A DNA stretch of 64,000 bases from Nymphaea colorata (lineage: Eukaryota; Streptophyta; Magnoliopsida; Nymphaeales; Nymphaeaceae). Made by a program: the position numbers and the translations under genes. Position 1 is the stretch's first letter. Each line of letters opens with the position of its first letter. The notes below the pieces were generated by a model. It was not told the DNA's origin, made no database searches, and worked only from the letters and a program-made list of their open reading frames with translations. Positions 1-64,000 of the stretch are shown here, piece after piece. The stretch lies in contig NC_045138.2 of assembly GCF_008831285.2 (NCBI RefSeq), positions 37,377,115-37,441,114 of the forward strand. Reading direction: 5' to 3'.

Positions 1-2726
1 GACTCTGTAGGTTTTGAAGCCAAAAGACTTTTAGTACTGTCCAAAGTCTTCTGATAATTAGTCACTATAGAAATCAGGCAATAACAGACTTGTAATATAA
101 AATTATTTTGAAAAGTCTGTCAGTAAATTTCTCCTGCCATGAATAATTTGGTGCAACTATTTGTTTGATCTCTTTATCTAAGATGGAAAAGGTTCATGGG
201 AGTTCCCGAGTTGCGGCTGCGTCACTCAACCAGCATTGGAGGCCACGGGGAGCTGAGGCCGATGGCCCGATGGTGATAGAAATCCCGACTATCCGCCCTT
301 CTACATCCGTTGGCCTAATCAAAGGCCATCTTGGCTTCATCCTAGATTTTTATTGACTTTACTGGTTAATTAACCAGGTCTGGAGCTGGTGCTCTTGCTG
401 GCGTCTGAATTTCTTCTCCATTTCGGGCCTTTTGGTATTTTCAACTCTCTTATTCGAGGATCTGGGGTTCTTCAGAAATATTAATTTCACGATTGTGCAG
501 TCATTTGAGATTTTTTGCTCGAAGAAACACGAGTCAAAGATAAAGAATTTTTCACCAGGATGGATGGCCACTCAACCCTCAAATTGTGCCAACCGAACCT
601 TCATCTTTCAAGACGTTAAGAGTTGAGTACATGTAAAGTGTGTGGCACACTTGGAACAATCTTATAAGCTTTCACGCAAATGGCTCAGTGATCATATTGA
701 ATTTATAAATCACGGCATGCATTGGTGCTGACGCTAAAGTATGATCCGCTTAAAATGAGTAAAAGGATTAAGATTTTCGTGATTTTCTTCTTTATGGTGA
801 TCGTAACGCAATTTAAACCTATGCATAGACGTGGACGGAGATCACAGATCCTTTTCTTTTATCTCTTTGATCCACAGGCTCCTGAAGTTATAATATTTAT
901 TTTCGGTGAGCGGAAGTTAACCCAATGCTTGAGTGGGAAGCTGAACCTTCATCTCCTTTTCCCTCTATTTTTTTTTTTTTTTTATGGGTTCAGAGCTGCA
1001 TCGGGACCTAGGTGACTATAGGAAAATGAATTTATGTATGTACTATCACTGATTTCTTTCTGAGTTTGGAAATGGTTGAAGAAAAAAAGGTGCACAACTA
1101 TATACTATTAGTGTTTTAGTTACTTGGAAAGCTCGTTAACAAACTCCGCTCAAGAGGTTTATGGATCATATGATTATGAGATGGAGAGTTGGGCAGCAGC
1201 ATAGAGTTATTAGTGGACCGGGTCATGGATTCAAGTACCAAATGGATATTGTCCCATTTAGCAGGCAGGGCAATCAAGGATTTCATCAATTAAAGGCCTG
1301 CTGATTTGTGGTTGGCGTTCAACAATCCCAAAAGATCATTCATTTTTTCTGGCACTCAATCAAGGACGGTTTCATTTATTGTGCATTTAGTGGTCCACCT
1401 CACTTTGCCAATCAGAAGCCTTATGAAAATAAGTTTTTTTATTTTTGAATGCTGATTAAGTGCAATATTGTTATGTTGTAAGAACTTAAGATTCAATAAA
1501 ATGCAAGAGCCAGTGGCTCTTCACCTCCGAGTGGGATCGATCTCAATTTTCTAAGGTTTCCTTCGTCCGATTCCCTTGCCGTCGGGCAAAAAATCATGCC
1601 GCCGTCTTACCCGTAGACTGTAGTATCGTCCAATGTCGAACTTATTCGATTGTCGGTTTGATTTCAGATCCATTTAAGCGGATGTCACAAAAAGACCTCA
1701 CTATTAATCTGTATCAGAGACTCAGATTAATAAAGATCTGAATAGATTGGCTTCCACTTACTAAAAAACCTCACTATTAATCTGTATCAGAGGCTCAGAT
1801 TAATAAAGATCGGAATAGATTGGCTCGAGCACTTGCGAATGCACTTGTCTTATGCTGAGCCGAATTCGATTAGTCTTTTGTGTGAAATAGGTTTTTCATC
1901 CATGACTTAAACAAAATTCGATCAGATTAGAGCTGATTAAATCAGACAAGATAAAACCTGAATTCACCCGTCTCGAACTGCTCGGTCTTCTGTCTATCTG
2001 AACATCCATCTCAAAAGGTGATGAGCGGGCCAGACAGGGTAATGCACACACTGTATTTTTTAATTAATGCCATCACTGTTCCATTAAAACGTCGATTAAA
2101 TGTTGATTCGGCTTCCTTGGTCAACAGAGAAACAAGGACACGCCCCCCACATTTCCTCCGTCGGGTTGAGACGATAGTAAATAAAACTGAAAGATATTAA
2201 ATGGGCATGAGGTTAGGAACTAGGAAGACCAGAAGAAATAAGAAGAGAAGAAAAGAAATGTTTTGATGAGATCAATACCCCTAAACAAAAATAAAGTTTA
2301 CAAGAATGCGTTGTAAAAGGGAAAGACAGAAGACATGACGACGACATATTTCCAAAGGAAGGTGAAAATAAAAGACCCGTTCACATTTTACAATATGGTT
2401 TCATTTTCAGACCACCACCCGCTCCTTACCCACCGCCTGCAGATCCACCGCTGAAAGAGAACAGTCATTGGCGATCAATTGCGTTCTTTCGTCACATAAG
2501 GGGATAGGAATCAAAGAAAGAGAGCTGAAACGGGAAACCTGTGCATAGTCGCCATTAAGATCCCACATAAGAGGGAGAGATTTCACATCTAGATGCTCAT
2601 GGTCATATATTATATGTACCATGTTCCCATGTGAGAAGACCCAAGTGGCACTTACCTTCAGTTCCCCGCCAATATTGCCTGCATCAAAGTGATCCCGCCC
2701 CCTTTTCTGCCCCCCGCCCCAGCGCC
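1..2726. other. 5' flank, no confident gene
   Basis: I find no supported gene here. A GC-richer open stretch at about 183-356 on the + strand could be an exon of a gene entering from the left: it is preceded by an AG acceptor-like site and ends in a stop, but its product matches no family I know. The rest is AT-rich with no long frames. About 2,400-2,726 is probably promoter and 5' UTR of the transporter gene that starts at 2,727. A 73-bp tandem duplication lies at 1,696-1,825. Confidence 0.5.
1696..1825. repeat. two-copy tandem duplication, 73-bp period
   Basis: A core of about 57 bp, starting CCTCACTATTAATCTGTATC, occurs at 1,696-1,752 and again at 1,769-1,825 with only a couple of substitutions. 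Each core contains an internal inverted repeat (AGATTAAT near its middle against ATTAATCT near its start), so each unit can fold into a small hairpin. The function is unknown. Confidence 0.85.
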
Positions 2727-5700
2727 ATGGGGAGGAGCTTCATCTTCATAGCATTCCTCATCGTATTTTGGTATCTCTCCAACATTGGTGTTCTTCTCCT
2801 GAACAAGTACCTGCTGTCCAATTATGGATTTAGCTACCCAATCTTCCTCACCATGTGCCACATGACTGCCTGCGCTTCTTTTAGCTACGTGTCAATTGTT
2901 CTGATGAAAATCGTGCCCCTCCAGACGATAAAATCATGGCACCAGTTCACGAAGATCGCAGCTTTGGGAGTGGTTTTTTGTGGGTCTGTGGTGGGAGGCA
3001 ACGTCTCTCTGAAATATTTGGCTGTGTCGTTCAACCAGGCTGTGGGTGCGACCACCCCTTTCTTCACTGCTTTGTTTGCATACTTAATGACGTTCAAGAG
3101 GGAGGCATGGGTCACTTATGCTGCACTTGTTCCTGTTGTTGCGGGGGTGATCATCGCCAGTGGGGTGAGAACATAGTTTTCCTCTTCCCTTCTGTTGTCT
3201 TCCAAGTTTCATCGGTATCATGTTATTCGTACTGTTTGTCCTGATCATTCTGGTTTGATGATCATTTTTCTTAATTATTCTGAATTGCAAGAATATGGTA
3301 ACATTTATATAGCCTCGTGGCCGTTTGTTCATGTCAATTGACAAGTCTACCAATTTAACCATCTGAGTTTCAGAATCCTGGTTTCATCAAGAAGTCAAAC
3401 CCCCTCTCTCTTTCTCTCTCTGAAGTGCAATGGCTAAAGTTAGAACTTTGTAACTGACATAAGAAACCAGTAGATAGAATCTTGAGTCTCCGCAATAGGT
3501 TTGTTGTAAATCGCTTAGTTAGAAAACCTGTATACTGCAGACTAAAATGATTTTTTCTTCTTGGCATGTCCTGCTTGGTTTCGTCGGTCCGCAGCCAATT
3601 AAGGGACAACGAATTAGATGGAACTTGAGCTTCTGCAAGTGGCACAATAAACAATAAGTTCAAACATTTTTAGAAGTATATAACTACAACTTACCGCTCG
3701 ATTTGTTTAGCATGTAAGGTGCCTCATAATAAACAAATAGTTGGTCGAAATTCCCCTCCCGCATCTCCACACAAAAAGATGATGGTTACTTTAAATACTA
3801 AAGCTAGCAGACAAACTTATCAAAAGTCGACTGCCTAATGCATTAACAAATGGTCTCTCGAAGCGTGTCCAATAACGGGAACAAAATTTATGCTGCGCCG
3901 GAATATAGCAAGGCCAAAAACACATATTTTCATCTAGCAACAAGAGTGATCTAGAAAAATACCATAAAGGGAGGTTCGTCAGAATTACAAGCATACCTGA
4001 TAAAAGCTGCAGTAAGGACTAAGGGCTAACTAGACAAAAAAAAACCTTGGCTTCTTCAGAAGATATATTTTATAGTGCACATGTGTGATAATCTGATGGA
4101 AACTGAACTAAGAGGATGCCACATAAATACGGGAATAGCTTGCCTCTTTAAGCACTTAGTGGGGAAGAGGCAACTTAGTACTTTATGAGCTGGACTATTC
4201 AGGTAAAAATTTGAATCAAAATCCTTCAGGCCATTTGAAGCAGGTGAATTTGTTAATCAGTAAGAAAAAACTTGCTAACTAATTGAACAAGCAGTCTATT
4301 GTTTTGTTGCATAACTGCAATTAAATATTAAACTACAACATTACCAATTTACCAGTAAGCATGCAAGAAACTGGGAAAAAATATTGATATACCCTAAAGG
4401 ATAATACATGTTTTTTAAGCCTCAGTTATGGTTTTTGTCTGGTGCATCTGGTGTTTCTCATCAAATATAATATTTGTCTGGTAGGATGTATTAGATGGTC
4501 ACTGGGTGCACCACAGATCTGTGTGATATGAATCTCTTGACACATGTGGTAGTCACTAGCAAAAAGGTTAGTTTTTTACAGGGAAATTTTTATCCACTTT
4601 TGCTTATTTGTTGTTAAAGCATACAATCTACTTGGAACAGCAGAGAGATGTTGATCAAGTTAATAATAAATATCTAGACAATCTTAAATTTGGTATGTCT
4701 ACTCGCTGACAATCTTGAATTGATTTTTAAATGAGATTCATCTTTTGTGGGTGCCAGGGTGAGCCAAGTTTTCACTTATTTGGGTTTATTATGTGCATTA
4801 GCGCAACCGCTGCACGTGCTTTCAAATCTGTACTTCAGGGCATTCTACTTACTTCTGAAGGGTAACTACTATATCTTGGTATTGTGTTTTGTTATCATGT
4901 ATTAAAATATGTTTGACACACGTGCTGCAACCTCACCTGCACCATGAATCTTTCTCTTGTTCTCACATCCATACATCACATGCTTGATTATTCTCCTTTC
5001 TGCTTTGTGGGCTCATCCTCCAATTGATCCTGGAGGGAAGCTAACCAAATCATATTGAAAGTGGATTGCATGTTTATACATCTTCCACCTTGGAAGATTT
5101 TGTGTAGGAGGATGAAAATATTTCCAGTATTTGAAGAAACTAAGAAGTCATCAACCATTTGCAGGATGAGAGACATTATGAGCTCATCTTATGGGACAGG
5201 ATATTGGATTCAACTGCTCATTTATCTTTATTCACACTACCAAATGAGATAAAAGTACCTTGGCCTGTAGGCCCTCATGATAGTTGTTCTTTCACCTAGT
5301 CTGCAATGTACTAATGGTTTAGTTCTCTTGCTTTTGATCCTTTTTTCTGTGTCGACTCAATATCCATGCCTCCTTTTGGAATGAAGTTCTGCCTTTAGTT
5401 ACGAGAAGCATGGAATGTTAACGCTTTTTTAGTTTTCTTGCTAAAACTATAATACATGTGCCACTTGTCAAAACCACTTTTTTCAATTATTGATGCATTG
5501 AGCTCACAGGTTTGCATGTTCACTTGAATGCTTGCCACTGACACATACTAGGTATAATTTGGTCTGTACAACTGATAAGAATATAGAAGATTATAGCTGA
5601 CATAATATCTCATTTGCTAAGCAGTTGGTATGTATATGTGACTGTGTGCATGCTAATTGAGAGATGATTTTCTTAGTACAGGTGGTTTTCTTCTTTTCTG

Positions 5701-8303
5701 GTTCCTCATGCATTGGTATTGGTATTGGGTGGTCTTTTCTGACTAGATATGTGAAATTGCATTGCCTTGAAATTGTCTATGGCTGTTTGTCTTGCATGGT
5801 GAAGTGGATGTTAATAAAACCTTTGTCTGTATTTTGAGTTGTCAATTGAGTATCTTTGGTGGATGTTAATAAAACCTTTATGGCTGTATGTCGAGGTGTC
5901 ACTTGAGTGTCCTTCTGTCTTTTTGAGTACAAACTAGACTGATTGAATATGTTCTGCTCCTGTGACAGGGAAAAGTTAAATTCAATGAATTTGCTTCTAT
6001 ACATGTCACCTGTTGCGGTTCTGGTTTTGCTGCCTATTACGCTGATAATGGAACCTGATGTATTGCATGCCAGCCTTTCTCTTATGAAAACTGATAAGCT
6101 TATGCTGTTCCTTCTCTTTGTGAACTCTGCAATGGCCTATTCAGCAAACTTATGTAACTTTCTGGTAACGAAGCACACCAGTGCATTAACTCTTCAGGTT
6201 TGCCACTTGACTTTCATATCATGCATCTTTTCTCTCCTTTTAGACATCCATGCTCTGAGAACATGAATTGTCTGTGACTCTATCATATAAGAGAAGGTAG
6301 AAACTTCCTGTTAAAGGAAAAAAATGGCAAAGAAAGGTTCTGAAGCAAAGGTAGAGGTGGTGTTCTGAATTAGATCATGTGAGTTTATACTTGTGGACCC
6401 TATGGGACCCTAATCCTAATTCATTGATTCACAGTTAGTTTCACATGGATGTTGATACGGGTTGCTTGAACTATTTCTTGAGCCTGGGAAAAAGGAAAAG
6501 GTAAATAGATTACTAGGAGGGGATTGGATTTTCCTTCTTCCTAGAACATCGCTGAACCATACCACATAGTTCCAGCAACAAAACTGCAAAAAAGCACGAC
6601 AGTGATACTACTGGAAAGCGCAGTTTCACTATTGCTAATACATAATGCTTTATATGGATCTTGGGTAGGTAGATACTAAGATGGAATAGTCCTGCTAATA
6701 TTTCCAAGGTGTCTGCTATAATGTCATAAAAAGTTATCTGCTAGAGCAAAAGGATCTATACCCTTCACACCACATGAAGGATTTACAGGTTGCTCTTTTC
6801 CGGCAGCCAATAAGGATCAGATGCCAATACTCTAGGGCCATACAGACCTGTTATATGAAATGCTCCAAACCCAATTACCAGGAGGGGATTGGATTTTATT
6901 TTTTCTTGAAGTACTCTTCTTGGAATCTTATTTGCATAGAAAGGTGCTTTTATCTTTATACATGTGATATAATGTTCTTTTAATTTGATTTTTGCTTTCT
7001 GTTTTACAGTTTGTGAAGGAAAGAAGCATTCTATTAATGTACAAATGCTTTTATTACTATTAAATGAAACTTTACTTTAGGATAGCATAAGAAGGACTTG
7101 ATCTTGGCAAATGCCCATGTTGTAAACATGCATGCACACACAACACACAAAACTAGACCTTAACTTCTATAAGCATGCCCTGACAACTGTCTATATCTCT
7201 CACTATCAAATGTTGAAGGAATATTCCATTAAGATAAAGATAGACATAGGCAGTAGTCAGGATTGTTAGAATTGTGGATGTCAGGATGTGAGTTCCTACC
7301 AGGTTGAGGGATACGCTTGTGGGTTTCTATGATGCCACTTCATGTCGAGTCTCCTATCATGCATTTGAGTATATTTGCTTATCATCTGAGACCGAGATTC
7401 TTTCAACTGAGAGGCCTGGAGGATAATGTCCACTTATTTGGCCAACCATGTGTTTTCTTTTTCTGCATAAGTTTGATCAGTGTGAACTCTTAGTTAACTA
7501 GGTAAGTGTTAAGCTATTCTGTACAAATCTGAGTATTTCCACGCTCAGGTTCTGGGAGTACTTGTTCTGTCGATCCACCTGGCATCAAGAGCTGCACATC
7601 ACTTACATGATGGAGTAGTCAAGTGCCTTTTGATTGCTTATTTCTCATTTATGCATTGACACTGTCAGAAGCTTCCTGTACACTGGTCTTTAGTGACAAT
7701 TAGCATACAGTTCTCATGGAAGAACCCCAACAAGCTAGATTCCTGAAATGCAGCTCTGCTACTGCATAGTGTGGCTTTATGTAATTCCACATGCGAGAAT
7801 AATGTCTTTCTTGTTCTTGCAAATTTTAGCCGTCTTCCAGTCAAGCCCTTCAAAGTAGTACTTGCAATATGTCTCAAAATAAACATTGGGTTTATGAGAT
7901 GCCAAACATTGAAGAAGCATCTTAAATAATCGTATTACAGTTTACACTTTCACCCCATTAATTATTTGACTTGTAGGAACTAGTTGCAGAAATGTACCCA
8001 AGGAGGTAAATTGACTAAATTCTCTGCACTAGTTAATTTTTACTAGCTGGTTATAGATTTTTCTGGTCCCGCTGCAAATTGCATTCTTTTTTGATATTTT
8101 AACATGGGAGCTCAAGCAGTGATGTCTGAACATCTTCTTTTCTGCTTCATTGACAGGTCTTGGGTAATGCAAAAGGTGCAGTGGCAGTTGTTATTTCGAT
8201 TCTGCTATTTCAGAATCCAATTTCCTTCATAGGAATGGCTGGCTATTCACTCACGGTGCTGGGAGTTGCCCTCTATGGAGAAACGAAGAGACGATACAGC
8301 TAG
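2727..8303 (+). CDS. nucleotide-sugar / triose-phosphate-translocator family transporter
   Basis: Four exons: 2727-3164, 4758-4861, 5969-6197 and 8157-8303, coding for 305 aa, the usual length for the Arabidopsis At3g11320/At5g05820 group. All junctions are GT-AG and phases agree. Family signatures seen: [12 protein letters not shown] (about 24-35), MCHMTACA (43-50), [20 protein letters not shown] (92-111), KREAW (124-128), KHTSALTLQ (249-257) and [12 protein letters not shown] (258-269). About ten hydrophobic segments fit a DMT-fold antiporter. Family members sit in the Golgi and exchange nucleotide sugars for nucleoside monophosphates; this clade groups near the UDP-uronic-acid transporters, so a role in supplying cell-wall polysaccharide synthesis is likely, but the substrate is an inference. 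The start was chosen as the first ATG in frame, at the family's usual N-terminus. The C-terminus ends in a basic KRRYS tail. Intron 3 is long (almost 2 kb). Neighbours are unrelated. Confidence 0.93.
5804..5920. repeat. diverged tandem duplication in transporter intron 2
   Basis: GTGGATGTTAATAAAACCTT occurs at 5,804 and again at 5,859 (55-bp period). The following sequence is similar but diverged in the second unit. It lies wholly inside the second intron and has no visible effect on the exons. Confidence 0.7.
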
Positions 8304-8768
8304 GACTCATAGATGGAATTCTCTTCTGATTATGTCACGGTCATTCCTTTAACATTATCCAGAAAGGAAGATGCACAAACTGGGGACAAAACAGGAGTTG
8401 GTTAGTCGCAAAAGAGAGAGACTTTCTTCTCTATTCTTAGTGATGATCTTTTCAGAGGCTCGATCAATGTGCTCAATTTTTTTGAATACTACATCTCTTG
8501 GTTATTACATTTGCTGCTGTAGCAGTTTTATTGTAGTCCAAGTTTGTCGATTTTTACTCATGTGGGTTTCCTTTAAAAATTAACATAATATTTTCTACCC
8601 ATGGTTAGTAGTGAAAGTTCCTGAGACCTTAAGAAGGTCGGTGATAATGATTTGGAACTTAAGCAAGTGTTTACGTGAAAAAAAGTTAAGTCACATGGGT
8701 ATGGGTGCTGTTTAGATATGAGTATAGAGATACGGACGCAGGTACAACATGTAGATATCAAGAATGGC

Positions 8769-8773
<5 letters not shown>

Positions 8774-8811
<38 letters not shown>
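8774..8811. repeat. (TA)n microsatellite
   Basis: An uninterrupted TA dinucleotide run of about 19 units in intergenic DNA. Open frames reading through it (Tyr-Ile repeats) are artefacts. Confidence 0.95.
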
Positions 8812-8814
<3 letters not shown>

Positions 8815-9835
8815 AAGTAGAAAAAACTCAGCAACATTTAAATAAACAAGTGATATAAATAAAAACATTGCATGTTAAATAATAACAACTTTCAAAAATA
8901 AAATTGAAATTGAATTAAAAAAATTAAATCAAGTAAATTAAATAGTTTGGATCAATGTTTAACTATTTAAAAAGCATCAAAGTGTGTCCAAATACTCTTC
9001 TTGGATACAAAGATCTTATTGAAGTACCCACGTGACTTAGGCAATTTTAATTCTCAAGTATCATTGAAAAGAAAATATAGACAAAAGCCTAAGACATCTT
9101 TGGCCACGATTTGATCTTTCCAATTCCAAACCCAGGTCCACCTTCCCTTCATCAGAGATCTGGGTCTAAAACTTGTTACTCGAATTCGGATCTCACTGTC
9201 CGGACCAGTGTTATAAGAACTGGTCTGAAACGGTCGAAAATATGCATCCTATTTTATCTGATTCTCCTTTTTCTTAGCATCTTGGTTTATAGCCTTAGAT
9301 TATAATTAAATTGAAACCTTCGATTATACTTAACATCGATTCGGGCGATTTTATTTCAATTTTATTTGTTTGATATTTTTCTATACCTTAGCATAATGGA
9401 GATCATATAGATGACCAATTGCTTCAATTTGAAAGTTAATTCTTGATCATGCTTTGCATTTTTTCCCCATATTTTATCGCCTTGTTGATGATTTTAATTC
9501 TTTCACAATTTTTTAATTCTTTTCTAATTTTTAATCTTTTAAAATTGAAAAATACATTTTAATCAATCCATTTACAAAAAGATTCTAATTGGATTCGATC
9601 CACACCCCCATTTACTTTTTCAATTCGTCTAAGAAATCCGGTTTCATAAGATTTGTCCGGACCCAGTACTTGAAGGAAATCATATTTCGGTCCTCGAGCA
9701 GTTCCAAATTATTGGTTCCACATCCTATGGATGTCCGTCATTGTGGAGGGTAATGTCGCCAATTAATTCAGCTCACAGTGGCTTGCCGGTTGCCCTCGGG
9801 AGTGGATGCTTTACGCCCTTTCCCTCTGCGCGGGA

Positions 9836-9861
9836 CTCTCTCTCTCTCTCTCTCTCTCTCT
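9836..9861 (+). promoter_or_regulatory. CT-repeat (GAGA-type) tract in 5' leader
   Basis: A CT dinucleotide run ending about 20 bases before the ATG at 9,882. Such runs are common in plant core promoters and 5' UTRs (Y-patch/GAGA type). A regulatory role is inferred from position only. Confidence 0.45.
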
Positions 9862-9881
9862 TGTGTGTGCTTGCTCCTGAG

Positions 9882-11924
9882 ATGTCTCTGGTTGACTATG
9901 CATCGTCTTCGGACGAGGAATCAGATAAAGAAGAAGGAGAAGAAGAAAGAGGAGGAGGAGGAGAAGATAAAGGACGCGCAGGACCAAGGCCGAACCCTAG
10001 CACTCTTTCCTCGCACTCGAATCGGTACGTCTTCCTCTTCTCTTTTTCACGAGTCATGATCGATATTTTTTGTCCTGGCTGGTCGAATTAAAGGATTGCT
10101 ATTGCCTGTCGGAGAATCTGTTTTCCAAGTCGATGAGATATTAAGATGAGTGTGTTCTTCTGGCGCCTTCTAGCTTTCGCGTCTGGGTGCTGTAGTTTTC
10201 TGTGGTTCTTTTTCTATATATTTACATGTTTTTTTTTCTGTTGGGTTTGGTTTATTTTCTCGTGTGAATTTGAGAATTCTTGCGGCCATCTATCTCCTTA
10301 GGAGTTTTCTTAGTTGTTGTAGATAGTGAGGTTCTTCTTGCATAAGGGATTTGTTCTGCAGTTGGACGACGTTGAATGTAGAAAGGTTCCTCCATTTCCT
10401 TTTCTTTTGTGACTTAAATCTTCTTGTACTAGGCGAGTTATGCGTATGACGAATTTGTTCGATTTTAGAATTGGGGAATTGATGGTGAAAATTTCTGTCT
10501 TTTTTCATTCTATTTGATTCTTTAACTGTTATCTTTTGTTCGAGAAATTGGTCCTGTTTTATGTGTTCTTCCTTTTTCCCTTTCACTTGTTGAGGCTGCT
10601 AGGTGGGTGAACTGAAGTGCGGTGGGATTGGCGAAGGAATGTGACTGACTCCAGAATTACTTGATTATATATTTCAGGAACCCGGTTGCTTCATCACGCC
10701 AGGATCAGGCACCAAATTCATCTCAACGAACAATTCAAAGGCTCCCTGATGTCTCTCAACTTCTTGATTCGCCTTCGTTTACGCCGGATCAACTGAATGG
10801 CGGCGATCATTCCTCCCGGGTAGCCGCTGCTATGGCTGCACGTGAGCTGAAGAAGCGAGAGTCAAATGGTTCACTTCCTTCGCTACCACAGAGAAAAATT
10901 GCTAGAGGAAACTTGCCCCCACAAAGAATTCAACCAGACACTGTTGGTAGTCGTCTTCTTCCGCCTCAAATTAGTGGAAGGTTTGATACGTCATTGGCTC
11001 TTTCTGTTGCAGTTTTGCTTGGCTCTATTAGACATGTTTTCAGCTTGCAGTCTTTAACTATCGATCCATGTTCTTATCCTGAAATTATTCTTATTACGAA
11101 GAGTTTACATTCTATGATTATTTCATTAAAGTGCAAAATATGGACCCCCATTTTCTGCACCTCCAAGTTACTCGTTGATGGGGGTAATCTTGTTCCTTTC
11201 CGAGATCATTTCTCTTATTTTCTTTTGCATTGGTGCTGTTGTTTTCTTCTGTTGCTAATTGTTTCTACATTACATAATTACATTCTACTACTGCTAGTTA
11301 TTCATTTTTGTTTTGGTGATGTGAGTTCTTTTCCTTTTTTTTGGTCTACTAGACGAAGTAGAAACGAGAGCTTGGCTCTAAACAAATTCTACGGCTTACC
11401 CAAAAGGAAACTTGTTTCATTGTAAACCATTCTGGAAACTCGAAAACCACGTATCTTGATAAGGGGCAGGAATTTCAACAGTGATACAGTGAGACAATGG
11501 TGAAACCAGTCCACTTTTTCTCAACATCGTTTGTTTCATGAAATTTTTGCTTTGACATATGAATATGAGAGCAGTGATGATGTTGATTTGAATTAGTCGA
11601 GGTCTTTTAGAGCTTTAAAATGCAAGCGGAAGGATGTTGCCCTGGATGTATTGATTTTTATATCGTAGTCATTTTCTTTTTTGCGTTATTCAGATTGTTC
11701 AGTCCTTTGTCCTCTGAAATTTCATTTCTTTCATTCTTGAGTTGTTGAAATTTCTTTACGAAGTAGTTGTAAAAGGTAGGTGTAATTTATCATGATGCTG
11801 TTCATAGGAGCCATTCTGAAGCTTTGTTTTGCTGCTGAGCAGGAGTAATGTTGTAACGGAAGACATCGATAAGCTGTTTGTGAAGAGGCGACGTGAGGAA
11901 AACGGTGGTCATTCTGATCAATAA
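9882..11924 (+). CDS. conserved small acidic/basic plant protein, function unknown
   Basis: Three exons: 9882-10024, 10678-10980 and 11843-11924, joined by GT-AG introns with matching phases, coding for 175 aa. The N-terminus is strongly acidic (MSLVDYASSSDEESDKEE, then Glu/Gly runs to about residue 32). The middle holds RLPDVSQLLDSP and a helix-prone SSRVAAAMAARELKKRES. The C-terminus SNVVTEDIDKLFVKRRREE is charged and could carry a nuclear-localisation signal. There is no signal peptide or membrane segment. I recall plant proteins of this layout annotated only as uncharacterised. The acidic start resembles that of nuclear PRCC-like proteins, but that likeness is too short to carry a function. 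The start is the only ATG that opens the acidic conserved N-terminus. The three exons read together give a tidy protein, which argues it is real. Confidence 0.75.
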
Positions 11925-14900
11925 GATGTAGATCTGCCTCACGTGTATGTATCATCCACTAACATTCTAATGACTAATTAGAAGACTTCATGGTGCAGGA
12001 TGTTCTTCTGCATGGAAATATGAACAGGCCAGTATGGTTTGCTTTACAATAATTTTATAGGAAGTTTTTCTGTTGTTCAATTAGTGCATTTTCCTCTGAA
12101 TTCCTATTACAGTGAGATCTCAATCTTATCGTGTTCGGCAATAGTTTTCCCTTCGACGGCGGAAACCACAGAGATTTTTGGGCATGTGGCAATGACCCAC
12201 GCAGGAGGTCCATGCTATATGAGATATAAACTAGTTATCACATGCCTCTGTAACGACTCTTTGTGCTGATTGGTTCAGCGTACTGCCAAGAATTAACAGT
12301 GAAAATCTGAATGTTTGCAACTGGGAACTTGAAAGCGGCTTAGAACAAATTATTTTGCTCCAAACCATCTCGACACCGCTACTTGAATAGAGACAAACCT
12401 CACTTTCATTACCTTTTCACTTTTTGAGATATAAATGTTGGGTTATGGTCATGAACCAGCTCATCCGTTATGAAGGCCCTCATAGAATTAGATAGCAATG
12501 AATGATGTTTTATTTTTCTCCATGACCTTTCGTCTTCCAAGAGTGGGCAGCAGGGGAAACCAAGCACACATTTCTGGGTATTCGAAGAGCGACACTCGTG
12601 AGAATAGAGTCGCGGCTTCGCTTTCAACTACAATCCACTCTCTTGCTCTGACCTTTTTCATACGATCATCGACTGGTTGACATTGCCATAATGCATGAAC
12701 TCTGCTCTCTTCCGGCGACAGTGAATTTTTGCGAGTCATTCATTCTGTGAAGATCGAACTTTTCAAAGGTCACTCACCCTCCATGAAACCGTGATCTGCT
12801 GGTGCTGCGCACTTGACGTTTTGATGCAGGACCCAAGGGAGAACTGGATAACATGATCATCTGGATTTTTCTTCAAGGAATTAGAGTTTCACGTTTGAGC
12901 CCCTCCCAACCTGCGAAGCTAACCCACCCCAAATCGGTTCAACACCCCATCGTCGTCTTTCAAATTCATATCTCGCATGGAAAATCATCCAGCCACGGGA
13001 GAGAAAAAATTTCGCCATCCAAATTCATGTAATTTTTTTTTTTAAACAGAACATGAACATGCTAACATAACATGTTTATGAATTCTCAGTATAAAGATGC
13101 TTTGTTAGGTGCTCTTTTTAATAAAATTTTGATGTTTCTACCATCAAAATTTTGGGGTTAAGAGCTGCCATTTTTTTATGATTAACAGACATGTATTCTA
13201 ACTCAGAAATGAATTGTTTAATATATGCTCCTATCAAAACATTTCTAAAATTATAGACATAAGGTTACATGGCATAAAAAATACTTTGGTAATTCATTTC
13301 AAGAGATTTCGTTTTTGACCGATTGAAGTGATATGTGATATACCCCTATCTATGTATATGCAACAAGTCGAAAAGGGAGCCTAGAGACGTAGTGTACCAA
13401 TGGAACATTCATAGAACATCCTGAATGTGCATCCTCAACCCTAAGATATAAACTCACATCTCTGACTTATTTAGGAAGAGACGTTTTCTATTTTTCTTTT
13501 ACAAGGAAAGCTACATTCACTTAGCAAGACTTCATTGAACTGTGTGTTGCACATGACCCAAGCAGACCAGGAGCCTATCTGCTACGGCCTTTGAGGCATA
13601 TTCACAGAACACTATGTTATTGTTTTATAAACGTCGTAAAGAATGAAGTAGATTTATGGAACACTGTATTCTATTATTTATTGTATGAATATACTTAAAA
13701 TTTTAGGATATATTCATGGAAGCACTAAAACAAACGCTGGTGTGGAAGAGTTTCATCGATCCAGCCATGTATATGTATCAATTTTGAACAGACAATCGAA
13801 AATTAGGATCTTATGAACTTAAAATTTATGTAAACCATGAACCTTGTCCTTGATTTCCCAAAATGCGTGCATATGCGCACAGGTTCACACGTATAACCAT
13901 GAATACGTAGCTAATGTAGATCTGCATATGTTCAGCATTTACATCCTGCACTTTGGCAAGCATGCATAGGTCAAGCTCAATGTTCTCAAAATTCGGAACC
14001 ATTTAAGAGAGATCAGACATGGCAGATCCACCCGGATCATGCTCAGTTTCAATCAATTTATGACCATACAAAGATACTAAATGATATTTTTCGTACTTTT
14101 GCATTTAGATCCAACATCTCGACCGTCCCTCTCATCCAACTGTGCCCCAAACAAATTGTAGGTCCAACTAAAACATAACATCACTGGTGCTGAACAATTG
14201 TGTCCATCCATCGCCTGAATTGGACGGTGGAGATTTAGGATTTACGCGGAAGCATGGTTGGGCAGGTTATATTTTCTAGCCACCAAGCTAATACAATTTG
14301 GATTGTTAAAGGAATTTATAATAACGGAAGTCAAACTTACATGAACATGACTGAGTAAGTACCAGAGATCCAAATGGGTTAAAAGAATGTGAGCTGTATA
14401 TTAAATTTCTACCACGTCACCGCTTAAAAACGACAAATCACAGCAGTAAATACACTACTATTTCATATTGAAGCCTTAAATGCTGTGACCTGTAAAAAAA
14501 TTGACAGTTTTACTGCTATTACCAAGTTGCATGCATTATTAACTTTTCCCTTATGACCTCCATTAATATTAGAACGTACAGTTTTTTTTTTCTTGTATGA
14601 AGCTTGTGATTAATTATTTTAAGGATCTTATAGTTTTGTTATGTTAGAAAATCTATATGAAGACCATTAATAAATGGGGACCTCAAGGGGCATGATGCAG
14701 AGGGTCGGATTAGGAACCTGTAAAAAGGCAGATTTATAGTTTGATTCTCTTGATTTGATTTTCCAAGGCCTTGTTCATTCATATATTACATTACAAATAC
14801 TATCCAGAAGCATATTATATACTGCATAAATACAAATATTTGCTAACTAAAAGTCAAAACTGCTCATCTGTACAGACGGAGACATAAGGTTTGGACTTTG

Positions 14901-15454
14901 GAGTCAATCAAGCAAAGACATCACCAATGTTTGACTGAACTGATTAACCGTTAAAAAAAGAAGAAGAATATACGTCAAAAATGCAAAAAAAAAAAAGTGA
15001 AAATCATTTATGATGTTAACTAGGAAAGAAAAGATCTGATAGTTATTGGGACGGCGCAAAGATTTTCTTTTTTTATCTCAATGATTATTTATACACTATA
15101 ATTAGTTTGTGCTGTTGTGAATTATTTGCCTAACTAGTCTGGTCTTTCATAGTTAACAAAAAAAAAAAGATTTTTTAAACCTTAAAGAAAGCACATGCAT
15201 TTAATAAATTACTTGGATCAATTATGCTTTTCATCTGTCTTTAAGTAGGAATCAAGAAAGTTAAGACATGAAGACAATGAGAATTTTTTCCAAATGAAAT
15301 CACCATGTGTTGGGCACATGGTCATTTCCATAAGTCAATTTAAAATAATAATAGTTCAGTTCATGTTATTTGAAACTATATCAGTCTTGCAATGAAAAAT
15401 TCCTGACGCTGCCTCGTTTGAAGAAATGAGAGCATGCTCCTTCATAGATTGGGA

Positions 15455-15640
15455 GCCAAGGTAGGGCTTTTAGGGGCATTGGCCCACTTCAAAAAAAAAA
15501 AAATTACATGTAAATTTTAAAATATTTCACTTGTCTTATATATAAATTTTGAAAAATGATATTTCAACCCATGTCAAAATTTAAAAACTTTAATTCAATC
15601 TCTCTCATAAAAAATTTCTGACTCCGCCCTTACTCCTTAA
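15455..15640. repeat. dispersed AT-rich repeat, family 1 copy
   Basis: One end is rich in G and C (GGGGCATTGGCCCA), followed by an A-run. The body alternates AAATTTTGAAAAATGATATTT-like and CATGTCAAAATTT-like blocks, and the far end reads AAAAAATTTCTGACTCCGCC. The same order of blocks recurs near 17,705, 19,190, 19,640, 36,975, 47,345, 58,430 and 59,410. It has no coding capacity and is unclassified. Confidence 0.65.
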
Positions 15641-17148
15641 AATACTACTTCCATGTCCTTTAAAAGGGCTCCGATTCTAAAGCACTGTAGACCTATCAGC
15701 AAAATTTACCATATCTGATCGCCTGTTGGCTGCACAGGAGACATCCGATCGACAAGTTGATGGCTAGAGAGAGAAAAGTATATAAATAAATAAATAGATT
15801 GAAAAAAAAATTGTAAGTAACCTGATCATGGGGGATTAATGGAGGGCTACGTGAAGAGGAGGACAGTTGAGAACGTCATGGCTTCATGATCAGATGAAGC
15901 AGTAGTAGTAAACAAGTAGCTGAGTTTAGCGTGGAGTTCCCTTTTTATGCAAGTTCAAAGTTGGGCGATCAATATAAAAGTGCAATACAAATCCATCCAC
16001 GTCGATGCTTTGTCACAGAGATCAGTTCTGACTCAGGAACACCACCGTGTGACTCATGTACGGCACACAAACACGCACAGATTGAGGAAGAGAAAGAATC
16101 ACTAAAAATTTTCCTCTCATTAGTAATCTGCATATGTATTGAGTGCATATTTATTTCATTTAGGGAAAATCCCATGGCCCAGGTGAAACTCTAAGCTTCA
16201 CCTATTCCAGGGTTCAGGGCTACATTACATTAATGACGATTGAATTGCAATGCAATATTCTTCATTTTTAATGAGTGGTATAACTTTGGATCTAGTCATC
16301 ATGGTACCATAATGACATGATGATTATAAAGATGACGGTGAAGATAATGAATGCTCATGACATGTACTACCTGAAGTTGCGGTCCACGAAACTTTGACAG
16401 ATCATGAAGATCAATAACGCTGAGAGTTTTTGAGGCTTTTGCTTGGATCTGAAATCAACAAAGCCAAAGATCCACGGTTTAAACAGTGGGTTCCCGTCCT
16501 ATAAACTGTGGATTTCATATTAACCTTACATTTGGATCAGGTCCGAGGCTATCAAACTTGCCCTTAAGTTGTATATGGACTAAATTTGGTACCAACGATA
16601 TTATTTTTGGGTTAAGTAACTAATGCGGCAGACCTCGCCTAAATTATGCCAACAAAATGCACTTTGAATTTTGAACTCTCAGCCTTTAATTTTGAAGCTT
16701 GAGTGTTAAATTGAAACAAATCCACGAGGAATGCTCATCTTGTTGACGGATATATATATATATATATATATGGTGTTGCCTTAGTAAGGCTTTGGTAGTT
16801 TGAGCGGGTGAAGGGGTGTAGTATATATAGTTGCTCAGGTTGGAAGGAAGGTCGATGAAAACCCAACCATCAGTAAGCATGGGCATTGGGCCGGCCAAGC
16901 CCGCTTCACGAGTTAAAACCCGTTAGTATGATTAACATTAAAAAATATATATAAATATAATTAACTATAATAAAATATATAATTGTATAATAGTAATATT
17001 ACATATAAATTATCAGGTCGAAATAGTTTGAGTCAGATGGAGCTAGGCTGGTCCGACACCCAATTTTTGGGATTGGACCTAGGATAGAGTCAGGCTGGAT
17101 ACTAGGTACAGGTACCTGACCCAATACCCAAACTTAATCATCAGTTTT

Positions 17149-17249
17149 CTGACCCAATATACTAGGACCTAGGATATTGGGTACCTGACCCAATATACTA
17201 GGATATTGGGTACCTGACCCAATATACTAGGACCTAGGATATTGGGTAC
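17149..17249. repeat. three-unit tandem repeat of palindromic units
   Basis: Three units of CTGACCCAATATACTAGG followed by ATATTGGGTAC. The first and third units carry an extra seven bases (CCTAGGA) that the second lacks. Each unit is itself an inverted repeat (ACCCAATAT against ATATTGGGT), so the tract could form serial hairpins or cruciforms. Single related half-units flank it (about 17,101-17,140 and 17,251-17,268). Confidence 0.85.
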
Positions 17250-19189
17250 TTGACTCAATACCCAAACTGGACACATTATTCTTCTGAATTGCAAATAATG
17301 GTAGTGTGGTACTTTAATTGATGAGTGTATACAAGTCCATTCAAGTATAAAATTAGCCATGAATCTCGAAAACAAGCGAATGGGCAGAAGGCTTCAGCCT
17401 TTCTTCCACTCACCCAAATGTTTGATGGTTCCAGTTCATACATAATTAAAAAAGAAAGAGAGTCACTCAAAGTATGACTATCTGTCAAATTAAATTCAAT
17501 AAAAAGCACAAAACAAGCCTCCTTATAAGGACAAAACGGTAAAAGTGCATTTTTTTTCTCAAAAGACAGATCTTTCTTCAAAAATATGTTTGAACGTCAG
17601 ATTGACTTTTGCACTTTCGAGAGATCATATATATGGCCGTGATTTTCTGAATTTTATACGATTCCATAATCAGTCCTAAATTAATTGCAATTTGTTAGCC
17701 TGGGTGGGGACAGAGTCAGGGGCTCGGCTATGGCCCCCCAAGCTTTTGAAAATTTAAATTTATCATTTATGTTTCGAAAATTTTAATTTCCACCCCAGTA
17801 GAATTTTTGAAAATTACGTTCGGCCTTCCTTTGATAAAAACGTTAGCTCCACTTCTAGCCTCGGTATTAACATTTTGAAAATGACTTCCGTTCAAAACCA
17901 TTCCACCAAAGTGATGAAATATGGTCCGACCAAGAAAAGCCTCATCAGTGAATTGAACATACGTTTTTTTTTTTAATACCAAAAAACAAGTATTCAAATG
18001 GGTCAATATTTATTTCAAAAAAAATATTATTTATTTTGACTGCTTAGAAAATCATTATTTAGTTTAAAAAAAATGACCTAAAAATGCTCTCTCTAAAAAG
18101 TGTTGTTTTCCTGACTTAGTTCACCAGTAAAGAAAGTGGCCTGATGTTAGCTCATCCTATCGAATGAGGCCCGATATCATTAATTCGCTTACACAGAGAA
18201 TATTAATGCTAAACGAAATCTATCTTGGGAAGTCGATATCATTTGATAGTCTTAGCATTGATATGAAAAGCTATGTAACTTTGAAGTCATGACAATATAA
18301 TTTTGTATTTCTCCTACAAAAATTTTGTAGGCCGTGCTTTGCACTTGTCCATCTTATATTCCTTCCAACTAGGCTTTTATATATATATATATACACACAC
18401 AAATGAGCGCACCAAATACAAATACTAATTATAAACTAAGCGGATACAATGAATGCCAACAGAAAATTGGCAACTCATAAAATTAATTATTAGTTGACTT
18501 TTAAAAACCACTTTGCGTATATTCATTTACAGGTCATCTGATCATATTGTTCGTATTGTAAATATTAGTGCACACAGGTTCTCATTATTAATATTATTCA
18601 TATTCTAAAAGCCTCAAGGATGATGTTTGCTTAGGCTCTTCTCCTCCACTGGGTTGGACTCAGCTAAATATTGGGAATACGAAACACTTTGTTCCACAGA
18701 ACACAACGTTCCTGCTTAGAGAAGCGACAGAAATTCTTATTTATAGAAATTTTAGTTTTTTTATGGGTGTTTGACGAAGAATGTCACATGACACACCTTT
18801 TACCGTGTTTGAATAGAAGTCTATGATAGATCAAGACAACAATATGTCTGCTAAAAACTTCTTTTGATTAAACATTCAGGCACGTTTTCAGGCATGTTTG
18901 AGCCTTTGGCTGCCCGACTCTTTGTTCCTGATTGGTCAATTTTACAGAGACGAAGTTCTGGTTTCTCAACGAGCCCTTTGTAAGGCAGATAAAAGATTTT
19001 GAAAACCCATATATAGACTGCATATGTTAAATCTGGAGAAACTAATATATATATATATATATATATATAAGCCCGTTTGAATGACTTGTACAATACAAAC
19101 TTTGCATCTTCACAAAACAAAGTAGTATGGGAAGCAGATGTTGCTGCCGATTAAGGGAGATGGCAGCAGAAAACAAAAAAAATTAAAAT

Positions 19190-19500
19190 ACCCTATAGGG
19201 GCCATGGCCTTTCCTCAAATTTAAAAAATTAAAAAATATTGCATGTAAAGTTTAAAATTAGTTTATCCTATATGAAAATTTTAAAAAATTATATTTCGAT
19301 CCATGTTAAAATTTTAAAACTATAGTTTAACCCTCTGCAAGGAAAAATTCCCTGCAAGATTTATAAAAGTTCAAAATATTACATGTAAAATTTAAAAGTT
19401 TTAGTTTTACATAAAAATTTTAAACATTATATTTTGGCCCTCTGTTAAAATTTTGAAACTATAGTCCAACTCCTGTAATAAAAAATTCTTAGCTCTGTCC
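19190..19500. repeat. dispersed AT-rich repeat, family 1 copy (partly doubled)
   Basis: Begins GGGGCCATGGCC and holds two successive rounds of the AAATTTTAAAA / TATATTTCG / GTTAAAATTTT block order, ending near a TTCTTAGCTCTGTCC motif. It is the clearest member of the family listed at 15,455. There is no open frame. Confidence 0.65.
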
Positions 19501-22198
19501 TGCCTTTAACAAAAAAAAAGAAAAAAGAAAAAAGAAAATTAAGCAACAATAAAAGAAAAAATGGCCCTAACATGTTAAAACTGACAAGGAGTCTCATATT
19601 AACAGTCACTAGTTACTTGCAGTGGCCAAGCCATGTATTTATATATTGGTAGCTCTTTATACGTGAATGCCCCTTAAACTTTAAAACTTAAGCTCTTAAT
19701 GCATCTTAGCCAGAAATTTCTAACTCTATCACGGGTTATCGGAGCAGTCAATTTTAAATTTTTTTCCACCTGAAAACTTTATTTTGATAAAAAAAAGTCA
19801 GCCTACTATCCTACCAACTCGTACCAATAAAAAATTGAAAGGAAGACCTGAAGGATTTCAAAGGCACGTTCGACGGAAAGCTACTTGGTTGACATTCTGG
19901 AGCCTCCAATTCAGCTGCAAATCTCCTTTTCTTCTTCTCCCATTTGATCTATTTATTAGATATTTGAAGTATCTTCTTCAACTTTTGAAGTTCTTAAGCT
20001 GTCGCCAATCAAGAAAGGCAGCCACCAAGACAATTGTTACTTTTCCTTTTGAATTTGTACCATCAAGGAGATATGGCAAGACCAATTCACCTCGTGGCTC
20101 GCCAAATTCATTGGCATGGAATCTTTCTGACGTTTAGGTTGATTTTGATGCATAGATTTATGTGGGAAAAGCAAATAAAGATAAGTTCACCGTTGAGAAA
20201 GATATGCATGGACTTGCACCATCTGATTTAGTTATTTTTGGATCCAAATTGGTTTCAGATCAATATGAAGACTCTGCAATAAACCCGAAGGTAAATGGGA
20301 GGAAAAAAAAAAAAAGGAGTACATCCATTTAGAGCACCCAAGTGAGTTGGGTTTTATCTCTTTTTCCTTACTTTTAGGGTTCGGAACTGCACCCATGTCA
20401 TGCGGTGTATTTCAATTTCAACCTACACGTAAGATACATCCTTCTTTATGCTACAAATTCATAGCCCAACTGGGGTTTGAACCGGAGACCGTAAACCCAC
20501 ACATTCGTAGTTGACATTTGATAAATAATTTATTTTCTCAACAAACGTCCGGATGGCACGGTCGTGTTCCGTACAAAATTATTTGTGTACTTTAGTCCAC
20601 AGGAGGGCTTCAGCTTTCAATATGTGTATTTATGTGGTCATATAAGCGTAAGTCGTCAAGGAAGGAAGGTGGAATCCGACCCTTCTATTAATTAGGTTAA
20701 ATCATGAGACACTGATGAACCTTGACACGCAAGGCTTGTCGATATAAATATTTATGCATATTCGGTCATTGTCCTGCCCCTTCAAAGATCATCCTTTCCT
20801 ATTTCTTGAAGGAAAATCCATCTGCTTATATGCAACATTCAACATTCGTGGTGAAACATGCATGAGACTGGTTCTAGTCTTCATCTCCAAGTTTTAGCTT
20901 CTTGTTCTATTTCCTTAGCAGCCTCACAAAAAATTCAAAGATGTTTTCATGCTTAAAAGCTTAAAAAATGACTTTTGAGTTTTTTTTTTCTGGTGAGTGA
21001 GAAGTTAATAACTCATTTTTTTGGAAAAGAGGCTGGAAAGCCTCCAATTCCCTCTAGTTATCCGGTTCTGGTTTGCATCAGCAATGACAACGGTGCACAC
21101 TCCAACTTAGGCACGGTTGCTACCAGTCTGACGGTCTAAAAGCCCTGAAAATTGTCACACTTTAAAATCTTACCCTATCGTTCTCAAAAAATTAATTCAG
21201 GAGACTTTTTCTTATGATCGTTTTGCACACCATAAATCTTACACCATCTTTCTCAAACATTAATTCAGGAGACCTTCTATAGGATTCGGTAGATGAAAAA
21301 CATGTTGACACAAGTGATTTTCTCATGAGGAGTAGGTTAGCGAACTAAAGTTTCATATTATCCACTGAGCTCTAGTGTTGTACAGTACCTTATTCGTTCT
21401 GAGGAGCAGGAGAAGCATACTTCGAAAATACAGTTAAAATGTTAAAGAAATTGTTTTGACAGTGCTGTGGAATTGTTTCTGGTTATGAACATCACACACA
21501 TACACACACACACGCGTGCGTGCAGACAGCTGGACTGAGTAAATATGAATGCTTTGTATGCTGATTATAAGATGATATGTCAAGAATAACTCTACATATT
21601 CAATTCGAATATGATCCATTGATATTTATAGCTTGAGCTTGCTCACTTCACTTAAACAAGTTCATGAACTTTAATATTGTTTATGTAAATCTTCAATACA
21701 CTAAGGTCAATTTGCTTAACCTTAGCCAATATCATAATAAATAAACTAAAATTTCAAGACAAGATGATGTTTATGAGCTTTCGTTTTTCAAAGATAAGAT
21801 GTTATTTGATTATTGAATTTTGTTTCTTGTCGGCCTTTAGAAACTCAATTTTTTTTTTTCTAAATTAAACGCTGGCCAGCTAACACGTATGGCCCTGGTC
21901 ACACGGCGCGCGCGCATGTACATACACAAGCAAGTGGAGAAGATGAATTAATAAAACAAAGGGAAAAGAAAACATGAAGCTCAAGTGCAATCCCGCAAAA
22001 GCAAGCACAATGAAACTAGGGGTTGATCCTCCAGTATTGATTTTATAGACAAAATTCTTTCACCACCTATCGTCACTCATCAATTTGTCATTTAAGATAT
22101 GCTTCAAAATTTCCTCCCTCCTACTCAATACGTAATATTTTGTGACAGCATTGAATAATTTATCATCTCCTACAGCTAGCTTTTAACTTCTTTTTATC

Positions 22199-22236
<38 letters not shown>
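22199..22236. repeat. (GT)n(AT)n compound microsatellite
   Basis: A GT run passing directly into an AT run about 460 bases upstream of the MLO start codon. Confidence 0.9.
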
Positions 22237-22694
22237 GGATGACAGAATCATAGTTGTCATTAGGTGAGCGCTGATAGCATCAGCATCGTGGAAGCTCGTT
22301 AAAGGTTCAGGCGGCAGCCATAGATAAGATTGGCCAGAGCGCGACCAAGCTCGTCTCACAGTCCGATAGGTGCTGCGTTCAGGTTCTGGAGATCATGAAC
22401 TTGGTCAATTTTTTTAAGGTGACGCCAGAGTTGTGACTTCGAGGAAGCATATCAAAGTTCTCCAAGTAAGCTCCTGATAGGCTCTATTAATAAAAGAATT
22501 TATGAGCGAGTGATGGCAGCACGGTGTGGCAAGGCAAGCTCACATGCATGTATAAAAGGAGATACAGAGTCCATAGGCGGAGCTGCACGCAGAGTAGCAT
22601 AGGACAGAGAAGCAAAGAGAATTCTAAGGCATCGGTAACAGCACGAGGATCGATCGATCATCGAAGCAAGGAGAGAAGTGAAGGTTGCAGCATC

Positions 22695-25600
22695 ATGGAA
22701 GGCCGTTCTTTGGCGGAGACGTCCACCTGGGCTTTCTCTGCTGTCTTCGCTGTGTTGATTGCTGTCTCTGTCCTCATCGAACACGCTTCACAGATTGCCA
22801 CGCGAGTACTGCGCTCTCTTTTGTTTTTTCTCTCTCTCCTTTTCTCTCTATGAATTGAAATTTGCCAGATATTTAATTTTGTTGGTTCTACTTTTAGTAT
22901 CTTTGGAGAAGAAGGAAAAAGGCTCTGATCAAGGCTCTTCAGAAGATAAAGGAAGGTTAGAAGAGTTCGGAATGAACATGGTTACTTCTTTTATATTTGA
23001 TTGGTTTTCTCACAGCTGGTGTGTACATATATGTGTAGAACTCATGCTGCTGGGCTTCATATCTTTGCTGCTCACGGTTGCTGAAAAACCCATCACAAAG
23101 ATCTGCGTCACTAAAAGCGTTAGTGAGACTTTCCTTCCTTGCTTTCTCTCCCATGAAACGAGCAAAGGAGAGTTGAATCATGGAGTTCAAGAAATGTCTT
23201 CGTGCGAAAAGAAGGTAACAGTGAATTTAACAAGGAAGAGAGAAAAACAAAATTGTTTGCAAGCCTTGTATCAAACTTTTAGTTGTAGACGCAAGTAACT
23301 GGGGAGCTTCCCTTTGTCTGCTCATGATGTTTAGGGTATGGTTTCCTTAATATCTGAAAAAGGAATAAAGCAGCTTCATATCTTCATATTTGTTCTGGCT
23401 GTCTTCCACGTCTTCTTCAGCCTGGTCACCATGACCCTAGGCTTGGCCAAGGTCTGAGAACTGCCATTTCATATATTCTGTTAATTTTAGTTAGTGAAGC
23501 CATTAACTGAGATCATGAATGGTCGTGACCTAGATGAGGAGATGGAAAGCTTGGGAAAATGAGACACACACTCTCGAATACCAGATTTCCTATGGTGAGA
23601 ATAATTATTATTCTGACGCATGTACTTGGGAATGCGTTTCGCTCAGATTATTCATGTGTATTGGACTGCGAAATTTTGCAGACCCTCGAAGGTTCAGGCT
23701 TACAAGGCAGACCTCTTTTGGGCAGCGGCACTTGAAGTTCTGGAGCAACCATCCTCTCCTCCTCTGGCCTGTAAGTTCCAGCTTCCTTGCTTTAAACATC
23801 AGCAATTTGAGTTCATAATTCGCATATAGTTTACATTTTACAATCTTGATAGTAATTAGATGGATTAAGGGAGGATCTCGCTCATAGACACAGAGTCCTT
23901 AATTTCTTTTAATCAGACGTTCTTCTTTTTGTTTATGCAGGTGGCTTTTTTCCGCCAGTTTTTCGAGGGAGTATCGAAAGCAGACTATTTCACTCTCAGA
24001 CATGGATTCATTACGGTGAGAGATCTATAGCGAGAGAGAGAGAAAGAGAGAGAGATCTGTTTGATTGTTCATCTGATCATGCCTCTTTGGATATTCGATT
24101 CTCAGGCTCATCACTTGACGGGTGGTAGCAGCTTTGACTTCCACATGTACTTGGCGAGGGCACTTGACGAAGACTTTGAGGCGGTTGTTGGCATCAGGCA
24201 CGTCTCATTCGCAAAAACAAACCATCAAATAGCTGAATGCATATATTTTATATCAATTAGTATACGCATTTGACTTTCCCTGGTATTGATTCCTTTCCTT
24301 TTTTGTTTTCTGCAGTATATGGCTGTGGATTCTTTCACTATCTTTCATTTTCTTCAAGGCAGTTGGTAACCTTTCTCTCTCTCTCTCTCTCTCTCCCCCA
24401 TTTTCTGACATTTCATATTGAGGGGTCTTGTATATTTGATTTACTGAGACTTTTCAAGCACTCATGAGGCCATTGGAAAGTATACTAATCAAGCTTGGAC
24501 CTTAAGGCAAGCAACACTTTATGTGGGTTCCAAACATATAGTACACTGTGTCAATTTGGTTGCACTTCAAGTCGCCCCCATGACCATGACCGAAGATTTT
24601 ATCATTGTGTTTATAATTGCAAATACCATCTTCTAGAAGAAGTTCAACAATATTACTTAATGACTTGCCCTTCATTTGTTTGCAGTTTTTTATCACTATT
24701 TCTGGCTTCCATTTATCCCCTTAGCGGTAAGTTTAAGCAAGATCTATTCCTTAGATTCTCTTTAATACAACTACTTGCTCAGTTATTCTAATTGTGTTGA
24801 ATTTGGATCTGCAGCTGGTTTTGGTGGTGGGAACAAAGCTGCAAGTGATCATCACAAAAATGTGTGTAAGAAGTCATCGAAAATCAGAAGTGGTTGGAGG
24901 GTCTCTGCTGGTCAAGCCCGATGACAAGCTCTTCTGGTTTGGCCACCCTCAGTTTCTCCTCTACCTCATCCACTTCATCCTCTTCCAGGTAAGAGCTCCT
25001 TGAAGGGTCATAAACGGGTCGGGTTTGGGTCGGATGTACGCATATTTGAACTGACTTAAGCGAATCTGGTTTACTCAGACTTGGATGTGGATCCAGGTAT
25101 GAATTTAGTTAAAGCCTTTGAATAGATCACTAATGAAACAAATCAATACGCTTTTAACCATCCAGATTCGAAATCTCAGTCCAGTTCTGATGCAGGACTC
25201 CGACCCAGAGCCTAACCTGTTTAAGTAATCCAGAGGCTGTTCTAGATCTGTCTAAGACAAACTAAGTTCAGGTCTGTCGGACCTTTGGTTCAGACCCGGA
25301 CCTCATTTGATGAATATTTCCTTTGATGGGTACCACATGAACAAAAGGGGAACGATATTTTCTTTGTATGTGCCACTTATCCAGCTTCATTAGTGTACAG
25401 AATGTGCAAATTTGGCCGAGGGACTCATTGGAGTTCGACTTGGAGACAGGTTCTTTGTTTTTCATTGGTACAGTCAGTGGCATGCCCCTTTTTGATATGT
25501 GACTCCATTGATGTGTGTTTCTGATGAATGGCGCCAAGCGCTGAGGTTTGCTCTGTGATCTTCTTCCTCCCTCATTGGACAACTTGAATCCGGTTTTTTG

Positions 25601-26893
25601 TACATGATATAGAAGAAAAAGTTGTTGACTTTTACTATAATATACATTATAGTAAAAGTCAACAACTTTTTCTTCTATATCATGTACAAAAAACCGGATT
25701 CAAGTTGTCCAATGAGGGAGGAAAAATATCACAGACCAATATATATATCCACAACTTTTCATCAACTTATGAATAACTAAGTTGTAATATTGCGACAGCC
25801 ATTAATATGTGACCATATCAACAGCACTTTTTTAACATATAGTACTTTATATTCTAACTTAACTTCTAATGTGACAATATATGAATGATCAGTTTGGTGA
25901 AATTCCATGCTTGTTGATGTAAAACTTGTTTAATTTCTTTTGTCGTCAACAAATTATGATGACATCCACAAAGCAATTTGTAGGAGTTATAGTTAAAAGG
26001 AGACAAATTAATACTGCTATTGCTGTTCTCTGCAGTATAAATATGTGGGTTATAATGCAAATGTTTATGAAACGTAACCTTTGATCTCTTCCATCTATAA
26101 ACAGTTGAACGATTTCTTGTTTAATTCCTTGCAGAATTCCTTTCAACTGGCATTCTTAACGTGGAAAACAGTAAGTGATATAACTTTCTGTGTTTCATGT
26201 GTCTTTAATTCAAAGGCATGAACAACTTACTAAGTAGATCATGTTCGCTATGCAGATCGAGTTTGGCACAAATTCATGCATGCATGAGAAAGAGATAAGT
26301 AGCGTACTGAAGATTGTACTGGGAGTAGCAGTGCAGTTCATCTCCGGCTATGTGACTCTGCCACTCTATGCGTTAGTCACACAGGTACTTTCCCAATTTC
26401 AAATCCAATTTACACTTTTTCATTCCGAAGAAACGGAAACCAAGTCAACATTCTGCTTGAATCTTTTAGTCTCAATGATCATATTCTAAATTGTGATCGA
26501 AACTGACAAGGATCACGGCCAATTGTTTGCATTCAACAGATGGGCAGCCGAATACGAGAGGCAGTGTTCCCGGAGCGCGTCGCCCGTGGCCTGAGAAACT
26601 GGCATGAAAGAGCACGTAAGAATGTGAAGAAGAACAAGGTCTCACCTAGCAGCAGCCTCTCACCAAGCCTCTCGCCCAGATACCTCCTCACAGCTACAAA
26701 CTCGCTAGCTAGTGATTACAGATCAATGCCGAGCGCGAGCTCGACACCTGACTTTGTGAAGATTGATGTTCCCAATCTGGAGATAGCAGAGGTGGAAGGC
26801 CCCCAAGTTGTTGCCAGTGAGTGTCCTGCCAATGAGTCGACCTACAATGGCGAGATCTCATTTGGGGTACAGCCGCAGCAGGCCGATGCTTAG
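22695..26893 (+). CDS. MLO-family seven-transmembrane protein
   Basis: Fourteen exons coding for 520 aa: 22695-22805, 22898-22955, 23039-23214, 23335-23451, 23534-23594, 23682-23770, 23941-24015, 24106-24197, 24316-24365, 24686-24726, 24815-24988, 26135-26170, 26256-26384 and 26540-26893. MLO proteins are plasma-membrane, calmodulin-binding seven-helix proteins reported to conduct calcium; some clades are powdery-mildew susceptibility factors, others act in roots or pollen tubes. Seen here: [13 protein letters not shown] (N-terminal helix), [89 protein letters not shown]. Three loop-1 cysteines and the later NSCMHE cysteine are present. The calmodulin-binding helix [17 protein letters not shown] lies near residues 415-431. 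The Ser-rich tail is short. Exon 8 uses a GC donor (24,198); the downstream GT would break the frame. Clade not assigned. Confidence 0.95.
25564..25723. repeat. perfect 78-bp-arm palindrome with 4-nt loop
   Basis: Left arm 25,564-25,641 and right arm 25,646-25,723 are exact reverse complements when read base by base; the four-base spacer is ATAC. Partial complementarity (TCTGTGAT) extends about 12 bases further on each side. It lies in MLO intron 11, about 80 bases before the start of the duplicated block at 25,807. A transcript crossing it would form a long perfect hairpin. Confidence 0.95.
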
Positions 26894-28416
26894 TTGAGAT
26901 TCCATGGAATTTTCATGTTCTCTGTAGAAACAGGACAACTTCAATATCTCAAATAATGTAAATGAAAGTGATAGTCACTACTCTACCACTTGGAGGTGGG
27001 TTTCATAAAAGATCACTTTGTGTTCTTAGAAGTAGAACACATGTTCCAAAAGTATTTGAGTGTTTGCAGAACATGCTGTGATCATATTCAACATTTGACT
27101 GTCGAATTTAGAAGCAACGTTCGTAATTGCGATATATTTTTTGAGTGTGCGCCTGTTTCGGTTCCTTTTCTACAAAGAAACGATCGTCAGCCGTCCAATT
27201 AGACCACTGGATTATAAGATTCCCATGCTATAATATCAAACTCAGGAAGTTGCATCATTTCCACTAATAACATGAAAAAGGAATATGCTGTTCACCTGTA
27301 TGCTTGTTTAAGATCTGTAGTGTGCAGACTAAAATACTCTTGGCGGGTAAAAAGGAGAGGCCCTCTACAAGAATTAAAAAAGCAGTGAAAAAAAGTTTTA
27401 AAAGACTTTTTTTTCTTTTTTCTGAAGACTCTCTAAAATACTCAGGGCCCAACTATGCCTCCTTCGATCGGATTGTGCAAAGGATTTACACTTGCAGAAG
27501 CCACCACATTATGTTCTCTAACAAAAACTACATGCAATAAACCAAAAGAAAAAGAACAGTGAATGGAAATTAGATTACAATCTAAGTAATCAATGATAAT
27601 TAAACCCAGTCCAAAACGGACATCATTGAGAACAAGTCATGCCTTGATGTATGAGGATTGATCATGTAACTTGGAAGGTATTGAGAAACTAAAAGCGATC
27701 AATAAAATAAAAAAATGACATGTTTAAAGATTAGGGCATTCCAAGAGAAAAAGAAAATGCATCAACCATTTGGTCAAGCGTTTGAATGATAGGCTGTATG
27801 GAGCGCACTTGAAATGTGGTGGGAGACATGTTGTATATCTCGGGCTTGCAACTAATCCTATGTGGGACTCATCTACACCATTCCTTAATACTTATTTTTA
27901 TGTCTGTGGTCATTAATTCCTCATTTATTTTATTTTGTATGGAAGACTTGAAAGTTTATGACACAAATAAACTCTAAACGGATTGAAAACCTAAATGAGA
28001 AAAAAAAAAAGAGACCACACGAGATGATAAACAAAAATAGAAAATTAAGCAAAAAATTATTTTTTACAAAAGACAAAAACCCTCTCAACGAAAAACAATG
28101 CTCAAGAAAATGGTCGAGAGGCGAGAGCTCGCCAAGCAACTGAAACTAAAAGGAGGAAAAAAAAAATAAATAAATAAAAACTTGTTTTGTTCAATAACAT
28201 AGAAAAATAAAAAACCTTAAAATCGTGCCTTCCACCATGAACAGTGGATTCAACTCCGAACAAAAGAGGGCGAAGAGATCTGTAGATGGCCGTATATGTA
28301 CATATGCCATGCCACCCATTCTTGCCCTCCAAACTAAAGAGCGCGAAGATGGAGTACTCGCACGCCTCATCACCTCTTCTGGTTCTTTCCCTTTGTCTCT
28401 CAGCTGCCTTCTTCTT
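25807..28416. repeat. segmental duplication, copy 1
   Basis: This block runs from MLO intron 11 through MLO exons 12-14 and the intergenic DNA to the FLA signal-peptide codons, and it recurs at 29,933-32,377. Blocks match in order and strand with scattered substitutions. Copy 1 alone has about 0.5 kb at 27,000-27,490 (after MLO). This copy carries the intact MLO 3' end. Confidence 0.9.
26894..28348. other. spacer between MLO and FLA
   Basis: 3' flank of MLO followed by AT-rich DNA, with no gene seen. The part from about 27,490 is matched in the second duplication copy. The sequence just before 28,349 contains a TATATG box-like element near 28,291, about 55 bases ahead of the FLA ATG, and is shared with the second copy near 32,240. 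Confidence 0.55.
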
Positions 28417-28846
28417 CACCACCACTGCCGCCCAACAGTCGCCGGCGTCAGCATCGTCTTCTGGCCCACCTCAGGGATCCGGTGCCGGCGGCCCGTATAA
28501 GCTGCACTTCAGCAATCTCTCCAGCCAGCAAGTGAACGTGAGCACCGGCGCGGTGGAGACGGCCATCGGTCATGCTGTAAACTTGACGAAGCCGTTGGCT
28601 TTTTACCAGGTGGAGAAGGTGCTGCAGCCCGAGGTCACAGAATCTGGATCTGGACCATCAAGTGGTTCTCCGCCTCCTCCTCCTGCACCCACCGGTAATG
28701 GAGGTCAAGCGGAGGCACCGGGTTCGGCCCAAGCGGAGGATGCCGGCTCCGCCGGTTCTCAGACGGGCGCAGCGCCGGTTGGTGTTAGAGCACAGTGGTG
28801 TCTGTTGGCCGTCACTTGCTTGGTTTGCCTCGGACTGATGATGTGA
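28349..28846 (+). CDS. fasciclin-like AGP with most of the FAS1 domain deleted (FLA-a)
   Basis: Intronless, 165 aa. Residues 1-27 are a signal peptide (SSPLLVLSLCLSAAFFF). Next comes a Pro/Ala/Ser linker, then only the last third of a fasciclin domain: GPYKLHFSNLSSQQVNVSTG and NLTKPLAFYQVEKVL. After that follow an AGP-type Pro/Ala/Ser/Gly stretch and a hydrophobic GPI-signal tail. Compared with the intact paralogues at 33,016, 34,917 and 42,020, about 85-90 residues are missing, including the H1 motif and the Tyr-His region, with no frameshift. Its signal peptide and NLTKPLA block are closest to the 42,020 gene. It may encode a short cell-surface AGP or be an early pseudogene. The start is the ATG that opens the signal peptide and is conserved in the duplicate. 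It lies downstream of MLO on the same strand. Confidence 0.8.
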   Translation: MEYSHASSPLLVLSLCLSAAFFFTTTAAQQSPASASSSGPPQGSGAGGPYKLHFSNLSSQQVNVSTGAVETAIGHAVNLTKPLAFYQVEKVLQPEVTESGSGPSSGSPPPPPAPTGNGGQAEAPGSAQAEDAGSAGSQTGAAPVGVRAQWCLLAVTCLVCLGLMM

Positions 28847-29855
28847 GAAAAGCGTCGTGTGACTTGTCTTCGTGTCTGTGCTACCGCATTCGAACTATTG
28901 GCAACTTCTTTTCTTATAATTTCTTTTAATAATTTTACAAAAGGGCTTTTAACTTTGGTGAAATAATACATAAATGCATCCTTACGTTTAAATTTTTTTT
29001 CTGTAATCATTTTTGGTGCTCAATTGAGGCGGTTGAATGAGAAGAACTCCAACATGGATAGTACCACATAAATTTATAAAAGCATCCTTAAGTTGAAATA
29101 TAGGATCCCTTTCCAAGCTCTATATCGATAAGAAGTTCATGCATGTCTACGTTCATAAGAAACCAACACTACCAAAAAAAAAAAAAAAAAAAACCCAAGT
29201 CTATGGAATAATATTTGAGCACCTTAGCGTACTAATTGGAGCCAAAGCCTTTTTGTCATCAAGATCGGGAAGGTCATTCCATGAAAATCACATATTAAGC
29301 ACCATCAATGAAATGAACCCAATTCAATTGATTGCCACAGCAATCAGCAGCATGCTTGTGCTATACAGTTGTTGTCTCCTTCTCCTCGTCAAAGTTCAAA
29401 CACTGTTGAGACAAAATTGTTACTTTCCAAGTCACATATACAGAGTGAGAGCACCGATTTAATTTTACACCGTTTACTGCGCAATATAATTTATCGTTCG
29501 TCGGTTTCTACCAAGTTCTTTTCAAGTGCCATTTTGATTAAGATGAGTATTCCCCCTTAGCCCCTCCTATGCACTACCTCGAAAAGTGTAACATATATTT
29601 TCCTCCTCCCTTTTCTGATGATGTGGAACCATCAGGTCTAAGCGGTTGACTTACTGTAAAACTTGTGAACCTTAGTCTACTTGCCGGATGCTGCAACATG
29701 GCTAATATATGTTTAATTGATGTCAGTGCCAGAGCTAGAAATCTAAGCTATATATATGTGTGTATATATAGTGGGTTTGTACAGAGTGGGTTAAAATATA
29801 TGTTATATATATAGTATACTATTAACATATAATATGTTATATATAACATATACAT

Positions 29856-29893
<38 letters not shown>

Positions 29894-29932
29894 CAACATA
29901 ATATAACATATATAATATATGTATATTATACC
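28847..29932. other. spacer before second duplication copy
   Basis: No gene seen. There is an A-run near 29,175-29,194. From about 29,735 the DNA becomes a TA/GT-rich, self-complementary tract that runs up to the left edge of the second duplication copy. Confidence 0.6.
29735..29932. repeat. TA/GT-rich self-complementary tract
   Basis: Nearly all TA, TATG and GT units, including ATAATATGTTATATATAACA, which can fold on itself, and a GT run near 29,868-29,891. It abuts the junction of duplication copy 2. Confidence 0.8.
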
Positions 29933-30300
29933 ATGTGACCACATCAACAGTACTTTTTTAACATATATTACTTTATATTCTTAAAAGTTTCTTCTAATGT
30001 GACTATATGAATGATCAGATTGGGCATGACGATTATATATACAAAGCAAAAAATGCTGCTTGGTGAATTTACATGCTTGTTGATGTAAAACTTGTTAAAT
30101 TTCTCTTGTCGCCTACAAATTATGGTGACATCCACAAAGCAATTTGTAGGAGTTATTTTTAAGAGGAGACAAATTGCTACTGCTATTGCTATTCTCTGCA
30201 GTATATATATGTGGGTGATAATGCAAATGTTTAACAAACGTAACCTTTGATCCCTTCCATCTATAAACAGTTGAACGACTTCTTGTTTAATTCCTTGCAG

Positions 30301-31044
30301 AATTCCTTTCAACTGGCATTCTTAACGTGGAAAACAGTAAGTGATATAACTTTGTCTGTTTCATGTGTCTCTAATTCAAAAGCATGAACAACTTACTAAG
30401 TAGATCATGTTCACTATGCAGATCGAGTTTGGTACAAATTCACGCATGCATGAGAAAGAGATAAGTACCGTACTGAAGATTGTGTTGGGAGTAGCAGTGG
30501 CAGTTCATCTCCGGCTATGTTGACTCTGCAACTCTATGCGTTAGTCACACAGGTACTTTCCAAATTTCATATCCAATTTATACTTTTTTATTCCGAAGAA
30601 ACGGAAACCAAGTTAACATTCTGCTTGAATCTTTTAGTTTCAATGATCATATTCTAAATTGTGATCGAAATTGACAAGGATCGCTGCCAACTGTTTGCAT
30701 TCAACAGATGGGCAGCCGAATACGAGAGGCAGTGTTCCCGGAGCGCGTCGCCCGTGGCCTGAGAAACTGGCTTGAAAGAGCACGAAAGAATGTGAAGAAG
30801 AGCAAGGTCTCAACTAGCAGCAGCCTCTCACCAAGCCTCTCGCCCAGATACCTCCTCACAGCTACTAACTCGCTAGCTGCCGAGCGCGACCTCGACACCT
30901 GACTTTGTGAAGATTGATGTTTCCAATCGGGTGATAGCAGAGGTGGAAGGCCCCCAAGTTGCCGCCACTGAGTGCCCTGCCAATGAATCGACCTGCAATG
31001 GCGATATCTCATTTGGGTTGCAGCCGCAGCAAAACGATGCTTAG
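30301..31044 (+). pseudogene. MLO 3'-end pseudogene (exons 12-14 only)
   Basis: Copies of MLO exon 12 (30,301-30,336), exon 13 (30,422-30,552) and exon 14 (30,708-31,044). Exon 13 has two single-base insertions relative to the intact gene (near 30,500 and 30,520), so its frame is lost. Exon 14 keeps the calmodulin-binding helix but lacks 17 bases after the ATNSLA codons, which leads to an early stop at 30,902. No upstream MLO exons exist here, so it cannot encode an MLO channel. The splice sites are still intact, so the fragment could be transcribed. Confidence 0.9.
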
Positions 31045-32311
31045 TTGAGATTCCATGGAATTTTCATGTTCTCTGTAGATACAGGACAACTTCAATATCT
31101 CAAATAATGTAAATGGAAGTGATAGTCCCTACACTTACTGAAGCCACCACATTATGTTCCTTAACAAAACTACATGCAGTAGCAAATCTAATATAACTTC
31201 AAAGATGCATTAGACTTTGTGAAAGTGTGATATTTCTAAATATTATAGATTGTATAATATCAAAGCCTTTATTTGTTCCATGAGCAACCGAAAATTACAA
31301 TTTCTTTTTGCATTTTATCGCATTGTCATTCAGAATTAATTTATAGATTGCTCAAGGGCTGGATCCGAATCTTCCACCGGTTCAAGAATTAGAACAACGG
31401 TTGCCCCCACCTATGCTGCATGGAAGTGTGCTGATGGCGATGACAATATTTGAGTTGAATGATATATCATAGGTCCAACAAGCCGAAACCTTGAATAAAC
31501 ATCAACGAAAATTAAAAGAAAATGAACAGTGAGTGGAAATTAGATTACAATATAAGTAAACAATGATAATTAAAACCAGTCCAAAACGGGCATCATTGAG
31601 AACAAATCATTCCTTGATGTATGGGGATGGATCATGCACCTTGGAAGGCCAAAGAAAAACTAAAATCGATCAATAAAATAAAAAAAAAAATGTCATGTTT
31701 AAAAATTGCGGCATGCCAAGGGAATAGAAAATGCATCAACCATTTGGTCAAGCGTTTGAATGATAGGCTGTATGGAGCGCACTTGAAATGTGGTGGGAGA
31801 CATGTTGCATATCACGGGCTTGCAACTAATCCTCTGTGGGACTCATCTACACCATTCCTTAATTCTTATTTTTATGCCTGTGGTCATTAATTCCTCATTC
31901 ATTTTATTTTGTATGGAAGACTTCAAAGTTTATGACCCAAATAAACTCTAAACAGATTGAAAACCTAAAGAAGAAAACAAAAAGAGACCACAGGAGATGA
32001 TAAACAAAATTGGAAAATTAAGCAAACATTATTTTTTACAAAAGACAAAAACCCTCTTAATGAGAAACAATGGTCGAGAGCTCTTCAAGCAACTGAAACT
32101 AAAAGGAGGCAAAAAAATTTAAAAACATCAAAATTGAAAAGAAAAGAAAAAAAAAAAAAAAACTTAAAATCGTGCCTTCCACCATGAACAGTGGATTCAA
32201 CTCCGAACAAAAGATGGCGAAGAGATCTGTAGTTGGCCGTATATGTACATAAGCCATGCCACCCATTCTTGCCTCCAACACCAAGAGCCCACCAAAACAA
32301 AGAACGCGAAG
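31045..32311. other. spacer inside duplication copy 2
   Basis: No gene seen. It corresponds to the MLO-FLA spacer of copy 1, with an interruption at about 31,190-31,510 that has no counterpart there. Confidence 0.6.
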
Positions 32312-32392
32312 ATGGAGTACTCGCACGCCTCATCGCCTCTTCTGGTTCTCTCCCTTTGTCTCTCAGCTGCCTTCTTCGATGTGCACATATAG
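32312..32392 (+). pseudogene. FLA 5' stub (signal peptide only)
   Basis: The ATG and signal-peptide codons match those of the FLA at 28,349 almost base for base (MEYSHASSPLLVLSLCLSAA), then unrelated sequence follows and a stop is reached after 26 codons. The break coincides with the right edge of the duplicated block, so this is a truncated gene copy, not a gene that decayed in place. Confidence 0.85.
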
Positions 32393-33015
32393 TTGATGCT
32401 CGCTAAGTTCAAAATAAAAACTAATTTATTATCAACCCCACCACCTAGTCTGCTGCACCAATCCCCTCAAAATTTTCTGAATACCAAGAAAATCTCTTAA
32501 CTAAAAATTTCAATAATAATGTTTTTACCTAAAGAAACAGGGCACATACTGGGGGCCAAAATTTATTAAGTAAAAGCTAAAACATAATATTCAATTCCCC
32601 ATCTTTGACAAATTTACGGAGAAAATAAACATGCTGCGCAAACCAGCGCCAGCAAATATGGACTTGGCGAAGATAAATACTTAGATCTTCCCTCTCCAGA
32701 AGTAGTCCTAAGAACGAAGAAACAAACAAAGAAAAAGAAATAAGTAAAAGCATCGCATTGAATTCTAATTCTTTAATCCCAATGAATTTGAAAGAGGGGG
32801 ACGACCGAAGGCATAAAGAATTGTGGGTCGCCCCTCTTCTCAGCGGAGTTCGGCCCGAGACTTAAATTAAAGATTATCTGTTCCATGTCCCGTCGGCCGG
32901 TTCGGTCTCTCTCAATGGATCTTACGTGCCAGCACGTTCACCTCACCTACTCATGCCTTATACAAGAGCCCATGGCGTCCTGCCCATTTTCCACGGCACC
33001 AAAACCACGAAGATA
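32393..33015. other. spacer and promoter of FLA-b
   Basis: No gene in this stretch. A TTATACAA element near 32,958 lies about 55 bases before the ATG at 33,016 and may be the TATA box. Sequence from about 32,880 is GC-richer, as expected for a 5' leader. Confidence 0.5.
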
Positions 33016-33909
33016 ATGGCGGCATCTCAGGCTCTCGTCATCCTCTCCCTGTGCCTCTCATCTACACTTCTCTTCTCATCCGCTCCTGCTCAAGGTCAGC
33101 CCGCTCCGCCGCCGCCGCCGTTGAACTTGATCGACACGCTGCAGAAAGCCGGCCAATACTCCACGCTCATCCGCCTCCTCGGCACCACAAGGGTCGGCGA
33201 CCAGCTAGCTTACCAGCTCAACAACTTCTCGAAAGCCACCTTCTTCGCACCCACCGACGCCGCCTTCAACAGCCTTCCCTCGGGCTTCCTCAACACCATG
33301 TCGATGGAGCAGCAGGTTAAGCTCCTCAACTTCCACGTCGTTCCCCATCTCTTCACTTGGAACGACTTCAAGAATGGCGTCCCTCCCCAGGCGACTCAGG
33401 CCTCCGGACCCAACGGCCCTTACGTCCTCACCTTCACCTTCATCTCTGACCAGCAGGTGAAGGTGAGCACCGGGTTGGTGGAGACGATCTTCACTAATGC
33501 TCTGAACTTGACGCCGCCGCTAGCAATCTATCAGGTCGACAAGGTGCTGATTCCACCCGGTATGTTCAGCCCCTCTTCCGCATCGTCGTCGTCGCCGGCA
33601 CCAGGCAGCGGCTCTGCGCCATCTTCTTCTGCTTCACCACCATCGTCCTCTGCGCAACCACTTGCACCTTCCTCGTCATCGTCACCCCTGCCATCAGCGC
33701 CAACACCGACGAGTTCTTCACCTCCAACTCATGCGCCGCCTAGCAAATCTGCTCCGTCGCCAACCACCCCTCGTGCCAGTGCACCTGCTTCCACCGGTTC
33801 AGCGCCGGCTTCGACCAGCACTGAAACTGGTTCAGCACCTGCCGGTGCCCTTGGGCCCTGGAGCTTGATGGGCAGCCTCATGGCCGCTGCACTGGCTACA
33901 ATGGTTTAG
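33016..33909 (+). CDS. fasciclin-like arabinogalactan protein (FLA-b), group A type
   Basis: Intronless, 297 aa. A signal peptide at about 1-26 (LVILSLCLSSTLLFSSAPA) is followed by a short Pro run and one complete fasciclin domain (about 35-185): LIDTLQKAGQYSTLIRLL, the H1 motif ATFFAPTDAAFNSLPSG, LLNFHVVPHLFTWNDF, and the H2 end NLTPPLAIYQVDKVLIPP. A long Ser/Pro/Ala/Thr region follows (about 190-275), typical of hydroxyproline O-arabinogalactosylation, then a hydrophobic GPI-signal tail. Single-FAS1 FLAs of this type (as Arabidopsis FLA7/11/12) are cell-surface glycoproteins linked to secondary-wall cellulose deposition and stem strength; a wall role here is by family. The ATG at 33,016 directly precedes the signal peptide. 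The closest neighbour in sequence is the next gene, sharing LNLIDTLQKxGQYSTL. Confidence 0.93.
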   Translation: MAASQALVILSLCLSSTLLFSSAPAQGQPAPPPPPLNLIDTLQKAGQYSTLIRLLGTTRVGDQLAYQLNNFSKATFFAPTDAAFNSLPSGFLNTMSMEQQVKLLNFHVVPHLFTWNDFKNGVPPQATQASGPNGPYVLTFTFISDQQVKVSTGLVETIFTNALNLTPPLAIYQVDKVLIPPGMFSPSSASSSSPAPGSGSAPSSSASPPSSSAQPLAPSSSSSPLPSAPTPTSSSPPTHAPPSKSAPSPTTPRASAPASTGSAPASTSTETGSAPAGALGPWSLMGSLMAAALATMV

Positions 33910-34916
33910 ATTACTTGACCGCGAAGGCCTATACTGTGTGCCATTTCTATGTCTTCTTCTTCTTCTGTGTGCTGTCATCTGCTCCGTATGTGTTGCTCTA
34001 TTCCGTATTCACTTTGAATCGTGTGATATTTCAATGCATATACTTAAATTTGTATTGGTTTATGACCAGTAAGTTTCATATAAATTGTGCTGTCAACGTA
34101 GAGATTAAGCATCTCTTTATAAATAAATTAATTTTAAGGTATCTTAAGACACCCACCGTCGATCACTTTTCATATACTGTAAGAAAAAGGTAGATTACGA
34201 AATTTCAGTGATCAGATTAATACTGATCTCAGCATCTGAAGTGTAGCTGCACCCGCTTTTGGACGTGCTCTCGCTACATGCGTCCTAATCAAAGGAGAAA
34301 AATGAGGATGTTCATATGTTTTTTTTAATGGATTCCATACTCGTAGGGTGACAGCATAATTGGACGGAATAAATCTCGCTACTTTCTTTTCCTTTTAACA
34401 TTTATAGGCACGAATCTATTTATACCTAGATATTAATTGAAAACAAAAATAAAATTTTGCTACTTTCCTGGCTTTAAGAATTTTAACATTTATAAGCACG
34501 AACCTATTTACATCTAGATATTTTTGGCAACAAAAGAATCCAGATCTGGATAAAAACAATGTTTTTTCTTTCCATATATGAAGAAAATCTAATTAGTAAA
34601 TTTGATGCTTAGAAATGCAAAAGTTAAAAATGTGGCCCGTGATGGTTTGCAACCATGATCAGGATACCGGAATACCAACCCGAAATTGGATCCATTTAAT
34701 TGGATTTAGTGCAAAGCATTATCCAAATCCTAACTAAGCACGCACTGGTTGTGGATAGGGTGACTAAGCCAAGAGATCTGATCTTGTGCGTTCTGGATTT
34801 GGATTCAATTGAAAAAAATTCGGGTCCGATACCAAATTCGACTAGGACGCGCACGTATAAAGGCCGACCTTGCGTATTGTGTGGAAGGAAGAAACAGAGC
34901 AAGCAAGAAGAAGAGA
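33910..34916. other. spacer between FLA-b and FLA-c
   Basis: No gene seen. AT-rich except for the last 100 bases, which carry the TATA box and 5' leader of FLA-c. Confidence 0.6.
34856..34861 (+). promoter_or_regulatory. TATA box of FLA-c
   Basis: GTATAAAGG lies 56 bases before the ATG at 34,917, in a local GC-rich context. Spacing and sequence fit a plant TATA box with a short 5' leader. Confidence 0.7.
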
Positions 34917-35777
34917 ATGGCGGCCTGCAACTCGTTCTTCATCCTCTCCTTCTGCCTCTCATCTGCAATCCTCTTCTCCACCATTGCTGCTACAACCCCG
35001 CCGCTGCCTCCGCTGAACTTGATCGACACGCTTCAGAAAGGCGGCCAATACTCGACGCTCCTCCTCCTCCTCGCCACCACACAGGTGGCGAACGAGCTAG
35101 CCAACGAGCTCAACAACAGCTTCACAAAGGCCACCTTCTTCGCTCCCACCGACGGCGCCTTCAACAGTCTCCAGAAGGGCCTCCTCAACTCCCTGACGAC
35201 GGAGCAGATGGTCAAGCTTCTGAACTTCCACGTCATCCCCCGCCTCTTCACGTGGAGCGACTTCACGAATGGCGTTCCTCCTCAACAGACTCAGGCCTCA
35301 GGGCCCGACGGCCCCTACTTCCTTAACTTCACCTCCATCTCCAACCAGCAGGTGAGGGTCAGCACGGGCTTGGTGGAGACGTCCTTCTCTAATGCCCTCA
35401 ACTTGACGCCCCCGCTAGCAATTTATCAAGTCGATCAGGTGCTGTTTCCGCCGGATGAGTTCGGCGTCGTTTCCCCTCCGGCACCGGCGCCGGCTCCATC
35501 GCCGAAGAGTGGTGCTGCACCGTCTTCATCTCCCTCACCATCGTCGTCTGCATCTCCATCTGCTCCGCCACCATCTTCATCACCCCCACAACCGTCGCCT
35601 CCATCACCAGCGGGTGCTGCACCATCAAATCCGGCATCGGACTCTCCCGTTCCCGATGCACCTGGTTCGACCGGCTCCGAAGTGGGTTCGGCGCCTGCTG
35701 CTCTGAATGGCTTGTGGGGATTGATACTGAGCCTCATGGCTGCAGTGGGAGTGGCTTATATTGCTCTGGTAGTGTGA
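34917..35777 (+). CDS. fasciclin-like arabinogalactan protein (FLA-c), group A type
   Basis: Intronless, 286 aa, same architecture as the preceding gene: signal peptide (1-24, SFFILSFCLSSAILFS), fasciclin domain with LIDTLQKGGQYSTLLLLL, H1 motif ATFFAPTDGAFNSLQKG, LLNFHVIPRLFTWSDF and NLTPPLAIYQVDQVLFPP, a Pro/Ala/Ser AGP region (about 190-255) with Ala-Pro and Ser-Pro glycomodules, and a hydrophobic GPI tail ending in ALVV. It is a tandem paralogue of FLA-b on the same strand, 1 kb downstream. A TATA box sits at 34,856. The start is the ATG that opens the signal peptide; upstream codons in frame are basic and not conserved. Long open frames on the reverse strand over this gene are GC-codon shadows. 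Confidence 0.93.
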   Translation: MAACNSFFILSFCLSSAILFSTIAATTPPLPPLNLIDTLQKGGQYSTLLLLLATTQVANELANELNNSFTKATFFAPTDGAFNSLQKGLLNSLTTEQMVKLLNFHVIPRLFTWSDFTNGVPPQQTQASGPDGPYFLNFTSISNQQVRVSTGLVETSFSNALNLTPPLAIYQVDQVLFPPDEFGVVSPPAPAPAPSPKSGAAPSSSPSPSSSASPSAPPPSSSPPQPSPPSPAGAAPSNPASDSPVPDAPGSTGSEVGSAPAALNGLWGLILSLMAAVGVAYIALVV

Positions 35778-36974
35778 GAATAGTGAGTTATTTTTAGAGA
35801 GAAGTGGAGGGATGATGCCGTCTGTGTGATCTTTCATTTCTCGGGTGATTAGTCATTTTATAGTTTGTGGCACGTGACATTCACTCACTCTCAACTACAT
35901 CTACTTGTGTAGTCTTTTTCGTTGCTTCTTTGAGTTCCATTAGATATATGAAATGTTTCTCCGATCTCTGTTTCCCTTTATTCGTCTCCGGCTAGTCGGA
36001 ATTTCTCCCGCTCACCAGAAAAACGTACAACAGGAAAAAGGAAAAGAATTGTCCACATCACTTCTGTTTTGTAATCTTTTTTCTATTTTGAGGGAGAAAT
36101 GAATCTCATGCATTAGATGCCAACAATTAACGGCGTAATCTTTTCGAATTGGGTAGTTTCCTCTTAATGTGTGACAGTAACAGATCAGAACGAGTAAATG
36201 CTAATGAGTAGAAGAAGAGGAAACAACGCAGCAGATTGGCAAATTACAGATGCTCACAAAGCAAAAGAGTAGCAACGAATTAACGGCCAAACAATCTCAC
36301 GGTCCAAAAGCAATCTGTGGACTATTCGCTTTCCCATTTTACTCGGCAACCTTCTTGCTCTGATGCTGTAACGGTAAGAGGTAATTGTGGCAAGAATTTC
36401 TGCATCAAAATCGTCCTTAAAGAGACGACGCAGATAACATTAGATGTGAGTATTACGCCTCTTATCTCAAATTTATTGCACCTTTTTCTGGTTGTCCCTT
36501 GATTTAGTAGCTATAACAAATACAGACTGTACTAAGAATTACATACATCATTCTAAAACAGTGTACCAAGTATTGAGCTCTTAGAATCAGAACCATGGTT
36601 ACATAGGCACCTGACAGTAACAGGAGGAGTTATTTGACAACAGCAACACTGATACAGTGTTTCTCGGGAATTAGATCTAAACATTAGAGCAAATTAATGA
36701 AACAGTTCTACTGTATTTTAGTAATCTGTTTCAACTTTTAGGACAACTTTATGGAACCAGAATGTTAGTGTTCATTGTATAGGCCAATTTGGCGGTCCGA
36801 ACCAATATGCATCAGCTGATACACACCAAAGTTGGCATTGGTTCGCCTTTCAAGGCTTGAAGAAACCAATGCCAACTTGTGCTCGGCTAGAAACCAGTCC
36901 ACATGAAGGTTAGGGTTGAAATTCAATTGAATATCTAAAATTGAACCAAATTTATGACTGGGGAGCTTGCAGGG

Positions 36975-37140
36975 GCCATGCGCACACCTCCCCCTTCCCT
37001 CCCTTTCAATTTCTTTTTTTAAATTTTGTATGCAAATTTTTACTTAACCTAAACAAAAATTTGAAATAATTATATTTCACCTCTTGTCAAAATTTTAAAA
37101 ATATAACTCATCCCCCCTAAAAGGGCCCCAAAAGAGCCCC
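36975..37140. repeat. dispersed AT-rich repeat, family 1 copy
   Basis: Begins GGGGCCATGCGC and continues with the AAATTTTGTATGCAAATTTT and TTATATTTC / TCAAAATTTTAAAA block order of the other copies. Non-coding. Confidence 0.6.
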
Positions 37141-39179
37141 CATTGTTATCTGTGAGTGAGAGGTTGACAATCCACCCCTATAAAGAGGCATAAAACAACT
37201 GTTTTTGAATAAAAAAATTACAAATAGGTGCCTACTAATGTGCCAGTATCAAACAACTGCCCAATCTTTCAAAATAATCAAGACACTTAACTTTTGCATC
37301 TGATTCTTAAAAAACCGTCTTCTCGTACAAAATATTAAAAAAAAAGGGAGACTATAACATCCTCCTCAAACAAAGTTCAAAAGAGTAGGAAGTGAATCGA
37401 CCGGCTTTAAAGATTAGAAACTCGGGATTTTCACTGAATAGACCTTGACGTATAACCCGCTCTTCTAGCCTCAACTGGAAAGAGATCAAATTTGAATTCG
37501 AAGCAATGGATGTCTTGTAATTCAATGATTTTGATTCCTGTTCGTTCCACCAATTAAAATCAAATTTGGCCCAATCTTTTACTAAATAAAAGAATTGAGC
37601 CCGAACCAACTCAAGAATGAGGCTCCCATGCATTTGCATATATCAATATGTACATACGTATGCTATGCAGTATGTAAGAAAGATCTAAAATTAAAATCTT
37701 CTCTTTAAAACTAAAGAGTTCAATCTTTTTATTGTTGGATCCATAATAAACCCATGGATCCTCGGGATTGACGGATCATTTGATATTCTCTAATTCTAGA
37801 TTATAGATCAAGCTAAGGGTCACAATCCCGTATTTCATGTTTCAATAAAAACTAATATTAATAATATGTACAAAATTTCTTAAGAGGAGGGAACAGCCAA
37901 GGGCAACCGACTCTCGCCGGCTAGTGACGACCCAGCGATCGTTGCCGTCCGATAATAGGATGGGAGCAGGCACGGTAATCCCTCGCTGAACGACAAGGGT
38001 GTGAGTCTTATTTATTTTTATTTTTTTTTTAAATGGTGGTTTTTGTCTTTCTCTTGGTTAATTTAATATTTTTAATGAAAAAAAAAGCAAGGTTTTCGTC
38101 AATGATGAATTTCAGATGTGGGTCGGAAGTTTGATATTGGCGCCGGCTGCGTTATTTTTAGGCGCCTATTTGCAATTTCTTCTTTCTTTAGTAAATGTAA
38201 CCTTAAGCTGCAAAACAAAATCCTGGGAAGTCCAGGAGAGAGGAGTTACCCACGGCTAAAGCCATGGCTAAAACCATTTTCTTGATGACCAAATCCGTCA
38301 TCGGTATCATGTTAGGAGATGGATAAATCCATCAATAATTTCTGATATTAGGTATTTAGGAGACTGTGGACCGTGGCTGAAAGGTTTTTAATGATGGCTA
38401 AATCTGTCGCCAGCATTGTGTTCGGTGACGGACGAATGGGTAACTAATTGTTGGTATTCGGCAATGGTTTTGGAACGTCTATCGTAGGTTGGAACAGATC
38501 ACAGGTAAACACTTGTATCAAGCGAATGAGTTCGAGCGTCAGGTACGGCCTATAATGTGATTTGGATTTGGATTAAAAGTCGGATTCATGCATCTGTTAA
38601 AAATTCATTGGATTCTGATTATGAATTTTAATTTTGGGTTTGATATTTTTCTTTCTCTGAATTTGAATCTGAATTCATATCTGAAATATAGATATCTGAA
38701 AAAACTGATATGGTAAAATATACATCTGATTTAGATATGATCCATTGACATCACCACCTAAAGATCTAATTGCCGATAAATAAGATGAGCCAGATCCAAC
38801 TAAATGATTTGAACCTGCTCCGGTCATTGATCCATTTACATCCGTGTTACCTAGGCCGGGTCAACAGATCGAATGCACCTAATACCAAACATGGTTAGTA
38901 ACAAATATAATCATATTTTCCATTCCTAAATTGGATCTAAATGCAAAATAATCTGAATTATTAAGGCCGCAACTGTGTCTGAACTTGAATGCAAATGGTA
39001 ATTCTAGTACATCCGAGTCTAAAATCACCCACATGATCTACACTAGATAGGGATGACAAGATTTGAACGGGGTTAGTTAACAGACATACTCCTCAATAAA
39101 CCGGGTTAGGCTCAATCCAAGCCGGACCAAGGGCGGTTAGGGCTAGGACAGGCCACACCAGTCCAAATGAATTTGCAGC

Positions 39180-39609
39180 TAGAGATGTTAACAAATCGGA
39201 TTTGAATTAAATATATACTTAATCATATCTACTTTTTCAGATATTCGCATATTTAAATTTGAACCCAAATTCAAATACAAATGAAGAAAACCCATGTTTG
39301 AATCTCAGTCTAAAATCTGATTGAATGAACCAAATCCAACTTTTAAATTCACATCCAAATCCAAATTTTAGGCAGAGTTTGGCCGGTTTTCAAAATATAA
39401 GGGTATTAGGTGTATGATATTTATTTAAAACTACATTCGATTTGAATTCGAACCCGAATTCGAATTTGATTATATAATTATGTATATTTGAATACGAATC
39501 TGATTGAATGCCATTTGTTAAATCTGAATCCAGTCCTTTTTCTTAATCAGATATTAATTGAATGGTTCGATCGGGTATCCCATCCAAATGAGATATGTTG
39601 ACATCCTTG
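39180..39609. mobile_element. hAT-type MITE with 8-bp target duplication
   Basis: The left end TAGAGATGTTAACAAATC and the right end, read on the other strand as CAAGGATGTCAACATATC, form imperfect terminal inverted repeats. TTTGCAGC directly flanks both sides (39,172-39,179 and 39,610-39,617), an 8-bp target-site duplication as expected for hAT transposons. The roughly 430-bp body is AT-rich (repeated AATTTGAATTCGAA-like words) and has no transposase. Confidence 0.85.
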
Positions 39610-40288
39610 TTTGCAGCTTACATACTGCCAAGTTCAGTAATTGCTTTCTAACTAGCTTGGGTGCATCTTCTTTGAAATGCTTGATGTTAGAAAGCTCGAC
39701 CCATGTATAAGAAATTGTGCATGAGGGTATGAAATGACCAAAATATCCTTGGTCAATAAATAGGATAGCCCCTCATACAAGGACAAAAAAGAGAGTGAAA
39801 AAACATGTTTAAAAAGGAGTTCCATTCAATTATATGCGAAACGTTTATTTATTTTCTCGTTGACATCTTCACTGTTAATGAAAGCAACGGGTGGTGATGA
39901 TGTCATAATGGCCAACCACTGCATACATATATATATATATATATAAGAGAAGGAATGTCAATGGTTCGATGGCTTGACGGCCTTCTACTTACTACATTAC
40001 ATGATTGATCAATGGAGATGTCAAAAGGTCGTTCCCACTCTCCAGCTTCAGAGTTTCATCTTATCCGTCCTCATCGGATCTCCACTCAATCGACTCAAGC
40101 TTGTCCTTGGGCTTCGATCTGACACTTAAAGTTGCATACCAATCTGATAGGTATAAGATTTCACATTTGTTTGTGGGATTTTAGATTATGATCTAAACAT
40201 AGAATTCATACCAGATACCTTTTCTTTGCCAGATCCAACTAAGAGAGTCCAGTTTGTTTGTCACAATGCATTTTCCAATGTGTCGGCA

Positions 40289-40425
<137 letters not shown>

Positions 40426-42019
40426 CGGTCTGTCGCCGTCCATATTTTGGTAGTTGATTATTATACGCAAAGGCAAAAGGTAGATAGGCAATGAGCCCAA
40501 ATTGTTTGGACTTTGGTGGGGAGAAAGATATATGCACCTTATATAAAAAATATAAAGTTTTTATGGGCTGCAAACATATCGGATTTGAATTGGATATATT
40601 CTTAAAGATATATATCCCTTGTAAGGATGTTCAATGGTTTTGGATTTGAATGTGAAGGAAGGTAGGTTCTATATGAAACTCACAATCCAAATCCGATTGT
40701 TCAATTCGCATGTGAATCTGACTACTACTTTTAAACAATGTCCGAATTGCATTACAATATGTTAAAAAACTGGATTAGACATTTAATATAAGATATTTAT
40801 TTAAAACTTTTGTTACTTACTACAAAAGATCGATAGAATCATGTACACATCAGCACTTAATTAATTAAATACGCACCTTCCTGAAAACGTCAAGTCATCA
40901 CAAATAAAAAAAAAATTCTCCGATTTTTTTATCATTTTTTTGATATATCTCAATTTACATAAAACGACAGAGTGCCTTTCGTAAATGCACTTGAGCTGGA
41001 GCGCACCTGTGGGTGTCGGTTTCGCTGCTTGTTTTTCCGTTCGTCTTAAAACTTTCCGGGTAACTGCTGCATGTGAACTCTTGCATAAAACCGGTAAGTT
41101 GACAAAATAAATTGCTGCCGACGTTACTCGTCATCAGAAACTCCAAAAATGAAAATGAAGAAGAAGAAAAGATTCTTCTCCATCGGCTACTCCCCAAGAA
41201 AAGATATGAGATTAAAGAAAAGAAAGTAACTCGATTCGATTCGAGAGAAGGAAGCTAGTGAGAGAGATTGCCCGGGTTGGGAATTTCGAAACAGTCAAAA
41301 CTTGGCTGGAATCTGACGTTACCGGCGTCCATAAACTCGCACAGAGACTCTCAATTGCACACATAACAGGGAAGTACGTCCTTGAAAATTTTAAAAACTT
41401 TCAGTCTTTCAATAGTTTATTTGATAAATCTCAAGCCCAGAATGAATAATGCATCTGCTATGATTCATCTACCAAGAAAGAAAACGATCTTCTTTATGAG
41501 CAACATATGATTATTGAATCTTTTAGGCTGTTGATTTATTAAGTCCTCGTAAAGAATTACATATGCATCCAAAGCAAGCGGCGTAAAACGCTGGTTCCTG
41601 TGAATTAATCATATGGAACATTGCTATGATAAATCAATCTGTACGATGACTTTGTCGACAACTTCTTTCTTTCTTTCGCCATCTCTTTCTCTCTCTAGAA
41701 AATTGAGAAATTCCATAAATTTCAGTTTTTCAACGTTTATGAGCTAATATGTCAGGTGCATGTCATTTTTAAATGTAATATAACGCTTTCTTTTTCTCCT
41801 CCCTGCAACCAATCACATGGGGACATGATCGTAAAAATGCATAAGCGTCAGTCTCACCATTCTTGGCTTTTGCCTCGCTCCCAACTACGCACACAGCTAA
41901 TGCCAGCAATCCTCCAGGGCCCCACACTCCCCTCCATTAAAACCCCCCTTCTTCTTCTTCCTCTTCTCAGTCGTAACCACCGCCATAAACCACAAGCAGC
42001 AGCAGCAGCAGCAGAGAGA

Positions 42020-42760
42020 ATGGCGTCGCCATCCAGCTCTTCGCCTCTCCTCTTCCTCTCCCTCTGCCTCTCTGCTGCGCTCCTCTTCTCCGGCGCTTCT
42101 GCCACGACCAACATAACCGGAATCCTCTCGAAGGCCGGCCAATTCTCGGTGTTGATCCAGCTTCTTAACACCACACAGGTGGGAATTCAGCTCACCAACG
42201 AGATCAACAACTCGTACCAGGGCATGACCCTCTTCGCCCCCAATGACGGCGCCTTCAACAGCCTTGAATCCGGTTTCCTCAATAACCTCACGCAGGAGAA
42301 CCAGGTTAAACTTCTTATGTTCCACGTCCTCTCCAAGTTCTACACCTGGGATGACTTCAGGAGCATCAGCAACCCTGTGATCACTCAGGCATCCGGATCT
42401 GACGGCCCTTATGGCCTGAAGTTCACATACATCTCTAACCAGCAAGTGAATGTCAGCAGCGACGCCGTCACCACCACGTTCACGAATGCCGTCAACTTGA
42501 CAAAGCCGCTGGCCATATACGAGATCAGCAAGGTTCTGTATCCCAAGGACAAATTCAATGCACCCCTTGCACCAGCTTCGTCGCCATCGGAACAGAATGC
42601 TACAACTAAAGCTGGGGCACCCTCTAGTGTTACATCATCTAAGGGTTCATCGTCCGATTCTTCAAAGTCAGCAGCTGCCAGCGTTCGTGGGCAGTGGAGT
42701 AATTTCATGGGGAGTCTGTTCGCAGTCGTGGGGATGGCCTGCATCGGCTTCATGATTTGA
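42020..42760 (+). CDS. fasciclin-like arabinogalactan protein (FLA-d), group A type
   Basis: Intronless, 246 aa. Signal peptide 1-27 (SSPLLFLSLCLSAALLFSG), then directly TTNITGILSKAGQFSVLIQL, the group-A opening seen in FLA11/12. The H1 motif MTLFAPNDGAFNSLESG, LLMFHVLSKFYTWDDF and the end NLTKPLAIYEISKVLYP complete one fasciclin domain (about 30-180). The AGP region is shorter and less Pro-rich than in FLA-b and FLA-c, and the C-terminus has a hydrophobic GPI-type tail. Several N-glycosylation sequons (NIT, NNS, NLT, NVS) are present. Its signal peptide and last domain block resemble those of the truncated gene at 28,349, suggesting that gene came from this subtype. A run of CAG codon-like triplets precedes the ATG in the leader. 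Confidence 0.93.
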   Translation: MASPSSSSPLLFLSLCLSAALLFSGASATTNITGILSKAGQFSVLIQLLNTTQVGIQLTNEINNSYQGMTLFAPNDGAFNSLESGFLNNLTQENQVKLLMFHVLSKFYTWDDFRSISNPVITQASGSDGPYGLKFTYISNQQVNVSSDAVTTTFTNAVNLTKPLAIYEISKVLYPKDKFNAPLAPASSPSEQNATTKAGAPSSVTSSKGSSSDSSKSAAASVRGQWSNFMGSLFAVVGMACIGFMI

Positions 42761-43234
42761 ATGTAGAGTCCTGCTACGGAGGTCTGAGCATCGTGTGTAT
42801 GGAATATTGTGGCTTTCTTTTTTTTTTGTTTCTGTGTTCCCTTTCTTGAGCTTCTTGTAGCCTTCGCCATTCATTGATTTGCAATATACATCTCTTTGTG
42901 GTACCATCTTCAGATTAATGTGCTTTCTTCACGTTCGTCCCATTGGGGTGGCTTTAATCTGTGCAGATCTCTGAGATTGCTACTGCAAATCTCTCTGTCA
43001 CTCTCTCTCTCTCTTTCTCTTCGTGTGAAAAGCCTTGGGCACCTTCTTGACAAAAATGTATTACCGTAACATACACAGAGATATTCAGTGAAAAGAAGGG
43101 ATATCCTCTGGCTTGTCCTGTTTTTCACTCACCCCCGTGTGCTCATGGCTGGTTCTTAACGATCCCACCTAAAACCAAATGCAGTATCTGCAGATCCATG
43201 CAAGAGTTTAAGCAGGTAACTTCTTCAGTGAATG

Positions 43235-43544
43235 AAGGCACTCACTGGTTTTTTACTGACCTGCAGAAATGTTACCAATTTTCATTATTTCAATAGAAGG
43301 CACTCACTGGTTTTTTACTGACCTGCAGAAATGTTACCAATTTTCATTATTTCAATACAAGGCACTCACTGGTTTTTTACTGACCTGCAGAAATGTTACC
43401 AATTTTCATTATTTCAATACAAGGCACTCACTGGTTTTTTACTGACCTGCAGAAATGTTACCAATTTTCATTATTTCAATACAAGGCACTCACTGGTTTT
43501 TTACTGACCTGCAGAAATGTTACCAATTTTCATTATTTTAATAC
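43235..43544. repeat. minisatellite, five 62-bp units
   Basis: Five head-to-tail units begin at 43,235, 43,297, 43,359, 43,421 and 43,483, each starting AAGGCACTCACTGGTTTTTT and containing CTGCAG. Units differ by only one or two bases, so the expansion is recent. It is not a CRISPR: there are no unique spacers and the host is a plant. Confidence 0.97.
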
Positions 43545-46249
43545 GGCCTCGGTATAATAAGCGAAAAACAAGGGGACCTGTCTTCGTTAGGCTCTCATAA
43601 ACCGACGGCAGATTATACAATTGATGCATGCTAGGCAAGATCTTTTATGAATGGCATGTGAAGAAGCATCAACGTGATTGAAAAAGTTGGCACCAGTTTA
43701 GCAGGGACCGTCATGGATGCCAGACTGTTTCCTTGTCAGAGAGAACTAACCACATGGGAGTCAGCACCAAAAGGATGGCGAGTGCCATATTTAGATGATA
43801 ATTTCCCAGACAGAAAATAATGTATGACTCGCCAGGTCAGGATGAACAGTAGAGAAAGAAAACGAGAAAACATCAACTGAGTTTGTCATCTTCACATGAC
43901 ACAGGATCTGTAAAAACTTTTCAAAGTTAGGTCTCTCCCTCTGCAACTAACCGCAACAGCATCATTTAGTTTATGGGTTCTTCTAGCGAAGAAGTATATT
44001 CAGTAAGTTACACACTGTACAGATGGATAGGACTGAAACAGGCTGCTGGTTGGTGTATTTTCAATTTTGTTAAGCGACAAAAGGGAAAAAGAATTGTGGG
44101 TGGTTGATAATGAGATCACAGAGACTAACGCCTAGCAAAGGATGTGGGCCTCCATGTGGGTAGGGCCAGACTTTCCCAATTTGCAGGCTTTAGCTGTGAG
44201 GCCGCTGTTTCAATGTCTAGCATATTGTGTGATGCTCATCGTTTTCTCGACTCAACATCTTTTTGATATATTTTCTGGTGGTAGTGCTCAAATTCACAGA
44301 TGTTGGCTCTTATCTTATTTTTGAACCTTAGCACCCAACTTTTTTTGTTTTCTCGTTCTTTCATTCCTCTTTATTGTGGTGTGAAATTTCCAATGTATGT
44401 CAGCTACTACATAGTTTCATCTTGTAAACACAAGGAAAGTTGATGTATGCCGCTCGAATTGGTGGTGGCGGCCTACCAGCTTCATCATAATGCGCAAAAT
44501 CCCTTCACAGTGAGATGCCACTCTATTATTTGTCGTTAATGCTGTGAAAAGTCTTAATCATTGGGGATATAGAATGTGGATTTATAGATGCCCATTAGCT
44601 ATAGGTTGTGGCAATATGGTGGTACAGTAAGGCAAGTTGGCATCTGCCAAGCAAGGTTAGAAATAAGGGGCCATCTTATAAAATGACTGTAGATGCTTGA
44701 CTTTTTCTGAAGATATTATGCTTAGTTGTTAGACCCGCTACTGTTATAAAATTGATCTGGAGGTGTCGGCTCCAAACGAATTAGTAGGGTTCAATTATGA
44801 GCCAATATATGGGGTTTGATCCCACATGTCAGTCAGACATTGTTCCATCTTTTTAATTATTTTTCAAATATTTTTAAGATCCTTTTTATTGTTAAATATT
44901 GTTTTTCGTTTATCAGTTCATTTGTTATTAAAAATAACAAATTGTAGTTCATATACGGAAATATCTTCAATAATGCGTGTCATGATCGGTGCATTTGTTG
45001 TTTAGTTTCTTGTTTATTGTAATGAGGGTCAGTATACGGTTTTAGGGATTTCTTTTTCTTCTTCTTTTTTGGGTGATGAATTCAAACAAATCTGCGTTGC
45101 CAAGTACATAAATTATTTGAATTCAATACATTTACATCCGCAAAATTTGATCTTCTTTTTTAATTGTTCACAATAATGCGCCTGCCTTGTTGGCGATGAA
45201 AGGGATATCCTGTTTTCCATATTCCTACGATTATTTTTACATTCTTCGTAACTAATTCAGAGCTACCCCTTGCATTAACAGCTGTTTCTGGAAAATATTT
45301 TAATTTAATTCGCGAAAGAAAATGTCATTTTTTTCTCGCATCAATAATGGCTGAAGAAAATAAAACAGTAAAATTTATATGTGAAAAATCAGCCAAACAA
45401 AATCTCAACACGTAAAATACATGCAGAATCAAAATCTTTATTCTTTACATGTGCATAAAAGAAAACTCTCAATGATGTAAGAAAAGATCTGTGAAGAAGA
45501 GACATCTTGGTTGTTTTATATTAACCATAGTTTAATCTCATCTCCAGACCTGGTTTTAAACCTATTTATGGTTTAATGAGGGCTAACCTAGCTAAAAGCA
45601 GTTCAGCAAATAACTAATGTATTTTACTGATAAAAAATGCGGTTGTTTCTAGATAAGATCCACAACAGTGGAACCTATTAGCATATGTTTAGAAAAATCT
45701 TTCATTGTTTCAATTTTGTTTTTCTTAGTTGAAAGGATCTTTCTTTTGTGCTCAAAAACCACCTCAAAGTAATAGACTTCGCATTCGCCGGTGACGTAAA
45801 ACTCTCAAGGCCATTCCATCACTACAACTTGCTCCAATAAATAAGAGCCTGACTTAATTATCAGACCCTTAGAATTTACATGCCTATGAATTGCTCCAAT
45901 TAAATGGCACCAAATGAATGGGATCGTCATGTTTTGTGTAACTAGAATCGTTCATAGGAATGCAATTTATATGCATTACTTCTCATAATTGCAAAAAATA
46001 AATAATTCACTTTGTCAAAAAAAAAAAATCATATTTGTCGTTCAAAAGCTTGTTTTAATGCTCGATTAAATGGAAGGCGACCATGCTGAAATCAATGGTG
46101 TACCCCAACTTGGTTGAACTAATGCACAGTACAATGAATATAGAAACCATGGAAATTTCTAAGGAGTTAAGAGTAGGGGATGGAAAATTCCCTGGTCCTA
46201 AATCATCTTACCTTTTCTTGTTTCTATGATGCTAAAATATGAACGTTGT

Positions 46250-46662
46250 ACTTTCATGGTTTTGGGTGTGCATAAAACATTCAAATCGAATATAGTCTTA
46301 ATTATATCTATTTTTTTCACATTTTTAAAATCAGATTTAGATTTCAATGCAAACAAAGAAAAGTCATATAAGTACCAAAATCTAAAATTTGATTTCACAA
46401 TTTGGATCCGATCTTCGGATATGAATTCTGAACAGAATCTGTTTGATTTTCAAAATATACCAGCATTGGATATAGGTTATTTATTTAAAACTAAATCCGA
46501 TTGGATATTTATGTTTATCTGATCGGATGTTCGGATGTCATTTTTTAAATCTGAAGCCAATCCGATTTCTTGATTGAATATTAATTTTTTTTTTCTATAT
46601 CCTAGTTTTTCAAAACAGCTCGGTCAGATATGTGGTTCAAATCAAATATATTGGCATCCCTA
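46250..46662. mobile_element. decayed hAT-type MITE relative
   Basis: The right end, read on the other strand, is TAGGGATGCCAATATATTTG, matching the TAGRGATG terminus of the element at 39,180, and the body has the same order of AATCCGAT/GAATTCTGAA words and GATATTTATTTAAAACTA-like block. The left end and target duplication are not recognisable, so the left boundary is approximate. Confidence 0.6.
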
Positions 46663-46943
46663 TTCAGAATTCTAGTTCAAATCAAATGCTTTCGGAATTT
46701 GGCAACCGATAAAGTGTTACTGAAACGTTTGTGGAGGCCAGATGTGAGGAGTGGCACTACTCTATGAAATTTTCTTCCTATTGTAAGTCTGGTTCTCTGT
46801 AATACGGTTCTTTCAGCTAAGTCAATTTCCCTGCTGCTGGCTGAGTAGAAGGTTTCTGGGAACTCTTTTTTGAGGTTTTGCTTTCTGCAGTTCTTTGTTC
46901 ATCCTTTCATTCTTTTTCTGTTTCTTCTTTTAACAAGTGAAAG

Positions 46944-47084
46944 GGTACTCTCTCCGGCTTGATTCATGGGAAGGGATCTCTGGTCTTCAATCCGACCAAC
47001 ATGACATCTGGTGGTACACACACAGCAGGCCTAATGGCTGTTAATTTGACGATGCCATTATCAAATTACTATATCTGCTCCTAA
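46944..47084 (+). pseudogene. probable FLA relic (end of fasciclin domain)
   Basis: In one frame this stretch reads about 46 codons ending in a stop. They include NMTSGG and AVNLTMPLSNYYI, which line up with the end of the fasciclin domain in FLA-d (NVSSDA, AVNLTKPLAIYEI) and FLA-a. A stop codon lies just upstream, and there is no signal peptide, H1 motif or AGP tail. I read it as a fossil fragment of an additional tandem FLA copy. The match is short, so confidence is moderate. Confidence 0.4.
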
Positions 47085-47344
47085 TTTAACTGTATTATGA
47101 AGAAGCTGTTTGGCAACAGTAGTAATATGTTGTTATTGTTTTCTAAATTTTCTCAACTTACGTCAGAAAAACATCTGCTTTTCTCACTAAGTACATGTTT
47201 TTTTAATGTGAAACAAAAACTCAAGCCGCCTTTTCTATGAAAACTGGATTTAACTTTTTATAGACCTCGTTTTATAGGCCGATCGATGTCTTCTAAACAT
47301 CAAAGTGAGTATATATTAATATGATAGATCAAACCAGCTAGTTG

Positions 47345-47530
47345 CAGTGGCATAGCCATGTGGCCTAGTGCCGGCAGTTGCCTACACAAGCTCACATAAA
47401 TTGGTTTGTTACATGTCCGTGTTTCACAGTCTTTCATTAATTATTTGAAGAATTAACTCTTTTTAAAAATTTTAGAATTTGGGTTACTATATATCAGTGT
47501 CCTCAATAAAAATTTTCAGCCTTCAACCCC
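47345..47530. repeat. dispersed AT-rich repeat, family 1 copy
   Basis: Begins CAGTGGCATAGCCATGTGGCC, close to the starts near 19,640 and 58,430, followed by the TTTAAAAATTTTAGAATTT block and ending in AAAAATTTTCAGCC. Non-coding. Confidence 0.55.
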
Positions 47531-48228
47531 CAAAAGGCAAACCAGCTGATAAAGTTTTATTGTAGAAAGAATTCTTTCATTTTTCAGGTGTCTTCGACAT
47601 AATATTCAAGTAGTTGGCTTTTGTAATTTAAGTGGTTTGGATCCATTTCAAGAGTAGATATGGGTTATGGGTATTACTAAAATCTTACTTTTTTAACTAA
47701 AATGTTTTTTTTAACTTGCAACATTAATTTGAGTTCTGCATCCTCAAAAAGTTCTTATGATACCAAAGCTGGTCTCTTCTAAAGAACCTTATAAATCACA
47801 AGTTTTAGCTTCAGAGAAAGATGAAAAACGTAAAATTCCAATTTAAATTGCATATAAATGTATATCCTTTATTAACCCATTTTTTAAATGTTCCCTTAGA
47901 TAATTTATCGGCAGCGGGTGTTCCCAGAACTTGTCTTCTGCCGAGACGTATCTATCTTTCGCACCCTGTTCACCTCCAACAGAAAATTGTGGCTACCAAA
48001 ATGCCTCATGATTCTTTGTGTGGCTTAGGAACGTTACCAGATAGGATACCACGATCTCTTTGCAGTTTGTACTGCTTGTTGTACTTGGAAAAACGTCGAA
48101 AGAAGAGGAGAGGAGCCGTTCTGGAGTGAGGAAGATTTCCAGCCATTGGAGCAATTCTTCTCTTATCTGTCTCTCCTGCATCCTCCTTCTTCTCCTCTCT
48201 AGGGGGAAAGAGGGGGGGAAAGAGAGAG

Positions 48229-51200
48229 ATGGCCCTTGTTAGGCAACAATTCATACTGGGTGGTTGCCGCCACCAATGCCACAGCCATGATAGCAACACC
48301 AATTACAACAAGGAGGAGAAAAGAACGACGAAAATGACAAGGGGAGCGGTCAGAATCCCTCCTTCCTCCTCCTCCCAGTCTTTCGCTTCCTCATTTTCAG
48401 CATCGAGGGGACTAACAGCAGCAACAAAAGCATCGGCCGCCTCTGCTGTCTGTGTGACACTGAGCACCAGTGGCACTTCTGCGGAGGGCATCGCAGGGGA
48501 CATCAGGTGGGGATGGAGCTGCTTGCAGGGGCCGAGGTCCGAGATGGAAGATGACGTTGTCGTTCGCTCCGATTCTCTTCACGGCTTCGACTATGCCGCC
48601 GTCTTCGACGGGCACGCTGGATTTTCATCGGTTCAGTTCTTGAGGTGATCCCCTCTCTCATTGGGTTTCATCACCAACGACGTTGTCGATTCCTGCTTTC
48701 TTGCCTTCTTGCTTTGGTGGTCTTCCGTTTAATGTCTATATAGTTTCTTTTTCCATTTCTGGTGGTCACTGATTAGAATTATAGAATCGAACAGAATGAA
48801 ACTAAAAAATTAACACGACTAGATTTAGTTCATAGTTTAATGTTTCAGTGGATTCATCGCCATCCACCTTTATCAACAAGAGGAGAGACCGATCCATGAT
48901 AAAACATCAACTTACATGAACAAGAGAAAGAAGACAGTCCATCGTCCGAATCAGTTGGAAAGAACATGTAGGATGTGCAAAGAATAACGAGGCAGTTAAT
49001 TCTGTTACCAATCAAAATTGGACACTAAATTAGACACTATATGTAGGGCGAAAGCTCAAGCATGCTTGGACCTGGGATATACGCTCTGGTTTTGTTTATA
49101 ACAGCTTGATAAAGTCAGCCAAAGTTAATCAGGAATTTTGTCTGAAATATTAAAATGTGTTGTCCTTTGGCTTTTAGTCTATCTCAATGGAACTGCATAA
49201 AAATATATATTCATGCAAAAAATGCGTAGAGAAAGCTTACTACATGCATATAATACATAAGCATAAATTTGCTCCAATATGTGTCTGCAGTCTGCACTAA
49301 CCTTTGAACGACGCTTGCTTTGCTAGTTTCAGGTTAACCGTTTCTCAAATCTACGGAACTTTAACTCATTCACTTACGAGAACTGCACTTCGTAAAAAGA
49401 TATGAAGCATTTGAGACCTCATTTTCTGCCTTGTTATTACACTCAGGGATGAATTGTACAAGGAGTGTTCTGCATCTTTGCAAGGGGGATTGCTTCTGAA
49501 ACGTAAAGATTTCACTACCCTAAGTAAAGCAATACAGACAGCTTTTGCGAATGCTGATTCAAAATTACTGAATTGGTGAATATTCTATGTGCGATATAAA
49601 TGGGATACTTTACATTTTAAATGCACTACTTGTTCGCTTGAAAAGCCATGGTATTTGTGATATTTCCTATAGGCTGGAGGAAGTTGGGACAGACATTGAT
49701 TCTGGTTCAACAGCTACAGTAATGTTTGTAGGAGGTGACATGCTGATCATTTCACATGTTGGTGATTCATCTGTGGTATTTGCCCAACTACCTACATTTA
49801 CTTTTTATGCCACAGCTCTTTGTGTCTAACTTGTTCATGTAGAACTCTCTCTGCCAGAGTAATCCTCTAATGTATTGTATGCAGCGTCAGAATGTTTTTG
49901 CTTTTCTGACTAATGCATCATTTATTGCAGGTTCTATCACGTTCTGGAAAAACTGAAGTTCTTACCAGTCCTCACCGTCCATATGGCAGTAGCAAAACTT
50001 CTTTACAAGAGATAAAAAGAATCAAAGAAGCTGGTGGATGGGTACGCTTCTTGTCTCTATTTTCGTTTACCCATTTATGTGATAGTGCTTCTTGTCTTCA
50101 GTCTCCTCACTGCATCCTCAAGAGCTGTCTGTGGTTGAGCAATGTTCTTGTGAACATGATTCGTATGTATAATAGTTTCTTTCTGTCTTCTATCAGCTGG
50201 TTAAAATCACTGAAGCTAATATACCGTTTAGGAATTCAAGCCACATCCAGTAATTCAATAATTTTGTTTGACATTGGTTGTCCAGTTTCCAACTGGAGAA
50301 ATTTCCTTCCCCTCGTGTATCATACAGGAGATTTTTCTTTTTTCTGGTGAAAGATTCCAGAAACAGGGAGAATGATATATGTCAAAACCTGTTTTTGATA
50401 GGTCTTTGGTTGTTTTATGTCGTTGTGGAAAAAATCAACTAAGGTGACTGTCACCATAAATTGGAAATAATGCATGTGCGAGGCCCTAATTCACAAAGAA
50501 ATGTAACAGAAGTAGATATGGGTCGGGCAGAAATGTAGGAGAAGTAGATTTGGCTCAGGATAACGGCCAATCGAAGAACACTTGGACAACAATACGACTG
50601 TCATGAGGCCATGCTGCTGACTTGCTGATGCAGAGGCAATAAGTGGGATGTTTGAATTTTCTTTGTAATGCGACTCATGTTTCTTTTATTAGCTGAACTT
50701 GCTGTATAAACTTTCTTATGGACTTCTAGGTTGTGGATGGACGGATTTGTGGTGAGATATCTGTTTCTCGTTCATTTGGAGATATACGTTTCAAGACAAA
50801 GAAAAATGAGTAAGTTTCTTAAAGCTTGACTAGACCAAACAAATTACAAAGTGCTTGTATTCATGTAGCTAGATACTTGTGCCTCTTCTAATCAGTCCAC
50901 TTCTTTACTCTAAAGGATGTTGGAGAAAGGAGTTGAAGAAGGAAGATGGACAAGAAAATTTATTTCCCGGTAATTATGATTTGACATTTTTATGTGAATT
51001 TATTCAGCGTAGGATTTTGTCATGTCCATGATTAAAAGAAAAACTCATTTATCACATGAAACTGTTAAGCTTTTCCTACGGGTAGATTATTAAAAATGAA
51101 AAGTTTTATGAGGAAAGGGGAACTACAATGTTTTTGCACTACAATGGAAAGTCCTAATGCATAAGAAGGTGCACTTATTTGTGTGTGTGCATGGATAAAA

Positions 51201-52541
51201 AAATTTTGGATGCCAAATCAAAATGGTACTTCCTGTTCATGGTTAACAGGTAGGCAATAGCTGCAATACTAAAACAAGGACAATAAAGGCTCACATTATC
51301 TACTTAAACTTGTTCGCAAGACAATATGATATATTTGCAGGTAGATTTTTCCATTAAGCTTTTTATGTTTATATTCTTATTTAGTAGCTAATGATGATGA
51401 TTAAATAGGTGACAATTTAACAAGCAGGTCTGTGACTCCGTAGAAACCATCAGAAGCAAAAACAAATGGCAATTTTATCTGGTTTCTCTTCTAATAGCTC
51501 AAACTACTAGCTATGGGGCAGGGAAAACTTTCGGCTGATTTTTTATTTATTTTATTTTCTTTCCAGGGTGAAAATGAATGGTGACTGGGTTACTGCTACT
51601 CCAGACATATACCAAGTAGCTCTTGGCATGGACGCAGAATTTTTAATCCTGGCATCAGATGGCCTCTGGGATTACATGAGCTGGTTTGCAAAGTCAAACA
51701 TGTTGAACTCTTTTAGTCATATAATTTTTTTGGTCACCAATATTTTCCTGTTGATGCTTTCAGTTCAGATGCTGTACGATTTGTTAGAAATCAACTTTGT
51801 CAGCATGGTGATGTTCAGGCAAGTATTTTGGTGGCTCCCGTTTTCTGCTGAAATATTAAGCAATGACTGACCTGCATTTCATTTCTCTTGCAGTCCGCTT
51901 GTGAAGCTCTGGCCCTTGCTGCCTTGGTACTTGAACATACATATCTAGTTTTGAGTTCATATAATGCATATGTTTCATCCCTTTTCTCACTAGGAAAATG
52001 CTCAATTATGTTTCTCAGAATCGAAAATCGCAGGACAATGTAAGTGTTGTTATTGCGGATTTAGGGTACGTGATCACCCCAAGCCTCTAGCTTCAGCATC
52101 AATTTTTTTCTTCAAGAAGCTTGAATATATGTTGCTATGAGCAGGATGTTAATGCTGGTCGTTGTGAGTGACTCTAGGAATCAAAGAAAATATCTAAATT
52201 AAAATGGTCTCCTGGACTTCATAAAGCTTATAACTGCATTTTGTATAACATCATCATTCACAATATCAGGCTTGGTCCTATTGGTTATAAATAGGCATGT
52301 ACATAATGTCATAATTTAGATAATTGCATGCCTTCTACCATGCATGTTACTCTACTAATGCTTTTTTATATCATTCTTGGTGAGTGAAGTATGACCTCAT
52401 TGCGTTTGCAGAAGAACGAATTGGCAGGCAATGCCTCCTGATCAAGAACAAGTGAACATCTTCATTGAATTCAGCCAAGCTTTTGCTACTATAGGCATAG
52501 TATCATTGGGAATCTGGTTGTCACATCAGTTTGTTGCATGA
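48229..52541 (+). CDS. PPH1: thylakoid protein phosphatase 2C PPH1/TAP38
   Basis: Eleven exons coding for 424 aa: 48229-48644, 49447-49575, 49673-49775, 49931-50041, 50730-50809, 50916-50969, 51567-51683, 51764-51818, 51894-51926, 52019-52065 and 52412-52541. The Arabidopsis enzyme dephosphorylates LHCII and drives the state 2 to state 1 transition, opposing STN7. Metal-binding and catalytic PP2C motifs are all present: SEMEDD (104-109), VFDGHAG (125-131), DSGSTATV (191-198), HVGDSS (210-215), [15 protein letters not shown] (257-271), ASDGLWDYM (327-335) and [13 protein letters not shown] (370-382). PPH1-specific RPYGSS and [12 protein letters not shown] are also seen. The Ser/Ala-rich N-terminus (1-90) fits a chloroplast transit peptide, and a C-terminal hydrophobic stretch (about 405-424) fits the family's membrane anchor. 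Exon 8 ends at a GC donor (CAG then GCAAGT), which keeps the frame. Confidence 0.96.
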
Positions 52542-52829
52542 AGTTGCAGCCTTTAAGATATGGATGTAGACAACATGCAAAGATCCCGACATCATCTTTG
52601 TAAATCATTATATCCATAGACATTCTAAAGATAATGTGAAATCATATTCCATTGAGCAATCTTTGTTCAGAGGGCAGATGTTGTTTAAGGAGTGACCTCA
52701 TGTGTATATCCAGCCAGAAACTAGTGTTAACCACTAGTCATGATTATCAAAGTTGCGTTGGATGATTACAGCCTTGATTATATGCTATGTCTTTCTATTC
52801 ATCGACTTGAGCCACTATTCTGGTATTAG

Positions 52830-52876
<47 letters not shown>

Positions 52877-53137
52877 GCATACAAATTCAAACATCATGTA
52901 AGGAAAACTAACCAGCCACACGAAGATAAAAAGGAAGTCTGTGTCGCTGTTTTCCAAAGTTTCTAACTGTTAAGAAGTGCAGTCATTTCCACAAGCACAG
53001 AGGACGGAAAATGTAGGTTATTCGAGTTTGAAAAGCTCCAAGCCGATGCCTATGAAAGATCGAGCTTATAGACTTATAATATGGGTACAAAACCGCCTTT
53101 ACATGTTCGCTGTAGATATCCAATACAGTTGTCTCGT
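52542..53137. other. convergent 3' spacer
   Basis: 596 bases between the stop codons of two tail-to-tail genes. It holds a (CT)n run at 52,833-52,873 and both 3' UTRs. No gene seen. Confidence 0.7.
52833..52873. repeat. (CT)n microsatellite
   Basis: About 20 CT units between convergent genes, probably within or next to a 3' UTR. Confidence 0.95.
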
Positions 53138-56100
53138 TTAATAATATACACGTTCGCTGTAGATATGAGAAGTAAGATTTAAGCTTTGGAGCATGGCTTC
53201 CCCTTGCTTGTTGAAGACTATTGTTGAGATTCCGCCATTATTTATGTCAATTGCACGAAACCTGCAATGCCCAATTATGTACAAGAACATCAAACATTGT
53301 AAGAGTTTCTAAAGTTTCATCATTTGTGATTGACAAACAAATCAAACAGCGGATAGTTTACCTCTCAGGAGCCAAACCAAGTGCTGTACAAATCAATGCA
53401 CGCAAAATTGACTTGTGAGTGACAACCAAGAAACTTTCTCCCTGTCAAATATGCAGTTGGGGGCACTTATGTTTAAAGCCAAATAGAAAAACTAGATGGT
53501 GTAACACGAAACTGAGAGTGGTGCAAGCAGCTTACAGGAGTAACCAAGATTTCCTTCCAGGCTTCTTTAGCAGTTAACCACAGATCTCGAACAGGATAGA
53601 TCCCATTCACCTTAAAGTTAGCAGGGTCCTCCCTCCATGCGTTGTATAGCTCAGGGTATTCCCTTTTAGCATCGACTGCCTCCAAATGTAAAACGCATCA
53701 TTCATCAGTTTATAAGAATGTGAAAAAAAACAGATCCCTTTTAGCCAAGGAAATAGTATACAGACCATTTTTCATTCCCTCAAGAAAGTATAAGTTTGCC
53801 TCTTTCAGTGAATCGAGGAAAATAAGTGGTTCTTCCCTTTCTTGCCATATAAGCTCAGCACTCCGCTGTATTAAGGACCTAGCATTAAGGATTGTAAATA
53901 AAACCCAACTGATATATGCGTCTGGCGGAAAGGAGGAAAAAGGATCCAAAAAAGTTAAAACCAAGAACAATCAACGACAAAGTGACCACTTTTAAAAGCT
54001 TTGAAGCACCAAGCAGTGTTCGAACCTTTGCACGTGAGATTGGACTAGAGAAACAACAGTCGAAACTTAAATTGGATAATGCATGTCGGCACATCTCGGC
54101 CTGCTTTTCTCCAGCATCTGTTAGGATGGACAGATTTGAACTTCCCTGAAACAGATGATTTGAAATGTTGAACAGTTCAGTTCAGACAAAGAGAGAGAGT
54201 ACTAGTATTAATAGAGCCCGATAATGTTAAATTCCTCATCTTCATGCTAGCAGAATTAATTACTAAGCTATTAGTTAGGTCATGCTTAACTGATCTGAGC
54301 AATTACTACTGTACAGGCAACATTTTACTGATTACGAAAGTATTCTGCTACCAATACGTTCGATAACTGAGGCAGGTTTTGCCTGAACCCAGCTCCTAAC
54401 CGTATGACCAAATGCTTCCAACCCTCTTGCAGGATACTCAGACTGCTAAACCTATTCTTTGAAAATCAGGAAGATTCAAGAGTCTCCAGTGCTGCCTAAT
54501 AGATGAAATGCGACAGAAAATTCCCTTCTTCCCAGCAGAAGGGAAGTCCTAGAAGTCAATCGAACTTCTTACAGGAAATATATAATCTCTAAGCAGCCTG
54601 CTCTGATGAACAACAAAAGAAAGACAGAAAACAATCCATATCTTTCTCTTCAAACTTCCAAAGCCCTACACCTGAAAGCTTCGCAACCTGATAAGCCACT
54701 CTCTCTGCTGGCTGTCACTTAAGAGGGGCTACATACGAAACAACAGTATTTTAAAGGTTGACTTCCCGGGTCATCTGCCTACATATGTTGGCCTGACTGT
54801 GGGAGTGACTAGTTGAACAGAGTCCGATCTCAGGTTTCCAGTTCTCAAAGAGCAACTGCAAGCTGGTTGCCGTCCTATTAGACTTTTTGTTTGAAGTGGG
54901 TGGATTAAAATACATTTTTTCATATCAGGCTGTAACTTTGCATGACCCTGTTCGTGAATAGTCACAACAAGAAAAATTTTCCGCTACTTTGTGACAATCC
55001 ACAATGGGTGAGAAAAGAGATAACTTAATATAGCCATATGTCTACCTTGTAAAATTTGTTGATGTTAATGCATTTTTCAGGACATTTGACAGAGATGACG
55101 AATGTGCCACGTTTTCTGCCAATATATAGATGACAATCATAGAAAGCAGAAATTATGATGGATTTACCAAGGCTTTATTGACATGGGATTCTCGAATTAA
55201 GATGGGTAACACACCTGAATTCTGCTTTCGGCATTCCAGGAGCTGAGGCCATGCCTGACAATGGTGACCTTTTTTGAGTTGGTCAATCGTCCAGAGACAA
55301 GTGATGTCGTCGCTCCTTTGAAATCATATGCATTGCCAGTAAGTGAGGCACGTTTTTCTACAGCTTCTGCAGCACGGACATCTTCTTTTGGTTCTTGAGA
55401 CACAAGAACATCTACAGCACCTGAATAATAATCACCGGATGTGACGAAATCAGAAAAAATACAGGCCATAGCATAATGTCAAACATCCACTTGAATATAT
55501 CGTAAACTATGAGTCAAAGTGATAGCTAGTACAAATGGAAAATTAGGAAAAAGGCTTTCTGTAACTGCTTTTCATTCACGGGTTCAGGCTAAGAGATTTT
55601 AGAGATTACAGGAAGTACTTAGGTTTAAAGGAACTGACTGTTTCCTATTATCAAATAACAAATTCTTTGAGGTGGAAGAGCAATAAACTAAACTACAGTG
55701 GCGTCAATGAACTAAGAAGCAGGGTGCCTCCCAAAAAAAAAATGCTCTTACTCTCTATTTGAAAGAGTTTACCTGTCAATAACATTTAAATAATTCCATT
55801 AAAACACCAAGAACTATGGCATCATGAAAACATCCTTAAAGGATTTAGACATCTAATCAAGTGGGACATGTTATTCAATTATGGAACCATGTTCATCGGG
55901 GGCAACAAACAACTGGAAACAGTTCCAGTGTTGAAGAAAAAGAGAATGTTCTTATGTAACAATTGTTCATCGGGGTGAACAAACTAGAGTCCCCACAAAA
56001 AGCTAATAAAAATTGTTCCACTATTGAAGCAAAGCAGAACTGTATCGACTAGTGGATAAAAAGTTCCTTGTCAAAGTTAGTGAACTAAAATCCCGATTCC

Positions 56101-56470
56101 AAAAGAAGTATTTTATCGAGTGAACCTGGTTATCCATAAACTAAGATAAATTGGGAGACTGCGTCCGCTGTTCATGATGTAATTCATAATTCGTTGCAGG
56201 CTTTTTGCATAAACTGTTTCACCAAAACACACTGCCAAACATACTAGAAGAGTGAACATTACCGTCACCTGAAGTAGCCTTTGTTGCAACAGATGATGAA
56301 GCGGGAGAAGAGACGCGTAGAGCATGGCATGTAATCTGGGTCGGAGGAGGAGGAGAAGAAAAGCGCCATCTTTGGTGGTTGTGAACGCAGTAAGGCACCT
56401 GCTGGGCTATGTCACTAACCCACCACCTAAAATCCGCTGTTCCAAATTGAACCAACAATCCACCACCCAT
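53138..56470 (-). CDS. chloroplast phosphoglycerate-mutase-like phosphatase (2-carboxy-D-arabinitol-1-phosphatase type)
   Basis: Seven exons on the reverse strand, in coding order: 56470-56263, 55420-55215, 54145-54026, 53865-53766, 53675-53536, 53441-53362 and 53261-53138, coding for 325 aa with matching phases. The N-terminal 65 or so residues (Ser/Pro/Ala-rich, few acidic) look like a chloroplast transit peptide. The histidine-phosphatase motif VTIVRHGLSSWNAESR (121-136) carries the catalytic His126. Further family blocks are SSPISRAKRSAELIW, EEPLIFLDSLKEANL, EDPANFKVNG and the second catalytic His in FLVVTHKS (about 262-269). In Arabidopsis the homologue (At5g22620) is annotated as a probable phosphatase of the Rubisco inhibitor 2-carboxy-D-arabinitol-1-phosphate, and related enzymes also act on other inhibitory sugar bisphosphates. 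The substrate is known only by family. The ATG at 56,470 was chosen because it opens the transit peptide; upstream frame codons lack another ATG. Confidence 0.93.
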
Positions 56471-57574
56471 CCTGAACGCCAAAAACTCCCAAGGAAAATG
56501 ATGCTAACCACAAAAAGAAGAAACAAAGAACCTCAAATTCTCCCTCATACAGGGAAATTAGTGAGAATCCAGACGAAACTTCGCAACCCAATTCAAGAGA
56601 AACTCCTGCAACTCAACTGAAGAGGAACTTTTGGAACAAAATTGGAGGAGGACATAAGCAGGTATCCTAGGTGTAGGGAGCAAAAGCATGAGCCGTGAAA
56701 GACAAGGATGATGGAGATTCGTGAGGCCGAGGTTTGAGTCAGGTGGGTAGATCATCCCAAGCTCATCGGAAAGCATGTGGATGTGCAGGCCGAAGGTATT
56801 TCAGAATATTCGGTTCTTGCACCTCATGGATAATTAATCTACCCATCCTCTTCGTTTCTGGGAAGAAAATATCTTGGGTCATCACTCACTCTCTCATTGT
56901 GATCGATTGTAATTTATGCATGTTATAGACCAAGCTTGCCCCACCCTAAATTTGAAATGGCTTAGCTCAAGTTCTGATTGACTTGTTTCTTCGAGTATGT
57001 TCGTTGCTCAGCTTTGAGGTCGGAGTTGATCTGAGACCACTGACAATGTCTGGTTCAAGGATCTAAGGTCTGACTTTTTCACCTTTTCTTCTATGAACCA
57101 GAGTTGAGGCTCCAGATACTTGGTGTAGATCTGAAATTCACAGTACTGAAATCCACTGTTTATTTAAACAGTGAGTCCTGCAGATAATTTTAGGGAAGGT
57201 TTAAGATTACCAAATTTGACGCATTCCACTGAATGAATTGGGATTTCAAAAAAAAAAAAAAATCGAATTTATGCCTGATTACCCTAAAGTTGTGGATCTA
57301 CCAGTGCTCCAGTTACTTAAGATTCAGATGCGGACTGGATGTTTGAATATTAATTGGCATAACAAATCCAAGCGCAAACCCAAATATTAAACTAATAAAT
57401 TTACAGTTCATTCCCTCCACCTTAAAATGTTTCGACATTATTAATAGAAAAGCTTGTCTGTTCCACGTTATGTTTGCGATAATTTGGTGTAGTTATATAA
57501 AAGAGACACTCCCTCATTGCTTGCTTTATTTTCAGTCTTAACAATGTCTTGTGATCTTTTTTTTTTTTTTTTGA

Positions 57575-57768
57575 TAGGGATGCTAAAAAGTTTGTATTCG
57601 GAACACCTGACCCAGCCCTTACCGAATTCAATTTAATCTGATTTCGCGTGATTTGGTTCAGATTCAAGCTCATGTTTCGACCTTGTTTTTAAAAATGGAA
57701 TTTGGATCTGACCAGTATAAGATTCGATATTTATTTATGAATGGATCAGATTTGTTGTTGCATCCTTA
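57575..57768. mobile_element. short decayed hAT-type MITE
   Basis: Starts TAGGGATGCTAA and ends with TTGCATCCTTA, whose reverse complement is TAAGGATGCAA, giving terminal inverted repeats of the TAGRGATG type also seen at 39,180 and 46,662. The 194-bp body has the same ATTTGG/GATTCGAT words. No target duplication is visible. A T-run flanks the left side. Confidence 0.6.
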
Positions 57769-59409
57769 ACAGACAATGGACTCAAACTTCATTGCTGTGA
57801 AACTGCATAGTATATTCAAATAAGACTAGCAATTTAATCAGGATTTCCGTTGAAATTGATTATGTGGTTCGTTTACATCCTCATTCTTGTGGTAATATGA
57901 AATCTTTTAGGAGCAGTTTGGCATTAGGAACATATCATCATGTCAGTCTTTCGCGACCTTGCTCAAATATTGAAATAGGTTTATGGAACACTTCGTATTG
58001 TAGCAATGCACTACTTCGATTGGACTTCGGTCTGGATAATCAGATCCAATCATAAGATAATCTGAGCACGAGTGAAATCCACGGTCTGTTTTCCGGCTTA
58101 ATTTTCTGATTTCTTGAAGGCCGAAATTCCTGATCTTGGCCGCACATGCCAAACGCTCCTCCTGCCCGGCGATCAAGCAAATAGGTCCGAACTCCAAACC
58201 GACTCGGTCAGCGTATTCAATGCAGTCCCCGTTCGAATCGGCTGCCGGCCTGGCTGGACGCCAAGATTGACCGTCCCTACGATCTTCCTCCCCACTGTGG
58301 GTTGTTTGTCATCGATGCCCCTCCAAAAGGGTTGGTAGGTACCGACTACTGAATAGGGTTCACCGAAACAAGGGTCGGGTCCACCTGGATCTTTCAACTG
58401 AGTCTGAACATCCATTCAATTGCAGTAGCGGAGAGCTACATGTGGGCCATTGCCCACACCAACCAACACCCGTCCTTGAAAATTTTTATTAAGAAGAAGC
58501 TTGAACCTCGGTCCAGTCCGATTAGTGCCGACACCAAACTCACGTCAATGCTCCATAGGCACCCAACCCACTCAGGTAAGCGCCCTTTTGTTAAATTGTT
58601 TTTGGTTCCGCTGTGATTTGATTCCAACTGAAAGGGATAGACAGAGGGAAACTTCCTTTGACATCAAATTGGATATACCAAATGTCTCAAAAGGCATAAG
58701 CAACGGGGCGGCAAAGTGGCTCACATTTAGAAAGTCCGAAGTTTGAATTTTGTGGTCACCGTCATGCATCAGTGTAAGCAAAACCTGGTTGGGTCAAGGC
58801 GATCTAAACCTGTTCCATCTCCTTACTAATTGCTCCTTCCTCTACTTTAGCGACGACCCACACATTCAAATTGGCAGTGTGAGAGCCACGGCATCGTTTT
58901 TGACGATTTCAAAAAATTATATCGCCAAAAGATAGGAACAATTATTGATGGGCATAAGGATGTTAGTCATGGTTGCATATATGTCAGACCTTGCATAAGC
59001 CAAAGTTTGCTCAGTCAAGCAAAAAATCTTCAGAATAGTTTTCTCTTTCGAAAGTCTTGAAAAACTTATATGCACGTACTTCATATATGTCGTTGCTAGC
59101 TATCTAGCCTTTTTAAATGTTGGCTACAGACAAGTTAAGTTGGTTTCCATATTTTGTATCACAAACTTGAAAGTCGTGTTGAATAAAGCCAAGAAACATC
59201 GACTTGCATTATTGACTTGCACATAGAATGAACTTAATATATGGCCCATGGAGTTTAGTGTAGTCGGTTTAGGAGGGCGACTACTATAAGGCTAATTGTT
59301 GGTGTTGATCTGATCCTCGTGGTCATGGTCATGGGTATTTGTCTTGGCTTGGACAAGTTGAGAGAGACTTTGAGGGCAGGGGCCCATACTAGCTTTAATT
59401 GGTGTTTTA

Positions 59410-59690
59410 TATGCGGAGGCAGGTGTGGGTGGGCAATTGCCTACACAGACCGTAAAAAAATTGAAAAGAAAGGGAAATGCTGAGTTCCCTTATAACAGTG
59501 AGTGCTACTCCGCCAAGGATCGGGGACCTTTCTTCAATTTTTGTTTTTCAATTTACAGATATTTTTTTTTTTAAATTCATGTATCTTACATAAAAAATTT
59601 TGAAAAATGATATTTTAGTCCTTATTATTTTCAAACCATAATTTAGCCGGACCCTCACATAAAAAATTTCTAATTCTACTCTGCGTGCTA
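59410..59690. repeat. dispersed AT-rich repeat, family 1 copy
   Basis: GGCAGGTGTGGGTGGGCAAT, then an interruption, then TACATAAAAAATTTTGAAAA, TGATATTTTAG and CACATAAAAAATTTCTAATT in the order of the other family members. Non-coding. Confidence 0.55.
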
Positions 59691-60057
59691 CTCACCGCTA
59701 AAGCCTGCTTAGGACCACAACCACAAGCTATCCTTTTTGAACCACAGGAGAGCTAGATTCCTTGCTGTCACATTTTAGCAAAGTCTTTAGTTCAAAAAGA
59801 CGTTTGATTTTCTCTCGGAAGCGATTTGGCATCATATCAAGGGACGGCGATGCCTCGAAGAGCCAAAGAACAACATTCCCTTGCGCGTGGACCCTATATG
59901 TGTGTGTTTTATTTGAATACGAGCACTAGTTATATAACGATTTTAAATATATAGTTATAATAAAAATAATAAAAAAAAGTAAATAAGTATTTTCATCATT
60001 TAGTATTAACTTTTTTTATCGTGATCTAAACAACATTAATTAAAGAGCTAAATAACT

Positions 60058-60059
<2 letters not shown>

Positions 60060-60097
<38 letters not shown>
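60060..60097. repeat. (TA)n microsatellite
   Basis: About 19 TA units in intergenic DNA. Confidence 0.95.
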
Positions 60098-60101
<4 letters not shown>

Positions 60102-62709
60102 CCTATTTTTTTCGAATGATTTATGGGTGAGCTTGCTTGGTTGTAGCGGGCAGTTTCCTTATCAATATACGCGGATGACCGAATACTGACAAGTTTGTGC
60201 CGGTTTCCCACGGTTGACATTATCGGATCACATGGGCCAGTAGAAGTCCAAATGATTTGAATGGCGAAAAAGAACAAAACTATTTTAAATATTTTGAAAT
60301 AAATATCGGCCGGAATGTTGAGGAGTTTGAAGGGAGAGGGAATCCGATCCGATACTTACGAGTTTCGACGTGGTTTCACACTGCTGGCAATGCATTTGGA
60401 GGAATCTTTGCTTTTTTTTTTTTTTTTTTTTTTTTAAGAACAAGTCAAACGGATCGTGGGTCAAGTCAAGAGGAACGATAGGAACTAAAAAAAAAGATTT
60501 TTTCAATATATATATATTTTTTAAAAAAATATTTGAGATGACCGAAACTCTGAAAATGGCGTCGTGTATGGTTGTCGCGGAGGCACGAAGGAAGAGTGAA
60601 ATTGCTCACGCGGATAGTCTCATTCATGCCCGAACCACTTAATTATAGGGAGTAGGGAGTTCACGTAATTTTTGAATATATGTAGAGTACACTTTTTACT
60701 GTTCTATATGCACATGTGAATGTGAGCTTTAACAACTTCCCCAAACTTTTAAAAATTTGAAATTTTACTATTAAAGATTAAATTTTTAAAGATTTGGAAA
60801 ATACATAATAGCTGAAAATATATGGTAGCTGTCTTGTCTTGCTTTAAGGAAAACCTAATTTTGATAAAACATAGTTTTGTTAAAAAATATATATATAGCC
60901 CCCTTAGGTTATTAAAGAAACAGGTTTTGATGTGTCAGCTAAAAAAAGGGTTTTGAAAACTCATTAAAAAACTTGGTTTTCATAAAACCAAGTTTTCAAA
61001 AAGCTGGATTAGTACAAAAGTTAACCTTTTTTGTATGATATAAGAATTCGTAAACTGTGTCAACTATTTAAAAGAGTTGACATTATGCAAAAAAAAAAAG
61101 TTAACGAAAAACTAAGTAAAAGAGTGATAAAAGAAATAACAGTAAAAAATTCAGATTAAAATATAAGGTTGGTTGAACGCACACATATAACTAGTCGAAA
61201 TTGGTATCTCCCAGACTTCCTACATTAGGGATAAAAACTAGATCTCTTAAATTCTTATTACAATATATTTAAAACAAAATAAGAACATTCTATAATTTTT
61301 ATAAACACTGATTTAATGTAAATCAAATCTTAATTCAAGTTGTTTTGCAAAAAATGTTGATTTTTTTACTAATAAAATTATTATATTACGAGAACCATTC
61401 ATTTTTTTTTTATTGCTACCAAAACATTATTCAACTACAAAAAGATTATCTTGGTATATGTTTCTGATCAAAATATTCATAAGATCATATCTGTAGAATT
61501 GAATTATGCAAAAAAAAAAAAAAAGCGCTATGGCAACCAATTTGGAAGGGTCTGTTTTATCCCTCGATCTGCCAACCCAACAGCGTTCCTGCCGTTGCAG
61601 CAGTAAGCTTTTATTCGGACGTGACATCTCCTTCATGGGTATACTTTCCTATGTCTACAAATTTAGATAAATTAAATGTGTCCATATGTCTCTTCTGCCA
61701 ACGCACGTCGATGTGGCCCTGTGGGTCTCCTTTGAGACTAAAAATAAATATTAAAAAAGCAATTCAAGATCTGATTATTTCACCTTGACCTCATATTTTT
61801 TTTTTCCAAACTTTTAAAATCATGCATTAAGAACTCCATCATCTTTTAAATCCATGTGTATCTAAACAACACATCGGGGAGATTCAATCCATCTTTTAAC
61901 TAAAAAAAAGAAAAGAAAAGAAAAAAACTCAGTCAACTGGGTCTGGGAATCTGAGCCCATTAAGTAGTTGACTTTTCCAGTAACTGTAATGGCACTCATC
62001 ATTAGTCAATCTAAGTTAGAGTAACGCCGAAACCAGTGGGCTCTCTAGTCGTCGAAGTGTTCATAAAATCAAGTATCACGAACCAAACAGTGGGTCTTGA
62101 TTGGTTGCAACTCCGACCAGAATAGTATATTAAATGGAACGTAAACTTACACCGAAACAACCTAAAGCCAGCGTTCTAAATACATGATCTAATTCAATAT
62201 TTGCTCTTTTGGATCTGGGGATCTACTAATAGAGATAACTCGTGCACATGCTGTATCGGGTCCGAGCTAAATGTAAGGTTCATATCAGGAAACTTTTGTA
62301 AGGTTCCTTGCTTAATTTGAGACTAAATGTAAGGTTCATATCAGGAAAATCGGAAAGATCAGGCCCGTATTTAACAATACGCCTAAAAGGCAGGCATGTA
62401 AAGACAATTTTTCCAAATTATGAACCACGCTTTCTCATGTGATTATTTTTAAAATGGAGGGCAAAAATGGAATAGAGTGCTCTCTGCATCGCCCGGCGGG
62501 CGGCTAAGGCTACATGCCCACCGTACCGTACCGCTCTCATATTTCGGGATTAAATCCAAATTAGTTAAATATTATTTTGAAATCCGCGGAACGTAGCTGG
62601 CGTTCATCCGCCCACATTAAAGCAGATGGAAGAGGAGTGACTTCGTCTCTTCTGATTGGGAAGCTCCTGTTCTGTCCCTCGTTCTACTTCCCGACGCGGA
62701 GCGATACGG

Positions 62710-62854
62710 ATGGGAAGGGGACTTGGCATTCCGGCGGCGCTCCGTACTCGGCGCCTCCGTCTTCTTCTGCTTGTTCTCCTCTGCGTTTCTTTGGATTTCG
62801 GAGGGATCTTCATCTTCCGATCCGACGCTGCTGCTGCGCTCCCGAAGCAAGAAG
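62710..62854 (+). CDS. first exon of a membrane or secreted protein (partial gene)
   Basis: A GC-rich open stretch starting with ATG encodes 48 residues plus one base before a GT donor at 62,855. The residues are MGRGLGIPAALRTRRL, then a strongly hydrophobic core (RLLLLVLLCVSLDFGGIFIF), then RSDAAAALPKQE. Basic residues before the hydrophobic stretch fit a signal peptide or a type II membrane anchor, as in Golgi glycosyltransferases. The remainder lies beyond the window, so I cannot name the family. A second overlapping frame beginning at 62,723 is also open and leucine/serine-rich, but it starts with TTG. The choice rests on the ATG, the signal-anchor pattern and the splice donor. Confidence 0.55.
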
Positions 62855-64000
62855 GTCAGGATTCCACTAGCACCTTTTCATTTTTCTTTCACTCGTACTT
62901 CCCGCTGGACTTCGAGAGTCCAGATGTTGATCTTGCTTTGCTTCGTCGATTAGTCGGTTTTTCCTTGAGCTCGGGTTCGGGGAGTGGGCGAGCATTTTTT
63001 GCATCTCGAGTGTCGATCGAACAAATCGTTTGTTCAGCGTGAGGATTAGTGGTTTTCTATCTTTTCGTGAGCTGTGGAGTGGAATTTTTCTTCAGTTTGC
63101 TGTGCTTCTCCTTATCGATCTATCTTGACTCGAAGAACGTGAGTGACTGTTCGTTCTTTTTGAAGATTATGTAGTCAAAGGGTGGTTTCAACGAAAAACA
63201 CTGTTGCTTCTGCCCCCTTTTTTGCGAACTTTAGAGGAAGCTCTCACTGGTCCTAGTTTTCTCGCTTTTTACTCGTTTTTGGTAAAACGATTGAATGTGT
63301 GAGTCGAATTCCGACGTTTTGAGTTTATTCAGTCAAATTTTTTTATTAAGTAGATCAGTGTTTTCTTCGAGAAGCAATCGAACCTCACTGACAAGAACTG
63401 AAGCTACTGTCTTCGAATTTCACGGAGCTAATTTTATGATTTGCGTCTACGGTTGACGAAACCACGTGAGTGCAAATCGCGATCAAACCGAATGTAGTAC
63501 CCTTTGCTGCTGCCCAAATACGCGTGATCCAAACCCAAAAGTCGGCTTCGACCGCACCGCAGTAAGGGTAGGACCATTTTGAGGGCGTTTTAGGCCGATC
63601 GGATGTGAATCTAAGCATGTCTTTTTGCGGGGTTAGCTTCTTTGAGATCAACCTAGTTACTCTATCATTTTAGAAATCATGTGGGTTATGTTTTCATATC
63701 CTGAAATCTTTTCTGCAGATTGATATGTTTGTATATCTAAAACTCTTATTTTCGGTAATTTCCCAAGTTAACAAATACTTTAGCAAAAATTATTAAAAAT
63801 AGTATGTGCAATTTTTAATTAAGTGGTACAATTTTTTAACTACTTACTAGCACAACAAAAAGTAACCAAACAGAATTTTATCATTGGTCGTGTGATCATC
63901 AATTACCTTCGTGTCGCTTTAAGTGGTACGGGTTCTTGTATTTAGTTATATTTCCAGAAGGTTCCTTCTTTGTCTTCAGTAACGTGAGAAAATTAATCTT
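62855..64000. other. probable first intron of the gene starting at 62,710
   Basis: T-rich sequence without a conserved open frame, as expected for a long first intron. No acceptor can be fixed because no downstream exon is recognisable before the window ends. Confidence 0.5.

Follow-up and report, generated by a model that had tools for sequence, protein, structure and literature searches.

An Mlo gene carries, about the middle of one of its introns, a perfect palindrome at 25564-25723 of the window (the whole 64-kb stretch of DNA that was analysed), in which two 78-bp arms surround the loop ATAC. The palindrome is real and conspicuous but an ordinary kind of object, either an intronic inverted repeat, long and homogenised between its arms, or a MITE that lacks a recognisable target-site duplication. 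The explanation placed first here, tentatively, is that an older and imperfect inverted repeat had its inner 78 bp rewritten from arm to arm, by template switching or by conversion. The parts of the palindrome, read directly from the letters, and the gene structure that hosts them are as follows.

24749..24988, + strand: Mlo coding stretch that runs up to the intron, covering positions 287-366 of the Pfam Mlo profile
24989..26134, + strand: Mlo intron with the palindrome, GT...AG, phase 0, 1146 bp (bounds taken from splice sites in the sequence and from where the Pfam match stops)
25548..25563, + strand: outer left stem, imperfect, 13/16 pairing with 25724-25739
25564..25641, + strand: left perfect arm, 78 bp
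25642..25645, + strand: loop ATAC
25646..25723, - strand: right perfect arm, 78 bp, reverse-complementary to the left one at every position
25724..25739, - strand: outer right stem, imperfect, 13/16
26135..26170 (26170 approximate), + strand: start of the next Mlo exon (reading frame and acceptor; Mlo identity by eye)

The coordinates, the perfect 78-bp arms and the loop reported in a first-pass annotation of this DNA were all exact on recheck. The 160-bp palindrome that it described is thus a real perfect core, but the symmetry runs on to imperfect 94-bp arms that it had missed (25548-25641 and 25646-25739), in which 91 of the 94 positions pair (97%), giving a near-self-complementary stretch of ~190 bases. 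When each arm is numbered from its outer end, the three mismatched pairs (25551/25736, 25560/25727 and 25563/25724) occupy positions 4, 13 and 16, all within the outermost 16 bp. Perfect arms of 78 bp have a chance expectation of ~4e-40 (spacer 0-10 nt, 64 kb), and this is the only perfect hairpin in the window, dinucleotide repeats apart, with arms >15 bp at spacers of 0-20 nt; the runner-up of that kind, at 36829-36878, has 15-bp arms and a spacer of 20.

The MLO gene family has a role in powdery-mildew susceptibility, and the placement of the palindrome in an MLO intron, as first proposed, is borne out by the gene structure. Matches to Pfam PF03094 (Mlo) fall at 23029-23457 and 24749-24988 on the same strand (converted from residue numbers), and the open reading frame at 26507-26890, on the other side of the palindrome, likewise matches Pfam Mlo. 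The donor CAG/GTAAGA (24988/24989) coincides with the exact end of the second Mlo match, and beyond the acceptor TTGCAG/AA (26134/26135) the following exon resumes in the same phase; both splice sites were inferred from sequence, not from transcripts, and their positions put the palindrome about mid-intron.

Next to the palindrome lies a tandem duplication (25807-28414 and 29933-32377) comprising the 3' part of the Mlo gene and sequence beyond it, with BLAST identities of 86-89% in two large blocks. Its second copy, 29933-32377, resembles a truncated Mlo gene, with none but the final Mlo exons. The duplication starts 68 bp beyond the right end of the palindrome, which thus lies outside it and gains no ancestral state from it, and no evidence was seen of a causal tie between the two. 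A cluster of fasciclin-like genes is also found in this neighbourhood, at 28286-28843, 32866-33906 and near 42200-42551; the Pfam Fasciclin match is at 32866-33906, the open reading frame at 28286-28843 has no Pfam match, and 28470-28637 is similar to 42384-42551 as 28525-28624 is to 33450-33549. Together with Mlo, these genes are the reason for treating the window as plant DNA.

Central to the question of origin is the distribution of the mismatches. The outer 13/16 pairing exceeds chance (7e-6), so that the imperfect outer stem was evidently part of the structure. Uniform placement would confine the three mismatches to the outer 16 of 94 bp with a probability of 0.004, and a clean run of at least 78 anywhere in the arm has a probability of 0.017, both tests having been picked after the pattern was seen. 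Moreover, the inner arms differ at 0/78 sites as against 27/326 aligned sites in the intronic part of the neighbouring duplication (Fisher P 0.004), whereas the full arms, at 3/94, do not differ significantly from those 27/326 (Fisher P 0.11). These observations fit the inner arms having been copied from each other more recently than the outer ends. At plant rates of 1.3e-8 and 6.5e-9, the 95% upper bound on the age of the last homogenisation, from 0/78, is ~1.5 Myr and 3.0 Myr respectively, and the 3/94 of the full arms correspond to 1.2-2.5 Myr. The suggestion of a "very recent origin or gene conversion" made in the first-pass annotation therefore holds as a general reading, but "very recent" is too strong for arms whose age is bounded only to these few million years.

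It is possible to outline how such rewriting might have proceeded. The starting point would have been a non-coding quasi-palindrome in the Mlo intron, with 94-bp arms imperfect at least at their outer ends and, as DNA, able to extrude a hairpin or cruciform; the inner 78 bp of one arm would then have been overwritten from the other. The simplest route would be one intrastrand template switch, or one snap-back, with the 4-nt loop as the priming site; arm-to-arm repair would be another. As pre-mRNA, the same sequence would fold into a stem of 94 bp, open to nuclear cutting by Dicer-like enzymes either ahead of splicing or following it. That the arms were homogenised, in which direction, and any dicing are what we infer. 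As to direction, composition weakly favours the left arm as the original, since this is the arm that is like the intron's T-rich sense strand (log-odds 2.0 nats). Such a signal often misleads or is unremarkable: among 766 overlapping intron windows used as a control for strand composition, 70% had the right sign, 22% scored at least as high and 4% were equally strong in the wrong direction.

Perfect arms with a short spacer, here 78 bp and 4 nt, are what homogenised quasi-palindromes show. In the portions of the literature drawn on here, template switching is described as making or repairing perfect stems, with 4-nt loops enriched in rRNA hairpins at 56.0% vs 42.1% (PMC8794818), and as homogenising the arms of inverted repeats in yeast (PMC8604942). 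Given that the yeast events involved arms of up to 16 bp (PMC8604942) and that the largest rRNA switch pattern, of 59 bp, failed that paper's own quality control (PMC8794818), a short-range switch spanning 78 bp would be a long one.

The main rival, which is possible if somewhat less favoured, is a MITE or foldback-type transposable element of ~160-192 bp, nearly fully palindromic, that inserted in the intron and whose ends have degraded, or whose target-site duplication was lost or was 2-3 bp long and has mutated. Plant MITEs often form such hairpins, and an AT-rich sequence of this size, placed in an intron and palindromic almost throughout, is typical of them. The inverted ends also stand above chance out to the outermost 16 bp. 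No superfamily terminus motif known to us was recognised at the palindrome ends. A young transposon should show sharp ends and a target-site duplication, yet no exact duplication of at least 5 bp, nor one of 8-11 bp with one mismatch, was detected at any sensible boundary; the lone 5-bp repeat in the search falls within the right arm, its register off by 28 bp. When symmetric boundaries were shifted from 6 bp beyond the ends to 31 bp within them (2-10-bp repeats), the only matches were two of 2 bp, both within the arms (AT at offset 12 and another at offset 28). Perfect inner arms with decayed ends are, furthermore, the reverse of what transposition would keep. The earlier suggestion of a foldback element thus retains its terminal inverted repeats (94-bp arms, 97%) but has neither a detectable target-site duplication nor a second copy of the palindrome in the 64-kb window. 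The transposon reading nevertheless stays close behind arm-to-arm rewriting, since the search would miss mutated duplications of 2-3 bp.

Other repeats of the window deserve mention in their own right. Nested inverted arms at 38548-39373 (38647-38752 with 39184-39290, 71%; 38548-38586 with 39333-39373, 83%) are possibly an old inverted-repeat element, with no exact symmetric target-site duplication at either arm pair. At 43235-43544 a 62-bp unit is repeated five times with 99% identity, forming a very young tandem array, and the units of a short tandem array at 17149-17260 are themselves near-palindromic.

Related sequence was also sought elsewhere. The longest word that the arms share with the rest of the window is at most 14 nt, and the 14-nt match at 42263-42276, considered as a related copy, was taken as chance, as it reads by eye as a fasciclin-type coding stretch. 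An arm 19-mer had no match in viral_contigs and two in genome_contigs, which are taken as chance because 1.9 are expected in 257 Gb on both strands. With the four MLO coding stretches examined, the longest exact word in common is 9 nt; given this and the 14-nt limit in the window, the idea of a target-derived proto-miRNA was set aside. Among the matches listed for MLO, intron and inverted repeat in the literature, no such element appears, as judged by title and the start of the abstract.

On the transcribed strand, the intron would carry a long hairpin with a 94-bp stem, and the capacity for a long double-stranded RNA that had been claimed for it finds support in the predicted fold, whose energy of -144.4 kcal/mol is matched by none of 200 shuffles (mean -36.4, sd 3.95; z -27). 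This hairpin may plausibly give rise to siRNAs. Such siRNAs would not obviously target the spliced MLO message, the arms having no exact word longer than 9 nt in common with the coding stretches. A large effect on MLO is not expected, given that the hairpin lies within an intron with ordinary-looking splice sites and has no long word in common with the examined coding stretches; most likely the gene tolerates it, and any effects would be local and in cis.

A further reading, an unlikely one, is that the hairpin would be functional, of the sirtron or intronic long-miRNA type, and kept for 21-24-nt siRNAs that would methylate their own locus and tune MLO. In its favour are the strongly folding stem in the transcribed strand and literature that traces small RNAs of rice and maize to hairpins in introns: intronic 24-nt miRNAs of rice are proposed to direct methylation at their host introns (PMC3661559) and 76% of the genic miRNA-like hairpins of maize lie in introns and are associated with smRNAs and methylation (PMC10760457). 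Against it, no Rfam family matched the window at the gathering score, a search from which a new or uncurated miRNA would be absent; the mature MLO message would not be an obvious target; and six exact arm words of 17-20 nt occurred in none of the papers searched.

Least probable of the rivals, and improbable indeed, is a library or assembly artefact: palindromes are known to make chimeric reads, fold-back self-priming could be the source of one here, and arms made equal by consensus polishing would explain the perfection of the inner arms, but a fold-back read would run on as the reverse complement of the left flank, whereas the actual right flank is different sequence that continues into the 3' part of the intron and the next exon, inverted homology between the flanks is undetectable (best local score 16, shuffle mean 18), and the outer stems differ at three sites, unlike a copy of one arm. 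The artefact raised in the first-pass annotation is accordingly discounted.

It is also conceivable, as a long shot, that one template switch created or perfected the 78-bp stem and thereby gave an MLO susceptibility gene its own nuclear source of siRNAs, by which locus methylation and mildew susceptibility would be switched naturally. The stem is larger than the switch patterns given in the consulted parts of the papers compared (PMC8794818, PMC8604942). Should a relative prove to carry an imperfect or one-armed allele that confirms such an origin, plants would offer a clean case in which a long perfect RNA hairpin arises in one step and feeds a small-RNA pathway. If the palindrome is a MITE, it is ordinary.

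Comparison with known systems, as described in the portions of the papers drawn on, places the palindrome among several familiar classes. Plant MITEs and foldback elements, which span 50-800 bp and have TIRs with TSDs (PMC12550479), have length, palindromy and intronic insertion in common with it, whereas here a target-site duplication is not detectable. With the sirtrons and intronic long miRNAs of rice (PMC5545994, PMC3661559) it shares a long RNA hairpin in the intron of a protein gene, the difference being that small RNAs from the present stem are hypothetical. In the mitochondria of Nematomorpha, coding palindromes have perfect arms of up to 142 bp, for which the authors propose template switching (PMC6649704); they too are long and perfect, with arms kept identical, but are organellar, coding and numerous, in contrast to a plant intron and a single copy within the window. 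Finally, set against the template-switch hairpins (Monttinen and Loytynoja 2022, PMC8794818; yeast, PMC8604942), the 78 bp found here are far longer and the switch is a proposed event; like them, however, the palindrome has a perfect stem and a 4-nt loop, and its mismatches keep to one section of the arm, which is the pattern that partial rewriting should leave.
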